Shown here: positions 1-64,000 of the stretch, one piece after another
Position numbering within the stretch: the first letter of the stretch is position 1
How the letters are laid out: every line of letters starts with the position of its first letter
Origin: Streptomyces spinoverrucosus
Lineage (GTDB): Bacteria; Actinomycetota; Actinomycetes; Streptomycetales; Streptomycetaceae
Direction: 5' to 3'
Length of the DNA stretch: 64,000 nt
NCBI RefSeq assembly: GCF_015712165.1
Contig: NZ_JADPZX010000001.1
Location: forward strand, 5,096,001 to 5,160,000
The notes under the pieces: model-generated
Database searches by the model: none
What the model saw: only the letters and a program-made list of their open reading frames with translations
Told to the model about the DNA's origin: nothing
Made by a program: the position numbers and the translations under genes

Positions 1-717
1 TCGTACGAGGTGAAGGCGCCGAGGGGCGCCAAACGGGTCCGCTCCCTGGCCATCGACCCCACCGACGGGCCGGACCGCACCTTCGAGGTGCCGTCGCAGC
101 CCACGCGCCTGCGCGGCGTGCGCTGTCTCTCCCGCCCGGCCTGGGGCGCCGACGAGTCCAAGCGCTACAAGGACGGCAAGGTCAACTCGCCCGAGCAGTA
201 CTACCCGTTGCAGACGATCACCGTCCACCACACCGCCACCCCCAACGCCGACCCCGACCCGGCGGCCACCGTGCGGAGCATCTACGAGTTCCACGCGATC
301 ACCAACGACTGGGGCGACATCGGCTACAACTTCCTGATCGACGAGGCCGGCGTCATCTACGAGGGCCGCTACTCCGGCGACGACGGCATCCCCGCCTTCG
401 ACCCGGACGGCAGGCTCGTCACCGCCTTCCACACCGCCGGCTTCAACTCCGGCAACCTCGGCATCGCCCTCCTCGGCACCCTCGACACCCGGGGCCCCAC
501 GCACGCCGCCAAGGCCTCCCTCACCCGGCTGATCAAGGTGATCGCCCGCTTCAAGGGCCTGGACCCGCGGGCGAGGACCACCTTCGTCAACCCGGTCAAC
601 GGCGTGACCAGGGACGTGCCGCTGGTCAGCGGCCACCGCGACTGGCTCCAGACCGACTGCCCGGGGCAGACCATGTACGACCTCCTCACCGAGGTACGCC
701 TGGCAGCCACCCGCTGA
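1..717 (+). CDS. Peptidoglycan-recognition-type N-acetylmuramoyl-L-alanine amidase, 5' partial
   Basis: The reading frame is open to the left edge, so the true start lies outside the window; a GTG at 10 is only an internal possibility. The visible 238 residues hold a PGRP/amidase_2 domain. Candidate zinc ligands are the His of TVHHTATPN, the His of SGHRDW and the Cys of TDCPG, and GYNFLIDEAGVIYEGR is the family core strand. Such enzymes cleave the amide bond between N-acetylmuramic acid and the L-Ala of the stem peptide, usually outside the membrane. A signal peptide cannot be judged because the N-terminus is missing. The next gene is 72 bp downstream behind its own likely promoter, so this is probably the end of its transcription unit. 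The family call is firm; the substrate is inferred. Confidence 0.85.
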   Translation, partial: SYEVKAPRGAKRVRSLAIDPTDGPDRTFEVPSQPTRLRGVRCLSRPAWGADESKRYKDGKVNSPEQYYPLQTITVHHTATPNADPDPAATVRSIYEFHAITNDWGDIGYNFLIDEAGVIYEGRYSGDDGIPAFDPDGRLVTAFHTAGFNSGNLGIALLGTLDTRGPTHAAKASLTRLIKVIARFKGLDPRARTTFVNPVNGVTRDVPLVSGHRDWLQTDCPGQTMYDLLTEVRLAATR

Positions 718-749
718 CCTGCGCGGATCGGTCAGCCTCCTTCGACCGT

Positions 750-755
750 TAGGCT
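750..755 (+). promoter_or_regulatory. Candidate -10 box (TAGGCT) of the ABC-F gene
   Basis: TAGGCT fits the TAgnnT -10 pattern of Streptomyces housekeeping (HrdB-type) promoters and lies 34 bp before the ATG at 790. No convincing -35 hexamer is visible at 17-18 bp spacing, so the call rests on the -10 and its position only. Confidence 0.35.
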
Positions 756-789
756 GGGAGGCTGACCGATCCCCGCGAGCAGGAGCGAA

Positions 790-2598
<1,809 letters not shown>

Positions 2599-2640
2599 AC
2601 CCCGTGAAGGGGGCGTGAAGGAGCGTAACGAGGGCATCAC

Positions 2641-2679
2641 GGGCCGGTCCTCCCTTGGGAACAGGGGCGGATCCGGCCC
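2641..2679 (+). terminator. Hairpin after the ABC-F gene
   Basis: GGGCCGG at 2641-2647 pairs with CCGGCCC at 2673-2679, and the flanking CAC/GTG can extend the stem with one bulge. It sits 43 bp past the ABC-F stop. As is usual in Streptomyces there is no T-tract, so termination is inferred from position and stem strength. Confidence 0.5.
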
Positions 2680-2790
2680 GGTGCTCTGTCGGTGCCGGGT
2701 GATACAAAGGGCCGTCTGAGAAGCATGGGTGTGGCGGAAACGGAGCGCCGTCGGGCGCGGCGCCACATCGGTCACAAGGGGGAACCGCTG

Positions 2791-4587
2791 ATGACCCAGC
2801 CACCCAATCAGCCGCCGGGTGGCGGCTTCGGCGCGCCACAGGACCAGCCGCCCGCCGGCGGCTTCGGCGCTCCGCAGGATCCGCGGCAGGCCGGCGGTTT
2901 CGGTGCGCCGCAGGACCCACGGCAGGGCACACCCCCACCGCCGCCCCAGCCTCCGGCGCAGCCCCCGCAGGGCCCGCCGCAGCCGGGTTACGGCTATCCG
3001 CAGCAGCCCGGTCCGTACGGGCAGCCCCAGCAGCCGGGGCCGTACAACACCCCGGGCCCGTACGGTCAGCCGCAGTCGCCGGGGCCGTACGGTCAGCCCG
3101 GTTACGGCTACCCGCAGCCCCAGTACCCCGGCGCCCCCGGCACGCCCCCCGGCTCCGGCTCGCGCAACCCCTTCCGGGGCAAGCCCGCCCTGGCCGTCGG
3201 TGCCGCGGTGGCCGCGTTGCTGGTGATCGGCGGCACCGTCTACGCCGTGACCAGCGGCGGCGACGACAAGAAGCCGGTCGCCGAGCAGAGCGACGACGCC
3301 AAGCCCTCAGCCTCCGACGCCCCGGTCAACCCCGGTGACGGCAGCGGCGACGGCGGCGCCGACCCGGACAACCTCAACGAGGGCCGCAAGCCGGGCGAGG
3401 CGCGGGTGCTCTGGTACAAGGAGGCGCCCGACGCGCCCGGTTCCGGCGCCAACGCCCCCGGCATGTGGATCACCGACAAGACGGCGGTGAAGGCCGCGTA
3501 CAAGGAGCTCGTCGCCTACAACGTCGGCGACGGCAACCCTACTTGGGAAACCATCGCCTTCCCGCAGGAGATCTGCGCGGTCACCCAGCAGAAGACGGCC
3601 GACGACAAGATCGTCGTGGCGTACAAGAACGGCTCCAGCAGCCGCGCGGAGTGCAACCAGCTTCAGCTGATCGACCTCAACACCGGTGAGAAGGGCTGGA
3701 GCGGCGAGGTCGAGGACGGCGCGCTGTTCGACAGCACGCTCACCGTCGAGCTGACCCTGGCCGGCAACACGCTGATGGTGGGCCGCTCGCAGTCCGGCAC
3801 GGCGTACGACGTCACCAACGGCAAGAAGCTGTTCGACAAGAAGAAGTACGGCGACGCCTGCTTCCCGACCGCGTTCGCGGGCGGCAGCCGACTGGTCTCC
3901 GTCGCGTCCTGCGGCGCGGCCACGGACAACGAGCACGACGAGATCCAGGAGCTGGACCCGAGGACCGGCAAGGTCAAGTGGACCCGGGCCTTCGACAAGG
4001 GCTGGCGGGTCATGCGCACGTACTCCCTCGACCCGCTGGTGGTCTACAGCACCAACGAGGACAAGAACGCCTGGAACATCTCCACCCTGGACGCCAAGGG
4101 CGCCTTCCGTTCCCAGGTCAAGGTCGACGAGGACTTCGCGCCCGACTGCGGCTGGTCCGTGCTCCAGCGCAACCTCACCGGCTGCAAGGGCGTCGCCGCC
4201 GACGCCGGCACCCTCTACCTGCCCACCGAGGCCACCGGCGGCGCCAACGAGGTCGTCGCGATCAACCTCGCCGACGGCAAGGAGAAGTGGCGGGTGAAGT
4301 CCCCCGCCGACGAGACGATGCTGCCGCTGCGGGTCGAGGGCGGGAAGCTCATCGCGTACGTCGAGCCGTCGTACGACGCGGGCGGCCAGATCGTGTCCGT
4401 GCCGACGACCGGCAGTAGCCACCAGCCGACGAAGCTGCTGCAGAACCCCACGAGCGCGGCGGAGGTCGAGGACGGCTTCTTCTCGCGGGACATCGCGTGG
4501 GTGGACGGCCGCTTCTACATCTCCACCACCCGGCTGTCCGGCGAGGACGAGGCCAAGGAGAAGCTCATGCTCGCCTACGGCAAGTGA
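2791..4587 (+). CDS. Membrane-anchored PQQ-like beta-propeller protein, copy 1
   Basis: The 598-residue protein starts at ATG 2791, with an AAGGGGGA ribosome site just upstream; an in-frame extension upstream lacks such a site. Residues 1-130 are a Pro/Gln/Gly/Tyr-rich tail with repeated GGFGAPQD and GPYGQP units, probably cytosolic and disordered. One membrane span follows at about 132-153 (ALAVGAAVAALLVIGGTVYAV). Residues from about 190 on form a repeat domain with strand motifs such as LIDLNTGEKGW and VVAINLADGKEKWRV, typical of PQQ-like (WD-type) beta-propellers. The propeller would face outside the membrane. It is followed 49 bp later by a paralog of the same layout. Pro-rich N-terminal tails of this kind are common on Streptomyces membrane proteins, including kinase-linked ones. 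Neither PQQ binding nor enzymatic activity can be shown; a binding, sensing or assembly role is only a guess. Confidence 0.85.
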   Translation: MTQPPNQPPGGGFGAPQDQPPAGGFGAPQDPRQAGGFGAPQDPRQGTPPPPPQPPAQPPQGPPQPGYGYPQQPGPYGQPQQPGPYNTPGPYGQPQSPGPYGQPGYGYPQPQYPGAPGTPPGSGSRNPFRGKPALAVGAAVAALLVIGGTVYAVTSGGDDKKPVAEQSDDAKPSASDAPVNPGDGSGDGGADPDNLNEGRKPGEARVLWYKEAPDAPGSGANAPGMWITDKTAVKAAYKELVAYNVGDGNPTWETIAFPQEICAVTQQKTADDKIVVAYKNGSSSRAECNQLQLIDLNTGEKGWSGEVEDGALFDSTLTVELTLAGNTLMVGRSQSGTAYDVTNGKKLFDKKKYGDACFPTAFAGGSRLVSVASCGAATDNEHDEIQELDPRTGKVKWTRAFDKGWRVMRTYSLDPLVVYSTNEDKNAWNISTLDAKGAFRSQVKVDEDFAPDCGWSVLQRNLTGCKGVAADAGTLYLPTEATGGANEVVAINLADGKEKWRVKSPADETMLPLRVEGGKLIAYVEPSYDAGGQIVSVPTTGSSHQPTKLLQNPTSAAEVEDGFFSRDIAWVDGRFYISTTRLSGEDEAKEKLMLAYGK

Positions 4588-4636
4588 CGCGCCCCGCCCA
4601 CTCGTTCCGTCCCCATCTCCCCGAGGTACCCACGTC

Positions 4637-6445
4637 ATGACCCAGCCGCCGCCCCCGCCGCCCAACCAGCCCCCGCAGGGGGGTGGGTTCGGCTCGCCCC
4701 AGCCCCAGCCCCAGGACCAGCCGCCGCAGCAGCCGCCCGCCTTCGGTGCGCCGCAGCCGCCGAGTACGCCGCCCGGGCCGCCGCAGCAGCCGGGGGCCGG
4801 TTACGGATATCCCCAGCCGCCTCAGGGGCAGCCGCAGCCCGGGTACGGGTATCCGCAGGCCCCGCCGTCGCCTCCGCAGCAGGCCGGGTACGGCTATCCG
4901 GGGGCGCCGCAGCCGCCGGGGCCGTACGGGCAGCAGCCCGGCTACGGCTACCAGCAGCCGACCGTGCCGCTGCACCCGCAGGCGGGTCAGCCCGGGCAGG
5001 CGGGCGGTGGGCGGAAGTTCAACGCGCAGGTGGCCATCATCGTGGCCGCCGTCGTGGCGATCGCGCTGATCATCGGCGGGGGTGTCTGGTACTCGAAGTC
5101 GTCCGGTGCGGGCGGCAAGGACGACACCGCAAGCTCCAGCGGGGGAACCGGCGACGGCAAGGGCGGTGCCGAGGGCCCGTCCAAGGGCACCGAGAAGGTG
5201 CCGGCCGACCCGAACTCCGAGGTGCTGTTCCAGATTCCGCGGCCCAAGGTCGACAAGGACGACTCCGTCGTCGTCACCGGCTCCTGGCTCACCGACAAGG
5301 TGTACGCCAAGACCGGTGTCGCCGAGATCGTCGGCTACGACCGGGACAAGGGCACGAAGCTGTGGACGATTCCGCTGCCCGGGCCGGTGTGCGAGGCCAC
5401 TCAGCACGTGACCGCGGACGGCAGGACGGCCGTCGTCTTCCAGCCCAAGATGCCCGCAAAGAACTCCTCCGAGGGGTGCAGCCAGGTCGCGGCGATCGAC
5501 CTGAACGCGGGCAAGAAGCTGTGGACAGAGATCGCCACGTCCGGTGACCAGCCGATCCACTTCGACAACGTCACCGTCAGCGGGAGCACGGTCGCCGTGG
5601 GCAGCACGAGTGGCGGTGCCGCGTTCGACATCAGCAGCGGCAAGTCTCTGTGGACGCCGAAGCCCGCGGACACCTGCTACGACGCCGGGTACGGCGGGGG
5701 CGCGAAGCTGGTCGCGGTGCGCAAGTGCGGGCAGTTCGAGGCGCGGGAGATTCACATCCAGACCATCGACCCGAAGTCCGGGAAGGTGATCTCGGAGTAC
5801 AAGATGGCCAAGGGCATCGAGTACGCCAGTGTGGTGTCGACCGATCCGCTGGTGGTGGCGGCCGACGTGGGTGACTCGGCCGGGGACGGCAGCGGCATCT
5901 CGGACTTCTTCTCCGTCGACAACAAGACGGGGAAGCTGCGGGCGCGGATCTCGGCGCCGGGTGACTCCTATGCCGCCGAGTGCGACGGGATCTCGCGGAT
6001 CGAGGAGTGCTCGGGGCTGGCGGTCGGCAACGACCGGCTGTATGTGCCGACGGAGGAGCAGGACAGCTCCGGTGACCTCGGCCGGACCAACTCGGTCGTC
6101 GTGTTCGATCTGGCGAGCGGGAAGCAGACCGGGCAGCGGGCGGACGCGGGGGACGGGTACACGATGACGCCGTTGCGGATGGACGGCGGGAACGTGATCG
6201 CGTACAAGAGCGGGCCGTACGACAAGGGTGGGCAGATCGTCAGCATTGACGGCGGTAGCTTCGAGCAGGTCAAGCTGATGGAGAACCCGGGGACCGATTC
6301 GGTGCGGGACGTGGAGTCGGGGAAGGAGCCGGGGTACGGCGAAGTGCTCTACTCGCAGGGGCGGTTGTACATGTCCGAGGTGTATGCCAGTGGGTCGAGT
6401 TCGGGGGACAAGTACCTTGCCATTGCGTTCGGGGTGAAGGGCTGA
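4637..6445 (+). CDS. Membrane-anchored PQQ-like beta-propeller protein, copy 2
   Basis: The 602-residue protein repeats the layout of the preceding gene: a Pro/Gln-rich tail with GYGYPQ repeats (residues 1-127), a membrane span at about 130-152, a Ser/Gly linker, and a beta-propeller with blade motifs GTKLWTIPLP, GKKLWTEIA and GKSLWTPK. The C-terminal half aligns with copy 1 by eye (for example GGQIVS and a closing LAIAFG against LMLAYG), so the pair looks like an old tandem duplication. The start is ATG 4637, with GAGG about 11 bp upstream. The 49-bp gap suggests one operon. A strong hairpin at 6465-6492 ends it. The function is not known. Confidence 0.85.
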   Translation: MTQPPPPPPNQPPQGGGFGSPQPQPQDQPPQQPPAFGAPQPPSTPPGPPQQPGAGYGYPQPPQGQPQPGYGYPQAPPSPPQQAGYGYPGAPQPPGPYGQQPGYGYQQPTVPLHPQAGQPGQAGGGRKFNAQVAIIVAAVVAIALIIGGGVWYSKSSGAGGKDDTASSSGGTGDGKGGAEGPSKGTEKVPADPNSEVLFQIPRPKVDKDDSVVVTGSWLTDKVYAKTGVAEIVGYDRDKGTKLWTIPLPGPVCEATQHVTADGRTAVVFQPKMPAKNSSEGCSQVAAIDLNAGKKLWTEIATSGDQPIHFDNVTVSGSTVAVGSTSGGAAFDISSGKSLWTPKPADTCYDAGYGGGAKLVAVRKCGQFEAREIHIQTIDPKSGKVISEYKMAKGIEYASVVSTDPLVVAADVGDSAGDGSGISDFFSVDNKTGKLRARISAPGDSYAAECDGISRIEECSGLAVGNDRLYVPTEEQDSSGDLGRTNSVVVFDLASGKQTGQRADAGDGYTMTPLRMDGGNVIAYKSGPYDKGGQIVSIDGGSFEQVKLMENPGTDSVRDVESGKEPGYGEVLYSQGRLYMSEVYASGSSSGDKYLAIAFGVKG

Positions 6446-6464
6446 GGGGTTGGGGGCTGGGGGC

Positions 6465-6492
6465 TGAGGGGCGTTCGGTTCAACGCCCCTCA
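6465..6492 (+). terminator. Strong hairpin terminator after the beta-propeller pair
   Basis: TGAGGGGCGTT (6465-6475) and AACGCCCCTCA (6482-6492) form a perfect 11-bp stem with a 6-base loop, 19 bp after the stop codon. The G-rich stretch before it carries GGGGCTG repeats. Confidence 0.8.
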
Positions 6493-6720
6493 ACACCCTG
6501 GAATGAGAGGAATTTCGGCGATCTGGGGCACTTCTCACGAGTAGGGGCAGCGCGACGTCGAACAAGCGTGTAGCTTCCGGGGTCATGACGGGCGTCGAAG
6601 CCGGGGGGCTGTCGTCCGGGGGGCTGTACGTGGTGTGTTCGGTGTTTGTTCTGGGTCTGTCCGTGGGGACCTTTGGGCATCCATAGTGGGCGTCCATTGG
6701 GGGGACTGGGGGGTTGCTCG

Positions 6721-7410
6721 ATGGGAGTGCGGCTCATGGTGGTCGACGACCACCGATTGCTCGCCGAGGCGTTGGCCTCGGCGCTGAAGCTGCGGGGGCA
6801 CCGGGTGCTGGCCGCGGCGGCGCCGGCCGCGGGGGCGGCGGAGCTGGTGATCGCGCGGGCGCCGGAGGTGTGTCTGTGGGGGACGGCCACGCCGGCGGAG
6901 GCGGGGGCGTTCGATCCTGTGGTGCGGGTCAAGCGGGAGCGGGGGCAGGTGGCGGTGCTGGTGCTGGGGCCGGTGCCCAGTCCTCGGGGGATCGCGGCGG
7001 CGTTCGCTGCGGGGGCGTCCGGCTATGTGCGGCACGACGAGCGGATCGAGGGGGTGGAGCGGGCGATCATGAAGGCGCGGGCGGGGGAGGCGGCGGTGGC
7101 GCCGCAGTTGTTGCAGGGGGCGTTCGGGGAGCTGCTGAATCCTGCGGCGCAGCCGGATGATGAGGGGCAGCGGTTGTTGCAGATGCTGACGCCTCGGGAG
7201 GTGGAGGTGTTGGTGCGGGTGGCGGACGGGGAGGATACGCGGCTGATCGCCGCGGGGATGGGGATCGCGCCGTCGACTGCTCGGACGCATGTGCAGCGGG
7301 TGCTGATGAAGTTGGGGGTGGGGTCGCGGTTGGAGGCGGCGGCGTTGGCTGCGCGTACGGGGTTGCTGGATCGGGCGGGGTCGGTGGCGCGTGGGGCTGG
7401 TGAGGGGTGA
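6721..7410 (+). CDS. LuxR/NarL-type response regulator with a degenerate receiver domain
   Basis: The 229-residue protein has a receiver-like N-terminus (MVVDDHRLLAEALA) and a C-terminal LuxR helix-turn-helix (LTPREVEVLVRVADGED, then STARTHVQRVLMKLG). The acidic pair DD at residues 9-10 is present, but where the phosphoacceptor Asp is expected (about residue 53) the sequence reads EVCLWGTATP with no Asp, so ordinary phosphotransfer looks impossible. The Lys near the receiver's end is also absent (GYVRHDERI). The start is ATG 6721 behind a G-rich ribosome site; an upstream in-frame TTG region is unlikely. No histidine kinase is adjacent. It is related to the intact regulator at 13952, and both are probably DNA-binding. 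Control by ligand, partner or abundance is inferred. Confidence 0.85.
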   Translation: MGVRLMVVDDHRLLAEALASALKLRGHRVLAAAAPAAGAAELVIARAPEVCLWGTATPAEAGAFDPVVRVKRERGQVAVLVLGPVPSPRGIAAAFAAGASGYVRHDERIEGVERAIMKARAGEAAVAPQLLQGAFGELLNPAAQPDDEGQRLLQMLTPREVEVLVRVADGEDTRLIAAGMGIAPSTARTHVQRVLMKLGVGSRLEAAALAARTGLLDRAGSVARGAGEG

Positions 7411-7427
7411 GGGGTGAGGGGTGAGGG
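7401..7427 (+). repeat. 7-bp tandem repeat across the stop codon
   Basis: TGAGGGG occurs three times in tandem (7401-7421) and then partially to 7427. The stop TGA (7408-7410) is the start of the second unit, so the repeat spans the end of the regulator gene. Confidence 0.8.
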
Positions 7428-7506
7428 TGCCGTGCCTGCGGCGGCCTGTGGTTGTGGGTGCGGGGTGCTGTAGCGCCTGGCGCCGGGTGGTGGGTCGGGG
7501 CCGCGC

Positions 7507-7598
7507 CGGGGGGTGTCCGTCCTCGGAACGGCGCGGAATCGGTCATCTACAAAGGTGCCCGGGTTGACGCGCCAACCGCTGCGGGCGGACACCCCCCG
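7507..7598. repeat. Perfect 13-bp inverted repeat with 66-nt spacer
   Basis: CGGGGGGTGTCCG (7507-7519) and CGGACACCCCCCG (7586-7598) are exact reverse complements. The spacer contains a smaller stem, GGTT/AACC around GACGCGCC. It could be the closing stem of a small structured RNA on either strand, or the trace of a small element. No function is established. Confidence 0.6.
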
Positions 7599-7687
7599 AC
7601 ACGGCCCCTTCCGTGCGTGGGCGAGTGCGCTGTCGCCGTGGCGGCACGGGTGGGCGCAGCGGCACCCCGTTGCGCCGGGTTGCGCCA

Positions 7688-7719
7688 CGCCCCCGGCCTC
7701 AGCCGCAGTGCCGGGGGCG
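7688..7719. terminator. Bidirectional hairpin between convergent genes
   Basis: CGCCCCCGGC (7688-7697) pairs perfectly with GCCGGGGGCG (7710-7719) around a 12-base loop. It lies 33 bp beyond the stop of the leftward membrane-protein gene and could end transcription from both sides. Confidence 0.6.
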
Positions 7720-7751
7720 GGTCAGCGGGTGGGGCGGGGACTGGCCTGCGG

Positions 7752-8072
7752 TTACTCCTTGGGGGTGTCCTCCGGAGTGATCGGTGGGGGTGGCGGAGCC
7801 GTGGGGCGGAGTTTTAGCCAGGTTAGGAAGAAGAGGCCTAGGAGCAGCATGCCCAGGCCTGTCCAGAGGTTGATGTTGACGCCTTCGGCCTTGTCGATCG
7901 CCGCCTGGTCGTCCGTGAGGCCGACGATCGTGACGATGACGCCGTAGACGACGAAGAGGCCGCCGATGATGCGGCGGATGTCGAAGAGGCGGGCGGCCGT
8001 CGCGGACTTGCTCTCCAGTTCGGTGACTTCGCGCTGGACGTCACGTTCGGAGTACTCGTGGTGCTCTGACAT
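7752..8072 (-). CDS. Small two-span membrane protein
   Basis: The 106-residue protein begins with a charged, probably helical segment (YSERDVQREVTELESKSA), then has two predicted membrane spans, about residues 35-53 (IIGGLFVVYGVIVTIVGLT) and 70-88 (LWTGLGMLLLGLFFLTWL), and ends in a Pro-rich tail. It lies 22 bp downstream of the sugar symporter gene on the same strand, so the two are probably co-transcribed. It could be an accessory subunit, as small membrane proteins beside SSS symporters often are, but no known domain can be named. Start ATG 8072. Confidence 0.8.
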   Translation of the reverse strand: MSEHHEYSERDVQREVTELESKSATAARLFDIRRIIGGLFVVYGVIVTIVGLTDDQAAIDKAEGVNINLWTGLGMLLLGLFFLTWLKLRPTAPPPPPITPEDTPKE

Positions 8073-8094
8073 GGTTTTCTCGATCCTCCCGCGG

Positions 8095-9774
8095 TCAGAA
8101 AGAGAACGGGATGTAGCAGGCGGCGGCCAGGATTACCGCGCCCCAGCCGAGCAGTGCCGGTTTGCGGTACCAGGCGTCGTCGCCCTCGGCGGGCGGCTCG
8201 GCCATGCCGGGGGAGCGGGTGCCGTAGACGAGGCCCTGGAGGTCGGCCATGGGCTTGGGGGCTGTGAAGAGGGAGACCGCCACCATGACTACCGCGCCGG
8301 CGACGAAGCCCGCGATCGCGGAGACGAAGTTGGCGCCCTGGTCGGAGGGGATGTCGATGATGCCCTCCTTGTAGATGACGAAGTAGTTGATCATTGCCGC
8401 TGTGGTGCCTGCCAGGAGGCCCCAGAAGCCCGACTTCATCGACGCGCGCTTCCAGAACATGCCGATGATGAAGACGACGAACATCGGGACGTTGAAGAAG
8501 GAGAACAGCGTCTGGAGGTACGCCATGATGTTCGAGAAGGACGCCGCCAGGAACGCCGTGCCGATGGAGGCCAGGACGCCGACTGCCGTGATGATGCGGC
8601 CGAAGCGGACGTAGTAGGTGTCGTCGCGGCCCCGGACTACGTAGCGCGCCCAGATGTCGTTGGTGAAGACGGTGTTGAACGATGACACGTTGGCCGCCAT
8701 GCCTGCCATGAACGCCGCCAGCAGGCCCGTCACCGCGATGCCGAGGACGCCGTTGGGGAGCAGGTCCTGCATCAGGTACGGGATGGCGTCGTTGTACTGG
8801 TAGCCCGACTCGGGTGTGCCGAACCGGGGGATCAGCGCGGCGGCGACCAGGCCGGGGATCATCACCAGGAAGACGATGAAGATCTTCGGGAACGCGGCGA
8901 TCAGCGGGGTGCGCTGGGCGGCGGAGAGGTTCTTGGCGGACAGGGCGCGCTGGACCTCCGCGAAGTTCGTGGTCCAGTAGCCGAAGGAGAGCACGAAGCC
9001 CAGGCCCAGGACGATGGTGAGCCAGTTCGCGCCGAGCGGGTTGGCGTCGCCGATGCCCGTGCCGCTCCAGGCCGTCATGAAGTCGTCGCCGTGGCTGGCG
9101 GTGAGGGTGTCGGACAGGCCGTCCCAGCCGCCGACCTTCTTCAGGCCCAGCACCGTGATCGGGATCAGGGCGGCGAGGATCACGAAGAACTGCAGGACTT
9201 CGTTGTAGATCGCGGAGGAGAGGCCGCCGAGGGTGATGTAGGCGAGGACGAAGAAGCCCGCCACGACGATCGCCAGCCACTGCGGCCAGCCCAGCAGTGC
9301 CTCGACGACGATGGCGAGGGCGTAGAGGTTGACGCCCGAGATGAGGATGGCGGCGAAGGCGAACAGGATCGAGCTGAGCAGGTGCGCCGACTTGTCGAAG
9401 CGCAGGAGCAGGAACTCGGGGACCGAGCGGACCTTGCTGCCGTAGTAGAAGGGCATCATCACCAGGCCGAGGAAGACCATGGCGGGGATGGCGCCGATCC
9501 AGTACCAGTGGGTGGTGTAGACGCCGTACTGCGCGCTGTTGGCGGCCATGCCGAGGATCTCGGTGGCGCCCAGGTTGGCCGCGATGAACGCGAGGCCCGT
9601 GACCCAGGCGGGCAGGGAGCGGCCGGAGAGGAAGAAGTCGAGGCTGGTCCTGACCGACTGGCGGGCGGCGAAGCCGATGCCGAGGACGACGACGAAGTAG
9701 ATGCCGAGGATCGTGTAGTCGAGCCAGTTGGTGGGGAGCCGTAGCTCTGCGGACAGATATGTGGGGGTTTCCAT
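8095..9774 (-). CDS. Sodium:solute symporter (SSS family), probable sugar/galactose uptake
   Basis: The 559-residue integral membrane protein has the SSS/SLC5 layout, with about 13-14 hydrophobic segments. The diagnostic segments include IAANLGATEILGMAANSAQ, YYGSKVRSVPEFLLLRF and MPYLMQ-like loops before GLLAAFMAG. The nearest characterised relatives by pattern are Vibrio SGLT-type sugar/sodium symporters. It is divergent from galT, with a shared 178-bp intergenic region, which supports galactose or another hexose as substrate (inference). The ATG at 9774 follows a GCGAG-like ribosome site; a GTG at 9780 is a possible alternative. A small membrane protein follows in the same operon. Confidence 0.88.
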   Translation of the reverse strand: METPTYLSAELRLPTNWLDYTILGIYFVVVLGIGFAARQSVRTSLDFFLSGRSLPAWVTGLAFIAANLGATEILGMAANSAQYGVYTTHWYWIGAIPAMVFLGLVMMPFYYGSKVRSVPEFLLLRFDKSAHLLSSILFAFAAILISGVNLYALAIVVEALLGWPQWLAIVVAGFFVLAYITLGGLSSAIYNEVLQFFVILAALIPITVLGLKKVGGWDGLSDTLTASHGDDFMTAWSGTGIGDANPLGANWLTIVLGLGFVLSFGYWTTNFAEVQRALSAKNLSAAQRTPLIAAFPKIFIVFLVMIPGLVAAALIPRFGTPESGYQYNDAIPYLMQDLLPNGVLGIAVTGLLAAFMAGMAANVSSFNTVFTNDIWARYVVRGRDDTYYVRFGRIITAVGVLASIGTAFLAASFSNIMAYLQTLFSFFNVPMFVVFIIGMFWKRASMKSGFWGLLAGTTAAMINYFVIYKEGIIDIPSDQGANFVSAIAGFVAGAVVMVAVSLFTAPKPMADLQGLVYGTRSPGMAEPPAEGDDAWYRKPALLGWGAVILAAACYIPFSF

Positions 9775-9847
9775 ACGCACTCGCTTCGTTGCGTGAACTG
9801 ATCCGGAGCGGAACCTACGCCTGGGCGTTCGCTAATTGAACACTTCT

Positions 9848-9921
9848 GTTGTGGAGCTTTGATTGATTGTGATGTTGACTGACGTGGTGAGTTGTGTTTT
9901 GGTGTGTTGAGTTCTGTTGGA
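9848..9921 (+). promoter_or_regulatory. Hexamer-repeat control region of the gal operon (galP1-like)
   Basis: Related hexamers occur close together: GTTGTG at 9848 and 9891, GTTGAC at 9874, GTTGAG at 9906, GTTCTG at 9911 and GTTGGA at 9916. The S. lividans/S. coelicolor gal operon promoter galP1 is known to have a complex operator of direct hexamer repeats mediating galactose induction and glucose repression, and this region has the same position and style. The region is clearly A+T-richer than its surroundings. Which repeats bind a repressor, and whether the divergent symporter is also controlled, is inferred. Confidence 0.55.
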
Positions 9922-9952
9922 TGGGTGGGTGGCTCGGAATGGGGAGTCCGCG

Positions 9953-11011
9953 GTGAAGAAGACCTCGACCCGATTGGCCGACGGTCGTGAGCTGATCTAC
10001 TACGACCTGCGTGACGACGCCGTGCGTGACGCGGTCGACCGCCGTCCGCTGGAGCGGACCGTGACGACCTCCGAGATCCGACACGATGTGCTGCTGGGCG
10101 ACTCGGTCGCGGTCGCCTCGCACCGCCAGGGGCGGACCTACCACCCGCCGGCCGATGAGTGCCCCTTGTGCCCGTCGCAGGGGGAGCGGCTGAGTGAGAT
10201 TCCGGACTCGTCGTACGACGTGGTCGTTTTCGAGAACCGCTTTCCCTCGCTGGCCGGGGACTCCGGGCGCTGCGAGGTCGTCTGTTTCACGTCCGACCAC
10301 CGCGCGTCCTTCGCGGATCTGAGCGAGGAGCAGGCCCGGCTGGTCCTGGACGCGTGGACGGACCGTACGTCGGAGCTGTCCCATCTGCCCTCCGTCGAGC
10401 AGGTCTTCTGTTTCGAGAACCGGGGTCAGGAGATCGGTGTGACCCTGGGTCACCCGCACGGGCAGATCTACGCCTACCCCTTCACCACCCCCCGCACCGC
10501 CCTGATGCTGAGGTCCCTCGCGGCCCACAAGGACGCCACGGGCGGGGAGAACCTCTTCGACGCCGTCCTGGAGCGCGAGCTCGCCGGCGAGCGGGTCGTC
10601 CTTGAGGGTGAACACTGGGTGGCCTTCGTGCCGTACGCCGCGCACTGGCCGTACGAGGTCCACCTGTACCCGCGTCGCCGGGTGCCCGACCTGCTCGCGC
10701 TCGACGAGGGGGCCCGGTCGGAGTTCGCCCAGGTTTATCTGGAACTCTTGAGGCGCTTCGACCGTATCTTCGGTGAGGGTGAGCCTCCGACGCCGTACAT
10801 CGCCGCCTGGCACCAGGCGCCGTTCGGCCAGCTGGAGGAGTTCGAGGGCGTCAGCCGTGACGACTTCGCGCTCCACCTGGAGCTTTTCACCATCCGCCGT
10901 ACTTCCGGCAAGCTGAAGTTTCTCGCGGGTTCCGAATCCGGCATGAGCGTGTTCATCAACGACGTGCCGCCGGAGCGCGCGGCCGAGCGACTGCGAGAGG
11001 TAGCAAGTTGA
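9953..11011 (+). CDS. galT: Galactose-1-phosphate uridylyltransferase
   Basis: GalT exchanges UMP between UDP-glucose and galactose-1-phosphate in the Leloir pathway. The 352-residue protein has the HIT-fold signature [11 protein letters not shown], with the nucleotide-accepting His in the second HxH position, a zinc-site-like pair in CPLCPS, and the family segments [10 protein letters not shown] and WHQAPFG. I chose GTG 9953 because GGGGAG lies 6 bp before it; a TTG at 9917 is in frame but has no ribosome site. It is the first gene of galT-galE-galK: its TGA shares one base with the ATG of galE. Regulation is expected from the hexamer repeats upstream. Confidence is high. Confidence 0.96.
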
Positions 11012-11973
11012 TGAGCGGGAAGTACCTGGTCACCGGTGGTGCGGGATACGTGGGCAGCGTGGTCGCCCAGCATCTGCTGGAGGCCGGCCACGAGGTCGTC
11101 GTACTCGACAACCTGTCCACCGGATTCCGCGAGGGCGTGCCCTCCGGTGCTTCCTTCATCGAGGGCGACATCCGCGACGCCGCCAAGTGGCTGGACTCGT
11201 CGTTCGACGCGGTGCTCCACTTCGCGGCCTTCTCCCAGGTCGGCGAGTCCGTCGTACGGCCGGAGAAGTACTGGGACAACAACGTCGGCGGCACCATGGC
11301 GCTGCTCGCCGCGATGCGTGCGGCCGGGGTGCGCAAGCTGGTCTTCTCGTCGACTGCCGCCACGTACGGCGAGCCGGAGGAGACGCCGATCGTCGAGTCC
11401 GCGCCCACCGCGCCGACCAACCCCTACGGTGCCTCCAAGCTCGCCGTCGACCACATGATCACGGGCGAGGCGACGGCGCACGGTCTGGGCGCGGTGTCGC
11501 TGCGCTACTTCAACGTCGCCGGCGCCTACGGCGAGTTCGGCGAGCGGCACGACCCCGAGTCGCACCTCATCCCGCTGGTCCTGCAGGTGGCCCAGGGCAG
11601 GCGCGACGCGATCTCCATCTACGGCGACGACTACCCGACGCCGGACGGCACCTGCGTCCGCGACTACATCCACGTCGCGGACCTCGCGGAGGCGCACCTG
11701 CTGGCCGTCGAGGCGGCCGTCCCGGGCGAGCACCTGATCTGCAACCTCGGCAACGGCAACGGCTTCTCCGTCCGCGAGGTCATCGAGACGGTCCGGCAGG
11801 TCACCGGCCACCCGATCCCCGAGGTGGTGGCCCCGCGCCGGGGCGGCGACCCGGCGGTGCTGGTGGCGTCGGCGCGGGCGGCCCGCGAGCGGCTCGGCTG
11901 GAACCCGTCCCGCGCGGACCTCGCCGGGATCGTCGCCGACGCCTGGGAGTTCGCGCAGCGGCGCGGCAAGTAG
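11011..11973 (+). CDS. galE: UDP-glucose 4-epimerase
   Basis: This 320-residue short-chain dehydrogenase/reductase interconverts UDP-galactose and UDP-glucose. The NAD-binding loop is TGGAGYVGS near the N-terminus; the catalytic pair is in [11 protein letters not shown] (YxxxK), preceded by the Ser/Thr of [24 protein letters not shown] is the GalE signature in the C-terminal half. The start is ATG 11011, overlapping the stop of galT by one base (TGATG), with GAGAGG 10 bp before it, so translation is probably coupled. The product also supplies UDP-galactose for cell-wall or exopolysaccharide use when the pathway runs in reverse. Confidence 0.96.
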
Positions 11974-12001
11974 AACGTACGCAAGAGTCAGGGGTCAGGG
12001 T

Positions 12002-13165
12002 ATGAGCGAGGCTGCCGCACGGGTTGTGGCCGAGCAGTTCGAGGAGCTGTACGGGGCCGCGCCGCAGGGCGTGTGGGCCGCGCCGGGACGGGTCAACCTC
12101 ATCGGCGAACACACCGACTACAACGACGGCTTCGTGATGCCGTTCGCGCTGCCGCACACCACGGTCGCGGCGGTGTCCCGCCGGGACGACGGTGTGCTGC
12201 GGCTGCACTCGGCGGACGTCGACGGCGGCGTCGTGGAGCTCCGCCTGGACGCTTTGGAGCCCGAGTCCGACCAGGGCTGGACGGCGTACCCGTCGGGTGT
12301 CGTCTGGGCCCTGGTGCAGGCCGGGCACCCGGTCACCGGCGCCGACATCCACCTGACCTCGACGGTCCCGGCGGGCGCGGGCCTGTCGTCGTCGGCGGCG
12401 CTGGAGGTCGTCGTCGCACTGGCCCTGAACGATCTGTACGACCTCGGCCTGAAGGGCTGGCAGCTGGCCCGGCTGTGCCAGCGCGGCGAGAACGTCTACG
12501 TCGGCGCCCCGGTCGGCATCATGGACCAGACCGCGGCCGCCTGCTGCACCGCCGGCCACGCCCTGTTCCTCGACACCCGCGACCTCTCCCAGCGTCAGAT
12601 CCCCTTCGACCTCGCCGCCGAGGGCATGCGCCTGCTGGTCGTCGACACCCAGGTCAAGCACGAGCACAGCACCGGCGAGTACGGCAAGCGCCGGGTCGGC
12701 TGCGAGAAGGGCGCGGCCCTGCTGGGCGTCGACGCCCTGCGCGACATCCCGTACGCCGAGCTGGACGCGGCGCTGGACCGTCTCGGCGACGACGAGGAGG
12801 TCCGCCGGCTGGTGCGGCACGTGGTCACGGAGGACGAGCGCGTCGAACGCGTCGTCTCGTTGCTGGAGTCGGGCGAGACGCGGGCGATCGGCCCGGTTCT
12901 CACCGAGGGGCACGCGTCCCTGCGCGACGACTTCCGCATCTCCTGCCCGGAGCTGGACCTGGTCGTCGACACCGCATTGTCGGCCGGGGCCCTCGGCGCC
13001 CGGATGACGGGCGGCGGCTTCGGCGGCTCGGCGATCGTGCTGGCGGAGGTGACTGACGTCGACACCGTCACCAAGGCGGTGGAGGAGGCGTTCGCGGCGG
13101 CGGGCTTCACGGCGCCCCGGGTGTTCGAGGCGGTGCCTTCGGCGGGGGCGCGGCGGGTGCGCTAG
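12002..13165 (+). CDS. galK: Galactokinase
   Basis: This 387-residue GHMP kinase phosphorylates D-galactose at C1, the first step of the Leloir pathway. The galactokinase signature GRVNLIGEHTDYNDG is at about residues 26-40, the ATP-binding loop is AGLSSSAALEV, and the C-terminal GHMP motif is GARMTGGGFGG. It lies 28 bp after galE, with GGGG before the ATG at 12002. The gene ends in a TAG that is part of a 14-bp tandem duplication, and the next gene converges on it with almost no gap. Confidence 0.96.
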   Translation: MSEAAARVVAEQFEELYGAAPQGVWAAPGRVNLIGEHTDYNDGFVMPFALPHTTVAAVSRRDDGVLRLHSADVDGGVVELRLDALEPESDQGWTAYPSGVVWALVQAGHPVTGADIHLTSTVPAGAGLSSSAALEVVVALALNDLYDLGLKGWQLARLCQRGENVYVGAPVGIMDQTAAACCTAGHALFLDTRDLSQRQIPFDLAAEGMRLLVVDTQVKHEHSTGEYGKRRVGCEKGAALLGVDALRDIPYAELDAALDRLGDDEEVRRLVRHVVTEDERVERVVSLLESGETRAIGPVLTEGHASLRDDFRISCPELDLVVDTALSAGALGARMTGGGFGGSAIVLAEVTDVDTVTKAVEEAFAAAGFTAPRVFEAVPSAGARRVR

Positions 13166-13190
13166 GGCGGCTGCGGTAGGGCGGCTGCGG
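13163..13190 (+). repeat. 14-bp tandem duplication anchored on the galK stop codon
   Basis: TAGGGCGGCTGCGG occurs twice in a row (13163-13176 and 13177-13190). The first three bases are the galK stop codon. The converging acetyltransferase gene ends at 13191, directly after the repeat. Confidence 0.85.
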
Positions 13191-13640
13191 TCAGTCCGTG
13201 CCGAGGCGCTTTGTCAGTGTGAACTCCGTGACGCCGGGCGGGTAGTCGGGGATCGCGCACACCACCTCGTACCCGTGCTTCCGGTAGAAGTCCGGCGCCT
13301 GGAAGTCCCAGGTCTCCAGGCGCACGGCGGTGCAGCGGCGTTCCTCGCGGGCCACGCGCTCCGCCTCGGCCAGCAGGAGGGAGCCCAGGCCGGTACCACG
13401 GTGACGTTCGTCGACCCAGAGGTACGTCACGTGCAGCCACGTCGTCCAGGTGTGCCCGACCAAGCCGCCCGCCAGGTCGTCGGCGCTGTCCAACGCCCAG
13501 ATGTGCAGGGGGGCTTCGCGCGCGGCGGGGGTGCCGCGCAGGGCGCGCAGGACGGGGGAGGCTGCCGTATTGGTGTCGCGGAGCCGGGAACGGAGAAGAT
13601 CGCGCCGGGTCCTGTCGACTTCTGTCTCAATACGAAACAT
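13191..13640 (-). CDS. GNAT-family N-acetyltransferase
   Basis: The 149-residue protein carries the GNAT acetyl-CoA motif A (VDERHRGTGLGSLLLAEAE) after the strand TWLHVTYLWV, followed by motif B-like TAVRLETWDFQAPDFYRKHGYEVV, where FYRKHGYE is the usual closing helix-strand. It transfers an acetyl group from acetyl-CoA to an amine that cannot be named from sequence. Start: ATG 13640 has GGTGAG four bases upstream on its strand; ATG 13652 is a possible alternative. It converges on galK. Upstream lies a region of nested inverted repeats. Confidence 0.85.
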   Translation of the reverse strand: MFRIETEVDRTRRDLLRSRLRDTNTAASPVLRALRGTPAAREAPLHIWALDSADDLAGGLVGHTWTTWLHVTYLWVDERHRGTGLGSLLLAEAERVAREERRCTAVRLETWDFQAPDFYRKHGYEVVCAIPDYPPGVTEFTLTKRLGTD

Positions 13641-13715
13641 GCGGCTCACCATAAACGCGCCGGACAACCAGTTCTGCAAATTACCTTCCGCTCCTGCCCC
13701 CCGTCCGTACTCTGA

Positions 13716-13884
13716 TGAACAGCACCGGTGGGGGCCGGTGCTGTTCAGGGGGCGAGACAAGTCGGGTACGACGCCCGAAGTGGGGGTAGCAGTTTCTGCA
13801 CGGCGGCGGCCGTGCGGCTGCGGCGACCCCGTCCTGGGGGAACGGCAGGCACAACAACCCAGGACTGCTCAGGGCGTCGTACCC
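13716..13884. ncRNA. Candidate structured RNA with nested stems (strand uncertain)
   Basis: Four complementary pairs nest without clashes: GGGTACGACGCCC (13764-13776) with GGGCGTCGTACCC (13872-13884), perfect over 13 bp; AGCAGT (13788-13793) with ACTGCT (13864-13869); inside these, hairpin GCACGGC/GCCGTGC (13798-13815) and hairpin CCTGGG/CCCAGG (13833-13863). Beside this lies a perfect 13-bp hairpin, TGAACAGCACCGG/CCGGTGCTGTTCA (13716-13747). Read on the minus strand, this is a junction-containing RNA of about 120 nt followed by a terminator-like hairpin; read on the plus strand, it would be a leader for the response regulator at 13952. I do not recognise a known family. Confidence 0.4.
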
Positions 13885-13951
13885 GCACCGGTCACCGGCT
13901 CCCGTCCATGGGCGTTCCCCTGCTCTTCGAGAGCTCGGGGAAGGGGGTTTC

Positions 13952-14725
13952 GTGGTTCGCATCCGAGTCCTGGTCGTCGACGACCACCGCATCTTCGCCG
14001 AGTCCCTCGCCGCGGCGCTCGCCGCCGAGCCGGACGTCGACGTCTCCGCGGCCGGCAGCGGTCCCGCCGCGCTGCGCAGCCTGGAGCGCGCGGCCGCCGA
14101 GGGCCGCCGGTTCGACGTGCTGCTCGTCGACGCCGACCTGGGGGGCAACGTCCCCGGGATACGGCCCGCCGTGCCCGTGCAGGAGGGCGGCGTGGACGGG
14201 GTGGTGGACGGTATCTCCCTGGTCGCCGGGGTCCGTACCGCGCAGCCCGGGGTGCGGGTCGTCGTACTCGCCGAGAAGGACGATCCCCGGCGTGCCGCGC
14301 TGGCCCTGCAGGCCGGGGCGAGCGGCTGGGTCGCCAAGGACTGTTCGCTGTCGAGGCTGCTCACCGTCATCCGGGGCGTGCTGCGCGACGAGACGCATCT
14401 GCCGCCCGCCCTGCTCACCGGCGTCCTGCGCGAGCTGACCGCCGCGCGCAGGCATCGCACCGAGAGCGAACGCCTGGTGGAGTCCCTCACCCCGCGCGAG
14501 CGGGAGGTGCTGCGCTGCATGGTCGCGGGCCTGGGCCGCAAGGCCGTCGCCGAGCGCCTGTACCTCTCCCCGCACACCGTCCGCACCCACATGCAGAACG
14601 TCCTGGGCAAGCTCGGCGTCCACTCCACCCTCGCCGCCGTAGCCCTGGCCCGCCGGGCGGGCGTGGGCCCGGTCGACCTGGGCCCCACAGCCCGCCTCAC
14701 ACCAGAAGAAAGCAACAGCGCCTGA
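13952..14725 (+). CDS. LuxR/NarL-type response regulator, unpaired
   Basis: The 257-residue protein has an intact receiver domain: acidic pair in VLVVDDHRIFAESL, phosphoacceptor Asp60 in DVLLVDADLGG, and Lys in GWVAKDCS. The C-terminal LuxR helix-turn-helix is LTPREREVLRCMVAGLG with SPHTVRTHMQNVLGKLG as recognition region. A short extra loop (GIRPAVPVQEGGVDGVVDG) is inserted after the phosphorylation site. The start is GTG 13952, with AAGGGGG four bases before. No kinase gene is next to it; the nearest is the unpaired kinase at 27471. The leader contains strong inverted repeats, and the gene's stop codon opens a long block of intergenic repeats. Confidence 0.9.
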   Translation: MVRIRVLVVDDHRIFAESLAAALAAEPDVDVSAAGSGPAALRSLERAAAEGRRFDVLLVDADLGGNVPGIRPAVPVQEGGVDGVVDGISLVAGVRTAQPGVRVVVLAEKDDPRRAALALQAGASGWVAKDCSLSRLLTVIRGVLRDETHLPPALLTGVLRELTAARRHRTESERLVESLTPREREVLRCMVAGLGRKAVAERLYLSPHTVRTHMQNVLGKLGVHSTLAAVALARRAGVGPVDLGPTARLTPEESNSA

Positions 14726-15123
14726 CGGGATCCGTCCGGACAAGGCCGTTCAAAGGGTGCGCGGGCACCTGACCGGATCGGGCCGGACAACGCCGCAAAG
14801 GGTGCGCGGGCACCTGACCGCATCCGGCCGGGCAACGCCGCAAAGGGGCGCGGGGAACTGCGCGACCAGCCCCCACTGCCCCGAACACGACGAACGACCG
14901 AGCGCAGTGCTGAAGGTGCGTGCACCTGACCGGATTCGGCAGGGCAACGCCGCAAAGGGGCGCGGGGAACTGCGCGACCAGCCCCCACTGCCCCGCACCC
15001 GACAAACGACCGAGCGCAGTGCTGTCGGCGAGGCACCTGACCGGATCCGGCCGGACAACGCCGCAAAGGGGCGCGGGGAACTGCGCGACCAGCCCCCACC
15101 GCCCCGCACACGACGAACGACCA
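14719..15123 (+). repeat. Block of about 110-bp intergenic repeats
   Basis: Three near-full copies start with CACCTGACCG at 14811, 14923 and 15033 (112 and 110 bp apart). Each contains GGGGCGCGGGGAACTGCGCG, then ACCAGCCCCCAC, then a tail with ACGACGAACGACC or a close variant. A 45-bp shortened copy starts at 14766, and a more diverged one begins within the end of the response-regulator gene, so that its TGA stop (14723-14725) matches the TGA of the unit. The GGGGC...GCCCC core can fold as a hairpin. Similar sequences are widespread between genes in Streptomyces; their role is not known. The interval 14726-15137 holds nothing else that I can support. Confidence 0.8.
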
Positions 15124-15137
15124 GGCCCGCGCCGCGC

Positions 15138-15635
15138 CTACCCGGGGATATTGTCGAACGGCGCGGTCAACTGACGCAGAAGCGCCGCCAGTTCAATCCG
15201 CTGCGCGCGAGACAGCTCCGCGAGGATCGCACGTTCCTGATCCAGCAGCCCCGCCAGCGCCTGGTCCGCCCGGTCCCGGCCCTCGTCCGTGAGCCGGACC
15301 AGTACACCCCGCCGGTCGCTCGGGTCGGGCAGCCGCTCCACCAGGCCCTTCTTCGCCAGACGGTCGATACGGTTCGTCATCGTGCCCGACGTGACCAGCG
15401 TCTGCGTCAGCAACTGCCCCGGCGAGAGCTGATACGGCGTCCCCGCCCGACGCAGCGCCGTCAGGACGTCGAACTCCCAGGGCTCCAGATTGTGCTCGGA
15501 GAAGGCCAGCCGCCGCGCGCGGTCCAGGTGCCGGGCCAGCCGGCTCACCCGGCTGAGAACCTCAAGCGGTTCCACGTCGAGGTCCGGGCGCTCCCGGCGC
15601 CACGCTGCGACCAGCCGATCGACCTCGTCCTCCAT
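15138..15635 (-). CDS. tamR: MarR-family regulator TamR
   Basis: The 165-residue protein has the MarR winged helix-turn-helix: LTALRRAGTPYQLSPGQL, the recognition region LVTSGTMTNRIDRLAKKGL, and the wing ERLPDPSDRRGVLVRLT. It diverges from a trans-aconitate methyltransferase gene, the arrangement known for tamR/tam in S. coelicolor, where TamR represses both genes and is relieved by citrate-, aconitate- or isocitrate-type ligands. The start at ATG 15635 has no ribosome site, but a TACACT box lies 9 bp upstream on its strand, so a leaderless message is possible. A palindrome in the shared promoter is the likely operator. The symbol is assigned by context and family. Confidence 0.88.
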   Translation of the reverse strand: MEDEVDRLVAAWRRERPDLDVEPLEVLSRVSRLARHLDRARRLAFSEHNLEPWEFDVLTALRRAGTPYQLSPGQLLTQTLVTSGTMTNRIDRLAKKGLVERLPDPSDRRGVLVRLTDEGRDRADQALAGLLDQERAILAELSRAQRIELAALLRQLTAPFDNIPG

Positions 15636-15668
15636 GGCGATCAGTGTAGTGGTTGTGTCGACGTGAAG

Positions 15669-15686
15669 TCTCTTGACGTCGAGATA
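15669..15686. promoter_or_regulatory. Probable TamR operator in the tamR/tam intergenic region
   Basis: TCTCTTGAC|GTCGAGATA is an imperfect palindrome matching at 7 of 9 positions per arm, centred between 15677 and 15678. It lies between the two divergent starts. A second half-site-like TCGACGTGAAG lies just to its left, at about 15658. A short palindrome in this place is what a MarR dimer needs; binding is inferred. Confidence 0.6.
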
Positions 15687-15708
15687 CCGGGGTTGTCAAG
15701 CTGAGGGC

Positions 15709-16509
15709 ATGGCCGACCCCACCTGGGACCCCTCCCAGTACCTCCGGCACGCCGGACACCGTGCCCGCCCCTTCACCGACCTCCTGGCCCAGGTCCCGGA
15801 CCTGCCCACGGACCCGCCCCGCATCGCCGACCTCGGCTGCGGCCCCGGCAACCTCACCGCGCTGCTCGCCGCCCGCCGGCCCACCGCCCACGTCACCGGC
15901 TACGACAACTCCCCGGAGATGCTCCAGCGGGCCCGCGCCGAGCACGCGGACGCCGGACGCCTCGACTTCGCCCACGCCGACGTGCGCACCTGGGCGCCCG
16001 GTGAGCCGTACGACCTGATCCTCAGCAACGCCACGCTCCAGTGGATCCCCGGTCACGCGGACCGCTTCGCCGACTGGATCGCCGGGCTCGTCCCCGGCGG
16101 CACCTTCGCCTTCCAGGTCCCCGGCAACTTCGACGCCCCCAGCCACCGGCTGATGCGCGAACTGGCCGCCTCGCCGCGCTGGCGGGACCGCCTGGCCAGC
16201 ACCCTGCGGCACGACGACGCCGTCCTCACCCCCGAGGCCTACCTCGAACGCCTCACCGCCCTGGGCTGCACGGCCGACGTCTGGGAGACCACGTACATCC
16301 ATCTCCTCACCGGCGAGGACCCGGTCCTCGACTGGGTGAAGGGCACCGGCCTGCGCCCCGTCCTCACCGCCCTCGCCGACGACACCCAGGCGGCGCGGGC
16401 CTTCGAGGACGAGTACCGCAGCGCCCTCCGCGAGGCCTATCCCCCGCGAGCACACGGCACGCCCTTCCCCTTCCGCCGCATCTTCGCAGTCGCCCGCAAG
16501 GAGCCATGA
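15709..16509 (+). CDS. tam: Trans-aconitate 2-methyltransferase
   Basis: The 266-residue class I SAM-dependent methyltransferase has motif I IADLGCGPGNLTALL, motif II-like VTGYDNSPEML, and motif IV-like YDLILSNATLQW, the last being characteristic of Tam. The opening TWDPSQYLRHAGHRARPF and the segment FQVPGNFDAPSH are also typical. The enzyme methylates trans-aconitate, a spontaneous isomer of cis-aconitate that inhibits aconitase, and so protects the citric acid cycle. I chose ATG 15709 (upstream in-frame codons lie in the operator). It is divergent from tamR. Tandem 15-bp repeats follow directly after its stop. Confidence 0.92.
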   Translation: MADPTWDPSQYLRHAGHRARPFTDLLAQVPDLPTDPPRIADLGCGPGNLTALLAARRPTAHVTGYDNSPEMLQRARAEHADAGRLDFAHADVRTWAPGEPYDLILSNATLQWIPGHADRFADWIAGLVPGGTFAFQVPGNFDAPSHRLMRELAASPRWRDRLASTLRHDDAVLTPEAYLERLTALGCTADVWETTYIHLLTGEDPVLDWVKGTGLRPVLTALADDTQAARAFEDEYRSALREAYPPRAHGTPFPFRRIFAVARKEP

Positions 16510-16510
16510 C

Positions 16511-16571
16511 GACCAGAGCGGACCAGACCAGAGCGGACCAGACCAGAGCGGACCAGACCAGAGCGGACCAA
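16511..16571 (+). repeat. 15-bp tandem repeat just after the tam stop codon
   Basis: AGAGCGGACCAGACC is repeated at 16515, 16530 and 16545, with a partial fourth copy at 16560. The array begins one base after the stop codon (16507-16509). Confidence 0.85.
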
Positions 16572-16597
16572 AGGGCACGCCGGTCCGGCAGCGCCGG

Positions 16598-16671
16598 GAA
16601 AAGGGGCGCGGGGCCGCATCAATGTGCGACTCCGCCGCGCGGGCGCGACCAGCCACCACGGAGCCGCGGAC
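16598..16671 (+). repeat. Dispersed intergenic repeat with GGGGCGCGGGGCCGCATC core
   Basis: This stretch begins AAAGGGGCGCGGGG and continues to GCGCGACCAGCC, the same framing words as the 14.8-15.1 kb repeats but with a different middle (CCGCATCAATGTGCG). Elements of this type are common in Streptomyces intergenic DNA. It appears as a single copy here, between two converging genes. Confidence 0.6.
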
Positions 16672-16707
16672 AGACACGAACCGCATCCCGGCACCTCAGC
16701 GGAGCGC

Positions 16708-17385
16708 TCAGCTCTTCCGGTGCCCGATCAACCGAGGCTTCTGCTCCAGCCCGTCCAACCCGTGCCACGCCAGATTCACCAGATGCGCCGCCACCTCCGC
16801 CTTCTTCGGCCGGCGCACCTCCAGCCACCACTGCCCGGTCAGCGCGACCATGCCGACCAGCGCCTGGGCGTACAGCGGGGCCAGCTTGGGGTCGAAGCCG
16901 CGGCTTTTGAACTCGCGGCCCAGGATGTCCTCCACCTGCGTGGCGATGTCCGAGATCAGCGACGCGAACGACCCCGTCGACTGGGGGATGGGCGAGTCAC
17001 GGACCAGGATGCGGAAACCGTCCGTGTACTCCTCGATGTAGTCCAGCAGCGCGAACGCCGCCTGCTCGCACAGCTCGCGCGGGTGGCCCGCCGTCAGCGA
17101 GCTGGTCACCATGTCCAGCAGACGCCGCATCTCGCGGTCCACCACGACCGCGTACAGCCCCTCCTTGCCGCCGAAGTGCTCGTACACCACCGGCTTCGAA
17201 ACCCCCGCCTTCGCGGCGATCTCCTCCACCGACGTGCCCTCGAAGCCCTTCGCGGCGAAGAGGGTGCGACCGATCTCCAGCAGCTGCTGGCGACGCTCCG
17301 CACCGGTCATACGGGTACGGCGCGCACGCCGCGGCTTGTCGTTGCTGGGGGTGCTGCTGGAGTCGGTCGCCACGGCGTCAATCAT
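16708..17385 (-). CDS. TetR-family regulator of the desaturase operon
   Basis: The 225-residue protein has a TetR N-terminal helix-turn-helix: RRQQLLEIGRTLFAAKGFEG, TSVEEIAAKAGVSKPVVYEH, FGGKEGLYAVV. A Lys/Arg-rich extension (residues 1-26) precedes it. The ATG overlaps the TGA of the upstream desaturase gene by four bases (ATGA), so the two are translationally coupled and very probably one operon. Regulators in this position usually sense an acyl-CoA or fatty acid and control membrane desaturation. The probable operator is the pair of palindromes at 18491-18517. The ligand is inferred from context only. Confidence 0.9.
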   Translation of the reverse strand: MIDAVATDSSSTPSNDKPRRARRTRMTGAERRQQLLEIGRTLFAAKGFEGTSVEEIAAKAGVSKPVVYEHFGGKEGLYAVVVDREMRRLLDMVTSSLTAGHPRELCEQAAFALLDYIEEYTDGFRILVRDSPIPQSTGSFASLISDIATQVEDILGREFKSRGFDPKLAPLYAQALVGMVALTGQWWLEVRRPKKAEVAAHLVNLAWHGLDGLEQKPRLIGHRKS

Positions 17386-18407
17386 GCCGCCTCGGCGGTT
17401 TCCCTCCCCCGCCGGGCGCCGTCCCCACCGGACTTACGGCGGGAATCGATACGCGAGCGTGACGGCCAGCGCACGTCGTACGCCCACCCGGCGAGCTCGA
17501 ACCAACGGATCAGCCGGGCGGAGGAGTCGATCTGGCCGCGCTCCACCCCGTGCCGCGCGGACGTCGGGTCGGCGTGGTGCAGGTTGTGCCAGGACTCACC
17601 GCAGGACAGCACCGCCAGCCACCACACGTTGCCCGACCTGTCCCGCGACTTGAACGGCCGCTTGCCCACCGCGTGGCAGATCGAGTTGATCGACCAGGTC
17701 ACGTGGTGCAGCAGCGCCACCCGCACGAGCGACCCCCAGAAGAACGCGGTGAACGCGCCCCACCAGGACATCGTCACCAGACCGCCGATCAGCGCCGGCA
17801 GCGCCAGCGACACCACCGTCCAGACGATGAACTGGCGGGAGATCGCCCGCAGCGTCGGATCCTTGATCAGATCCGGCGCGTACTTGTCCTGCGGGGTGCG
17901 CTCCTCGTCGAACATCCAGCCGATGTGCGCCCACCACAGGCCCTTCATCAGGGCCGGGACGGTCTCGCCGTACCGCCACGGGGAGTGCGGGTCGCCCTCC
18001 GCGTCGGAGAACTGGTGATGCTTGCGATGGTCGGCCACCCAGCGCACCAGGGGGCCCTCGACCGCCAGCGACCCGGCGATCGCCAGCGCGATCTTCAGGG
18101 GCCGCTTGGCCTTGAACGAACTGTGGGTGAAGTGCCGGTGGAAACCGATCGTGATGCCGTGGCAGCCAAGGAAGTAGAAGAAGACCAGCAGACCCAGGTC
18201 CAGCCAGCTCACCCCCCAGCCCCACGCCAGCGGGACCGCCGCGATCAGCGCGAGGAACGGGACGATGATGAAGAGCAGGAGCGCACCCTGCTCGAGAGAA
18301 CCCTTTCGGTCGCCGCCGAGCGTGGCGGACCCGGGCGGAAGACGGTCGGCGGTGGCCTGCGAGGTCGACTTCGGGGCGTCGTCGATCACATCGGAGCTCG
18401 TGGTCAT
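17382..18407 (-). CDS. Acyl-CoA/fatty-acid delta-9 desaturase
   Basis: The 341-residue membrane di-iron desaturase has all three histidine boxes: [16 protein letters not shown] (HxxxxH), [13 protein letters not shown] (HxxHH) and [10 protein letters not shown] (HxxHH). It has hydrophobic pairs around residues 40-85 and 180-230. It introduces a cis double bond into saturated acyl chains using O2 and reduced ferredoxin or a similar donor, adjusting membrane fluidity. The start is ATG 18407, with AGGGGA 7 bp before it; longer in-frame extensions run into the promoter region and are rejected. The gene is the first of a two-gene operon with the TetR regulator and diverges from ppc. Confidence 0.93.
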
Positions 18408-18490
18408 GGGTGCGTCCCCTGTGGGGTCGTGGGTTGAGACAGGTGCCGAGGGGTAGCGGAAACGGGTGTACGGCTCGGACGAGACCTCCC

Positions 18491-18517
18491 TACGGTTCCG
18501 TAACCTACGGCGTCGTA
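18491..18517. promoter_or_regulatory. Twin palindromic operator of the desaturase-tetR operon
   Basis: TACGGTTCCGTA (18491-18502), whose arms TACGG/CCGTA are exact reverse complements, and TACGGCGTCGTA (18506-18517, arms TACG/CGTA) lie 15 bp apart centre to centre. Two similar palindromes on nearly the same face of the helix are typical for a TetR pair of dimers. They lie 84 bp upstream of the desaturase start. Control of ppc from here cannot be excluded. Confidence 0.65.
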
Positions 18518-18681
18518 AGTATGGCAGCGCGTCGCCCGGCGGCAAGAGCCCGCGAGACTGCGCGTCCCGGCCGACACATATCCTGGAGTCGGTCGGACAG
18601 CGCGGTCCGCTCTGATTCCTTCCCCGGAAGTCCGGCCCGTAATGCGGCGCCAGCCGTGCGACGGTCACCGGGTTCCCTCCC

Positions 18682-18716
18682 AGACGAGCTTCAGACGAGC
18701 TTCAGACGAGCTTCAA
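18682..18716 (+). repeat. 11-bp tandem repeat before ppc
   Basis: AGACGAGCTTC occurs three times in a row (18682, 18693, 18704), ending about 7 bp before the AAGGAG ribosome site of ppc. It would lie in the 5' leader. Confidence 0.8.
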
Positions 18717-18736
18717 CACTGCAAGGAGCCGCACCT

Positions 18737-21469
<2,733 letters not shown>

Positions 21470-21483
21470 CACCCGCGGACATG

Positions 21484-21522
21484 AGCGTGCCCCCGTGCTT
21501 CGGACGAACACGGGGGCACGCT
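21484..21522 (+). terminator. Perfect 14-bp hairpin terminator of ppc
   Basis: AGCGTGCCCCCGTG (21484-21497) and CACGGGGGCACGCT (21509-21522) form a perfect stem with an 11-base loop, 14 bp after the ppc stop. It lies between converging genes and may work in both directions. Confidence 0.85.
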
Positions 21523-21541
21523 TGTACGGCGATGAAGGCGG

Positions 21542-22030
21542 TCATACGGCGATGAAGGCGGCGGTGATCAGCGCGAACCCCGAGCCCGCCAGCACCCAGG
21601 CCGCCCGGGTCCGCCTCAGCCCGCCCGCGACCACGACCGAGGCCAGCAACAGCGCCCCACCCAGCGGCACCCAGGAGTAGAGCACCCCACCGGGCCCCGA
21701 CCGCACGACCTCACTGCCGCCGGGCTTCATCACGACGGTGTACGTCTGCCCGTCCCGCACGGCGGCCGTGTTCTCGATGACGACCCGGTCACGGGCCTGC
21801 GACCCCGCGGAGATCGGCGTGTACGGGCCGGAGCAGGTGGCGTCCCCGCAGCCGGTCACCTTGATCGTCCCGCTCTCCCGCCCCTTGGTGAGCATCACGT
21901 ACTGGGCGGAACTCCAGGACGCCCACACCCCCGCGATCAGTATCAGCGCCGCGACGACACCCATCGCCGCGAGCCGCCCGAACCGCAGCGCGACGAACGC
22001 GCCCTGACTGGAGACGACGGCAGAAGGCAT
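21542..22030 (-). CDS. Membrane protein of unknown function
   Basis: The 162-residue protein has one N-terminal span at about 21-38 (MGVVAALILIAGVWASW), an extracytoplasmic middle section with a Cys pair in GCGDATCSG, and two C-terminal spans (about 119-134 and 142-160). A disulfide in the middle section is likely. ATG 22030 has AAGGA 8 bp upstream; a GTG at 22057 is an alternative. It converges on ppc. I do not recognise a named family. Confidence 0.75.
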   Translation of the reverse strand: MPSAVVSSQGAFVALRFGRLAAMGVVAALILIAGVWASWSSAQYVMLTKGRESGTIKVTGCGDATCSGPYTPISAGSQARDRVVIENTAAVRDGQTYTVVMKPGGSEVVRSGPGGVLYSWVPLGGALLLASVVVAGGLRRTRAAWVLAGSGFALITAAFIAV

Positions 22031-22100
22031 GGCGGCGATCCTTGGCCATGCCTGCACGGTCAGTCAACCGGGGTGGGAGACAAGTGGGGAGTTGTCCGGG

Positions 22101-22210
22101 ATCAGGAGTTGTAGGGCCGATCAGGAGTCGTAGGGCTGATCAGGAGTTGTAGGGCTGATCAGGAGTCGTAGGGCTGATCAGGAGTCGTAGGGCTGATCAG
22201 GAGTTGTAGG
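22101..22210 (-). repeat. 19-bp tandem array derived from the pth 3' end
   Basis: ATCAGGAGTYGTAGGGCYG repeats with an exact 19-bp period from 22101, 22120, 22139, 22158 and 22177; the sixth start, at 22196, is the end of pth itself. Each unit therefore carries a copy of the last pth codons and stop (Tyr, Asn or Asp, Ser, stop). The units alternate between GTTGTA and GTCGTA. Confidence 0.9.
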
Positions 22211-22802
22211 CGCTCTGCGCCCGCTCCAGCCCCTCGGACACCAGACACTCCACCGCATCCGCCGCCCGGTCCACGAAGTAGTCCAGCTCCTTGCGCTCGG
22301 CGGAGGAGAAGTCCTTCAGCACGAAGTCGGCGACCTGCATACGCCCCGGAGGACGCCCGATCCCGAACCGCAGCCGGTGATAGTCCGGCCCCATCGCCTT
22401 CGTCATCGACTTCAGCCCGTTGTGCCCGTTGTCCCCACCACCGAGCTTCAGCCGCAGCGTGCCATAGCCGATGTCGAGCTCGTCATGGATGGCGACGACA
22501 TGAGCGAGGGGCACCTTGTAGAAGTCGCGCAACGCGTTCACCGGGCCACCGGAGAGGTTCATGTACGACATCGGCTTCGCCAGGATCACCCGGCGGTTCG
22601 CCGGCCCCGGCGGACCCATCCGGCCCTCGACGACCTGCGCCTGCGCCTTGCCCGCCCGCTTGAACCTGCCCCCGATCCGCTCCGCCAGCAGATCGGCCAC
22701 CATGAACCCCACGTTGTGCCGGTGCATCGCGTACTCGGGCCCCGGATTCCCCAGCCCCACGATCAGCCAGGGGGCACCCGCGTCGGTCGTCACGTCGTCC
22801 AT
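22197..22802 (-). CDS. pth: Peptidyl-tRNA hydrolase
   Basis: The 201-residue enzyme releases peptides from prematurely dropped peptidyl-tRNA, recycling tRNA. Family blocks are [19 protein letters not shown], with the catalytic His and substrate Asn; [24 protein letters not shown], with the catalytic Asp; and [13 protein letters not shown]. The start at ATG 22802 has AAGGAG only 2 bases upstream, while a GTG at 22793 has it 11 bases upstream, so either may be used. It is the last gene of the leftward glmU-prs-rplY-pth cluster. Its terminal codons are duplicated downstream in a 19-bp array. Confidence 0.95.
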
Positions 22803-22819
22803 GTCTCCTTGATACGCGC

Positions 22820-22850
22820 CAGCCGCTGCCCCCGGAGGGAACAGCGGCTG
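22820..22850 (-). terminator. Hairpin between rplY and pth
   Basis: CAGCCGCTG (22820-22828) and CAGCGGCTG (22842-22850) form a perfect 9-bp stem 22 bp after the rplY stop. It may only attenuate, since pth lies immediately downstream without an obvious own promoter. Confidence 0.5.
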
Positions 22851-22871
22851 ACGAAACGAAAAAGCTGAGGA

Positions 22872-23477
22872 TCAGGCCTCGGCAGAAGCCTCTTCGCCCT
22901 CGCCCTCGGCCGCCTCGCCCTCCGCGGCCTCCTCGGCCTGCGCGGCCAGGACCTGAAGGACCACCGCGTCCTCCTCGACGGCCAGCGTCACGCCGTTCGG
23001 AAGCTTGACGTCCTTGGCGTGGACCGAGGCACCGGCCTCCAGACCCTCCACCGACACCGTGAAGCTCTCCGGGATGTGGGTGGCCTCGGCCTCGACCGGC
23101 AGCGCGTTCAGCACGTGCTCCAGCAGGTTGCCACCCGGCGCCAGCTCGCCCTCGGCGACAACCGGAACCTCGACGGTGACCTTCTCGCCCCGCTTCACCA
23201 GCAGCAGGTCGACGTGCTCCAGGAAGCCCTTCAGCGGGTCACGCTGCACGGACTTCGGGATCGCCAGCTCGTTCGTCTTGCCGTCGATGTCCAGCGAGAT
23301 CAGAACGTTCGGCGTACGCAGCGCCAGCAGCAGGTCGTGGCCCGGGAAGGTCAGGTGCAGCGGCTCGGAACCGTGGCCGTACAGCACACCGGGAACCTTG
23401 TTGTCACGACGGATACGACGCGCGGCACCCTTGCCGAACTCCTTGCGCGTCTCGACGCTGAGCTTCACCTCGGACAT
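22872..23477 (-). CDS. rplY: 50S ribosomal protein L25, CTC form
   Basis: The 201-residue protein is the long (CTC) form of L25, which binds 5S rRNA in the large subunit. The N-terminal domain shows LSVETRKEFGKGAARRIRR and the typical KVPGVLYGHG; the C-terminal beta domain runs from about residue 95 (KVTVEVPVVAEGE). It ends in a Glu/Ala-rich tail (EEAAEGEAAEGEGEE). ATG 23477 has GAGGAG 8 bp upstream; an in-frame ATG at 23486 lacks one. It sits next to pth, a common pairing in bacteria. Confidence 0.96.
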   Translation of the reverse strand: MSEVKLSVETRKEFGKGAARRIRRDNKVPGVLYGHGSEPLHLTFPGHDLLLALRTPNVLISLDIDGKTNELAIPKSVQRDPLKGFLEHVDLLLVKRGEKVTVEVPVVAEGELAPGGNLLEHVLNALPVEAEATHIPESFTVSVEGLEAGASVHAKDVKLPNGVTLAVEEDAVVLQVLAAQAEEAAEGEAAEGEGEEASAEA

Positions 23478-23589
23478 ACAGATCACTCCTCGTAGGAACT
23501 AGGAACGGACGTGGTCACCCGGCCACGAACGGCCTGCTACGAAGAGCGCGTCGATAACGGACGCCGTACCCCGTCCCAGAACGGACCAC

Positions 23590-23637
23590 GGCCTCCCTCG
23601 CCGAGCAACTGCAACAGAATACTCGGCGGGGGAGGCC
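23590..23637 (-). terminator. Long hairpin terminator of glmU-prs
   Basis: GGCCTCCCTCGCCGAG (23590-23605) pairs with CTCGGCGGGGGAGGCC (23622-23637) over 16 bp with one G-T-type mismatch, around a 16-base loop. It begins 31 bp after the prs stop and separates prs from rplY. Confidence 0.75.
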
Positions 23638-23668
23638 GCAGAAAAATCGATCAAGCAGAGCTAGCGGC

Positions 23669-24649
23669 TCACTGCTCGTCGAACAGGCTCGTCACCGACC
23701 CGTCCTCGAACACCTCACGCACCGCCCGCGCGATCGTCGGCGCGATCGACAGCACCGTGATCTTGTCCATGTCCCGGGCCAGCTCACCCGGCGTCGGCAG
23801 CGTGTTCGTGAACACGAACTCACTCACCCGGGAGTTCTTCAACCGGTCCGCCGCCGGACCCGACAGCACACCGTGCGTGGCGGTGACGATGACGTCCTCG
23901 GCACCGTGCGCGAACAGCGCGTCCGCAGCGGCGCAAATCGTGCCGCCGGTGTCGACCATGTCGTCGACCAGCACACACACACGACCCTTGACCTCACCCA
24001 CGACCTCGTGGACGGTCACCTGGTTCGCCACATCCTTGTCACGCCGCTTGTGCACGATCGCCAGCGGCGCACCCAACCGGTCGCACCAGCGGTCCGCGAC
24101 CCGCACCCGGCCCGCGTCCGGCGAGACCACCGTCAGCTTCTCCCGGTCCACCTTCGCGCCCACGTAGTCGGCCAGCAGCGGCAGCGCGAACAGGTGGTCC
24201 ACCGGCCCGTCGAAGAAGCCCTGAATCTGGTCCGTGTGCAGATCGACGGTCAGAATCCGGTGCGCACCCGCCGTCTTCATCATGTCGGCGATCAGACGCG
24301 CCGAGATCGGTTCACGCCCACGGTGCTTCTTGTCCTGCCGTGCGTAACCGTAGAAGGGCACGATGACCGTGATGGAGCGGGCCGACGCACGCTTCAGCGC
24401 GTCGATCATGATCAACTGCTCCATGATCCACTGGTTGATCGGAGCCGTGTGGCTCTGGATCACAAAACAGTCCGCGCCACGCGCCGACTCCTGATACCGG
24501 ACGTAGATCTCACCGTTCGCGAAGTCGAAGGCCTTCGTCGGGACGACCCCGACACCCAGCTGGTGGGCGACCTCCTCGGCAAGCTCGGGGTGGGCGCGGC
24601 CGGAGAAGAACATCAACTTCTTCTCGCCGGTCGTCTTGATCCCGGTCAC
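23669..24649 (-). CDS. prs: Ribose-phosphate pyrophosphokinase (PRPP synthase)
   Basis: The 326-residue enzyme makes PRPP from ribose-5-phosphate and ATP for nucleotide, His and Trp synthesis. Typical blocks are LMFFSGRAHPELAEEVA, FANGEIYVRYQESARGADC, the Mg/ATP region ITVIVPFYGYARQDKKHRGR, and the PRPP loop CVLVDDMVDTGGTI. The start is GTG 24649, with GAGGAG 8 bp upstream. It lies 134 bp downstream of glmU on the same strand, the usual actinobacterial glmU-prs pair. Confidence 0.96.
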   Translation of the reverse strand: MTGIKTTGEKKLMFFSGRAHPELAEEVAHQLGVGVVPTKAFDFANGEIYVRYQESARGADCFVIQSHTAPINQWIMEQLIMIDALKRASARSITVIVPFYGYARQDKKHRGREPISARLIADMMKTAGAHRILTVDLHTDQIQGFFDGPVDHLFALPLLADYVGAKVDREKLTVVSPDAGRVRVADRWCDRLGAPLAIVHKRRDKDVANQVTVHEVVGEVKGRVCVLVDDMVDTGGTICAAADALFAHGAEDVIVTATHGVLSGPAADRLKNSRVSEFVFTNTLPTPGELARDMDKITVLSIAPTIARAVREVFEDGSVTSLFDEQ

Positions 24650-24783
24650 AGCACTGTCTCCTCAGAGGTGTCTCAGCTGGGTGTCGACACGACGTCTCCA
24701 CCGGACGAGATACGTCGTCTCAGCTGGTGGGGTGCGGGTGTGCACTTATCACGGTACGCCGTCCCAGACGCACCTGTTTCCGG

Positions 24784-26232
24784 TCAGCCTTCGCCTTCCG
24801 GCTCCCGGGACGCCGCCTCAGCCGCCTTCGCCGCCGCGCTCCCCGGACGCTTACGAGCCACCCAACCCTCGATATTCCGCTGCTGACCACGGGCCACGGC
24901 CAGCGAACCGGGCGGCACATCCTTCGTGATCACGGACCCGGCAGCGGTGTACGCGCCGTCCCCGATCGTGACAGGAGCCACAAACATGTTGTCCGAACCA
25001 GTGCGGCAGTGCGACCCGACAGTCGCGTGGTGCTTCTCCTGGCCGTCATAGTTCACGAACACGCTCGCGGCACCGATGTTCGTGTACTCACCGATGGTCG
25101 CGTCACCGACATACGACAGATGCGGCACCTTCGTGCCCTCACCGATCGACGCGTTCTTCGTCTCGACGTACGTCCCGATCTTGCCCTTCCGCCCGAGGCG
25201 CGTCCCCGGACGCAGATAGGCATACGGCCCCACACTCGCCTCCGGCCCGACGTCCGCCCCGTCGGACACCGTGTTGTCGACGCGCGCACCGGCACCGACA
25301 CGCGTGTCCTTCAGCCGGCTGTTGGGCCCGACCTCCGAACCCTCGCCGAGACGCGTGGACCCCTGCAGCAGGGTGTTCGGATACACGACGACGTCCTGCT
25401 CGAAGGACACGGTCACATCGACCCAGGTGGAGGCGGGATCAACGACAGTGACGCCGGCCAGCATGGCGGCGGTCAGCAGCCGCTCGTTGAGAATCCGGCG
25501 GGCCTCGGCGAGCTGCACACGGTTGTTGATCCCGGCGATCTCACGATGATCACCGGCCACCGAGGCGCCGACGCGATGCCCGGCCTCGCGCAGGATCCCG
25601 AGGACGTCGGTCAGATACTCCTCACCCTGACTGTTGTCCGTCCGGACCTTCTTCAGCGCATCGGCGAGCAACTGCCCGTCGAACGCGAAAACCCCCGAGT
25701 TGATCTCCCGGATGACCCGCTGCTCGTCAGTGGCGTCCTTGTGCTCGACGATCGCGGTGACCGCCCCGGAGGAAGGGTCCCGCACGATCCGCCCGTACCC
25801 GGTGGCATCCGGCACCTCGGCGGTCAGCACGGTGACGGCGTTGCCGTCCTCGGAGTGCGTACGGGCGAGGTTCTTGAGGGTCTCGCCGGTCAGGAGGGGA
25901 GTGTCACCGCAGACGACGACCACGGTCCCGTCGACGGCACCCCCCAACTCCTCCAGGCCCATCCGGACGGCGTGACCGGTGCCGTTCTGCTCCGCCTGGA
26001 CGGCGGTGCGCACGTCCGGGGCGACCTCGGCGAGATGAGCGGTGACCTTCTCGCGGGCGTGCCCGACGACCACGACGAGGTGCTCGGGCTTCAACTCACC
26101 GGCGGCGGCGAGCACATGGCCCACCAGGGAACGGCCACAGATCTCGTGCAGGACCTTGGGTGTGGCCGACTTCATACGGGTGCCCTCACCCGCTGCGAGT
26201 ACGACGACGGCTGCCGGGCGAATGGCGCTCAC
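24784..26232 (-). CDS. glmU: Bifunctional GlmU: N-acetylglucosamine-1-P uridylyltransferase / glucosamine-1-P acetyltransferase
   Basis: The 482-residue enzyme carries out the last two steps to UDP-GlcNAc for peptidoglycan. The N-terminal Rossmann domain has VVVLAAGEGTRMKSATPKVL and the metal-site Asp in VVVCGDTPLL. The C-terminal left-handed beta-helix, from about residue 260, shows hexapeptide repeats and the acetyltransferase residues near RPGTRLGRKGKIG, EYTNIGAASVFVNYDG and HHATVGSHCRTGSD. A short basic tail follows. The start is GTG 26232. It is followed by prs. Confidence 0.97.
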   Translation of the reverse strand: MSAIRPAAVVVLAAGEGTRMKSATPKVLHEICGRSLVGHVLAAAGELKPEHLVVVVGHAREKVTAHLAEVAPDVRTAVQAEQNGTGHAVRMGLEELGGAVDGTVVVVCGDTPLLTGETLKNLARTHSEDGNAVTVLTAEVPDATGYGRIVRDPSSGAVTAIVEHKDATDEQRVIREINSGVFAFDGQLLADALKKVRTDNSQGEEYLTDVLGILREAGHRVGASVAGDHREIAGINNRVQLAEARRILNERLLTAAMLAGVTVVDPASTWVDVTVSFEQDVVVYPNTLLQGSTRLGEGSEVGPNSRLKDTRVGAGARVDNTVSDGADVGPEASVGPYAYLRPGTRLGRKGKIGTYVETKNASIGEGTKVPHLSYVGDATIGEYTNIGAASVFVNYDGQEKHHATVGSHCRTGSDNMFVAPVTIGDGAYTAAGSVITKDVPPGSLAVARGQQRNIEGWVARKRPGSAAAKAAEAASREPEGEG

Positions 26233-26306
26233 GGGATGCCCTTCGGCTGTGGAGGGGGTGTGGACAACCGCAGGATACCGGGGTGGGTGTGGGGGGAGAT
26301 GAGAGC

Positions 26307-26340
26307 GGGCCCTGACCGGGGGTGTGGGCGGTCAGGGCCC
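26307..26340 (-). terminator. Terminator of tRNA-Gln
   Basis: GGGCCCTGACCG (26307-26318) and CGGTCAGGGCCC (26329-26340) form a perfect 12-bp stem with a 10-base loop. It begins 14 bp past the tRNA 3' end on the minus strand. Confidence 0.85.
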
Positions 26341-26354
26341 GAACTGAGCATGTG

Positions 26355-26425
26355 CTCCCGGGGGAGGACTCGAACCCCCATGATCAGAACCAAAATCTGA
26401 CGTCTTGCCCTTAGACGACCCGGGA
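26355..26425 (-). tRNA. tRNA-Gln (anticodon UUG)
   Basis: The minus-strand sequence folds as a 71-nt cloverleaf: acceptor TCCCGGG/CCCGGGA, D arm GTCT/AGAC, anticodon stem TCAGA/TCTGA with loop TTTTGGT (anticodon TTG, decoding CAA), 4-base variable loop, and T arm GGGGG/CCTCC with loop TTCGAGT. The discriminator base is G, as expected for tRNA-Gln, and CCA is not encoded. It lies 6 bp after the stop of the HTH gene on the same strand. Confidence 0.96.
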
Positions 26426-26431
26426 TTGCCG

Positions 26432-27310
26432 CTATGTCCGAATTCGTAGATCGGATGCGGTGGCAGCCCCTACTATGCCGTACCACCAGCCTTCGACGCG
26501 ACGGTACAGCTCTGCGCTCTGGCGCACGGTGACTACGAGGCAGCCGTGATAGTCGCCACCGGTGTTCTTGCGCACCGTCTTCGGATTGTGCCGTTTCAGG
26601 GTCGTCTTGCCGAAGGTGCCGCGTTCCGCCTGAACGACGTCCGCCCAGTATTGCTCGGCCGCCTCGACATCGGCCGATTCGTGGATCATCAGGTGGTAGG
26701 TGATGTGTTCGCGCCTGACTTCGAGCAGGGCGAGCCAGGCCAGGAAGAGGCGGATCATGTTCGGGTCGCTATTGACGAAAACGATGCGTTCGCGTCGAGC
26801 ATGCGGTTTGTCCTTCGTGCCCTCCGCCCAGTAGAGGGCGACCCCTGTGAGGAACAGGTCGCGGTCCGATAGTTCCCCGATCTCCGCTGCCGCGGTCTCT
26901 TTGGTCTGCCTGCGCCGCTCGTCCCGCACCGCCAACTCGTGCTCCCAGCGCTTCCGCGCCGCCAACTTCGCCTGTTCCGTCGGATCGCGGCGCTCCGGCC
27001 TCGGCAGATCCCGTACCCACAGCGAGATCGAACTCTTCGAGCACCCCAGCTCCACCTGGATCTGGTCGTACGTCCAGCCCTTAAGTCGGAGCTCGCGCGC
27101 CTTCTCGCGCAGGTCGTCCTTCGCGTTCGGTCGCTTCGTCCATGCCGGGGGCGGCTCGCCCTCCAGGAGCCGGTTGAGGATGTCGTTGTTGTCGACGCGC
27201 AGCCGGTCGCGGATCTGGCGACGGCTGAGTCCCGCCCGCCGCAGCGCCACCGCCCGCTCTCGAAGTCCCTCGAAGTCCGTGTACTTGCCGTTGGAATGTG
27301 CCATGCGCAT
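26432..27310 (-). CDS. Helix-turn-helix protein with possible LAGLIDADG-like C-terminal domain
   Basis: The 292-residue protein has two similar N-terminal units, ALRRAGLSRRQIRDRLRVDN (about 21-40) and ELRLKGWTYDQIQVELGCSK (about 72-91), each like a resolvase-type helix-turn-helix, then a basic linker. The C-terminal half (about 148-280) contains FLTGVALYWAEGTKD, FLAWLALLEVRREHITYHL and CLVVTVRQSAELYRRVEGWW, which remind me of the YWAEG/LAGLIDADG-like endonuclease-related domains seen in actinobacteria and their phages. It ends 6 bp before tRNA-Gln, a typical site for mobile or selfish genes. ATG 27304 is an alternative start. The family is a guess; no active site can be assigned with confidence. 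Confidence 0.75.
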   Translation of the reverse strand: MRMAHSNGKYTDFEGLRERAVALRRAGLSRRQIRDRLRVDNNDILNRLLEGEPPPAWTKRPNAKDDLREKARELRLKGWTYDQIQVELGCSKSSISLWVRDLPRPERRDPTEQAKLAARKRWEHELAVRDERRRQTKETAAAEIGELSDRDLFLTGVALYWAEGTKDKPHARRERIVFVNSDPNMIRLFLAWLALLEVRREHITYHLMIHESADVEAAEQYWADVVQAERGTFGKTTLKRHNPKTVRKNTGGDYHGCLVVTVRQSAELYRRVEGWWYGIVGAATASDLRIRT

Positions 27311-27458
27311 ACCGTCCGGCCGGAATGGTCAATTCCAGGGGTGAACGTTCTGGGTTCAGTAGTTCGAGGGATTCCGGTCGATTTCGTTGTTGTTCGGATA
27401 CGGAGTGTGGTGTGGCCAAGTCGTCGAAACTCGCCGGAAAAGCGAAGGCCACCGCCCG

Positions 27459-27464
27459 TAGGCT
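27459..27464 (+). promoter_or_regulatory. Candidate -10 box (TAGGCT) of the histidine kinase gene
   Basis: TAGGCT ends only 6 bp before the ATG at 27471, so a transcript from it would be leaderless or nearly so, although GGAGGC directly before the ATG also looks like a ribosome site at too short a distance. Confidence 0.4.
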
Positions 27465-27470
27465 GGAGGC

Positions 27471-28802
27471 ATGACCACGACGGGGGAAGAGCGCGCCGAG
27501 GGCCTGACCGGGCCGTGGTGGTGGGCGCGATGGCGTAGTGCGGTGCTGGACGGGACGCTTGCGCTGCTGTCCGCGGTGGAGTGCGGTGTCGAGGGGGTGC
27601 CGTTCGCGCGGGACGCGGGGATTCCGATGGCCGCGGGGGTGGTCTTCGGAGTGCTCGCCGGTTCGACGTTGCTGCTGCGTCGGATGTGGCCGATTGCCGT
27701 CGTCCTGGTGTCGATCGCGATCTCGCCGGCGCAGATGGGTTTCCTGCTGACGGTTGTCGGCCTGTACACGCTCGCCGCGTCGGAACTGCCGCGCCGGATC
27801 ATCGCGGCACTGGCGGGGATGTCGCTGGTGGGCACGCTGGTGGTCACGTTCGTACGGGCGCAGCAGGACATGACGCGGGGGGATGTCGGCGTCGGGGAGT
27901 GGTTTGTCCCCTTTATTTCCATTACCGCTTCTCTCGGTGTGACCGCGCCGCCGTTGCTGCTGGGCCTGTATGTGGGTGCTCGGCGCCGGCTGATGGAGAG
28001 TCTCCGGGAGCGGGCGGACAGTTTGGAGCGGGAGCTTCAGTTGCTCGCTGAGCGGGCGGAGGAGCGGGCCGAGTGGGCGCGTAACGAGGAGCGGACGCGG
28101 ATCGCGCGGGAGATGCATGACGTGGTCGCGCATCGGGTGAGTCTGATGGTGGTGCATGCCGCCGCGTTGCAGGCCGTGGCTCGGAAGGATCCGGAGAAGG
28201 CGGTGCGGAATGCCGCGCTGGTGGGGGACATGGGGCGGCAGGCGTTGACCGAGTTGCGGGAGATGCTCGGGGTGCTGCGCAGTGGGGACGGTGGCGCGGG
28301 GCGGAGTGAGCGTGCCTCGGTGCCGTTGGCGGCGGTGGGCGCGGCCGCGGCTGCCGCTGCGGCGGCTTCGCGGGCGGCCGCGGACGAGGAGGGCTCGGTG
28401 GGGGACGGGCCCTGTCTGTCCGAGTTGGATGAGTTGATCGGGCAGTCGGCTGCCGCGGGGATGGTGGTCGATCTGTCGGTCGAGGGGGAGGCGCGGGCGT
28501 ATGCGCCGGCGGTGGAGCAGACGGCGTATCGCGTGGTGCAGGAGGCGTTGACGAACGTCCACAAGCATGCGGCGGGGGCGAAGACGCATGTGCGGCTCGC
28601 GCATCGGGTGTCGGAGATCGCGATGCAGGTGGAGAACGAGCCGCCGCCGGAGGCCGCGTCCGCGTCCTCGGCCCGGTTGCCTTCGGGGGGCAATGGGCTG
28701 GTGGGGATGAAGGAGCGGGTCGTCGGGTTGGGTGGGGTGTTTGTGTCGGGGCCGACGGACGCGGGGGGTTTTCGGGTGTCGGCGGTGATTCCGGCGGCGT
28801 AG
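27471..28802 (+). CDS. NarL-family sensor histidine kinase, unpaired
   Basis: The 443-residue protein has four or five predicted membrane spans in residues 20-165, a coiled-coil linker (RERADSLERELQLLAERAEE), a HisKA_3 dimerisation domain with the phospho-His in RTRIAREMHDVVAHRVSLMV, and a HATPase_c domain with N box YRVVQEALTNVHKHA and G box GNGLVGMKERV. An Ala/Gly-rich insertion (about residues 276-305) separates the two halves. Such DesK/NarL-type kinases normally lie next to a LuxR-type response regulator, but none is adjacent: a tandem repeat and leftward genes follow. The two unpaired regulators in this window (6721 with a degenerate receiver, 13952 intact) are possible but unproven partners. 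Confidence 0.92.
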   Translation: MTTTGEERAEGLTGPWWWARWRSAVLDGTLALLSAVECGVEGVPFARDAGIPMAAGVVFGVLAGSTLLLRRMWPIAVVLVSIAISPAQMGFLLTVVGLYTLAASELPRRIIAALAGMSLVGTLVVTFVRAQQDMTRGDVGVGEWFVPFISITASLGVTAPPLLLGLYVGARRRLMESLRERADSLERELQLLAERAEERAEWARNEERTRIAREMHDVVAHRVSLMVVHAAALQAVARKDPEKAVRNAALVGDMGRQALTELREMLGVLRSGDGGAGRSERASVPLAAVGAAAAAAAAASRAAADEEGSVGDGPCLSELDELIGQSAAAGMVVDLSVEGEARAYAPAVEQTAYRVVQEALTNVHKHAAGAKTHVRLAHRVSEIAMQVENEPPPEAASASSARLPSGGNGLVGMKERVVGLGGVFVSGPTDAGGFRVSAVIPAA

Positions 28803-28816
28803 AGCCGGCGCTGAAG

Positions 28817-29063
28817 CTTCCGGTGGCGTGGGTCGGGCGGCTCAGGTTCCGGCGGCCTGGCTTTCGGTGGCGTGGGTCGGGCGGCTCAGGTTCCTGCGGC
28901 CTGGCTTTCGGTGGCGTCGGTCGGGCGGCTCAGATTCCTGCGGCCTGGCTTTCGGTGGCGTGGGTCCGGCGGCTCAGGTTCCTGCGGCCTGGCTTCCGGC
29001 GTCGTAGGTCGGGCGGCATGCCTTCCGGCGGTGTAGGCCCGGCGGCCTGGCTTTCGGCGGCGT
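28817..29063 (+). repeat. 44-bp tandem repeat between histidine kinase and SUKH-3 gene
   Basis: The unit beginning CTTTCGGTGGCGTGGGTCGG recurs with a 44-bp period at 28817, 28861, 28905 and 28949 with few differences; a diverged fifth copy starts at 28993 and a partial copy lies near 29049. It starts 14 bp after the kinase stop and ends 24 bp before the stop of the converging gene. No ribosome site or typical codon bias supports translation. Confidence 0.85.
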
Positions 29064-29086
29064 AGGAAAGTCGTGGGGAGACGGTC

Positions 29087-29581
29087 TCAGCCTGCTGTCA
29101 GGCGTACCGGTGCCATGCCGGAGACGAGGCCGGTGAGGGCTTTGTCGATGTCGGGGCCGAGGTACCAGTCGCCGGTGTGGTCGAGGGCGTAGACGCGGCC
29201 TTCGGTGTCGATGGCGAGGAGGGCCTGGGTGTCGGGTTCGGCGCCGAGGGGGCTGACCTCGGTGTCGAGGGCGCGGCCGAGGTCGCCGAGGGTGCGGGCC
29301 ATGTGGAGGCCGTGCAGCGGGTCGAGGTGGAGGGTGGCGGGGGCGATCTGGCGGCCGGGGCCGGTGGGGGTGATGTGCAGGCCGCCGAATTCGGCCCAGG
29401 CCTCGACGGCGGCGGGGAAGACGGCATGCCGGTGGCCCGCCGGTGAGGTGTGGTCGCGCAGGGTGTCGGCCCAGATCTCGGCTTGTTTGATGTCCCAGCG
29501 TCCGGGTTGCCAGCCGGCGGCGCGCAGGGCGGCGTCGACGGGTACGGCGAAGCGGGTGGTCGAGGTGCGGTCGGTGTGCAT
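29087..29581 (-). CDS. SUKH-3 family immunity-type protein
   Basis: The 164-residue protein looks like a SUKH-3 domain: a helical N-terminus with the Trp of AAGWQPGRWD, then FPAAVEAWAEFGGLHI, and the C-terminal strand-helix GRVYALDHTGDWYLGPDIDK. SUKH proteins (Zhang, Iyer and Aravind) are usually immunity proteins against nuclease or deaminase toxins. It is the second gene after a YwqJ-type deaminase, with 44 bp between them, which is the expected order for toxin then immunity protein. ATG 29581 has AAGGG close upstream. An apparent much longer frame through this region on the same strand is antisense read-through. Confidence 0.82.
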   Translation of the reverse strand: MHTDRTSTTRFAVPVDAALRAAGWQPGRWDIKQAEIWADTLRDHTSPAGHRHAVFPAAVEAWAEFGGLHITPTGPGRQIAPATLHLDPLHGLHMARTLGDLGRALDTEVSPLGAEPDTQALLAIDTEGRVYALDHTGDWYLGPDIDKALTGLVSGMAPVRLTAG

Positions 29582-29625
29582 CTGCCCTTCGTTCGTCGTG
29601 CGTGCGTGTGTGTCTGTGATGCGGG

Positions 29626-30141
29626 TCAGTCGTCTGTTGCCGCGGGGTCGACGATGCGGACGCCGAAGTGGGCGCTGAGGGCGGTGCAGGCGCGGCACGG
29701 GGTGGCGAAGCCGCCGTGCAGGGGGTCGCCGTCCTCGCGGATGCGTCGGGCGGTGAGTTTGGCCTGTTTGAGCGCTTTGCGGGCTTCGCCGTTGGTCATG
29801 GGTTTGCGGGCGGCGCGTTTGCTGCGGGCGGCGTCGGCGGCGGTGATGTGCCGGGAGATGAGGATGGCTTCGGCGCAGCGGCCGGTGAAGCGGTCGCGTT
29901 GGGCGCTGGTGAGGGTGTCCAGGAAGTCCTGGACGAGGTGGTGGAGGGGTGGGGGTTGGTCGCCGCGGGCGGCGGTGCCGGTGAGGGTGGCGCCGCGGAC
30001 GGAGAGGGCGGCGGCGACGGTCGGGAGTATGCCGTCGCGGCGGTGGCGGAGGGTGGGCGCGGTGCGGGTGTCGGTGGCGCTCCAGCCGATGCGCGGGTCG
30101 CCGGATGTGCTGGCGTGTGGTCCCGTTTGCGTCGCGTTCAT
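29626..30141 (-). CDS. YwqJ-like nucleotide/nucleic-acid deaminase domain protein
   Basis: The 171-residue protein has the zinc-deaminase signature split over two motifs: CAE at 89-91 (FTGRCAEAILISRHI) and PCRAC at 148-152 (FATPCRACTALSAHFGV). This is the pattern of YwqJ-type deaminases from polymorphic toxins, in which Cys replaces His in the first motif and the Glu acts as proton shuttle. No signal peptide, secretion domain or long repeat tract is present, so it is either an intracellular effector or a detached toxin domain. ATG 30141 is supported by AGGGGAAA upstream; an in-frame ATG at 30165 is less likely. The SUKH-3 gene follows. Target (DNA, RNA or nucleotide) unknown. Confidence 0.78.
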   Translation of the reverse strand: MNATQTGPHASTSGDPRIGWSATDTRTAPTLRHRRDGILPTVAAALSVRGATLTGTAARGDQPPPLHHLVQDFLDTLTSAQRDRFTGRCAEAILISRHITAADAARSKRAARKPMTNGEARKALKQAKLTARRIREDGDPLHGGFATPCRACTALSAHFGVRIVDPAATDD

Positions 30142-30469
30142 GATCGTATTTCCCCTCCCGTGCATCCCCCCGGCGGACACAGAGTGCCAAATGCCGTGGC
30201 CGGTGCGGAAGCTGGGGCGCTGCGACACGCCCGGGATCGGTAGGGCTGTCACGGTGGGGTGACGGCTGGTCACCGTGGGCGGAGTGAGGGTTTCCGGTGC
30301 TGTGACGTGCGCCGGTGACCGGTTTCGTCGTACCGCATAGGCTGTCGGCACCACGATGCGCGGTCAACGCGTTGGAGACAGTCGATACGGGGCGTAGTGG
30401 GCCGAAGGGTTCCAAGGGGTCCAAGGGTTCGCTACGGGTCGTACCAGAGTGCCGCAGGGGGCAACCGCC
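30142..30469. other. Divergent promoter region of the toxin/SUKH locus
   Basis: This 328-bp interval separates the leftward deaminase-SUKH-3 pair from the rightward fusion genes. It contains several GTCAC/GTGAC half-sites around 30247-30320, a TAGGCT -10 candidate at 30338-30343 for the rightward genes, and CCAAGGG repeats at 30411-30427 in the probable leader. No gene is visible. Confidence 0.5.
30338..30343 (+). promoter_or_regulatory. Candidate -10 box (TAGGCT) for the rightward SUKH genes
   Basis: TAGGCT lies 127 bp before the ATG at 30470, the position of a normal promoter with a leader of about 115-120 bases. A -35 box is not clear. Confidence 0.35.
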
Positions 30470-31468
30470 ATGACGACAGGTCGGCTCGGGCAGCAAGCCG
30501 CGCCGCCGAACGCGGCCTACGCCGGGCAGGTCGTGCATTTCCCGGATCCGGTTCGGGCGGCCCGTCACCCGAGAGGGGTACGGGTGGACGAGCGCGGCTA
30601 CCCCGACTTCTCGCCCTATGCGCGTGCGGTCGCGGAGATCGCGGAGCCGCCGGCGGGTTTCGGTGTGGACGAGTTGCGGTTGACGGACTACGTGTCGGCG
30701 AACGCGGTGCTGTCGGCGTCGGGGCACGACCTGTGGGACACGGTGGTGCCGGTGGCGACCCCGCACGGGTGGACGTGGCATCACGTGGCGGGTTCGCGGC
30801 GGCTGGAGTTGGTGCCGGTCGAGGTGAAGGCCTTGCTGCGGCATCACGGTGGGATCGCGACGGCGGCGGTGGAGCAGGCGAAGCGGGGGACGCGACCGCT
30901 TCAGGAGACGCGGCCGGCGCATTTCGGGTTGCCGAAGTCGGGGTTGGCGGTGACAGAGACGCAGGTGCAGGGGGTCGAGGAGGACCTCGGGTACCGGTTG
31001 CCGGGCGCGTACCGCTCGTTCTTGAAGGCGGCGGGTGGGTGTGCGCCCGTCGGGACCGCGCTGGACGCGGAGTTGGGGCTGTTGATCGACCAGCCGTTCT
31101 TCACGGTGCGGGACGAGGCGGCGGTCAATGACCTGGTGTATGTGAACAAGTGCCTGCGGGACCATCTGACCAAGGACTACTTGGGTGTTGGGTTTGTGCA
31201 GGGTGGTCTGCTGGCCGTGAAGGTGAAGGGCGAGCGGATCGGTTCGGTGTGGTTCTGCGCGTACGACGACGCGCGGGATGTCGATCCTTCGTGGTCGCCC
31301 GCGGAGCGGGTGGAGCGGTTGTTGCTGCCGTGCGGTGAGGACTTCGACGTCTTTCTGTCGCGGTTGGCGGGGTCGCCGCCGGAGTTGGAGACGGTGGCGA
31401 ATCTGATGGTGGACGGCGGGTTCGCGCGGGCGGTCGACGTCTCGTCCTCGGTGTCTGCGGGGGAGTGA
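30470..31468 (+). CDS. WHH/HNH nuclease-like domain fused to SUKH-1 (SMI1/KNR4) domain
   Basis: The 332-residue protein has two parts. Residues about 70-135 contain SASGHDLWDTVVP, HGWTWHHVAGSR, LELVPVEVKALLRHHGG, very like the WHH-type HNH nuclease domain of polymorphic toxins (WHH, LVP..xH, HxGG), but the His expected after LVP is Lys, so activity may be lost. Residues about 160-310 hold a SUKH-1/SMI1-KNR4 domain (VQGVEEDLGYRLPGAYRSFL, then AAGGCAPVG). A toxin-like domain and an immunity-type domain in one chain is unusual. ATG 30470 has CAGGGGG 8 bp upstream. The next gene starts 7 bp after the stop, so they form an operon. Confidence 0.75.
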   Translation: MTTGRLGQQAAPPNAAYAGQVVHFPDPVRAARHPRGVRVDERGYPDFSPYARAVAEIAEPPAGFGVDELRLTDYVSANAVLSASGHDLWDTVVPVATPHGWTWHHVAGSRRLELVPVEVKALLRHHGGIATAAVEQAKRGTRPLQETRPAHFGLPKSGLAVTETQVQGVEEDLGYRLPGAYRSFLKAAGGCAPVGTALDAELGLLIDQPFFTVRDEAAVNDLVYVNKCLRDHLTKDYLGVGFVQGGLLAVKVKGERIGSVWFCAYDDARDVDPSWSPAERVERLLLPCGEDFDVFLSRLAGSPPELETVANLMVDGGFARAVDVSSSVSAGE

Positions 31469-31475
31469 GCTGACG

Positions 31476-34427
31476 ATGGTGACCTTCGCGCAGGCGCAGG
31501 AGCGCGCCGAGGAGTGGATCAACGGGGATGTGCCGTCGTACCAGCATCGCGAGGTGCGGGTACGGGAGTTCGAGCTCGGGTTCGTGGTGTGGGCCGAGGA
31601 CCGCGCGGACGGGCCGCGTTCGGACGGGGGCACGCAGCGGCTGGTGATCGCACGGGACAGCGGGGAGGCCACGTTGTGGCCGTCGCTGCCGGTGGGGGAG
31701 GTCGTTCGGCGGTACGAGGAGGAGTACGGGCGTCCTGACGGGGCGTCCGAGTCGCCGGCACCGGCGGGTGCGGAGCGGGTGGATCTGAATCAGACGTCGT
31801 TCTTGTTGAGTCCGCCGGAGTGGTTGCAGGAAGCGGCCGACAAGCTGGGGATTCCGGATCGGCGGGGGGCGTCTGCTTCTGCTGGGGCCGGTGGCGGTGA
31901 GGGTGGGCCTGCTGGTGCTGGTGCTGGTGCTGGTGCTGGTGCTGGTGCTGGTGCTGGTGCTGGTGGTGGTGCTGGTGGTGGTGGCGCTGGTGCTGGTGGT
32001 GGGGCCGCTTGGCCTGCTGCTGGTGGTGGTGCTGACGGGGCGTTGTCGTCGGAGTCCGGGGCGGGGAGTGCGCCGGGGGTGCCTGCGGGCGCGACTCCGT
32101 GGGCCGGGACGGATACCAACGCCGATGCCGGTGAGGATCGTTCCGTGCCGCTGCCGGCGACGGTTTTCGCGCCGCCGTTGAGTGGGGCCGATGAGGAGGA
32201 GTCGCCGGTGGCGCCTCCGGAGGCGCAGACGGCGTTGATGGCGGGGGGCAGCCAGCTTCCGCCTACGGCGGTTGCGCCGGCGGTCGATGAGACGGGCTCG
32301 CGGGGGGCCGGCTCGCAGGGAGTGAGCTCGCAGGCGGTGGGTACGCCGGGCGCGGGCGCCGTGCAGGGGGGCTCGTCGGTGGGCGGTACGCCTCCGCAGG
32401 CGCCGCCTGCGCCGACGTATGGGTACCCGCAGGGTGTTGTGGGTGGTTCGGGGGGTGCGGCGGTGCCGGGTACGCCGGTGCCGGGTACGCCGACGCCTCC
32501 GCCGGTGCCGGGTACGCCGTCGTCGGGTGCGGTGGGTGCGGTGGGTGCGGCGGGTGCGGCGGGTGCTCCAGGTGTCCCAGGTGCTCCAAGTGCTCCAGGT
32601 GGCCCGGGTGGCCCGGGTGGCCCGGCGTACGGCTATCCGCAGGCGCCGGGTGCGCCCCAGCCGTCGGCCGGTGGGGGGCGGCCGCTCGCTCCGAACGCCG
32701 GGGACATCGCCGATGCCGCGACGAGCAAGGCGGCGCCTCCGCCGCGTCGTGGGCGGGGCGGAGGCGCGACGCCGCCCCCGCCGCCCGGAGTTCCAGGCAC
32801 GCCGGGTGCGCGCCCGGGGAGTACGCCTCCGCCGCCCGGCGCGCCGGGTACGCCGGGGGCGTCGGCGGGCGCGTACGTGCCCACTCAGCTTGTGTCGTCC
32901 CTCGGGCCCGACGGCCCTGGGGGACCTGCGGCCGGTCCGGGCGCACCGCAGGCGCCGGGTACCCCGACTCCGCCCGGGCCTGTGAACCCGCCGGGAACTC
33001 CGGGCACGCCGGGCGGTACGCCTCCCGGCGGTGTCCACCATGCCGCGACGATGCTGGCCGACCCCGGTCAGACGGGCCCGGGTGGGGGTGCACCGCAGCC
33101 TCCGGGCGCGCCTCAGCCTCCGGGTGCCCCGGGTGCCCCGGGTGCGCCAGGTGCCCCGGGTGCGCCTCAGCCGCCGAGCGTGCCCGGCGCGCACGGCTCC
33201 GCTGGGGGCGCGCATGGTGCCGTACACCACGCGGAGACCGTGCTGGCCGCGCCCCCCGTGGGCGCCCCCGGCACGCCCCCGCCCCCGCAGGCCCCGGGTG
33301 TCCCCGGCATGCCTCCGGGTGCCCCGCAGCCGATGCCGCAGGCGCCGGGCGCGATGCCGCCGCCTGTCGCTCCGCCGGCGCCCGGTCAGCAGCCGATGCC
33401 GGGGCAGCCTGTTCCCGGTCAGCCGCCTGCGTACGGCTACCCGCACCAGGGTCAGCCGACCGTCGGACCGGGCTATCAGGCCGTACTGCGCTACCGCGCG
33501 CAGGACGGTTCCGAGCAGCAGCTGATCCGGCGTTCGGCGCCGGGTACGCCGCACCCGGAGTGGCAGATCTTCCATGAGCTGCGGGCGATGAACGTACCGC
33601 CGGACCAGGTGCTGGAGCTGCACACCGAGTTGGAGTCGTGCGAGCTGCCGGGCGCGTACTGTGCGCGGATGATCCGCGAGCAGTGGCCGCAGGCGCGGAT
33701 CACGAGCATCGCGCCGTACGGCACGGACCACGCGAGCCGCCAGCAGGGCATGCGGCAACTGCTCGCGCACCATGGTGAGTTGCATCAGGTGGCGGACGGT
33801 CCCGCGCGCCCCGCGCCGGTGCGTGCGCCGTTGCCGCCGGTGCAGCCGGTGCCGCCGATTCCGCCGGAGGGTGTGGCGCAGGAGCTGGCGGGGGCGTTCG
33901 GGCCGGGCGTGTTCCGGTTCGAGCAGGCGGCGGTGTCCCGGCAGGGCGTGCCGCCGGTCGTGGCGCACACGCTGGTGGCGGCCGGCCTGCCGCTGGACAT
34001 GGGGCCGTTCTTCTGGGCGCAGGCGCAGCCGGGGCGGCCGGTGCCGACGCTCGCCGAGCTGGCGCAGGAGCGGGGGGTGCAGCCGGCGTCGGACGCGGGG
34101 TCGTACCTCGTCATGGGCAGCGACTTCGGCAAGGCGATCTGTGTGCAGTACGGCACGGCGAACATCGTGGCCGTGCCGGTGGAGGCGGGGCCCGGCGGTG
34201 CGCCGGTGCCGCCGCAGTTCGTGAACACCGGGCTGCCGGAGTTCGTGCGCTGTCTGGCGCTGCTCGGCCGGATGTGGCGTCTGCGGTTCGGGCTGAACCA
34301 GGAGCAGGCGGGCCGCTGGACCGTCGACTTCCAGGCCCAGTTGGCCTCGCTCGATCCGGCGGCGCTGGGTTCGCCGGAGAGCTGGTGGTCGGTGCTGCTG
34401 GAGCAGATGTGGGACGGGTTGCTGTGA
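31476..34427 (+). CDS. Imm35 - Gly/Pro/Ala linker - deaminase-like - SUKH-4 multidomain protein
   Basis: The 983-residue protein reads as follows. Residues 1-90 are an Imm35-like domain (GFVVWAEDRADG, QRLVIARDSGEATLWPS). Residues about 100-660 are low complexity: an (AG)n tract at about 145-185, then PGTP-, PGAP- and GAPQ-type collagen-like repeats, with two related inserts, VHHAATMLA and VHHAETVLA. Residues about 665-770 look like an XOO_2897-type deaminase (HPEWQIFHEL with His693; HTELESCELPGAYCARM with Cys722 and Cys729). Residues about 790-983 look like SUKH-4 (FEQAAVSRQGVPPVVAHTL, SYLVMGSDFGKAICVQYG, FGLNQEQAGRWTVDFQAQL). No signal peptide. Start ATG 31476 with GGGGGAG upstream. It would be cytosolic; the role of the fusion is unknown. 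Confidence 0.75.
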   Translation: MVTFAQAQERAEEWINGDVPSYQHREVRVREFELGFVVWAEDRADGPRSDGGTQRLVIARDSGEATLWPSLPVGEVVRRYEEEYGRPDGASESPAPAGAERVDLNQTSFLLSPPEWLQEAADKLGIPDRRGASASAGAGGGEGGPAGAGAGAGAGAGAGAGAGGGAGGGGAGAGGGAAWPAAGGGADGALSSESGAGSAPGVPAGATPWAGTDTNADAGEDRSVPLPATVFAPPLSGADEEESPVAPPEAQTALMAGGSQLPPTAVAPAVDETGSRGAGSQGVSSQAVGTPGAGAVQGGSSVGGTPPQAPPAPTYGYPQGVVGGSGGAAVPGTPVPGTPTPPPVPGTPSSGAVGAVGAAGAAGAPGVPGAPSAPGGPGGPGGPAYGYPQAPGAPQPSAGGGRPLAPNAGDIADAATSKAAPPPRRGRGGGATPPPPPGVPGTPGARPGSTPPPPGAPGTPGASAGAYVPTQLVSSLGPDGPGGPAAGPGAPQAPGTPTPPGPVNPPGTPGTPGGTPPGGVHHAATMLADPGQTGPGGGAPQPPGAPQPPGAPGAPGAPGAPGAPQPPSVPGAHGSAGGAHGAVHHAETVLAAPPVGAPGTPPPPQAPGVPGMPPGAPQPMPQAPGAMPPPVAPPAPGQQPMPGQPVPGQPPAYGYPHQGQPTVGPGYQAVLRYRAQDGSEQQLIRRSAPGTPHPEWQIFHELRAMNVPPDQVLELHTELESCELPGAYCARMIREQWPQARITSIAPYGTDHASRQQGMRQLLAHHGELHQVADGPARPAPVRAPLPPVQPVPPIPPEGVAQELAGAFGPGVFRFEQAAVSRQGVPPVVAHTLVAAGLPLDMGPFFWAQAQPGRPVPTLAELAQERGVQPASDAGSYLVMGSDFGKAICVQYGTANIVAVPVEAGPGGAPVPPQFVNTGLPEFVRCLALLGRMWRLRFGLNQEQAGRWTVDFQAQLASLDPAALGSPESWWSVLLEQMWDGLL
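31909..32032 (+). repeat. GCTGGT hexanucleotide tract coding (AG)n
   Basis: GCTGGT units run almost unbroken from about 31909 to 31965 and continue as GGTGGT/GCTGGT variants to about 32032, all in frame (Ala-Gly and Gly-Gly). Such a tract can change length by slippage in units of two codons without breaking the frame, so the linker length may vary between strains. Confidence 0.85.
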
Positions 34428-34487
34428 GGCGTATGCCGAACTGACATCCGCTGCGGGAAGGGCCGGGCCTGGTCGGTGCTTTCTAGG

Positions 34488-35761
34488 GGTCGTCGCAACA
34501 CGTGGTCGTGTTGATCAGGCCGCGAGCAGTTTATGCAGGCGCTCGGCTGGGGTTTCCCAGCCGAGCGTTTTGCGTGGGCGACCGTTGAGTTCGGCGGCCA
34601 CGGCGTCCAGGTGCTTGCGGGTGTGGACCGAGAGGTCGGTGCCCTTGGGGAAGTACTGCCGCAGCAGGCCGTTGGTGTTCTCGTTGGAGCCTCGCTGCCA
34701 GGGGCTGGCCGGGTCGCAGAAGTAGACCGGGATGCCGGTGGCGACGGTGAACGCGCCGTGGGCGCCCATCTCGCTTCCCTGGTCCCAGGTCAGGGACCGT
34801 GTGAGGTGCGAGGGCAGGGTCTGGACCGTGGTGACCAGCACGTCCCGGACGCTCTCGGCGCCGTGGTCGCCGGGCAGGTGCAGGAGCATGACGTAGCGGG
34901 TGGCGCGCTCGACCAGGGTGCCGATGGCCGACTTACCGTCCTTGCCGATGATGAGGTCGCCTTCCCAGTGGCCGGGCACGGCCCGGTCTTCCGCTTCGGC
35001 GGGCCGTTCGCTGATCATCACCATGGGGGTGGAAAACCGTGGCTGGCGCTGCTGGGCCTGGCGACGCGGCTTGCGCCGGGCGCGACCGGTCCGCAGGGCG
35101 CGGGCCAGCTCACGGCGCAACTCTCCGCGTCCTTGGACGTAGAGAGCCTGGTAAACCGTCTCGTGGACCACATGCATCTCCGGCCGCTCGGGCAACTGTG
35201 CCCGCAGAGCCTGGCAGATCTGCTCCGGACTCCACCGTAGATGCAGGTGGTCCTGGATGAAGTCCCGCAGCTCACGGTTCCGGCTGATCTTTCCCGGCTT
35301 GGGGCGGGGCCGGCGGGCATCGGCGCGGGCCTGGGCGGCGTGCGGCCGGTACTGGCCGTTGCCCGGATGCCGGTTACGGCGGATCTCGCGGCTGACGGTG
35401 GACGGGCTACGGCCCAGCTCGGCCGCGATCGCCCGGAGCGTGGCCTTCTCCCGCAGCCGGTCAGCGATGTAGATCCGGTCGGCCTCACGCAGATACCGGG
35501 ACGGACCAGAAGGCGGCACCACCGCGTTGATCGGTGGTGCCGCCTTCTGCCTACGGTCGGCGCTGCGGCCGTTACGCCACTTTCTGCCGGTCCGCTCGTC
35601 GATACCGACCAGCCGGCAAGCTTCCTTGTTGCTGTAGCCCTGTTGCACGAGCCGGGAGTATTCCGTCCGCTCCCGGCTCAGCTTCACAGGCCCCTGAGCC
35701 GTCCGGTCCCCACGAATCTCGAAGTCCATTGCCACCCCTGAACTGGGGTGTTGCAACGACC
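34488..35761 (-). mobile_element. IS30-family insertion sequence
   Basis: The element carries one IS30-type transposase gene and has inverted ends GGTCGTCGCAACAC (34488-34501) and GTGTTGCAACGACC (35748-35761), which match at 13 of 14 positions in opposite orientation. The ends may extend one to three bases further outward (AGGG against CACT). No target duplication is obvious. It is inserted between the SUKH-4 gene and a coiled-coil gene and does not interrupt either. With an intact transposase it may be active. Confidence 0.88.
34515..35729 (-). CDS. IS30-family transposase
   Basis: The 404-residue protein has two N-terminal helix-turn-helix regions (SRLVQQGYSNKEACRLVGID and ATLRAIAAELGRSPSTVSRE) and an IS30-type DDE domain: first Asp in PGHWEGDLIIG, second in SLTWDQGSEM, and Glu in QRGSNENTNGLLRQYFPKG. 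It catalyses excision and insertion of its own element. The start ATG 35729 lies just inside the right end; a longer in-frame extension crosses the inverted repeat and is rejected. The frame is intact. Confidence 0.94.
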   Translation of the reverse strand: MDFEIRGDRTAQGPVKLSRERTEYSRLVQQGYSNKEACRLVGIDERTGRKWRNGRSADRRQKAAPPINAVVPPSGPSRYLREADRIYIADRLREKATLRAIAAELGRSPSTVSREIRRNRHPGNGQYRPHAAQARADARRPRPKPGKISRNRELRDFIQDHLHLRWSPEQICQALRAQLPERPEMHVVHETVYQALYVQGRGELRRELARALRTGRARRKPRRQAQQRQPRFSTPMVMISERPAEAEDRAVPGHWEGDLIIGKDGKSAIGTLVERATRYVMLLHLPGDHGAESVRDVLVTTVQTLPSHLTRSLTWDQGSEMGAHGAFTVATGIPVYFCDPASPWQRGSNENTNGLLRQYFPKGTDLSVHTRKHLDAVAAELNGRPRKTLGWETPAERLHKLLAA

Positions 35762-35922
35762 ACTCGAACTGAAGGTCGCGTGACCTGGCCCGGCCTTTCT
35801 GCTTTCCGGATGCCCGACCGTTCTGCATACGAGTGTCGGCTACGGAGTGTCAGATTATGACCGCTTATGTCCGATACATCAAAATATGCGCTGAATCAAC
35901 GTCGCTCGCGAGGGGTTCCGGA

Positions 35923-36813
35923 ATGAGCAGCGCATCCGTGTCGCCGCATGGCTTCGTGACAGTCCGCGGGCGCAGTTACCGCCCCGACCAGGTCGATGCG
36001 TACGCCGACGCCCTGTCCGAGGATCGTGACGCCGCCTGGGAGCGAGCCGCCCGCCTCACCGTCCTCGCCAGGGAGATGGAGGAGGAGGCCGAGCGGTTGC
36101 GGGAGACGCTGGCCGAGCTTCCGCCGCAGACGTACGAGGCGCTCGGGGAGGGCGCGCGGCGCCTTTTCCAGATGGCGCAGGAGGAAGCGGCGGCGGTACG
36201 GGAGCGCGCGCGGCGCGAGGCGCACGAACAGCTTGCGCAGGCCGAAGCGCACGCCGAGAGCGTGCGCCGGGCGGCGCAGGACGAGGCGGACGCGCTGCTG
36301 GCGGAGGTCGAGGAACGTTCCCGTCACCGGTTGCTCGCGGCGCAGGCCGAGGCGGACGAGATCCGCGTCGTTGCCCGGCGTGAGGTGAAGGAGGGGCGCA
36401 CGGAGGCGCTTTCGGCGTTGCGCGAGGTCCGGCAGCGCACCGACGCGATGCTGGCCGAGCAGGAGAAGGAGCACGTCGAGCGCTGGGCCGTGGCGGAACG
36501 CGAGGTCGTGGAGGGCGTCGCCGCCCTCGGCGCGCCGTACACCGAGCGGTTCGCGCGCGCGGAGGCCGCGTTGTCCGAGGCGACGCAGGACTTCGCCGAC
36601 GCCGAGCAGGCCGTCGGACGTCAGCAGGAGGAGGCGCGGGTGCTGGCCGCCGAGGTGCTCGCGGAGGCGCGGCTGCATGAGGACCGTATCGCCTGTGAGA
36701 CGGAGCGGGTGTTGCGGGAGCACGCGGAGCGCCGGGACGACGTGCAGGCGCACATGGACTGCGTAGGCAACAGCCTCGCGGAACTGACGGGAGGGCACGC
36801 CCCGGCGGAGTGA
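35923..36813 (+). CDS. Long coiled-coil protein (DivIVA/cellulose-binding-like)
   Basis: The 296-residue protein begins with a DivIVA-like short motif, FVTVRGRSYRPDQVDAYADA (about 11-30), and is then almost entirely an Ala/Glu/Arg-rich helix suited to coiled coil (residues 40-285), with heptad-like runs such as REEAHEQLAQAEAHAES-type segments. Streptomyces has several such proteins, often annotated as cellulose-binding or related to the Scy/FilP scaffold that works with DivIVA at hyphal tips. A cytoskeletal or polar scaffold role is inferred. ATG 35923 has GAGGGG 7 bp upstream. The leader (35762-35922) is A+T-rich and borders the IS element. It ends in a hairpin shared with the converging symporter gene. 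Confidence 0.8.
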   Translation: MSSASVSPHGFVTVRGRSYRPDQVDAYADALSEDRDAAWERAARLTVLAREMEEEAERLRETLAELPPQTYEALGEGARRLFQMAQEEAAAVRERARREAHEQLAQAEAHAESVRRAAQDEADALLAEVEERSRHRLLAAQAEADEIRVVARREVKEGRTEALSALREVRQRTDAMLAEQEKEHVERWAVAEREVVEGVAALGAPYTERFARAEAALSEATQDFADAEQAVGRQQEEARVLAAEVLAEARLHEDRIACETERVLREHAERRDDVQAHMDCVGNSLAELTGGHAPAE

Positions 36814-36825
36814 CCGCCGCCGGGG
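36800..36825. terminator. Bidirectional hairpin over the stop codon of the coiled-coil gene
   Basis: CCCCGGCGG (36800-36808) and CCGCCGGGG (36817-36825) pair perfectly around an 8-base loop that contains the TGA stop. It lies between converging genes. Confidence 0.65.
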
Positions 36826-36840
36826 TGTCCCCGGGTGCGG

Positions 36841-38451
36841 TCAGCTCTTCCTGCGTACCGCCCCGGCCAGAATCCACCCCTCCACCGCCTCGTACTGCCG
36901 CCGTTGCTCCTCCGCCTTGCGCCGGCCGGAAACCATCGTCCCCAGCCATCCGAAGGCGAAGCCCAGGGGTACGGAGACCAGGCCCGTCGTCGTGAAGGGG
37001 AAGTAGGTGAAGTCGGCCTCGGGGAAGGCGGAGACGGGCGATCCGGAGACCAGGTTGGTGCCCGGCATCAGGATCACCACCGCGAGGGAGCCGCCGATGA
37101 GGGTGCTCAGCAGGCCGGTGCGGGTGTAGCGGCGCCAGAAGAGGCCGTAGACCAGGGCGGGCGCGATGGCGGAGGCGCCCAGGGAGAAGGACAGCGTCAC
37201 CAGAGGTTGCAGGCTGCGGTGCTGGACCAGCGTGGCCAGCAGGATCGTCGGGATGCCGATCGCGACGGCGGAGAGGCGGGCCAGCGTCATCTCGCGGCGG
37301 GCGGACAGGTCCTGGACGCGGCCGGCGAAGACGTCGTGGGCGAGGGAGTTGGCGCAGGCGAGGATCATCCCGGCGACCGAGGCGAGCACCGTCAGGAAGA
37401 CGGCGGTGGTGACCGCCGTGAACAGGAACGTCTCCGCAGCGGTCACCTCCGGTCCGAACGCCGCCTGGGAGCCCAGCAGATAGGCGGAGTTGCCCTGCGG
37501 ATCGGCGCCGGCGATGGCCTCGCGGCCGATCAGCGCGGTCGCGCCGATGCCGACGACCGTGATGATCAGCACGAACACCGCGACGCTGGACACCGCCCAG
37601 GACATCGACCGGCGTACCTGACGGGCGCTGGACGCGGTGTACATGCGCATGGTGACGTGCGGCAGGCAGGCGCCGCCCAGCACCACGCACAACTCGGCGG
37701 TGATCATGTCGAGGCGGGGGAACGGCCCGCCCTCGAACTGCAGCCCGGAGGAGAGGAACGCGGCGCCCACCCCGCTCCGCTCCGCCGCCGTGTCGAACAG
37801 TGCGACGGGATCCCAGTCGAACTTGTTCAGCACCAGTACGGCGACCACCGCGCCCGACCCGAGCAGCATCACCATCTTCAGAATCTGGATGAGTGCGGTC
37901 CCTTTCATCCCCCCGATCGCGGCGTAACTGATCATCAGGGCGCCCAGCCCGACGATGCAGCCCGTCTCCACCTCCGTGCCCGAAAGCCCCAGCAGAAAGG
38001 CCATCAACTGTCCTGTGCCGGCGAGCTGGACCAGCATCATCGGCAACAGCGCGGCCAGCGTCACCACACACGCGGTCACCCGCACACACCGCCCCGGCAT
38101 ACGGCGTGCGAAGGCGTCTCCCATCGTGAAACGGCCCGCGTTGCGCAGGGGTTCCGCCAGCAGGAACATCAGCAGCATCAGCGACAGCGCCGTACTGAGC
38201 GCCAGCACGATCCCGTCATGGCCGTACAACGCGATCACCCCACCCGTGCCGAGCACGGTGGCCGCCGAGATGTAGTCACCGGCGATCGCCAGTCCGTTGC
38301 GCATCGGGGACAGGGAGCTGTAGCCGGTGTAGAACTCGTCGAGGTCGTCCCGGTCCGGGCCGGTCATCACGCACAGCAGCAGCGTGATCGTGGCGACGAC
38401 GGTGAACGCGACCAGCGACATCGTCTCCGCCGACTCACTGAACCCCGTCAC
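36841..38451 (-). CDS. Sodium:solute symporter, ActP-like (acetate/monocarboxylate)
   Basis: The 536-residue SSS-family protein has about 13 spans. The segments DEFYTGYSSLSPMRNGLAIA, AGDYISAATVLGTGG and GMILACANSLAHDVFAGRV are typical of the ActP/cation-acetate branch. It is preceded by a DUF485 membrane protein gene whose TGA overlaps the GTG start by three bases (GTGA), the arrangement known from yjcH-actP. It probably imports acetate, propionate or similar carboxylates with Na+ or H+; the exact substrate is inferred. The longer upstream frame belongs to antisense read-through. Confidence 0.9.
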   Translation of the reverse strand: MTGFSESAETMSLVAFTVVATITLLLCVMTGPDRDDLDEFYTGYSSLSPMRNGLAIAGDYISAATVLGTGGVIALYGHDGIVLALSTALSLMLLMFLLAEPLRNAGRFTMGDAFARRMPGRCVRVTACVVTLAALLPMMLVQLAGTGQLMAFLLGLSGTEVETGCIVGLGALMISYAAIGGMKGTALIQILKMVMLLGSGAVVAVLVLNKFDWDPVALFDTAAERSGVGAAFLSSGLQFEGGPFPRLDMITAELCVVLGGACLPHVTMRMYTASSARQVRRSMSWAVSSVAVFVLIITVVGIGATALIGREAIAGADPQGNSAYLLGSQAAFGPEVTAAETFLFTAVTTAVFLTVLASVAGMILACANSLAHDVFAGRVQDLSARREMTLARLSAVAIGIPTILLATLVQHRSLQPLVTLSFSLGASAIAPALVYGLFWRRYTRTGLLSTLIGGSLAVVILMPGTNLVSGSPVSAFPEADFTYFPFTTTGLVSVPLGFAFGWLGTMVSGRRKAEEQRRQYEAVEGWILAGAVRRKS

Positions 38452-38930
38452 CGTGGCGCACCCCGCTTGGCGTCCAGCGCGGCCTGTCGGCGGATGCGGT
38501 CCGCGAGCGGATCGACCCGCACACGCGCGGTGTGCTCGTACAGCGCGATCGCCAGCCAGGTGACCGGCAGTTGCGCCAGCGCGAGCAGCAGCCCGGCCGG
38601 CAGTCCACCGGCGACCTCGGCCGTCATGAACCCCGGCGCGAACGCCGACAGCACCAGGAACAGCGTGAAGTACCCGAGCGCGGTGAGCGTCGCCACCCGC
38701 CGCTGCCAGCGGTAGGCGCTGCGAAGGACGCGCAGGTCGCTGTGGTGCCCGAGCGGCGCGTGCACCGGCGCACGCCGCGTGGCGGGCTCGGGCTGCGGTT
38801 CCGGCTGCCAGGGGTAGGTGGGGTACGTCGGGGACGCGGGTGCGACGTCGGGGGAGAGCGGCGAGAAGGAGTGGTCGGGCGGCGGATACGACGGATGGCG
38901 CGGGTACGACGAAAACGGGTCGTGGGACAT
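38448..38930 (-). CDS. DUF485-family membrane protein
   Basis: The 160-residue protein has a Pro/Ser/Tyr-rich N-terminal tail (about residues 1-70), then DUF485-like LRSAYRWQRRVATLTALGYF and two membrane spans at about 84-101 and 113-135, and closes with a short basic segment. DUF485 proteins (E. coli YjcH type) accompany acetate symporters. ATG 38930 has AAGGAG 6 bp upstream. Translation is coupled to the symporter through the GTGA overlap. The long disordered tail is longer than in the E. coli protein. Confidence 0.88.
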   Translation of the reverse strand: MSHDPFSSYPRHPSYPPPDHSFSPLSPDVAPASPTYPTYPWQPEPQPEPATRRAPVHAPLGHHSDLRVLRSAYRWQRRVATLTALGYFTLFLVLSAFAPGFMTAEVAGGLPAGLLLALAQLPVTWLAIALYEHTARVRVDPLADRIRRQAALDAKRGAPR

Positions 38931-39181
38931 CCCGTGCTCCTTGCGCGGCTCGGGTCCGTGGCGGCGGACCGCAGGGAGGTGGGGGGGGCGGGCCACGCAC
39001 GCTACTCGGCGGGCCATGAACGCGAGGCGTTTTGGCCAAACTGAGTGGTCGGTATGCGCTTACTTCGGCAAACCGTGAATGACCTGCGCTGTTACCGACG
39101 TTAACTCCGACTTTTGGCGCGCCGTCAGTCCCTGCCGCAGTCCGGCGTATCGAGCCGCCGCGACAACCGGTCGGGTGTTGC

Positions 39182-40675
39182 TCAGCGCTGGTCGATGACC
39201 GGGAAGCGGCGCGGCGCCAGTACCAGCAGCACCAGGAAGGCGAGGGCGGCCGCGCACGCCGCGCCCAGGTACACGGCGTGGACCGCGTCCGCGACGGCCC
39301 GTCGGGTCGCCTCGGACGCGGTGCCGGTGTCGAGGCCGTGGGCGACGGCGTCGAGGTCCGCGCTGCCGAGGCGGCCGGCGAGGACGCCGTTGGCGACGGC
39401 GCCGAAGACGGACGCGCCGATGGTCTGGCCGGTCTGCCGGCAGAAGAGGATCGATGCGGTGGCCGTGCCGCGTTCCGACCAGCCGACGGTGGACTGCACG
39501 CCGACGATGAGAGGGAGTTGGAACAGACCGAGCGCGGCGCCCAGGAGGAGCATCAGGAGCGTCGGCTGCCAGGCCTCGCCCGGGTAGGGCAGGAAGGGGA
39601 AGGCGAGCAGGATCAGGGTGGCCGCGCCGATGCCGAGCACGGCCGTGTCCCGGAAGCCGATCCGGCGGTAGACGTGCTGGCTGAACGCCGCCGAGACGGG
39701 CCAGCTCAACGTCCACGCGCTGAGCACGAACCCGGCGGCGACCGGGCCGAGGCCGAGCACGGTCTGGGCGTACGTCGGCAGGAAGACGGCCGGGGCGACC
39801 ATGAGCAGTCCCAGTGCGCCCAGCGCGAGGTTGACCGCGGCGATCGTACGGCGGCGCCAGACCCAGCCCGGGATGATCGGTGCGGCCGCCCGGCGTTCGA
39901 TCACCACGAGGAGCGCGACGAGCGCCAGTCCGGTACCCAGCAGGGCGAGCGACGGCGCCGACAGCCACGGCCACGCCACTCCGCCCTGCACCAGCGCCGT
40001 GAGCAGGACCCCGCCGCAGGCGAACACGGCCAGCGCCCCCCACCAGTCCACACGCGCGCGTGCGGCCGTCTCGCGCTGCGGCTCGTGCAGGTGACGGACG
40101 ATCAGCCACAGGGCGAGTCCGCCGATCGGCAGGTTGACGAGGAAGATCCAGCGCCAGTCCGCGTACGCGGCGAGGACTCCGCCGACGGCCGGGCCGGCGA
40201 CCGCCGACGCCGCCCACACCGTGGAGAGTCTGGCCTGGATCTTCGGGCGTTCCTCCAGCGGGTACAGGTCGGCGGCGAGTGTCTGGACCGTGCCCTGCAG
40301 GGCGCCGCCGCCCAGACCCTGGACGATGCGGAAGACGATCAGTGCCCATATGTTCCAGGCGAGCGCGCACAGCAGGGAGCCGAGGAGGAAGACGGACGCC
40401 CCCGCGATGAGGACCGGTTTGCGGCCGAACGTGTCGGAGAGCTTGCCGTAGACGGGGAGGGTGACGGTGGCGGCGAGCAGATAGCCGGAGAACAGCCAGG
40501 AGAAGACGGAGAAACCGCCCAGGTCGCCGACGATCTGCGGTACGGCCGTGGAGACGACGGTGGAGTCGAGTGCCGCCAGAGCCATGGAGAGCATCAGTGC
40601 CGCTACGACCGCTCCCCGCTTGTCGGTTGCGGCGCGCCGTGCCGTGCCATGCACGGCGGGTCTGGTGCTGCCCAC
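39182..40675 (-). CDS. MFS drug exporter, DHA2 (EmrB/QacA) family
   Basis: The 497-residue protein has 14 predicted spans. Typical DHA2 motifs are LAALDSTVVSTAVPQIVGDL in span 1 and GKLSDTFGRKPVLIAG (motif A) between spans 2 and 3; motif C-like AGPAVGGVLAAYADWRWIF follows in span 5. It probably exports hydrophobic or cationic compounds with proton antiport; the substrate cannot be told. GTG 40675 has AAGGA about 6 bp upstream; an earlier GTG at 40696 is possible. No regulator is adjacent. It diverges from the MacB-like ABC operon. Confidence 0.9.
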   Translation of the reverse strand: MGSTRPAVHGTARRAATDKRGAVVAALMLSMALAALDSTVVSTAVPQIVGDLGGFSVFSWLFSGYLLAATVTLPVYGKLSDTFGRKPVLIAGASVFLLGSLLCALAWNIWALIVFRIVQGLGGGALQGTVQTLAADLYPLEERPKIQARLSTVWAASAVAGPAVGGVLAAYADWRWIFLVNLPIGGLALWLIVRHLHEPQRETAARARVDWWGALAVFACGGVLLTALVQGGVAWPWLSAPSLALLGTGLALVALLVVIERRAAAPIIPGWVWRRRTIAAVNLALGALGLLMVAPAVFLPTYAQTVLGLGPVAAGFVLSAWTLSWPVSAAFSQHVYRRIGFRDTAVLGIGAATLILLAFPFLPYPGEAWQPTLLMLLLGAALGLFQLPLIVGVQSTVGWSERGTATASILFCRQTGQTIGASVFGAVANGVLAGRLGSADLDAVAHGLDTGTASEATRRAVADAVHAVYLGAACAAALAFLVLLVLAPRRFPVIDQR

Positions 40676-41132
40676 GCAGATTCCTTCCCCTTGCACCTAT
40701 CTGCCGTGCGACAGCTTCCCACTTGACCCTCACGTGACGGCAGGGCGCAGCCTGAGTGGGCCGCAGGGGGGACCGACCCTGAGACGGACTCCGCCCGGGG
40801 GAGGACTGCCCCTAGGGGGTTCTCCGTACTACGGCTCGGGGAGGGTTCGTCCCGGCGGAGGACGAGGGGCGTCCAGGCTGTCCTTAACCTGGCTTTACGC
40901 CGCTGGGGGCGCCGCCGGGAGGGCTGTCGGGGGCGGTGCACCGCACTTTCGGGGGTGGGGTTTTCCTCAGTGAAAGAGGGGGCTGTACACCATCGAGCCG
41001 CGCCCCCTCCTGCGGCGAGACTCATCGCGTACCACTTCGCACGACTTCGTACGAGCCCGACGGTCCCGGCGAGCCCGACGTGCTCGTACGAGTCCTTACA
41101 GGCCAACTGCTGACCGACATAGGAGACATACG
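40676..41132. other. Divergent intergenic region, MFS exporter / ABC exporter
   Basis: This 457-bp region has no gene that I can support. It is G-rich (several GGGG runs at 40764-40860). Near the ABC side it has a hairpin (41043-41094) made of CGTACG-containing arms, which probably lies in the leader of the ABC operon. A CTTTACG-rich stretch near 40880-40900 may hold a promoter, but I cannot define boxes. Confidence 0.5.
41043..41094 (+). promoter_or_regulatory. Leader hairpin before the ABC exporter operon
   Basis: GACTTCGTACGAGC (41043-41056) and GCTCGTACGAGTC (41082-41094) are reverse complements except for one extra base. The loop holds part of a CGAGCCCGAC direct repeat. It ends 39 bp before the GTG start and may act in attenuation or be an operator with CGTACG cores. 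Confidence 0.45.
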
Positions 41133-41921
41133 GTGACATCGGCTGTAACCATTCCCAGGCACGGGGGCACTGGAGAACGTACGGCCGTTGCCGCGCGGGC
41201 GCGGCAGGTCGTCAAGGCATACGGGGCCGGGGAGACCCGCGTCGTCGCCCTCGACCATGTCGACGTGGACATCGCCCGCGGCCAGTTCACCGCGATCATG
41301 GGTCCCTCGGGGTCCGGCAAGTCCACACTGATGCACTGCCTCGCCGGACTCGACACCGTCACGAGCGGGAAGATCTACCTCGACGAGACCGAGATCACCG
41401 GCCTGAAGGACAAGAAGCTGACGCAGCTTCGCCGGGACCGGATCGGGTTCATCTTCCAGGCGTTCAACCTGCTGCCGACGCTGAACGCGATGGAGAACAT
41501 CACGCTGCCCATGGACATCGCCGGCCGCAAGCCCGACAAGGCATGGCTGGACCGGGTCGTGGACACCGTCGGGCTCGCCGGGCGGCTCAAGCACCGGCCG
41601 ACGCAGCTCTCCGGCGGTCAGCAGCAACGCGTCGCCGTGGCGCGGGCGCTGGCCGCACGGCCGGAGATCATCTTCGGTGACGAGCCGACCGGAAACCTCG
41701 ACTCGCGCGCGGGCGCCGAGGTGCTGGGCTTCCTGCGCCGGTCCGTGGACGAACTGGGGCAGACCATCGTGATGGTCACGCACGACCCGGTGGCCGCGTC
41801 GTACGCGGACCGGGTGCTCTACCTCGCCGACGGCCGGATCGTCGACGAGATGTACCGGCCGACGGCCGAAGCCGTCCTGGACCGCATGAAGGACTTCGAC
41901 GCCCGGGGGCGCACGTCATGA
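41133..41921 (+). CDS. ABC transporter ATP-binding protein, MacB/LolD type
   Basis: The 262-residue ATPase has Walker A MGPSGSGKSTLMHCLAGLD, a Q-loop in FIFQAFNLLPTLNAMENI, signature LSGGQQQRVAVARALA, Walker B IIFGDEPTGNLD and the H-loop VMVTHDP. The PTGNLDS variant and the Q-loop place it in the MacB/LolD/FtsE group that drives large FtsX-like permeases. GTG 41133 has GGAGA upstream. Its stop overlaps the start of the permease gene by four bases (ATGA), so subunits are made together. Confidence 0.94.
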   Translation: MTSAVTIPRHGGTGERTAVAARARQVVKAYGAGETRVVALDHVDVDIARGQFTAIMGPSGSGKSTLMHCLAGLDTVTSGKIYLDETEITGLKDKKLTQLRRDRIGFIFQAFNLLPTLNAMENITLPMDIAGRKPDKAWLDRVVDTVGLAGRLKHRPTQLSGGQQQRVAVARALAARPEIIFGDEPTGNLDSRAGAEVLGFLRRSVDELGQTIVMVTHDPVAASYADRVLYLADGRIVDEMYRPTAEAVLDRMKDFDARGRTS

Positions 41922-44497
41922 CCGTGCTGAAGACCTCCATGCGCAACTTCCTCGCGCACAAGGGGCGCATGGCCCTGTCGGCCGTCGCCGTGCTGCTGTC
42001 CGTGGCCTTCGTGTGCGGCACGCTGGTGTTCACCGACACGATGAACACGACCTTCGACAAGCTGTTCGCGGCCACCGCCTCGGACGTCACGGTCAGCGCC
42101 AAGGACTCGTCGGACACCGGCGAGACCACCGCGGACAACGGCAAGCCGCCGGTCATGCCGGCCTCCGTCGTCGACGAGGTCGGCAAGGCGGACGGTGTGA
42201 AGTCGGCGGAGGGGACGGTCTTCTCGACGTCGGTGACCGTCATCGACGCCGACAAGGACAGCCTCTCCCCGACCAGCGGCGGGCCGACCATCGTCGGCAA
42301 CTGGAACTCCAACGACGCCCGCACCATGGACATCACCTCCGGTTCCGCGCCCAAAGGCGCCGACCAGGTGATGGTCGACGCGGACACCGCCGACAAGCAC
42401 GGCCTGAAGCTGGGCGACGAGATCGGCATCATCACCGCCGTCGGCACGCACCGGGCGAAGGTCTCCGGCATCGCCGACTTCACCGTCACCAACCCCGGTG
42501 CCGCGATCTTCTACCTCGACACGAAGACCGCCCAGCAGACCCTGGTCGGTGAGACCGGGGTGTACACCAACGTCAACGTCACCGCCGCGGCCGGCATCAG
42601 CGACGCCCAGCTGAAGAAGAACGTCTCCACCGCGCTCGACGGCGGCTACAAGGTGCAGACGGCCAAGGAGGTCGCGGACGCCAACGCGAAGGACGTCCAG
42701 GAGTTCATGGGCGTCATCAAGTACGCGATGCTCGGCTTCGCCGGGATCGCCTTCCTCGTCGGCGTCTTCCTGATCATCAACACGTTCTCCATGCTGGTCG
42801 CCCAGCGCACCCGTGAGATCGGCCTGATGCGGGCCATCGGATCGAGCCGCAAGCAGGTCAACCGCTCCGTGCTGATCGAGGCGCTGCTGCTCGGCGTCGT
42901 CGGCTCCGTGCTGGGCGTCGGCGCGGGCGTGGGGCTCGCGGTGGGGCTGATGCAGCTCATGGGCGCCATGGGCATGAACCTCTCGACGGACGACCTGACG
43001 GTCGTGTGGACCACCCCGGCGGTCGGCCTCGTCCTGGGTGTCGTGGTCACCGTCCTGGCCGCCTACCTGCCGGCCCGCCGCGCCGGAAAGATCTCCCCGA
43101 TGGCCGCGCTGCGCGACGCGGGCGCCCCGGCCGACGCCAAGGCCGGCGTCGTCCGGGCGGTGCTCGGCCTGCTGCTGACGGGCGCGGGCGGGTTCGGCCT
43201 GTACCTGGCGGCCGCCGCCGACAAGGCGAGCGAGGGTGCCCTGTGGCTGGGCGCGGGCGTGGTGCTGTCGCTGCTCGGCTTCGTCGTCATCGGCCCGCTG
43301 CTGGCGGGCGGAGTGGTCCGGGTGCTCGGCGCGATCGTGCTGCGGATATTCGGCCCTGTGGGCCGGATGGCCGAGCGCAACGCGCTGCGCAACCCGCGCC
43401 GCACCGGCGCCACGGGCGCCGCGCTGATGATCGGGCTCGCGCTGGTGGCCTGCCTGTCGGTGGTCGGCTCCTCGATGGTCGCCTCGGCGACGGAGGAACT
43501 CGACAAGAGCGTCGGTACGGACTTCATCGTCCAGTCCGACAGCGGGCAGCTGATCACCCCGCAGGCGGTCGAGGCCGTGCAGGCGGCCGACAGTGTGGGC
43601 CGCGTCACCGAGTACAAGTGGATGAAGGCCGACTTCAAGACCCCGGACGGCAAGACGTCCAAGGGCACCGCCATCACGGCCGCCGACCCGACGTACGCGC
43701 AGGACCTGCGGGTCGAGACCGTCGCGGGCAACCTCGCCGACGCCTACCGACCCGACTCGATGTCCGTCCACGAGGAGTACGCCAACGACCATGGCATCAG
43801 CCTCGGCTCCAAGGTCGCCGTCGACTTCAAGGACGGCTCCACCGCCCAGCTGACGGTCCGGGCGATCACCAGCAGCGACGCGGTGATCGACCAGGGCGCG
43901 ATGTACACGTCGATCGACACCCTCGCCAAGTACGTCCCGGCCGACAAGATGCCGCTCGACTCGCTGCTGTTCGTCTCGGCGAAGGACGGCCAGGAGACCG
44001 CGGCGTACACCGCGCTGAAGGCGGCTCTGGACGACTACCCGCAGTACACCGTCCGGGACCAGACCGACTACAAGGAGGCCCTGAAGGACCAGATCGGGCA
44101 GCTGCTCAACATGATCTACGGCCTGCTGGCCCTCGCGATCATCGTCGCGATCCTGGGCGTCGTGAACACGCTCGCCCTGTCGGTGGTCGAGCGGACCCGG
44201 GAGATCGGCCTGATGCGGGCGATCGGCCTCTCGCGCCGGCAGCTGCGCCGGATGATCCGCCTGGAGTCGGTCGTGATCGCCCTCTTCGGTGCCCTGCTGG
44301 GCCTGGGGCTGGGCATGGGCTGGGGCGCCACGGCGCAGCAGCTGCTCGCCCTGGAGGGGCTGAACGTGCTGGAGATCCCCTGGCCGACCATCGGCGCGGT
44401 GTTCGTCGGCTCGGCCTTCGTGGGCCTGTTCGCCGCCCTGATACCGGCCTTCCGGGCGGGCCGCATGAACGTCCTCAACGCCATCGCCACCGAGTAG
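41918..44497 (+). CDS. FtsX/MacB-like ABC permease, duplicated type
   Basis: The 859-residue permease has two halves of similar build: an N-terminal span (MALSAVAVLLSVAFVCG), a large outside (MacB-PCD) domain at about 45-255, then a three-span FtsX unit (IKYAMLGFAGIAFLVGVFLI, with QRTREIGLMRAIGSSRKQV); this repeats after residue 500 with VERTREIGLMRAIGLSRRQL. It works with the ATPase just upstream and probably exports a peptide, lipid or lipoprotein-like compound or relays a mechanical signal. The substrate is unknown. A compound hairpin follows at 44526. Confidence 0.93.
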   Translation: MTVLKTSMRNFLAHKGRMALSAVAVLLSVAFVCGTLVFTDTMNTTFDKLFAATASDVTVSAKDSSDTGETTADNGKPPVMPASVVDEVGKADGVKSAEGTVFSTSVTVIDADKDSLSPTSGGPTIVGNWNSNDARTMDITSGSAPKGADQVMVDADTADKHGLKLGDEIGIITAVGTHRAKVSGIADFTVTNPGAAIFYLDTKTAQQTLVGETGVYTNVNVTAAAGISDAQLKKNVSTALDGGYKVQTAKEVADANAKDVQEFMGVIKYAMLGFAGIAFLVGVFLIINTFSMLVAQRTREIGLMRAIGSSRKQVNRSVLIEALLLGVVGSVLGVGAGVGLAVGLMQLMGAMGMNLSTDDLTVVWTTPAVGLVLGVVVTVLAAYLPARRAGKISPMAALRDAGAPADAKAGVVRAVLGLLLTGAGGFGLYLAAAADKASEGALWLGAGVVLSLLGFVVIGPLLAGGVVRVLGAIVLRIFGPVGRMAERNALRNPRRTGATGAALMIGLALVACLSVVGSSMVASATEELDKSVGTDFIVQSDSGQLITPQAVEAVQAADSVGRVTEYKWMKADFKTPDGKTSKGTAITAADPTYAQDLRVETVAGNLADAYRPDSMSVHEEYANDHGISLGSKVAVDFKDGSTAQLTVRAITSSDAVIDQGAMYTSIDTLAKYVPADKMPLDSLLFVSAKDGQETAAYTALKAALDDYPQYTVRDQTDYKEALKDQIGQLLNMIYGLLALAIIVAILGVVNTLALSVVERTREIGLMRAIGLSRRQLRRMIRLESVVIALFGALLGLGLGMGWGATAQQLLALEGLNVLEIPWPTIGAVFVGSAFVGLFAALIPAFRAGRMNVLNAIATE

Positions 44498-44525
44498 CCA
44501 CCGCATACGGGGGTTGCGGGGGAGT

Positions 44526-44566
44526 GGCCCGGCGCCGGGAGTCAGCGGACTCCAGGGCGCCGGGCC
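44526..44566 (+). terminator. Two-part hairpin terminator of the ABC operon
   Basis: GGCCCGGCGCC (44526-44536) pairs perfectly with GGCGCCGGGCC (44556-44566), and inside it GGAGTC (44538-44543) pairs with GACTCC (44548-44553). It lies 28 bp after the stop. Confidence 0.85.
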
Positions 44567-44732
44567 GCCGCCGTCGGTCAGGGTGCGGGCCGCCGGCGTG
44601 TTCACTCTCCCGAGTGGCAGCGGCGGCGGCGACGTACTCTGGAGACCCCCGGCCCGCCCCGCGTGTCGGGTGGTTCGCGTTGCCCACGTCTGCCATCAGC
44701 CAGCCCCTGTCATCCCGGACGGAAACCCCCCC

Positions 44733-47700
44733 ATGAGCCTGCACGGTCTGCTCGACGCCGTCGTCAAGGACGCCGCACTCGCGGAAGCGATCAAGGCGGC
44801 CACGGACGGCAACCGGATGCACGTCGACCTGGTCGGCCCCCAGGCGGCCCGCCCCTTCGCCGTGGCCGCGCTGGCCCGCGACAGCGGCCACCCGGTGCTG
44901 GCGGTGACGGCGACCGGACGTGAGGCGGAGGACCTGGCGGCGGCCCTGCGGTCGCTGCTGCCGCCGGAGGGCGTCGTGGAGTACCCGGCGTGGGAGACGC
45001 TCCCCCACGAGCGGCTCAGCCCCCGCAGCGACACCGTGGGCCGCCGCCTCGCCGTGCTGCGCAGGCTGGCCCACCCCAGCCTCGACGACCCCGAGACCGG
45101 CCCGGTCTCCGTCGTCGTAGCACCCGTGCGGTCCGTGCTCCAGCCGCAGGTCAAGGGCCTGGGCGACCTGGAGCCGGTGGCGCTGAGGACCGGGCAGACG
45201 GCCGACCTGAACCAGGTCGTCGACGCCCTCGCCGCCGCCGCGTACGCGCGCGTGGAGCTGGTCGAGAAGCGCGGCGAGTTCGCCGTACGCGGTGGGATCC
45301 TCGACGTCTTCCCGCCCACCGAGGAACACCCCCTGCGCATCGAGTTCTGGGGCGACGACGTCGAGGAGGTCCGCTACTTCAAGGTGGCCGACCAGCGCTC
45401 CCTCGAAGTCGCCGAGCACGGGCTGTGGGCGCCGCCGTGCCGTGAGCTGCTGCTCACCGACGACGTACGCGCACGCGCGCATGCCCTCGCCGAAGAGCAT
45501 CCGGAGCTCGGCGAGCTGCTCGGCAAGATCGCCGAGGGCATCGCCGTGGAGGGCATGGAGTCGCTCGCACCGGTCCTCGTCGACGACATGGAGCTGCTGC
45601 TCGACGTACTGCCGAAGGGCGCCATGGCCGTCGTGTGCGACCCGGAGCGGGTACGCACGCGTGCGGCGGATCTCGTCGCGACGTCGCAGGAGTTCCTGCA
45701 GGCCTCCTGGGCGGCCACCGCCGGCGGCGGCGAGGCGCCCATCGACGTCGGCGCGGCCTCCCTGTGGTCCATCGCGGCCGTCCGGGACCGGGCCCGCGAG
45801 CTGGACATGATGTGGTGGTCCGTCTCACCCTTCGCCGCAGACGAAGAGCTCGACGCGGACACGCTCAAGCTCGGCATGCACGCCCCCGAGACCTACCGCG
45901 GCGACACCGCCAAGGCGCTCGCCGACACCAAGGGGTGGCTCGCCGACGGCTGGCGCACGGTCTTCGTCACCGAGGGCCACGGCCCCGCCGCCCGTACGGT
46001 GGAGGTGCTCGGCGGCGAGGGCATCGCGGCCCGGCTGGATGCCGACCTGGGGAGCATCTCCCCGTCGGTGGTGCACGTGGCGTGCGGCTCGATCGACAAC
46101 GGGTTCGTCGACCCGGCACTCAAGCTGGCCGTGCTCACCGAGACCGACCTGTCCGGGCAGAAGGCGGCCGGCCGCGACGGCGCCCGCATGCCCGCCCGCC
46201 GCCGCAAGACCATCGACCCGCTCACCCTGGAGCCGGGCGACTACATCGTCCACGAGCAGCACGGCGTGGGCCGCTACATCGAGATGGTGCAGCGGACCGT
46301 GCAGGGCGCCACCCGCGAGTACCTGGTCGTGGAGTACGCCCCCGCCAAGCGCGGCCAGCCCGGCGACCGCCTCTACATCCCCACCGACCAGCTGGAGCAG
46401 ATCACCAAGTACGTCGGCGGCGAGGCGCCCACGCTGCACCGCCTGGGCGGCGCGGACTGGACGAAGACCAAGGCACGCGCGAAGAAGGCCGTCAAGGAGA
46501 TCGCGGCCGACCTGATCAAGCTGTACAGCGCGCGGATGGCGGCCCCCGGGCACACCTTCGCGCCGGACACCCCGTGGCAGCGCGAGCTGGAGGACGCCTT
46601 CCCGTACGCGGAGACGCCGGACCAGCTGACCACCATCGCCGAGGTCAAGGACGACATGGAGAAGTCGGTCCCGATGGACCGCCTGATCTGCGGCGACGTC
46701 GGCTACGGCAAGACGGAGATCGCGGTCCGCGCCGCCTTCAAGGCCGTCCAGGACGGCAAGCAGGTGGCCGTCCTCGTACCGACGACGCTGCTGGTGCAGC
46801 AGCACTTCGGGACGTTCAGCGACCGGTACGCGCAGTTCCCGGTGAGCGTGAAAGCGCTGTCCCGGTTCCAGACGGACACCGAGGCCAAGGGGGTCCTGGA
46901 AGGCCTGCGGGAGGGCTCGGTGGACGTCGTCATCGGCACGCACCGCCTGTTCTCCTCCGAGACCAAGTTCAAAGACCTGGGCCTGGTCATCGTCGACGAG
47001 GAGCAGCGGTTCGGCGTCGAGCACAAGGAACAGCTGAAGAAACTGCGCGCCAACGTCGACGTACTGACGATGTCCGCCACCCCGATCCCACGCACGCTGG
47101 AGATGGCGGTCACCGGCATCCGCGAGATGTCGACGATCACCACCCCGCCGGAGGAACGGCACCCGGTGCTGACCTTCGTCGGCCCCTACGAGGAGAAGCA
47201 GATCGGCGCGGCCATCCGCCGCGAACTGCTGCGCGAGGGCCAGGTCTTCTACATCCACAACCGGGTCGAGTCCATCGACCGCGCGGCGGCCCGGCTGCGC
47301 GAGATCGTCCCCGAGGCGCGCATCGCCACGGCGCACGGGCAGATGTCGGAGTCGGCGCTGGAGCAGGTCGTCGTCGACTTCTGGGAGAAGAAGTTCGACG
47401 TGCTGGTGTCGACGACGATCGTCGAGTCCGGCATCGACATCTCCAACGCGAACACACTGATCGTGGAGCGCGGCGACACCTTCGGTCTGTCGCAGCTGCA
47501 CCAGCTGCGCGGGCGCGTCGGGCGTGGCCGTGAGCGCGGGTACGCGTACTTCCTGTACCCGCCGGAGAAGCCGCTGACCGAGACCGCCCACGAGCGGCTC
47601 GCCACCATCGCCCAGCACACGGAGATGGGCGCGGGCATGTACGTGGCCATGAAGGACCTGGAGATCCGCGGCGCCGGAAACCTCCTCGGCGGCGAGCAGT

Positions 47701-48266
47701 CCGGCCACATTGCGGGCGTCGGCTTCGACCTGTACGTCCGGATGGTCGGCGAGGCGGTCGCGGACTACCGCCGCCAGCTGGAGACCGGCGAGATCGAGGA
47801 GGAGCCGCCGCTCGAGGTCAAGATCGAGCTGCCGGTCGACGCACACGTCCCGCACGACTACGCGCCGGGCGAGCGGCTGCGCCTGCAGGCCTACCGTTCG
47901 ATCGCCTCCGCCAACTCCGAGGAGGACATCAAGGCCGTACGGGAGGAACTCGTCGACCGCTACGGCAAGTTGCCCGAGCCGGTGGAGAACCTGCTCCTCG
48001 TGGCCGGTTTGCGCATGCTCGCGCGCGCGTGCGGCGTGGGCGAGATCGTGCTCCAGGGGAACAACATCCGCTTCGCGCCGGTGGAGTTGCGGGAGTCGCA
48101 GGAGCTGCGGGTCAAGCGGCTCTACCCGGGGACGGTCATCAAGCCGGCTGTGCACCAGGTGCTGGTGCCGCGTCCGAAGACGGCGAAGGTGGGCGGGAAG
48201 CCGCTGGTCGGGCGGGAGTTGCTGGGCTGGGTCGGCGAGTTCCTGGCGTCGATTCTGGGGTCGTAG
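44733..48266 (+). CDS. mfd: Transcription-repair coupling factor Mfd
   Basis: The 1177-residue SF2 translocase removes RNA polymerase stalled at lesions and recruits UvrA. It has the UvrB-like N-terminal domains (VVEYPAWETLPHERLSPRSD), the RNA-polymerase interaction domain near residue 500 (LEPGDYIVHEQHGVGRYIEM), the helicase motor with Walker A GDVGYGKTEIAVRAAFKAV, the DEEQ box VIVDEEQRFGVEHKEQ, motif VI QLRGRVGRGRERGYAYF, and the C-terminal TRCF domain. Start ATG 44733 has only a weak ribosome site (GGACGGA). It is transcribed alone. Length is normal for the family. Confidence 0.97.
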   Translation: MSLHGLLDAVVKDAALAEAIKAATDGNRMHVDLVGPQAARPFAVAALARDSGHPVLAVTATGREAEDLAAALRSLLPPEGVVEYPAWETLPHERLSPRSDTVGRRLAVLRRLAHPSLDDPETGPVSVVVAPVRSVLQPQVKGLGDLEPVALRTGQTADLNQVVDALAAAAYARVELVEKRGEFAVRGGILDVFPPTEEHPLRIEFWGDDVEEVRYFKVADQRSLEVAEHGLWAPPCRELLLTDDVRARAHALAEEHPELGELLGKIAEGIAVEGMESLAPVLVDDMELLLDVLPKGAMAVVCDPERVRTRAADLVATSQEFLQASWAATAGGGEAPIDVGAASLWSIAAVRDRARELDMMWWSVSPFAADEELDADTLKLGMHAPETYRGDTAKALADTKGWLADGWRTVFVTEGHGPAARTVEVLGGEGIAARLDADLGSISPSVVHVACGSIDNGFVDPALKLAVLTETDLSGQKAAGRDGARMPARRRKTIDPLTLEPGDYIVHEQHGVGRYIEMVQRTVQGATREYLVVEYAPAKRGQPGDRLYIPTDQLEQITKYVGGEAPTLHRLGGADWTKTKARAKKAVKEIAADLIKLYSARMAAPGHTFAPDTPWQRELEDAFPYAETPDQLTTIAEVKDDMEKSVPMDRLICGDVGYGKTEIAVRAAFKAVQDGKQVAVLVPTTLLVQQHFGTFSDRYAQFPVSVKALSRFQTDTEAKGVLEGLREGSVDVVIGTHRLFSSETKFKDLGLVIVDEEQRFGVEHKEQLKKLRANVDVLTMSATPIPRTLEMAVTGIREMSTITTPPEERHPVLTFVGPYEEKQIGAAIRRELLREGQVFYIHNRVESIDRAAARLREIVPEARIATAHGQMSESALEQVVVDFWEKKFDVLVSTTIVESGIDISNANTLIVERGDTFGLSQLHQLRGRVGRGRERGYAYFLYPPEKPLTETAHERLATIAQHTEMGAGMYVAMKDLEIRGAGNLLGGEQSGHIAGVGFDLYVRMVGEAVADYRRQLETGEIEEEPPLEVKIELPVDAHVPHDYAPGERLRLQAYRSIASANSEEDIKAVREELVDRYGKLPEPVENLLLVAGLRMLARACGVGEIVLQGNNIRFAPVELRESQELRVKRLYPGTVIKPAVHQVLVPRPKTAKVGGKPLVGRELLGWVGEFLASILGS

Positions 48267-48333
48267 GTTCGGGGGGCCTGGGGTTCAGGGGCGCAGGGCT
48301 CGCCGAGCGGCTGCCGGAACGGGCCCCCTCTCC

Positions 48334-48377
48334 TCCAGGTCCCTGCCGTCAGGTACGTCCAGGTCCCTGCCGTCAGG
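48334..48377 (-). repeat. 24-bp duplication of the TetR gene 3' end
   Basis: TCCAGGTCCCTGCCGTCAGG occurs at 48334-48353 and again at 48358-48377, a 24-bp period. The second copy contains the stop codon (48373-48375 on the minus strand) of the TetR gene; the first is a downstream copy. Confidence 0.85.
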
Positions 48378-48945
48378 CGGAGCGGAACAGCATCGTCGCC
48401 AGCGTCCGGAACACCTCCTCGGGGTCCCGGTCGCCCACCGGGTCGTCCAGGTTGTGGCCCAGGAGCAGAGTGGCGAAGCCGTGGGCCAGGGACCAGGCGG
48501 CGATACCGGCGAGGCGGGCGTCGGTGCCGCGGTCGTCGGGGCTCACTGCGGTGACGGCCTCGCGCAGGGCGTCACCGGCGAGGGCACGGGCGGTGGTGAG
48601 TTCCAGGTCGCCGGCGCGCATCAGATCGGGCGCGAACATCACCTGGAAGTGGGCGGGATACTCGCGGGCGAAGCGGACGTAGCGCACGCCCGCGTCCTTG
48701 AGGTCGGCCGCGTCCCTGATCGTCTCCGCGAGCATCCCGAAACCCTCGGCGGCGATGGCCGTGAGCAGGCCGGTGCGGTCCTTGAAGTGGTGGGCCGGGG
48801 CGGCGTGCGAGACACCGGCGCGGCGGGCGAGGTCACGCAGGCTCAGCGCGGAGGGGCCGTCGGCGGCGATGACGTCGAGCGCGGCGGTGAGGACGGCGCG
48901 GCGCAGGTCGCCGTGGTGGTAGGGGCGAGGGGGCTTTTCTGTCAT
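48373..48945 (-). CDS. TetR-family regulator
   Basis: The 190-residue protein has a TetR helix-turn-helix: HHGDLRRAVLTAALDVIAAD, PSALSLRDLARRAGVSHAAP, HHFKDRTGLLTAIAAEGF. The C-terminal ligand domain shows GFATLLLGHNLDDPVGD, as in the TetR_C_33/WHG group. It diverges from an SCO6745-like gene, and the 103-bp intergenic region has an inverted repeat likely to be its operator. The start is ATG 48945; an in-frame start at 48963 is less likely. Ligand unknown. Confidence 0.9.
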   Translation of the reverse strand: MTEKPPRPYHHGDLRRAVLTAALDVIAADGPSALSLRDLARRAGVSHAAPAHHFKDRTGLLTAIAAEGFGMLAETIRDAADLKDAGVRYVRFAREYPAHFQVMFAPDLMRAGDLELTTARALAGDALREAVTAVSPDDRGTDARLAGIAAWSLAHGFATLLLGHNLDDPVGDRDPEEVFRTLATMLFRSA

Positions 48946-48966
48946 GGTCAGCAGCGTACGCACGAT

Positions 48967-49016
48967 CTAGCCATTGACAAGTTCGCGGGCGTTCCGGCAA
49001 TCTTGGCACTGTCTAG
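48967..49016. promoter_or_regulatory. Inverted repeat in the tetR / SCO6745-like divergent promoter
   Basis: CTAGCCATTGACAAG (48967-48981) and CTTGGCACTGTCTAG (49002-49016) match at 12 of 15 positions as reverse complements. The left arm includes TTGACA (48974-48979), which could be the -35 box of the rightward gene, with CAATCT 18 bp further as a weak -10. The arms overlap promoter elements, as expected for a repressor site. Confidence 0.55.
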
Positions 49017-49048
49017 TTCTGTCGCGTGAGTGATACGGGGGTCATGTC

Positions 49049-49954
49049 ATGTCGAAGCACGTCGATGAGGTGGCTGGTACGGATGCAGGCGGGGTCGAGC
49101 CCGCGCGGGTACGGCAGCTGTGGCATCTGCTGGAGCCGCTGCACGCGGTGCTGTACTACGCGCCGGAGGCGTTCGAGGAGGCCGCTGCGCTCGGATACGC
49201 CACAGAGGAACGCTGGCCGAGCTACTTCCCGTTCCGTGCCGCACCGTTGGGTCCCGTCGGCAGCCGCGCCGCTGCCTCGGCCTTCTACAGCTTCGCCCCC
49301 GGCATGGTCGCCGACCACATCGACCGTGCATGGACCATCGCAAGCCCCGAGTCCGTGCTCGCGGCGCGGGAGCGGGCGATCGACCGGGCGTACCGGACGC
49401 TGTTCGGCGATCGCCTGCACAGCCCGGACCTGGCGGAAGCCGCCGCCCTCGCCCGGAGCGCGGCCCAGGCGGCGAACACAGCGGGCCGCCCGCTCGCCGC
49501 GGCCAATGCCGCGCTGCCCTGGCCGGACGCCCCGCATCTTCAGCTGTGGCTCGCGGCGACGATCCTTCGTGAACACCGTGGCGACGGCCACCTCGCCGCC
49601 CTGCTCGTCGCCGGCCTCGATGGGGCAGAGGCCCTCGTGTCCTTCGCCGCGATACGCGCCGCCTCCGTCGAACGCTTCGCGAGCCGTGGCTGGAGCGCCG
49701 ACGAGTGGGCGGCGGCACGCGAACGCCTGGCGTCCCGCGGGCTGACGGACAAGGACGGTACGGCCACGGAGGCCGGCAGGGCCCTGCGCCGGCAGGTCGA
49801 GCATCACACCGACCAACTGGCGGCCGCCCCTTGGAACTCCCTCGGCGCCGAGGCCGCCACCCGCCTTGCCGAACTGCTCGGCGACTACTGGGTCGCGGTC
49901 ATAGGCTCCGGCCTGCTGCCGTCGGAGACGACGCTGGGGATCGGGAAGGTCTGA
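49049..49954 (+). CDS. SCO6745-family (SalK-like) protein
   Basis: The 301-residue protein matches by pattern the actinobacterial SCO6745/SalK-like family: ARVRQLWHLLEPLHAVLYYA near the N-terminus, GYFPFRAAPLGPV-type segment (here PSYFPFRAAPLGPVGSRAA), FYSFAPGMVADHIDRAWTIA, and a winged-helix-like C-terminal portion with SADEWAAARERLASRGL. The function is not known; members often lie beside TetR regulators. It is divergent from the TetR gene. ATG 49049 follows GGGGG; an ATG at 49043 in the same frame is possible. No signal peptide or span is seen. Confidence 0.8.
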   Translation: MSKHVDEVAGTDAGGVEPARVRQLWHLLEPLHAVLYYAPEAFEEAAALGYATEERWPSYFPFRAAPLGPVGSRAAASAFYSFAPGMVADHIDRAWTIASPESVLAARERAIDRAYRTLFGDRLHSPDLAEAAALARSAAQAANTAGRPLAAANAALPWPDAPHLQLWLAATILREHRGDGHLAALLVAGLDGAEALVSFAAIRAASVERFASRGWSADEWAAARERLASRGLTDKDGTATEAGRALRRQVEHHTDQLAAAPWNSLGAEAATRLAELLGDYWVAVIGSGLLPSETTLGIGKV

Positions 49955-50093
49955 GGCGGGACAGGCGAGATGTGAAGCCGCCCGCGGATGGTGGGGGTCG
50001 CGGACGGCTTCTGTTCCGAGGTGGCTCAGCAGGCCGCCGCCGGGGCGTCGAGCCCCGCGCGGTCGGCACAGGCGTCCTCCGTGAGTCTCCCGC

Positions 50094-50276
50094 CTACGGC
50101 TGGTCGGGCCTGTCGCGGTCCATGCCGAGCCTGCCCTCGATGTTCTGCTGGGCGTCGTCGACCTGGCCCTCGTACTTGTTGCCCGTCTTCTCGTTGGCCT
50201 TCTTCTCCGCGGCATCGGACATTTTCCGGGCCTTGTCCTGCGCCGCCCTGTTCTTGAACCTGTCGAAGATGCCCAT
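50094..50276 (-). CDS. Small MT0933-like antitoxin-family protein
   Basis: The 60-residue protein starts MGIFDRFKNRAAQDKARKM and ends NIEGRLGMDRDRPDQP. It is highly charged and helical, and matches by pattern the MT0933/Rv0909-type antitoxin family that is common in actinobacteria. ATG 50276 has AAGGAG 6 bp upstream, which favours this short form over a longer in-frame extension. No obvious toxin gene is adjacent; the nearest neighbour codes for a secreted HNH protein on the other strand. The antitoxin label comes from the family, not from context. Confidence 0.78.
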   Translation of the reverse strand: MGIFDRFKNRAAQDKARKMSDAAEKKANEKTGNKYEGQVDDAQQNIEGRLGMDRDRPDQP

Positions 50277-50455
50277 CCAGAGCTCCTTCCGGAGGTGACT
50301 CAAAACCGACGATACGCCGGAGATGAGAGGTATGCGCATTAAGGCAGGCTATGGTCTGGACCTCTCGGCAGCTACCGTGGCACCAGGCACAACTCGCCTG
50401 CGCGCAGGCTGAACGCGGGGCGGAACGAGCAAGGCAAGGGGGAGGGCGCACCGTG

Positions 50456-51169
50456 ATGCGTCTGAGGGGCGGGGCGGCGGCCGCCGCGGCTGTGGCGCTA
50501 TTCGCCGTGGCCGGCTGCACAGAGCAGACCACCGGGAAGGGTGGTCCCGAGGGAACGGCCGACGGGGGCGCGGCCCTCGCGGCCGTGGAGTCGCTGCCCG
50601 TGAAGGGGCGTGCGCCGAGGACGGGGTACGACCGGGACCGGTTCGGCTCACCCTGGGCGGACACCGACTCCAACAGCTGCGACACCCGGGACGACATACT
50701 CAAACGGGACCTCGACGACGTGGAGTTCAGGGACGGCAGCTGCAAGGTGGCCTCCGGCAGCCTGGACCCCGACCCGTACAGCGGCAGGGACGTCACCTTC
50801 GTGCGCGGCCGCAGCCAGGTGGACATCGACCATGTGGTCGCCCTGTCCGACGCCTGGCAGAAGGGCGCCCAGAAGTGGGACCCCAGCAAACGCATAGCCT
50901 TCGCGAACGACCCCCTCAACCTCATCGCCGTCGACGCAGGCACCAACCGTGCCAAGGGCGACGGCGACACCGCGACCTGGCTGCCGCCCAACCGGTCCTA
51001 CCGCTGCACGTACGTGGCCGCGCAGGTCGCCGTGAAGAAGAAGTACGGGCTGTGGGTGACGTCCGCCGAGAAGTCCGCGATGACGAGAGTCCTCTCCGAC
51101 TGCCCCGGCCAACGACTGCCCACCGGCGGCAATCCCACACAGGCGCCGCCGCGCTTCCGCGCGGACTGA
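50456..51169 (+). CDS. Lipid-anchored HNH-type nuclease (DUF1524-like)
   Basis: The 237-residue protein has a lipoprotein signal: RLRGG, a hydrophobic Ala-rich stretch and lipobox AVAGC, with lipidation at the Cys (about residue 20). The mature part contains the GmrSD/DUF1524-type HNH motif: DIDHVVALSDAWQKGA, FANDPLNLIAVDAGTNRAKG, and later YGLWVTSAEKSAM. Conserved His of DIDHVV and Asn of NDPLNL fit a beta-beta-alpha metal nuclease. Four Cys in the mature part may form disulfides. It would be a membrane-anchored extracytoplasmic nuclease. GTG 50453 or ATG 50456 may start it; AAGGGGGAGG lies upstream of both. Confidence 0.88.
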   Translation: MRLRGGAAAAAAVALFAVAGCTEQTTGKGGPEGTADGGAALAAVESLPVKGRAPRTGYDRDRFGSPWADTDSNSCDTRDDILKRDLDDVEFRDGSCKVASGSLDPDPYSGRDVTFVRGRSQVDIDHVVALSDAWQKGAQKWDPSKRIAFANDPLNLIAVDAGTNRAKGDGDTATWLPPNRSYRCTYVAAQVAVKKKYGLWVTSAEKSAMTRVLSDCPGQRLPTGGNPTQAPPRFRAD

Positions 51170-51219
51170 GGGGGTGGCTCGCCGGGCGGGGAGGCGGGGA
51201 GGCGGCTTAGCGTTGAGGC

Positions 51220-51963
51220 ATGGAGCTGAAGATGTCCAGCCTCGCCGAGCGACCTGACATGGTCGACCAGGTGCTCGGTATGGCCGACAGTTGGCCTGAG
51301 TTCGTCGTCAACGACCCGGTGGGCAACGCTCATTACCCGCGGATCGCCGCCGAACTGCCGCAGTACGTGCAGTTCGCGCAGGACGAGCACGGCGAGGTCG
51401 TCGCGCACGCGCACAGCGTGCCCTTCGCACTCGCCGTCGAAGGTCGCGGCGAACTGCCTGCCCGGGGCTGGGACGAGGTGCTCGTGTGGGCGTTCTCCGA
51501 CCTGCGCCACGGAGTCCGTCCCGACACGGTCAGTGCCATCTCGATCGTCGTCGCCCCGCACGCCCAGGGGCTCGGCCTGTCCGGCCGGATGGTCGCGGCG
51601 ATGCGCGACAACGCCCACGCCCTCGGCTACCGCGAGGTCGTCGCCCCCGTCCGCCCCAGTGCCAAGCACCTCGAACCCCGTACGCCCATAGAGGAGTACG
51701 CCCGCCGCGTGCGCCCCGACGGGCTCCCGTACGACCCCTGGCTGCGCGTGCACGCCCGAGCCGGTGCCACCCTCCACTCCGTGGCACCGGCGTCGATGAC
51801 GGTAGCCGCCCCGCTGGAGGACTGGCGCCGCTGGACCGGGCTGCCCTTCGACACGGCGGGTGACATCGAGGTACCGGGGGCGCTGGTGCCGGTGCGGTGC
51901 GAACCGGAGCACGGGTACGCGGTGTATGTCGAGCCCAACGTGTGGATGCGGCACGCCATTTGA
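51220..51963 (+). CDS. GNAT-like N-acetyltransferase family protein
   Basis: The 247-residue protein has a GNAT-like core: strand TVSAISIVVAPHAQGLGLSG (motif A with the loop QGLGLSG), helix RMVAAMRDNAHALGYREVVA, followed by VRPSAKHLEPRTPIEEYAR, a segment seen in a Streptomyces subgroup. The C-terminal third (PAPSM-like VAPASMTVAAPLEDWRRWTG, and a closing YVEPNVWMRH) is specific to the subgroup. Substrate unknown. ATG 51220 lacks a strong ribosome site. It lies 50 bp after the HNH gene, possibly in the same unit. Confidence 0.8.
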   Translation: MELKMSSLAERPDMVDQVLGMADSWPEFVVNDPVGNAHYPRIAAELPQYVQFAQDEHGEVVAHAHSVPFALAVEGRGELPARGWDEVLVWAFSDLRHGVRPDTVSAISIVVAPHAQGLGLSGRMVAAMRDNAHALGYREVVAPVRPSAKHLEPRTPIEEYARRVRPDGLPYDPWLRVHARAGATLHSVAPASMTVAAPLEDWRRWTGLPFDTAGDIEVPGALVPVRCEPEHGYAVYVEPNVWMRHAI

Positions 51964-51987
51964 ACCCAGCCGGGCCGGGGGGGGGGC

Positions 51988-52021
51988 GGTCCCGGATCGG
52001 TCGGCCCCCGGATCGGGGACC
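51988..52021. terminator. Hairpin between convergent genes, next to a 10-G run
   Basis: GGTCCCGGATC (51988-51998) pairs with GATCGGGGACC (52011-52021) with one mismatch. Just before it is a run of ten G (51977-51986), which may be length-variable. Confidence 0.6.
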
Positions 52022-52054
52022 CCTCGTCGGTCGGCCTTGGCTCGGGCGGGCGGC

Positions 52055-52843
52055 TCAGCCCAGTTCGTCGAGGTCCAGGATCTCGCCGGAGGGCTTCTGC
52101 GCCGGCACCGGCTTGTCGTAGTCGCTGAACGCAAGGGTGCTCCGGTCGCCGACGGACGTGCTGTCGATCCGCAGCAGATACGGCTTGCCCTCGGTGGCGA
52201 CATACACCGTGTAACGGTCCTTGCCGTCCTTTTCCCGCAGGGTGATCGCCGGTGTGCCGTCGATGGTGGTGGTCTTTCCGCGGGCCGCGTCCGAGTTCAC
52301 GTCCTCGGCGCCGCCGAGCATCGTGTCCAGGTCGCAGAAGCCGGCGATGTCCATGGCGTCCTCGCCCTTGGCGGACGTCTTCGTCCACTTCCCGGCCAGC
52401 ATGTCCACCACCGCGTCGACCTCCGCCTCTGCCTCGCCCCCGCTCTGGGCACGCAGGAACGCCTCGTCGTACCGCATGTAGATGGTGTCGCCCGTCTTGA
52501 TCAGATCGGCCTTGCCCTCGCCCAGACGCATGCTGCCGGCACACTCGCTCCGCTTGTTCAGGGCCATGTCCAGGTGGATCGTGCCGCCGGTCTGGTCGTC
52601 GGGGATGTCACCGGTCACGCGCAGGGACGAGGCGGCAGTCGTGGCTTCGAGGGCCCGGTCGGCGATCTCACTGCCGGTCAGCCCGGCGAACGGTTCCTTC
52701 GTCCCGCCCGCCGTCCCAGAGCCGTCGGCCCCGGCGGAGCTGCTCGACTTGCTGTCCGCATCGCCCTGTCCGGGCAGACAGGCGGTGAGGCCGACGGCGG
52801 CACTGGCGGCGAGGCAGAGGGCGGCAAGGGTGGTACGACGCAT
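52055..52843 (-). CDS. Lipoprotein, LppX/LprG-like
   Basis: The 262-residue protein has a basic start (MRRTTLAALCLAASAAVG) and lipobox LTAC with lipidation at Cys22, then a Ser/Gly-rich linker. The mature domain has the alternating strands of an LppX/LolA-like half-barrel: SSLRVTGDIPDDQTGGTIHL, GTIYMRYDEAFLRAQ-type and RYTVYVATEGKPYLLRIDS. Such proteins bind lipids or act at the outer face of the membrane. Two Cys (SECAGS, GFCDLD) may be bridged. ATG 52843. Binding partner unknown; the fold call is inferred. Confidence 0.8.
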   Translation of the reverse strand: MRRTTLAALCLAASAAVGLTACLPGQGDADSKSSSSAGADGSGTAGGTKEPFAGLTGSEIADRALEATTAASSLRVTGDIPDDQTGGTIHLDMALNKRSECAGSMRLGEGKADLIKTGDTIYMRYDEAFLRAQSGGEAEAEVDAVVDMLAGKWTKTSAKGEDAMDIAGFCDLDTMLGGAEDVNSDAARGKTTTIDGTPAITLREKDGKDRYTVYVATEGKPYLLRIDSTSVGDRSTLAFSDYDKPVPAQKPSGEILDLDELG

Positions 52844-53227
52844 GGGAGTTCCTCGGTTGTGATGAGGGGGCGCGTGGTGAGAGGCGCCTTGGGTGGGTTT
52901 TGCGGAGTGGTTGTGGTGCGTGGAGAGATGGCCGCGTGGAGGTGTGGAGGCATGTTGAGACGCGAGCCGAGTGAGGTGCGGAGGCGTGTCGAGACGCGGC
53001 CGCGTGGAGGTGCGGGGGCGCGTGGAGGTGGGGGGAGTGCGTCGGGTGGCAGGCGCGTGTGAGGTGGGGGAGCGCGTCGGGTGGTGGGCGCGCCAGGTGC
53101 GTTGTGGCGCGCAGCGGCGCGCCTCGGAGCCCGCTGGTGGCGGGGCGCGCGGAGGGTTGCGTGGAAGGCGGCTCAGGCGCGGAGCACTTGACCCGCTGCG
53201 CCGCGCACGCCCCCGTGGCGACCAGGG
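52844..53227. other. G-rich low-complexity interval
   Basis: This 384-bp interval upstream of the lipoprotein gene is rich in short, irregular repeats of GTGGAGGTG, GCGTGTCGAGACGCG and GCGTCGGGTGG (about 52920-53110). It shows no convincing reading frame and no clear terminator. A promoter for the lipoprotein gene should be near 52850-52900 but I cannot define it. Confidence 0.5.
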
Positions 53228-53653
53228 TCAGCCGGTCCTCTCCCAGTCCTGGCAGCCGGACGTCTTGAAGTACGCGTCCGAAGCGCTGATCGTGACGACG
53301 GCCGTGCCGTTCACGCGGTTGCTCGCGATGATCGAGTCCACGGAGTGCTCGGCGTCCTTGGCGCGCTCCCAGTAGCAGATGCCGTCGGTGTTGCCGGTGG
53401 TGCGGTAGGTGCCGGGCTTGACGTCGGTACCGACCTGGAAGTCGCCGTCCCCCGCGAACGCGGCCTTCTCCTCGGCGGCCTTCGCGGCACCCGAGCCCCG
53501 CTCGCCGGCGGACGTGCGCTCCGCGGACGCCGAAGAGCCGCCCTTGTCGCCGCTGGAGTCGCCGCCGCTGCCGTCACCGGCGTTCGCCGATACGGCCCCG
53601 ATGACGACGACCCCCAGGATGATGCGGAGCGTGATCTTCCCCGCCATGCCCAT
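53228..53653 (-). CDS. Small secreted or membrane-anchored protein
   Basis: The 141-residue protein has an N-terminal hydrophobic segment (ITLRIILGVVVIGAVSANAG), either a signal peptide cut near SANA or an anchor, then a Gly/Ser/Asp/Ala-rich linker of about 40 residues. The C-terminal 65 residues (GDFQVGTDVKPGTYRTTGN, CYWERAKDA, FKTSGCQDW) form a small domain seen repeatedly in actinobacterial secreted proteins, with two Cys likely bridged. ATG 53653 has GGAGGGG 7 bp upstream. Function unknown. It diverges from the methylase gene. Confidence 0.78.
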   Translation of the reverse strand: MGMAGKITLRIILGVVVIGAVSANAGDGSGGDSSGDKGGSSASAERTSAGERGSGAAKAAEEKAAFAGDGDFQVGTDVKPGTYRTTGNTDGICYWERAKDAEHSVDSIIASNRVNGTAVVTISASDAYFKTSGCQDWERTG

Positions 53654-53733
53654 GGATGTACCCCTCCCCGATGCGTGTTGACTGGCCCCGTCTGGCAGTT
53701 CATCCGTTCGCGGGGTCAATAAGAGCAGAGCTT

Positions 53734-53784
53734 GTGAACCGAGTCAACACGATTCACGGGGTCGGGCCGGTACACGGCGTGAAC
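53734..53784. promoter_or_regulatory. Array of GTGAAC-like half-sites before the methylase gene
   Basis: Six-base words follow each other at exact 9-bp steps: GTGAAC (53734), GTCAAC (53743), ATTCAC (53752), a degenerate GTCGGG (53761), GTACAC (53770) and GTGAAC (53779). GTGAACCG and CGATTCAC face each other as an inverted pair (53734-53757). The array lies 100-150 bp before the start of the methylase gene, whose product has an N-terminal helix-turn-helix, so autoregulation is a reasonable guess. Confidence 0.5.
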
Positions 53785-53882
53785 GCATGGATCTTCCGCA
53801 ACGCCGCTATCCTCGGCCTCAGGCACCGGATGAACACCGGACGAGCACTGGGGACGAGCACCGGACGAGGGGAGTCACGCGG

Positions 53883-56042
53883 GTGCATGACAACGCGACA
53901 GAGGTGACCGCCGCCGGAATCGCCCGGCTCGCCGGCGTCGGCCGGGCCGCCGTGAGCAACTGGCGGCGCCGCCACGCCGACTTCCCCAAACCGGTCGGCG
54001 GCACCGAGACCAGCCCTGCCTTCGCCCTCGGCGAAGTAGAGGCCTGGCTGCGCCGACAGGGCAAACTCGCCGAAGTCCCCCTACGCGAGCGGGTCTGGCA
54101 ACACCTCGTCGGCCACCCCGAGGGCCCGGTCGTCGCCCTCACGCACGCCGGCTGTGTACTGCTGCTCATCCATGACCGGCCGACGGTGTGGCTGGAGGTG
54201 AGCGCCGGTTCCGACGAGCGGCTGGCGGCGATGCTGCCGGGGGCGTTGGAGCAGATGCTCGTGCCTCGGTTCGGTGGGCGACGGGTTCACGGCGGCGCGA
54301 CGAGGTCAGTCAGTGTGAATGCTGATACTCCTGTGAACGCCACATCAGCGGTTCACACCGCGCCCGGCGTGAACACTCCGCCCCCTGTGAACACTGCCCC
54401 CGCCGTTCACATCCCCCACGGCCCCGCCCTCCTCCCCTCCGCCCCCCTCCTCCGCGGCGCCGCCGAACTCGCCGCCGAGCTGGGCGCCCGCCAGACCTTC
54501 GAGTTCCTGCTCGGTCGGCACCTCGATGCCAACCCCCGCCAGTACACGCTCACCCCGACCGAACTCGCCCGCCTCATGGCCGACCTCGCCGGCCCCGCCC
54601 GCACCGTCCTCGACCCCGCCTGCGGCACCGGCGCCCTGCTGCGCGCCGCCGCCGCAGCCCCCGACCAGGAGATGTACGCCCAGGACAGCGCCCCCGACCT
54701 CGCGGCGCTCACCGCGCTCCGGCTCGCGCTGCACGGGCGGGCCACGGTCCGCGCTGCCGTGGGCGACACCCTGCGCGCCGACGCCCACCCCGGGCTGCAC
54801 GCCGACGCCGTCCTGTGTCATCCGCCGTTCAACGAGCGCAACTGGGGGCATGACGAACTGGCGTACGACCCCCGGTGGGAGTACGGCTTCCCCGCGCGCA
54901 CCGAGTCCGAGCTGGCCTGGGTGCAGCACGCGCTCGCGCGGCTGACGGACGGCGGTACCGCCGTGCTGCTCATGCCGCCCGCCGCCACCTCCCGCCGCTC
55001 CGGCCGTCGTATCCGCGCCGACCTGCTGCGCCGCGGGGCGCTGCGCGCCGTCATCGCGTTGCCGGTCGGGGCGGCACCGCCGTACAACATCCCCCTGCAC
55101 CTCTGGGTACTGCGCAGGCCCGAGAAGGCACCTGCGCAGCCGGAGCTGCTGCTTGCCGACGCGGGGCAGTTCGCGACCGAGGGGCGCGGCGGGCCGGACT
55201 GGCGGGCCGTGCGTGACGCGGTACTCGACGCCTGGCGGGAGTTCGACCGGGCCGGCTCGTTGGCGGAGCGGCCGGGGCTGGCGCGTTCCGTGCCGGTCAT
55301 CGAACTCCTGGACGACGACGTCGACTTCGCCCCGGCCCGGCACCTGCCGCCGCCCACCGCGGCCGACGGTGCCGAGCAACTCACGGTGGTGCGCGAGCGC
55401 CTCGGCGAGACCCTCCGACTGACCGTCGGCCTCACCCCGCCGCCCCCGCACACCGCATCGCCCACGCACACCGCATCGCCCGCGCGCTGGCCGCTCACCA
55501 CCGTCGGGGAACTCGCGCGCGGGGGCGCGCTGGTGATGCGTACCGGTGGAAACAGCGGCCACGCGCGCGTGCCCGTGCTCACCGACCACGACGTCCTCGC
55601 CGGAACGGCACCCTCCGGCACGCTTCCCGAGAGCGACGAGGAGGCCGTGCTGACGGAGGTGGGGGACGTCGTCGTGCCGGTGCTCGGTGGGGGCGCGGTG
55701 GCGCGCGTCATCGACGAGGCGACGGGGGGCGCCGCCCTGGGGCGCAACCTCGTCCTGCTGCGCCCCGATCCCACGGCGCTCGATCCGTGGTTCCTCGCCG
55801 GGTTCCTGCGCGGCACCGCCAACAACCGCCAGGCCAGCAGCTACGCCTCCACGGCCACCCGCCTCGACGTACGCCGCCTGCAACTGCCCCGGCTCGCGCT
55901 CGACGAACAGCGGCGCTACGGTGCCCGGTTCCGAGCCCTCGACGAGTTCGAGCGGGTGCTCAGGCACGCGAGCCGCCTCGGGGAACAGCTCGTACGCGGG
56001 ATGTACGACGGCCTGACGGACGGCACGGTCGCGCCTGAGTAA
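53883..56042 (+). CDS. Solitary HTH - N6-adenine DNA methylase - specificity-domain fusion
   Basis: The 719-residue protein has an N-terminal AlpA/MerR-like helix-turn-helix (AGIARLAGVGRAAVSNWRRR, about 10-30, ending in EVEAWLRRQ), a hexapeptide repeat linker (about 145-180), a type I-style HsdM methylase core (EFLLGRHLDANPRQYTLTPT; motif I DPACGTGALL; motif IV region VLCHPPFNERNWG) and a C-terminal HsdS-like domain (LTEVGDVVVPVLGGGAVAR, YASTATRLDVRRLQLPRL). In motif IV the usual Asn of NPPF is His, which may weaken catalysis. No restriction subunit is adjacent. GTG 53883 has GAGGGGA 9 bp upstream. It may be an epigenetic regulator or a derelict methylase. Confidence 0.85.
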   Translation: MHDNATEVTAAGIARLAGVGRAAVSNWRRRHADFPKPVGGTETSPAFALGEVEAWLRRQGKLAEVPLRERVWQHLVGHPEGPVVALTHAGCVLLLIHDRPTVWLEVSAGSDERLAAMLPGALEQMLVPRFGGRRVHGGATRSVSVNADTPVNATSAVHTAPGVNTPPPVNTAPAVHIPHGPALLPSAPLLRGAAELAAELGARQTFEFLLGRHLDANPRQYTLTPTELARLMADLAGPARTVLDPACGTGALLRAAAAAPDQEMYAQDSAPDLAALTALRLALHGRATVRAAVGDTLRADAHPGLHADAVLCHPPFNERNWGHDELAYDPRWEYGFPARTESELAWVQHALARLTDGGTAVLLMPPAATSRRSGRRIRADLLRRGALRAVIALPVGAAPPYNIPLHLWVLRRPEKAPAQPELLLADAGQFATEGRGGPDWRAVRDAVLDAWREFDRAGSLAERPGLARSVPVIELLDDDVDFAPARHLPPPTAADGAEQLTVVRERLGETLRLTVGLTPPPPHTASPTHTASPARWPLTTVGELARGGALVMRTGGNSGHARVPVLTDHDVLAGTAPSGTLPESDEEAVLTEVGDVVVPVLGGGAVARVIDEATGGAALGRNLVLLRPDPTALDPWFLAGFLRGTANNRQASSYASTATRLDVRRLQLPRLALDEQRRYGARFRALDEFERVLRHASRLGEQLVRGMYDGLTDGTVAPE
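54315..54410 (+). repeat. Six GTGAAC/GTTCAC words at exact 18-bp period inside the methylase gene
   Basis: GTGAAT (54315), GTGAAC (54333), GTTCAC (54351), GTGAAC (54369), GTGAAC (54387) and GTTCAC (54405) are each 18 bp apart. In protein they give a six-residue repeat beginning Val-Asn or Val-His, with Thr/Pro/Ala between. GTTCAC is the reverse complement of GTGAAC and keeps the frame. The same word occurs at 9-bp steps in the promoter. Confidence 0.85.
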
Positions 56043-56272
56043 CCACCCCCGTCGCTCACACCCACCCGCCGCTCCCGCTTACCCCCTCCGACGCCACCCA
56101 CCTGGCCCCGCCGCGCCGCCGGGGTCGTACGAAGTGATCAGTGTGACAACGGTTCGGTGCAACCCGGGACCGCTTGTCGGTGTCGACCTATACGCTCGAA
56201 GCGACCATCACACGACTGGCGTTGCCCGACGCCGGTCGATCCGTACGAGCACTTCAGGCACCAGGAGCAGTC

Positions 56273-56866
56273 ATGCATGGCCACGGCTACCCGCAGCCGG
56301 TGAAGCAGCCGCCCCCGACGGCGTGGCTGGTGCTCGTGCGTGTGCTGTTCGTGGTGATCTCCATCCTCAGCCTCGGCTTCCTGACCTGGACGATGCCGCT
56401 GCGCCTGGCCATCGTCACGCGCAGGTCGCTGGACTGGGGTCTGTTCGTGGCGGTGCTGGCCATCGACATCCTCGCCATGGTGCTCCTCGGCACCGAACCC
56501 GGCGAGGAGATCCACACCGCGGGCGGCTGGATCGGCGTAGCGCTGCTGCTGGGCACACTGGTGGCGATGATCGCGTACTACCTCGCCGCTGAGATACGCC
56601 ACTTCCACCAGCTCCGTCACGGCGGCGGCGGGTACGTGCCGCCGCCGAGCCAGGGGTACGGCTACCCGCAGTCGCCGACGCCGTACAGCAGCGTGGCGAC
56701 CGTGCCGCAGACACCCCCCACCGTGCCGCAGACACCCCCCACCCCGCCGCCACAGCGCCCCGCGCCCGCGCGCATCGACCAGGTGCGGGCCGAACTGGAC
56801 GAGCTCAGCGACTACCTGCGTAAGCAGGGCGGTCAGCGCGACGGCGAACACGAGGGCGGAAGGTGA
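56273..56866 (+). CDS. Three-span membrane protein, kinase operon
   Basis: The 197-residue protein has three predicted spans (about residues 15-34, 57-74 and 83-102), then a Pro/Gln-rich tail with an exact seven-residue duplication (TVPQTPP twice) and a helical C-terminus (RIDQVRAELDELSDYLRKQ). Its last codons overlap the GTG of the Ser/Thr kinase gene (GTGA), so the two are translationally coupled. It could be a membrane partner or substrate of that kinase. ATG 56273 has GGAG 6 bp upstream. No family recognised. Confidence 0.82.
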   Translation: MHGHGYPQPVKQPPPTAWLVLVRVLFVVISILSLGFLTWTMPLRLAIVTRRSLDWGLFVAVLAIDILAMVLLGTEPGEEIHTAGGWIGVALLLGTLVAMIAYYLAAEIRHFHQLRHGGGGYVPPPSQGYGYPQSPTPYSSVATVPQTPPTVPQTPPTPPPQRPAPARIDQVRAELDELSDYLRKQGGQRDGEHEGGR

Positions 56867-58389
56867 CCGTGACGACAGGACGTGTCGTCGCCGGCCGCTA
56901 CGAACTGGCCACGCTCATCGGGCAGGGCGGCATGGGCCAGGTCTGGACGGCGTACGACCGGCGGCTGGACCGGCGCGTGGCGGTGAAGTTGCTGCGCCCC
57001 GACAAGGTGGCCGGTCAGGAGGCCGACGAACTGCGGCGGCGCTTCGTGCGCGAGTGCCGGGTGACCGCGCAGGTCGACCACCCGGGGCTGGTGACCGTGC
57101 ACGACGCGGGCAGTGAGGGCGAGGAACTGTTCCTCGTCATGCAGTACGTCGACGGCGCCGACCTCTCCGACCATCTCGCCGAGCACGACCCGTACCCCTG
57201 GCAGTGGGCGGTCGCGGTCGCCGCGCAACTGTGCGCCGTACTGAGCGCCGTGCACGCCGTGCCGATCGTGCACCGCGACCTCAAGCCGCGCAACGTGATG
57301 GTGAAGCAGGACGGCACGGTCACGGTCCTCGACCTCGGCGTCGCCTCGGTCATGGACACCGACACCACGCGCCTGACGCACACCGGTTCGCCGATCGGTT
57401 CGCCCGCGTACATGGCACCCGAGCAGGCGATGGGCGGCGCGGTCGGCCCGTACACGGACCTGTACGCGCTCGGCGTACTGATGCACGAGCTCCTCAGCGG
57501 CGAGGTGCCCTTCGCGGGCTCGACGGCGCTCGGGGTGCTGCACCGGCATCTGTACGAGCCGCCGCCGCCCGTGCGCCGGATCCGCCCCGAGGTCCCCGAG
57601 GCGCTCGAAGCGCTGGTCCTGCGGCTGCTCGCCAAGGACCCGCAGCACCGGCCGGGCTCCGCGCAGGAGGTGTACGAGGACCTGGCGCTGCTGCTGCCCG
57701 CGCGCGGGATCCCCAGCGGTGCGCCTCTCGACCCCACGCGCCCCTTCCTGCGCCCGCACGCCCCCTGGCCGGACCGCGCGCGCACGCCCGCGCCCCAGCC
57801 CGCCCCCGTGGCGCCGGTCACCGAGAAACCGGACGTCGCGAGCGCCGTCGACGAGGTCAAGCGACTCCTCGGCGAGGGCCGTATCACCCAGGCCGTCGAC
57901 ATCCTCGGCGCGATCCTGCCGACCGCGGCCGAGCAGCACGGCGAGCACTCCCCGGTGGTGCGCACGCTGCGCAAGCAGTACGCCGCCACGCTCATGGACG
58001 ACGGCCAGTACCGGCGCGCGCTGCCCGAACTGCGCCGCCTCGCCGACGAACGCGCCGCCGAGGCCGGCCAGGCCGACCCGCAGTCCCTGCGGTTCCGCTA
58101 CGAGGCCGCCCAGTGCCTCGAACAGCTCGGCGAACCGGCGGCGGCGCTCGCCGCGTACCGGGCGCTGCTGCCGTACTACGAGAACCAGTACGTCTCCGGC
58201 GACCCCGAGCTCGCCCACGACGTCCGCCGCCGCATGGGGCACCTCCTGCTCGCCCTCGGCGACCGCGCCGCCGCGCACGACACGCTGGTGAGACTGCTGC
58301 ACGACGTCGAACGGCTGAACGGGCCGGGGCATCCGCTGGCGGTGGAGGTGCGGCGGACGTTGCAGTGGCTGGGACAGGTGCGCGGGTAG
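56863..58389 (+). CDS. Soluble Ser/Thr protein kinase with TPR-like C-terminus
   Basis: The 508-residue protein has a PknB-type kinase domain at about 10-270: glycine loop LIGQGGMGQVW, Lys in RRVAVKLLRP, catalytic loop IVHRDLKPRNVMV, DLG in place of DFG (VLDLGVASV), and APE as YMAPEQAMGG. Instead of a membrane span and PASTA domains it ends with helical TPR-like repeats (about 325-505; AVDILGAILPTAAEQHGEHS, DDGQYRRALPELRRLADERA, LGEPAAALAAYRALLPYYEN). It is therefore cytosolic and may be brought to the membrane by the three-span protein encoded just upstream. GTG 56863 is the most likely start; GTG 56869 is possible. Confidence 0.93.
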   Translation: MTVTTGRVVAGRYELATLIGQGGMGQVWTAYDRRLDRRVAVKLLRPDKVAGQEADELRRRFVRECRVTAQVDHPGLVTVHDAGSEGEELFLVMQYVDGADLSDHLAEHDPYPWQWAVAVAAQLCAVLSAVHAVPIVHRDLKPRNVMVKQDGTVTVLDLGVASVMDTDTTRLTHTGSPIGSPAYMAPEQAMGGAVGPYTDLYALGVLMHELLSGEVPFAGSTALGVLHRHLYEPPPPVRRIRPEVPEALEALVLRLLAKDPQHRPGSAQEVYEDLALLLPARGIPSGAPLDPTRPFLRPHAPWPDRARTPAPQPAPVAPVTEKPDVASAVDEVKRLLGEGRITQAVDILGAILPTAAEQHGEHSPVVRTLRKQYAATLMDDGQYRRALPELRRLADERAAEAGQADPQSLRFRYEAAQCLEQLGEPAAALAAYRALLPYYENQYVSGDPELAHDVRRRMGHLLLALGDRAAAHDTLVRLLHDVERLNGPGHPLAVEVRRTLQWLGQVRG

Positions 58390-58583
58390 TCCCCCTGCGG
58401 CCGAGTGGCGCGGCGGTGCCCGAAGTCCTGGTGAATCGTTGGTCGAATGGGTTGGCCAAAGCTGGGCTGCTGCCTACCATCGATCACCGCAAGACTTTGT
58501 GCGCCCGCCCGTCGCCCGACCACCACCCCTGGTGGAGGCGCTGCGCGCCGCACCTGTTATTGCAATCTCCTCGGGAGGCTCCC

Positions 58584-59228
58584 TTGCACCGCCGTCGCCG
58601 CACCGCGCTCCTCCTGTCCGCCGCCATCGCCGTGGCGCCCGTCCTCACCGCATGCGGAAACGATGCGCATCCGGGCGCGGCGGCCGTCGTCGGCGGCCAG
58701 CGGATCACCGTGGCGCAGCTGGAGACCAGGGTCAACGAGGTGCGCGAGGCGCAGCGGGCGGCGGTGAGCGGCGAGGCGCAGTACGCGCAGGTGATCGCCA
58801 AGACCGGCAGCCTGACCCGCGACACCCTGCACGGCATGGTCCTCGACCGGGTGCTGCACCGCGCCGCCCAGGACGCCGGCATCTCCGTCAGCCGCAGCGA
58901 GGTCCAGGAGATGCGGGACGGCCTGGAGGAGCAGGTCGGCGGCGCGAAGGCGCTGGAGACGACCTGGTTGCAGCAGTACGGCGTGGCTCCGCAGCGCCTC
59001 GAGGAGAACCTCCGCCTCCAGCTGGAGGCGCAGAAGCTCGCCGCGAAGCTCGGCACCGACACCAGCCAGCCGGCCTTCTGGAAGGCCCTCTCCGATGCCT
59101 CCCAGAAGCTGAACGTCGACCTCAACCCGCGATACGGCAGCTGGGACGTCCAGAAGAGCAGCCGCGTGGACGCGGAGACGCCGTGGGTCCGGGAGATCAC
59201 GACGGGGCAGGGGCAGCAGACGGCGTAG
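58584..59228 (+). CDS. SurA N-terminal-domain-like lipoprotein
   Basis: The 214-residue protein starts with TTG 58584 (GGGAGG 5 bp upstream), followed by a basic signal peptide (HRRRRTALLLSAAIAVAP) and lipobox LTAC, so it is anchored outside the membrane. The mature part is a helical chaperone-like domain with VVGGQRITVAQLETRVNEVR, as in the N-terminal domain of SurA/PrsA; a parvulin isomerase domain is missing. A role in folding of secreted proteins is inferred. The last part (NPRYGSWDVQKSSRVD) is typical. The stop codon is duplicated in a 23-bp repeat. Confidence 0.88.
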   Translation: MHRRRRTALLLSAAIAVAPVLTACGNDAHPGAAAVVGGQRITVAQLETRVNEVREAQRAAVSGEAQYAQVIAKTGSLTRDTLHGMVLDRVLHRAAQDAGISVSRSEVQEMRDGLEEQVGGAKALETTWLQQYGVAPQRLEENLRLQLEAQKLAAKLGTDTSQPAFWKALSDASQKLNVDLNPRYGSWDVQKSSRVDAETPWVREITTGQGQQTA

Positions 59229-59264
59229 TAGCGGGGCGGCGGACGGCGTAGTAGCGGGGCGGCG
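59219..59264 (+). repeat. 23-bp duplication over the SurA-like gene stop codon
   Basis: A 23-bp unit beginning GACGGCGTAGTAGCGGGG is present at 59219-59241 and again at 59242-59264. The stop TAG (59226-59228) lies in the first copy. Confidence 0.9.
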
Positions 59265-59377
59265 GACGTCCTTGCCCCACGCACCGCTCACCACCTCGCA
59301 CACCGTTCATCCGATGATCGCACCCCCACCTGTGGATAACTCACGGCCTTGTCGGCGCCGTGGGTTACGTTCGGATC

Positions 59378-60424
59378 GTGAACGCAACCAGCTTCGACAG
59401 CCCCGGCCGTATCGTCCTGCTCACCACCAGCCACCGCGTCGCCCCCGGCCTGCTCTCCTGGCCCGCCTGGCAGGCGCTGCACGCCGCCGACCGTGTGCTG
59501 TGCGCGGACGGGGCGCACCCCCAGCTGCCGTATCTGCGGGAGGCGGGGATATCGGTGGAGGAGACCGCCCCGACCGCCGAGGAGCTGGTCGACGTGTGCG
59601 CCGGCGGGCGGACCGTGGTCGTCGTCGCCACCGGCGAGGGCGAGCCGGCCCTGACGGACGGTCTGGCACGGCTCGCCGGCGGTGGGCGGTTGCGTATGCC
59701 GGAGCTGGAGCTGCTCCCCGCCTCCTACGACCTGCCCGGCGCCCGCCTCCTCGACCTCGTCCAGGTCATGGACCGCATCCGCGCCGAGTGCCCATGGTCG
59801 TCCCGGCAGACCCACCAGGGCCTGGCGAAGTACGGCATCGAGGAGGCGTACGAACTCGTCGAGGCGATCGAGGACGGCGACCGTGACGAGCTCCGCGAGG
59901 AACTGGGCGACGTGCTGCTCCAGGTCGTCTTCCACGCCCGGATAGCCGAGGAGGACCCGGACGCCCCCTTCTCCATCGACGACGTCGCGGCCACCATCGT
60001 CGCCAAGCTCATCCACCGCCACCCGCACGTCTTCGGCGAGGAGACCGCCTCCACCCCCGAGGAGGTCAAGGAACACTGGCTGCGCACCAAAGCCCAGGAG
60101 AAGCAACGGACCTCGGTGACCGAGGGCATCCCGCTGCACCAGCCCGGCCTGGCCCTCGCGGCGAAGCTGGCGTCCCGGGTGCGCACAGCGGGACTGGACG
60201 TGCCGCCGCCCCTGGGCCCGGGCATCGGGTACGAGCTGCTCACGCTCGCGATACGCGCCGAGGCGGAGGGCGTGGACCCGGAGGCGGCACTGCGGGCGGC
60301 GGCCCGGGCCTACCGGGACGCGATCAGGGCGGCCGAAGGGGTGGCCTCGGAGGCGCTACGGGAGGTCGGTGCGGACCACCAGGACGCCGAGGCGCACCCG
60401 ACTGTGGATACCGTCGAGGAGTGA
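59378..60424 (+). CDS. mazG: MazG-family nucleoside triphosphate pyrophosphohydrolase
   Basis: The 348-residue protein hydrolyses (d)NTPs to monophosphates, with a housecleaning role and possible influence on ppGpp. The MazG core is RLLDLVQVMDRIRAECPWS, the metal motif IEEAYELVEAIEDGD (ExxE) with EELGDVLLQVVFHARIAEE (ExxD), then AKLIHRHPHVFGEE and VKEHWLRTKAQEK. A longer N-terminal domain of about 110 residues precedes it, usual in actinobacteria. GTG 59378 is chosen; GTG 59360 is in frame. The end overlaps the P450 gene by four bases (GTGA). Confidence 0.92.
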   Translation: MNATSFDSPGRIVLLTTSHRVAPGLLSWPAWQALHAADRVLCADGAHPQLPYLREAGISVEETAPTAEELVDVCAGGRTVVVVATGEGEPALTDGLARLAGGGRLRMPELELLPASYDLPGARLLDLVQVMDRIRAECPWSSRQTHQGLAKYGIEEAYELVEAIEDGDRDELREELGDVLLQVVFHARIAEEDPDAPFSIDDVAATIVAKLIHRHPHVFGEETASTPEEVKEHWLRTKAQEKQRTSVTEGIPLHQPGLALAAKLASRVRTAGLDVPPPLGPGIGYELLTLAIRAEAEGVDPEAALRAAARAYRDAIRAAEGVASEALREVGADHQDAEAHPTVDTVEE

Positions 60425-61701
60425 CCGACCACCTCCACCCCGGCGCCCACGGCGCTCCCGCGCCCGAGCTCTTCACCTGGGAGTTCGCCAGCGACCCCTA
60501 CCCCGCCTACGCCTGGCTCCGTGAGCATGCCCCCGTGCACAGGACGAAGCTGCCCAGCGGGGTGGAGGCCTGGCTGGTCACCCGTTACGTCGATGCCAAG
60601 CAGGCCCTGGCCGACCAGCGGCTGTCGAAGAATCCCGCGCATCACGACGAGCCCGCGCACGCCAAGGGCAAGACGGGTATCCCCGGCGAGCGCAAGGCCG
60701 AGTTGATGACGCATCTGCTCAACATCGACCCGCCGGACCACACCCGGCTGCGGCGGCTCGTCTCGAAGGCGTTCACACCGCGCCGTGTCGCCGAGTTCGC
60801 CCCCCGTGTGCAGGAGCTCACCGACGACCTCATCGGCCGGTTCGCCCGCAGCGGCTCCGCCGATCTCATCCACGAGTTCGCCTTCCCGCTTCCCATCTAC
60901 GCCATCTGCGACATGCTCGGCGTCCCCCGCGAGGACCAGGACGACTTCCGGGACTGGGCGGGCATGATGATCCGGCACGGCGGAGGCCCCCGGGGCGGTG
61001 TCGCGCGGTCGGTGAAGATGATGCGCGGCTACCTCTCCGAACTGATCCACCGCAAGCGCGAGTCGCTTCCCGCCGAACCCACCCCCGGCGAGGACCTCAT
61101 CTCCGGCCTCATCCGCGCCTCCGACCACGGCGAGTACCTCACAGAGAACGAGGCCGCGGCCATGGCCTTCATCCTGCTGTTCGCCGGTTTCGAGACCACC
61201 GTGAATCTCATCGGCAACGGCACCTACGCCCTCCTCACCCACCCCGAGCAACGCACCCGCCTCCAGCGGTCCCTCGCCGACGGCGAACGCGCCCTGCTCG
61301 AAACCGGCGTGGAGGAACTCCTGCGCTACGACGGCCCGGTCGAGCTGGCCACCTGGCGGTTCGCCACACAGCCGCTCACCATCGGCGGTCAGGACATCGC
61401 ACCCGGCGACCCCGTCCTCGTCGTACTCGCGGCCGCCGACCGGGATCCGGAGCGGTTCGCGGACCCGGACACCCTCGACCTCGCCCGCCGTGACAACCAG
61501 CACCTCGGCTACGGCCACGGCATCCACTACTGCCTCGGCGCGCCGCTCGCCCGCCTGGAGGGCCAGACCGCGCTCGCCACCCTCCTGACCCGCCTCCCGG
61601 ACCTGCGACTCGCGGTGGATCCGGGCGACTTGCGGTGGCGTGGCGGGCTCATCATGCGCGGACTGCGGACGTTGCCGGTGGAGTTCACGCCCGTTCCGTA
61701 G
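60421..61701 (+). CDS. Cytochrome P450 (CYP107-like)
   Basis: The 426-residue soluble P450 has the oxygen-activation motif LLFAGFETTVN in the I helix, ExxR in GVEELLRYDGPVE, and the heme loop LGYGHGIHYCLGAPLAR with the Cys ligand (Tyr stands for the usual Phe at the start of the loop, a common CYP107 variant). A substrate cannot be told. Its GTG start overlaps the mazG stop (GTGA), so it is translated with a housekeeping gene, and no biosynthetic cluster or ferredoxin gene is adjacent. S. coelicolor has a CYP107-type P450 at what seems to be the same place (memory). A 23-bp repeat array begins at the last base of its stop codon. Confidence 0.93.
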   Translation: MTDHLHPGAHGAPAPELFTWEFASDPYPAYAWLREHAPVHRTKLPSGVEAWLVTRYVDAKQALADQRLSKNPAHHDEPAHAKGKTGIPGERKAELMTHLLNIDPPDHTRLRRLVSKAFTPRRVAEFAPRVQELTDDLIGRFARSGSADLIHEFAFPLPIYAICDMLGVPREDQDDFRDWAGMMIRHGGGPRGGVARSVKMMRGYLSELIHRKRESLPAEPTPGEDLISGLIRASDHGEYLTENEAAAMAFILLFAGFETTVNLIGNGTYALLTHPEQRTRLQRSLADGERALLETGVEELLRYDGPVELATWRFATQPLTIGGQDIAPGDPVLVVLAAADRDPERFADPDTLDLARRDNQHLGYGHGIHYCLGAPLARLEGQTALATLLTRLPDLRLAVDPGDLRWRGGLIMRGLRTLPVEFTPVP

Positions 61702-61790
61702 CCGCCCGACACAAACTGGGCGAGCCGCCCGACACAACCCGGGCGAGCCGCCCGACACAACCCGGGCGAGCCGCCCGACACAACCCGGGC
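61701..61790 (+). repeat. 23-bp tandem array starting at the P450 stop codon
   Basis: GCCGCCCGACACAACCCGGG followed by CGA repeats at 61701, 61724, 61747 and 61770 with a 23-bp period; the first copy has two base changes. The array starts on the last base of the TAG stop. ACACAA/CCCGGG-rich words continue in less regular form to about 61870. Confidence 0.9.
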
Positions 61791-62028
61791 GTAAAGGCGC
61801 GCCACGACCCCAGGGCAAAGGAACAGCACAAACCCGGGCAACACAAAGGCGCGGCACAAACCCCGGGGACCAGCGTAAACATGACACGCACTCAACTCTG
61901 TGATCTTCACGTGATCTGCGCGGCATTAACTTGTGACAAGTGATCGACTGCCGATACGTTCACCCATCAGCGCGGCCCCCCGCATCACCCGCCGCGCAGG
62001 TCCCTGCTGTCTCGCGAAAGGCCGCCGC
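61791..62028 (+). promoter_or_regulatory. Leader/promoter region of the Rpf-LysM gene
   Basis: After the repeat array this region has degenerate CACAAACCCGGG words to about 61870, then an A+T-richer part with GTGATCTTCAC (61900-61910, arms GTGA/TCAC) and a perfect palindrome ACTTGTGACAAGT (61929-61941). GTGATC occurs three times (61900, 61911, 61940). These are plausible operator sites, for example for Crp-like proteins that are known to act in Streptomyces germination, but the link is a guess. No ydaO-type riboswitch is seen here, unlike in front of rpfA. Confidence 0.45.
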
Positions 62029-63159
62029 ATGCTCTCCGGGAACGGTCGTCACCGTCGCCCCCGCCAGGCACCCGCTCTCGTCGTCGCGGCCGGTGTGACC
62101 GGCTCCGCCATCGCCATCCCCCTCCTCGGCGCCACCGGCGCGAGTGCGGCCAGCGGGACGACCTGGGACCGGGTCGCGGAGTGCGAGACCGGTGGCTCCT
62201 GGAGCGCGGACACGGGCAACGGGTACTTCGGCGGGCTGCAACTCTCCCAGGAGGACTGGGAGAAGTACGGTGGCCTCACCTATGCGGCGAGCGCGGACCG
62301 GGCCAGCCGTTCGCAGCAGATCGCCGTCGCCGAGAAGGTCCTCGCGAACCAGGGCGTCGGCGCGTGGGCGACCTGCGGTCCGCTCGTCGGGCTCGACACG
62401 GACTCCTCGGCGGCCCGCGTCGACACCGGCGTGGCCGGTGATGCGTCGAGTACGCCGTTGGATACGAGATCCAGCGATTCAGGAAGTCTGTCCAACTCGC
62501 TTGGATTGTCCAACTCATCCGGCAGCTCCTACGGCGGCGACACCGGCAGCTCCGACGACTCAAACGGGACCGACGACTCCAACAGCTCCAATGGGGCCAA
62601 CAGTTCCAATGGGCCCAGCAGATCCGATGCACCCACAGATTCCACCAAACCCACAGAATCGGGCGAATCCACCTCACCCTCCGGCTCCGCCACCCCCGCC
62701 ACCCCCACCACCTCTCCGTCCGACCCCTCCTCCGGGCCCAGCGGATCCGCCACGTCCCCCGGCTCCAGCGAATCCCCCGAATCGGGCGAATCCCCCTCAA
62801 CTTCCCTGCTTCCTGGCGTGTCGTCGACCTCGCCGAACACCTCCAGCCTCACCGACACGGGGGCTCTCCTCGGCTCCGGCAAGCACCGCGGGCACAGTGC
62901 GGACGAGGGTGCGGCCGACGGTCGTACCGTCGAATCCTCAGGGCGGCACGCCTCGCGCGGTGGGGCCACCACCCGTGCGGCCGTCGACGGTTCGTACACG
63001 GTCCGGGAGGGCGACAGCCTCTGGGGGATCGCCGACTCCCTTGGTGTGCAAGGCGGATGGTCCGCGCTCTACGCCGAGAACAAGGACGCCCTCGGCACCG
63101 ACCCCGACCGCATCCTCCCCGGTCAGACGCTCGATGTCGGCGTCGAGTCGGGCGACTAG
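62029..63159 (+). CDS. rpfC: Secreted resuscitation-promoting factor with LysM domain
   Basis: The 376-residue protein has a signal peptide (about 1-42; cut near GASA/ASG), a transglycosylase-like Rpf domain (TTWDRVAECETGGSW, with catalytic Glu in the CET context; GYFGGLQLSQEDWEKYGG; a closing Cys in WATCG), a 190-residue Ser/Asp/Asn/Gly then Pro/Ser/Thr-rich linker, and a C-terminal LysM (GSYTVREGDSLWGIADSLGV, DRILPGQTLDVG). It cleaves peptidoglycan during spore germination. ATG 62029 has GAAAGG 7 bp before; an in-frame extension upstream has no signal-like features. It lies next to rpfA; the symbol follows the S. coelicolor naming as I remember it. Confidence 0.9.
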   Translation: MLSGNGRHRRPRQAPALVVAAGVTGSAIAIPLLGATGASAASGTTWDRVAECETGGSWSADTGNGYFGGLQLSQEDWEKYGGLTYAASADRASRSQQIAVAEKVLANQGVGAWATCGPLVGLDTDSSAARVDTGVAGDASSTPLDTRSSDSGSLSNSLGLSNSSGSSYGGDTGSSDDSNGTDDSNSSNGANSSNGPSRSDAPTDSTKPTESGESTSPSGSATPATPTTSPSDPSSGPSGSATSPGSSESPESGESPSTSLLPGVSSTSPNTSSLTDTGALLGSGKHRGHSADEGAADGRTVESSGRHASRGGATTRAAVDGSYTVREGDSLWGIADSLGVQGGWSALYAENKDALGTDPDRILPGQTLDVGVESGD

Positions 63160-63326
63160 CGGTCGCGGGAAATCGCCCACGAACAGCGGGAGTTCACGTC
63201 ACATTTCGCGCTGAATGTCCGTTTTGGCGAAAGTGTGGGATGAGTCTCAGAAGCCCTGATCGTCTTTGAAATTCCGCCGATCGCGTGTCTACGGTCATGA
63301 CCGCTCGCCAACGCGAGCCCCGGTTG

Positions 63327-63536
63327 CCGCAACGCCGAATCCTGCCAGCGGCTGCCCGGGAACAGTCGTCGCGTCAAGCGCCGTAGGCAGGAGCGGGGGA
63401 CCCAAGGTAAGTGCCGGGCCCGGCAGTTGAGGCGACTCAGCGCCGGCACCGGCTTGGGGTGAAGCCATGCCTTCTACGGAGGTGTGGCCGGGCAACTCAT
63501 CCGGCCCGAACCCGACAGCTCACCTCGCAGGCGTCG
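63327..63536 (+). ncRNA. ydaO-type c-di-AMP riboswitch upstream of rpfA
   Basis: The leader carries the conserved pieces of the ydaO/yuaA motif in order: CGGGGGACCCAAGG (about 63394-63407), CTTGGGGTGAAGCC (about 63453-63466), then CCCGAACCCGACAGCTCACC and CTCGCAGGCGTC (about 63504-63535). The upstream pair CCTGCC (63342)/GGCAGG (63385) closes an additional stem. In S. coelicolor an rpfA riboswitch of this class is known to bind c-di-AMP and control expression of this muralytic enzyme. It ends 17 bp before the ATG, close to the ribosome site. Exact ends are approximate. Confidence 0.88.
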
Positions 63537-63540
63537 GTGA

Positions 63541-64000
<460 letters not shown>

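Follow-up and report, generated by a model that had tools for sequence, protein, structure and literature searches.

The question raised by this locus is why six-base words related to GTGAAC recur at exact steps both in front of and inside a Streptomyces spinoverrucosus gene for a methylase with an N-terminal helix-turn-helix (HTH), and whether the product of the gene uses them as control sites. A sequence-only reading had regarded them as an iteron-like autoregulatory array that the HTH may bind, or else as methylation targets. The window is the whole stretch of DNA analysed, 64,000 nucleotides in length.

Layout of the gene and its two arrays

The array sits within a 7.8-Mb contig. The translation of the gene on the upstream side looks by eye like mfd, and that of the gene on the downstream side like mazG; these neighbours suggest a core chromosomal place for the HTH-methylase gene, which we take to be SCO3104 in the S. 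coelicolor numbering. No partner nuclease or HsdR was recognised by eye among the ORFs of 48-60 kb of the window. A GmrSD_C protein is encoded at 50351-51169. The longest ORF of the HTH-methylase gene starts at 53787, upstream of a GTG at 53883 that was kept (G 96 %, T 100 %, G 100 %) in 81 aligned promoters, comprising the window and the best, i.e. closest, 80 of 516 confirmed stretches. The protein begins with the HTH and continues through a helical part into a variable linker; the N6_Mtase domain comes next and is followed by an HsdS-like C-terminus, which had no Pfam match when searched alone. The features of the locus are the following:

53713..53731, + strand: conserved upstream element GGGTCAATAAGAGCAGAGC (columns 56-98 % conserved; the window letters are the column majority)
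53734..53757, + strand: putative main promoter operator, GTGAAC-CGA-GTCAAC-ACG-ATTCAC
53770..53784, + strand: second promoter cluster, GTACAC-GGC-GTGAAC
53808..53813, + strand: probable -10 element TATCCT (column majority TATGCT), a role that we infer
53883..56042, + strand: gene for the HTH, linker, N6-methylase-like and HsdS-like protein (719 aa), with the conserved GTG start at 53883
53904..54050, + strand: N-terminal HTH domain (mad1/HTH_17/AlpA-like), recognition helix GRAAVSNWRRRH; matches mad1, Pfam scores below cut-offs
54285..54290, - strand: extra GTGAAC (GTTCAC on the + strand), outside the 18-bp register, 30 bp before 54315
54315..54410, + strand: intragenic linker array of six hexamers at 18-bp steps, both orientations, codon frame 0 (V-N / V-H)
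54498..55175, + strand: N6_Mtase domain PF02384, resembling Type I HsdM both by sequence and in the structural model
54819..54830, + strand: motif IV, HPPF replacing NPPF
55572..56000, + strand: HsdS-like C-terminal part with one target-recognition-like half (Specificity_I, E 4.5e-5)

The claim of related words at exact 9-bp steps in the promoter held for five of the six slots between 53734 and 53784 (53734 GTGAAC, 53743 GTCAAC, 53752 ATTCAC, 53770 GTACAC and 53779 GTGAAC; GTCGGG at 53761 was a mismatch). The main element repeats GTSAAC directly at a 9-bp step, and its full 24 bp read as an imperfect palindrome. Within the coding sequence, the words described at exact 18-bp steps in both orientations were present at all six slots (54315 GTGAAT, 54333 GTGAAC, 54351 GTTCAC, 54369 GTGAAC, 54387 GTGAAC and 54405 GTTCAC), with no match at the 9-bp slots between them and no GTCAAC partner 9 bp away from the linker hexamers. 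Two perfect inverted pairs, GTGAAC-N12-GTTCAC, are thus formed in the linker (54333-54356 and 54387-54410).

GTGAAC or GTTCAC occurred 37 times in the window, compared with 24.6 expected from shuffles. The 677-bp region holding both arrays, which was chosen by eye, contained eight hexamers, where their frequency in the rest of the window predicts 0.31 (Poisson P 1.6e-9, uncorrected for that choice), and recoding of the linker peptide with the codon usage of the gene gave a mean of 1.7 and a maximum of four hexamers in 20,000 trials, compared with the six observed. Both the promoter and the coding array are real.

The promoter motif, the HTH class and the defence-island copies

The promoter core GTGAACCGAGTCAAC was 95-100 % conserved per base, above most of the flanking sequence, in the 81 promoters (window and best 80 of 516); every one of them had one or more exact hexamers in the 300 bp upstream. 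Among 105 core homologues, GTGAAC-N3-GTCAAY (GTGAACNNNGTCAAY) was exact upstream in 100 and had one mismatch in five. Counted from the first site in 104 of them, RTTCAC stood at +18 in 78, GTGAA at +45 or +46 in 97, and a TA...T hexamer resembling a -10 element at +73 to +75 in 95. An operator-like element at the promoter of the HTH-methylase itself is thus conserved in sequence.

HTH-methylase loci were divided by their recognition helix into group A (GRAAVSNWR, n = 135) and group B (TRATVSNWR, n = 18), giving 153 loci after removal of exact duplicates, with near-identical relatives remaining and with L141-L149 and the loci lacking an HTH pattern left out. Group A takes in homologues from another family of the order, as well as island paralogues with other upstream sequence. 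Within 330 bp upstream, the core motif was exact in 126 of the 135 group A loci (one mismatch in five, two in three, three in one), compared with no exact match and two at one mismatch in the shuffled upstreams, and in none of the 18 group B loci, the best of which had three mismatches. A different motif, TGAAARCRNYGTCAA, was exact in 17 of the 18 group B loci and absent at up to one mismatch from all 135 group A loci; both motifs were read off the same gene groups on which they were scored. The link between HTH and motif is partly phylogenetic, because the two groups are also clades, so that the indication that the promoter motif tracks the N-terminal HTH class is strong but not decisive. The autoregulatory part of the sequence-only reading gains from this, since a motif that appears to follow the HTH across paralogues is what an autoregulatory operator would lead one to expect; the methylation targets offered as its alternative were not favoured.

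The HTH matched mad1 in all 12 members searched (best E 3.2e-8), and its Pfam matches were individually weak: HTH_17 was scored by 11 of 12 at E up to 0.1, YdaS_toxin by 11 and HTH_28/HTH_23 by eight, with none above the Pfam cut-off for member 1. PDB matches to its sequence profile were also weak (AlpA 8c3t, E 0.0044; 2jml, 'DNA binding domain/transcriptional regulator', E 0.013). In the model of the full protein two wing-like strands were seen in the HTH block (pLDDT 70-84 there), which were missing from the poor HTH-only model (pLDDT 57); a structure comparison of the full model barely covered the residues before 64. BldC and an Xis have been placed in the HTH_17 group (PMC11963761, in the part available).

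In three genomes examined closely, paralogues lay near DrmD and DrmA or near DruE-, DpdE- and PprPIWI-like genes and kinases, and had the same motif in front. In 20 stretches (376,385 bp) selected solely for the presence of a paralogue, 14 motif sites were counted, ten before the HTH-methylase (L219 assigned by position), two before DrmA-like genes and two elsewhere; six more stretches (114,509 bp), picked for known sites, contained eight (three, two and three, respectively). The reversed-pattern control gave no match over all 26 stretches. All four DrmA-like starts in the 26 stretches had the exact motif upstream, a count that may miss divergent DrmA genes since the signature was written from those four starts (the one in L142 was scanned and is DrmA). 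The sites outside methylase and DrmA promoters were L142:8891, L145:4561, L143:3671, L214:7228 and L226:18722; among these are sites at large ORFs that PADLOC matches to helicase types and at a divergent promoter between kinase- and DruE-like genes.

The genome of the window itself held three other exact sites of GTGAACNNNGTCAAY, two inside coding frames and the third overlapping the opening codons of a short ORF (contig C3), which makes a further target possible; at up to one mismatch, 141 matches were found, compared with 30 for the reversed control. In the same 8.85-Mb assembly, exact GTGAAC-N12-GTTCAC occurred at two places, both in the linker, and allowing one mismatch added 18 places, the promoter included (three for the reversed control; this assembly only). 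Exact GTGAAC-N12-GTGAAC occurred at four places, one of them in the linker.

Linker hexamers and their spacing register

At least three hexamers were found in the 330-900 nt after the HTH in 53 of the 105 core homologues and none in 41, which indicates that the coding array is dispensable. Outside the core, 27 of 30 group A genes had at most one hexamer, the exceptions (L039, L043 and L093) being core-like, as had all 18 group B genes. Where present, the linker sites number up to 12 in a near-strict 9-bp register. In 78 of 81 linkers (window and best 80 of 516), 212 of 241 successive spacings were multiples of 9 bp, compared with a mean of 31 % and a maximum of 40 % under random placement (2000 trials); in the 51 distinct layouts the count was 202 of 231. 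The dominant step was 18 bp and steps of 9 bp were rare (3/241), and in the same linkers the spacings of Thr (185/440) and Pro (274/756) showed a slight preference for multiples of nine at most. The excess of periodic GTGAAC at orthologous loci foreseen from the sequence was therefore found. A physical unit of 9 bp would fit better than helical phasing, since steps of 27 and 36 bp leave one helical face.

Codons were counted in the 56 of the 81 linkers (window and best 80 of 516) that were parsed. All 267 hexamers (189 GTGAAC and 78 GTTCAC) were in frame 0. GTT accounted for 86 of 383 Val codons in the linkers, compared with 21 of 2617 in the remainder of the gene; the spelling GTTCAC for V-H was found in 78 of 85 linker cases and in 0 of 40 cases in that remainder. 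Other open frames of the loci (n = 331) had GTTCAC in 6 of 115 V-H cases and GTGAAC in 58 of 102 V-N cases, so that codon choice says less for V-N than for V-H.

Synonymous differences were then compared in pairs of linkers longer than 35 aa and 60-98 % identical (262 pairs, not independent). They amounted to 78 of 886 at hexamer Val codons (those before N or H) compared with 225 of 299 at other linker Val codons, with 37-63 % at T, P, A, G and S linker codons. Five draws of 20-23 disjoint pairs gave 8-10 % at hexamer Val codons and 48-85 % at other Val codons (5/65 and 19/27 in one draw, the other four being similar). At aligned Val positions GTGAAC stood opposite GTTCAC 80 times, the commonest listed change despite its two base changes, in pairs that are not independent and whose repeats may be misaligned. 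The array lies in a fast-evolving linker and its hexamers are kept as DNA, as judged from these comparisons. The earlier contention that protein repeats alone could hardly explain the array was borne out by codon choice, synonymous rates and spacing register, and the synonymous rates, in the 262 pairs and in the disjoint draws, led us to reject a peptide-repeat reading of the hexamers.

Candidate mechanism and alternatives

In an alignment to solved Type I methylases, motif IV of the window protein read HPPF at residue 312 instead of NPPF. HPPF did not vary among 25 aligned homologues and was read in 101 of the 105 core homologues (of the other four, two were unparsed at motif IV and two had other letters); a separate parse of the window and its best-80 orthologue set covered motif IV in 59 of 81. 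The other 30 group A loci had NPPF (13), HPPF (6), QPPS/QPPT (6) or other letters (5), and the 18 group B loci NPPY (16) or NPPF (2). The HsdM fold and the SAM motif of Type I enzymes are present, the latter as ACGTG in 79 of 81 (window and best 80 of 516), and the catalytic NPP[FYW] is absent. From these residues we infer that methylation was lost or altered and that cofactor binding may remain; with HPPF in place of NPPF, the protein probably works as a regulator and not as an active methylase.

The explanation that we consider likely, judging from the sequence comparisons, is an autoregulating AlpA/BldC-like HTH-HsdM-HsdS regulator that would bind GTGAAC-type sites at its promoter and in its linker. 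Since the sites are conserved as DNA, the gene probably carries control switches of its own, used by its own product. Binding of the HTH to the promoter sites, whose core GTGAAC-N3-GTCAAY has a 9-bp step, would let the protein adjust its own expression. Some members of the Streptomyces core lineage would have had operators spread into the linker as well; these sites, which mostly keep to a single 9-bp register and face either way, would most likely act as extra operators, either a roadblock or a titrating platform. Occupancy may be cooperative, at about 9 bp per protomer, perhaps as in BldC, each protomer of which binds one 9-bp direct repeat according to the part of PMC5859096 available. Repression seems more likely than activation, because the motif starts 20-21 bp before the -10-like TAGTAGCCT in 10 of 26 non-core rows and because methylases of other types repress likewise (PMC3874152, seen in part). 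With 41 of the 105 core genes devoid of it, the linker array would modulate regulation rather than enable it. Two observations count against the proposal in its simplest forms: the presence of both orientations is a misfit with a strictly head-to-tail filament, and the rarity of 9-bp steps in the linker, together with the missing GTCAAC partner there, does not suit a simple copy of BldC.

Three other explanations were weighed against this one. That another DNA-binding protein, for instance a regulator with global reach in Streptomyces or a partner from an unlinked locus, occupies the sites and that this HTH has its targets elsewhere is unlikely, if the best placed of the three; the binder was assigned from sequence association, and the 141 near-matches in the genome and the exact site at the start of another short ORF would suit such a protein, but among paralogues a different recognition helix comes with a different motif, and the motif accompanies the HTH-methylase in other surroundings and in another family. 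A second proposal is that the methylase and its HsdS-like half, or some other methylase, recognise or methylate the hexamers, which would act through their methylation state. An N6-methylase domain with one HsdS-like half, a retained SAM motif and the inverted bipartite layout of GTGAAC-N12-GTTCAC speak for it; N12, however, is a long spacer for a Type I site, and the paralogues with NPPF have the same promoter motif, so that the motif does not follow the catalytic state. Nothing else favoured this idea, also raised in the sequence-only reading, and the replacement of the catalytic Asn by His throughout nearly all core homologues weakened it to the point where we hold it to be very improbable.

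Equally little credence is given to the view that operators exist at the promoter only and that the coding array came about incidentally, through slippage or a V-N/V-H repeat in the peptide. Some linker layouts do look duplicated, with runs of 27-bp or 18-bp steps, and every hexamer counted was in frame 0, but this frame already follows from the 9-bp register. Moreover, only the hexamer Val codons show the synonymous constraint, the choice of GTT, rare otherwise, turns V-H into the reverse complement of the V-N hexamer, and the two orientations repeatedly face each other in aligned pairs.

The preferred reading, an autoregulating HTH protein, has relatives among known systems. M.SsoII is an autoregulated Type II methyltransferase with an N-terminal HTH. 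So is Ecl18kI, whose operator overlaps its promoter and which represses itself through that domain (PMC3874152, in the portion available). An N-terminal HTH on a methyltransferase and an operator-like element at the own promoter, known here from sequence conservation, are common to such enzymes and the present protein, which differs in that a Type I-like N6-methylase with an altered catalytic motif is fused to an HsdS-like half, that a second array lies in the coding sequence and that a partner nuclease was not recognised by eye. With the filament formers BldC, Xis, RdfS and Apl-Cox (PMC5859096, PMC11963761 and PMC7498355, each in part) it shares a small HTH scoring weakly with HTH_17/AlpA, and the 9-bp direct repeat of its promoter resembles the unit that a BldC protomer takes; in the accessible parts of these papers, BldC sites differ in their number of repeats, and Apl spreads and depends on several operators. 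Here, in contrast, both orientations occur, linker steps are mostly 18, 27 or 36 bp, and the HTH, of putative winged fold, is fused to a large methylase. DISARM-like and helicase islands with PADLOC MTase_I and a mad1-like HTH contain paralogues with the same motif in front, whereas the copy in the window stands alone between the mfd- and mazG-read genes and has HPPF, and arrays were seen only in core-type genes. The term iteron-like was apt for the layout only.

Autoregulating HTH-methylases and HTH regulators of 9-bp repeats are thus already known, and the new part is the putative in-frame operator array in the linker of the regulator itself. No description of such an array was found in searches of open-licence papers in PubMed Central, nor was one mentioned in the available parts of PMC13118837 and PMC12458937. 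As a tentative scenario, held with less confidence than doubt, a regulator from phage-defence islands may have been domesticated in the Streptomyces core genome, losing methylation and writing its own operator array into its coding sequence; linker length and feedback strength would then co-evolve, and the SAM pocket would possibly sense the methyl supply. An in-frame array in the own linker, with the DNA kept as the peptide drifts and with sites that flip strand, is unusual, and GTGAAC-N3-GTCAAY is put forward as a candidate operator for DISARM-like islands in Streptomyces.

Surroundings of the HTH-methylase gene

The intergenic region with the putative operator is common to the HTH-methylase gene and a divergent small gene, for which a Pfam search returned no match, and a GmrSD_C domain protein is encoded nearby (E 1.1e-22). 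In the related locus L009 the operator was retained, although the upstream sequence is different. A further 18-bp repeat, CGCCCACGCACACCGCAT, unrelated to GTGAAC, was seen within the HTH-methylase gene. Protein kinase genes (Pfam Pkinase) were observed near HTH-methylase genes or motif sites at the core locus and in all three islands examined.

Window features
50351-51169, GmrSD_C domain protein
53228-53647, divergent small gene
55441-55485, CGCCCACGCACACCGCAT repeat, 2.5 copies
56863-58389, Pkinase gene of the core locus

Pkinase genes in related stretches
L141:5095-6060
L143:2577-3659
L144:5488-7062
L146:11439-12737

Homologues and paralogues

In the homologues from a different family of the same order (L024-L029), motif IV reads QPPS or QPPT, apparently an independent replacement of the catalytic Asn; GTGAACACTGTCAAC is present at these loci and is followed downstream by a second GTGAAC. 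A distinct conserved motif, TGAAARCRNYGTCAA, was found upstream of the paralogues with the helix TRATVSNWRRR in 17 of the 18 loci of this set (L017, L022, L023 and others from L182-L197), with a TTGA word shortly after it in eight of the 18.

Motif sites before other genes

An exact GTGAACNNNGTCAAC at G000:C3:336286-336300 (L149), on another contig of the genome that holds the window, overlaps the initial codons of a short ORF, read by eye as an Rrf2-like regulator, which is a possible second target. In the DISARM-like islands the same motif, GTGAAYNNNGTCAAY, lies upstream of large ORFs of helicase-like type as well as of genes for DrmA or a DrmA-like protein.

Island GTGAAYNNNGTCAAY sites before these genes
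L142:8891
L142:17371
L145:4561
L145:13387
L214:1076
L222:8952

GTGAAYNNNGTCAAY is thus a candidate operator through which the HTH-methylase would control DISARM-like islands.
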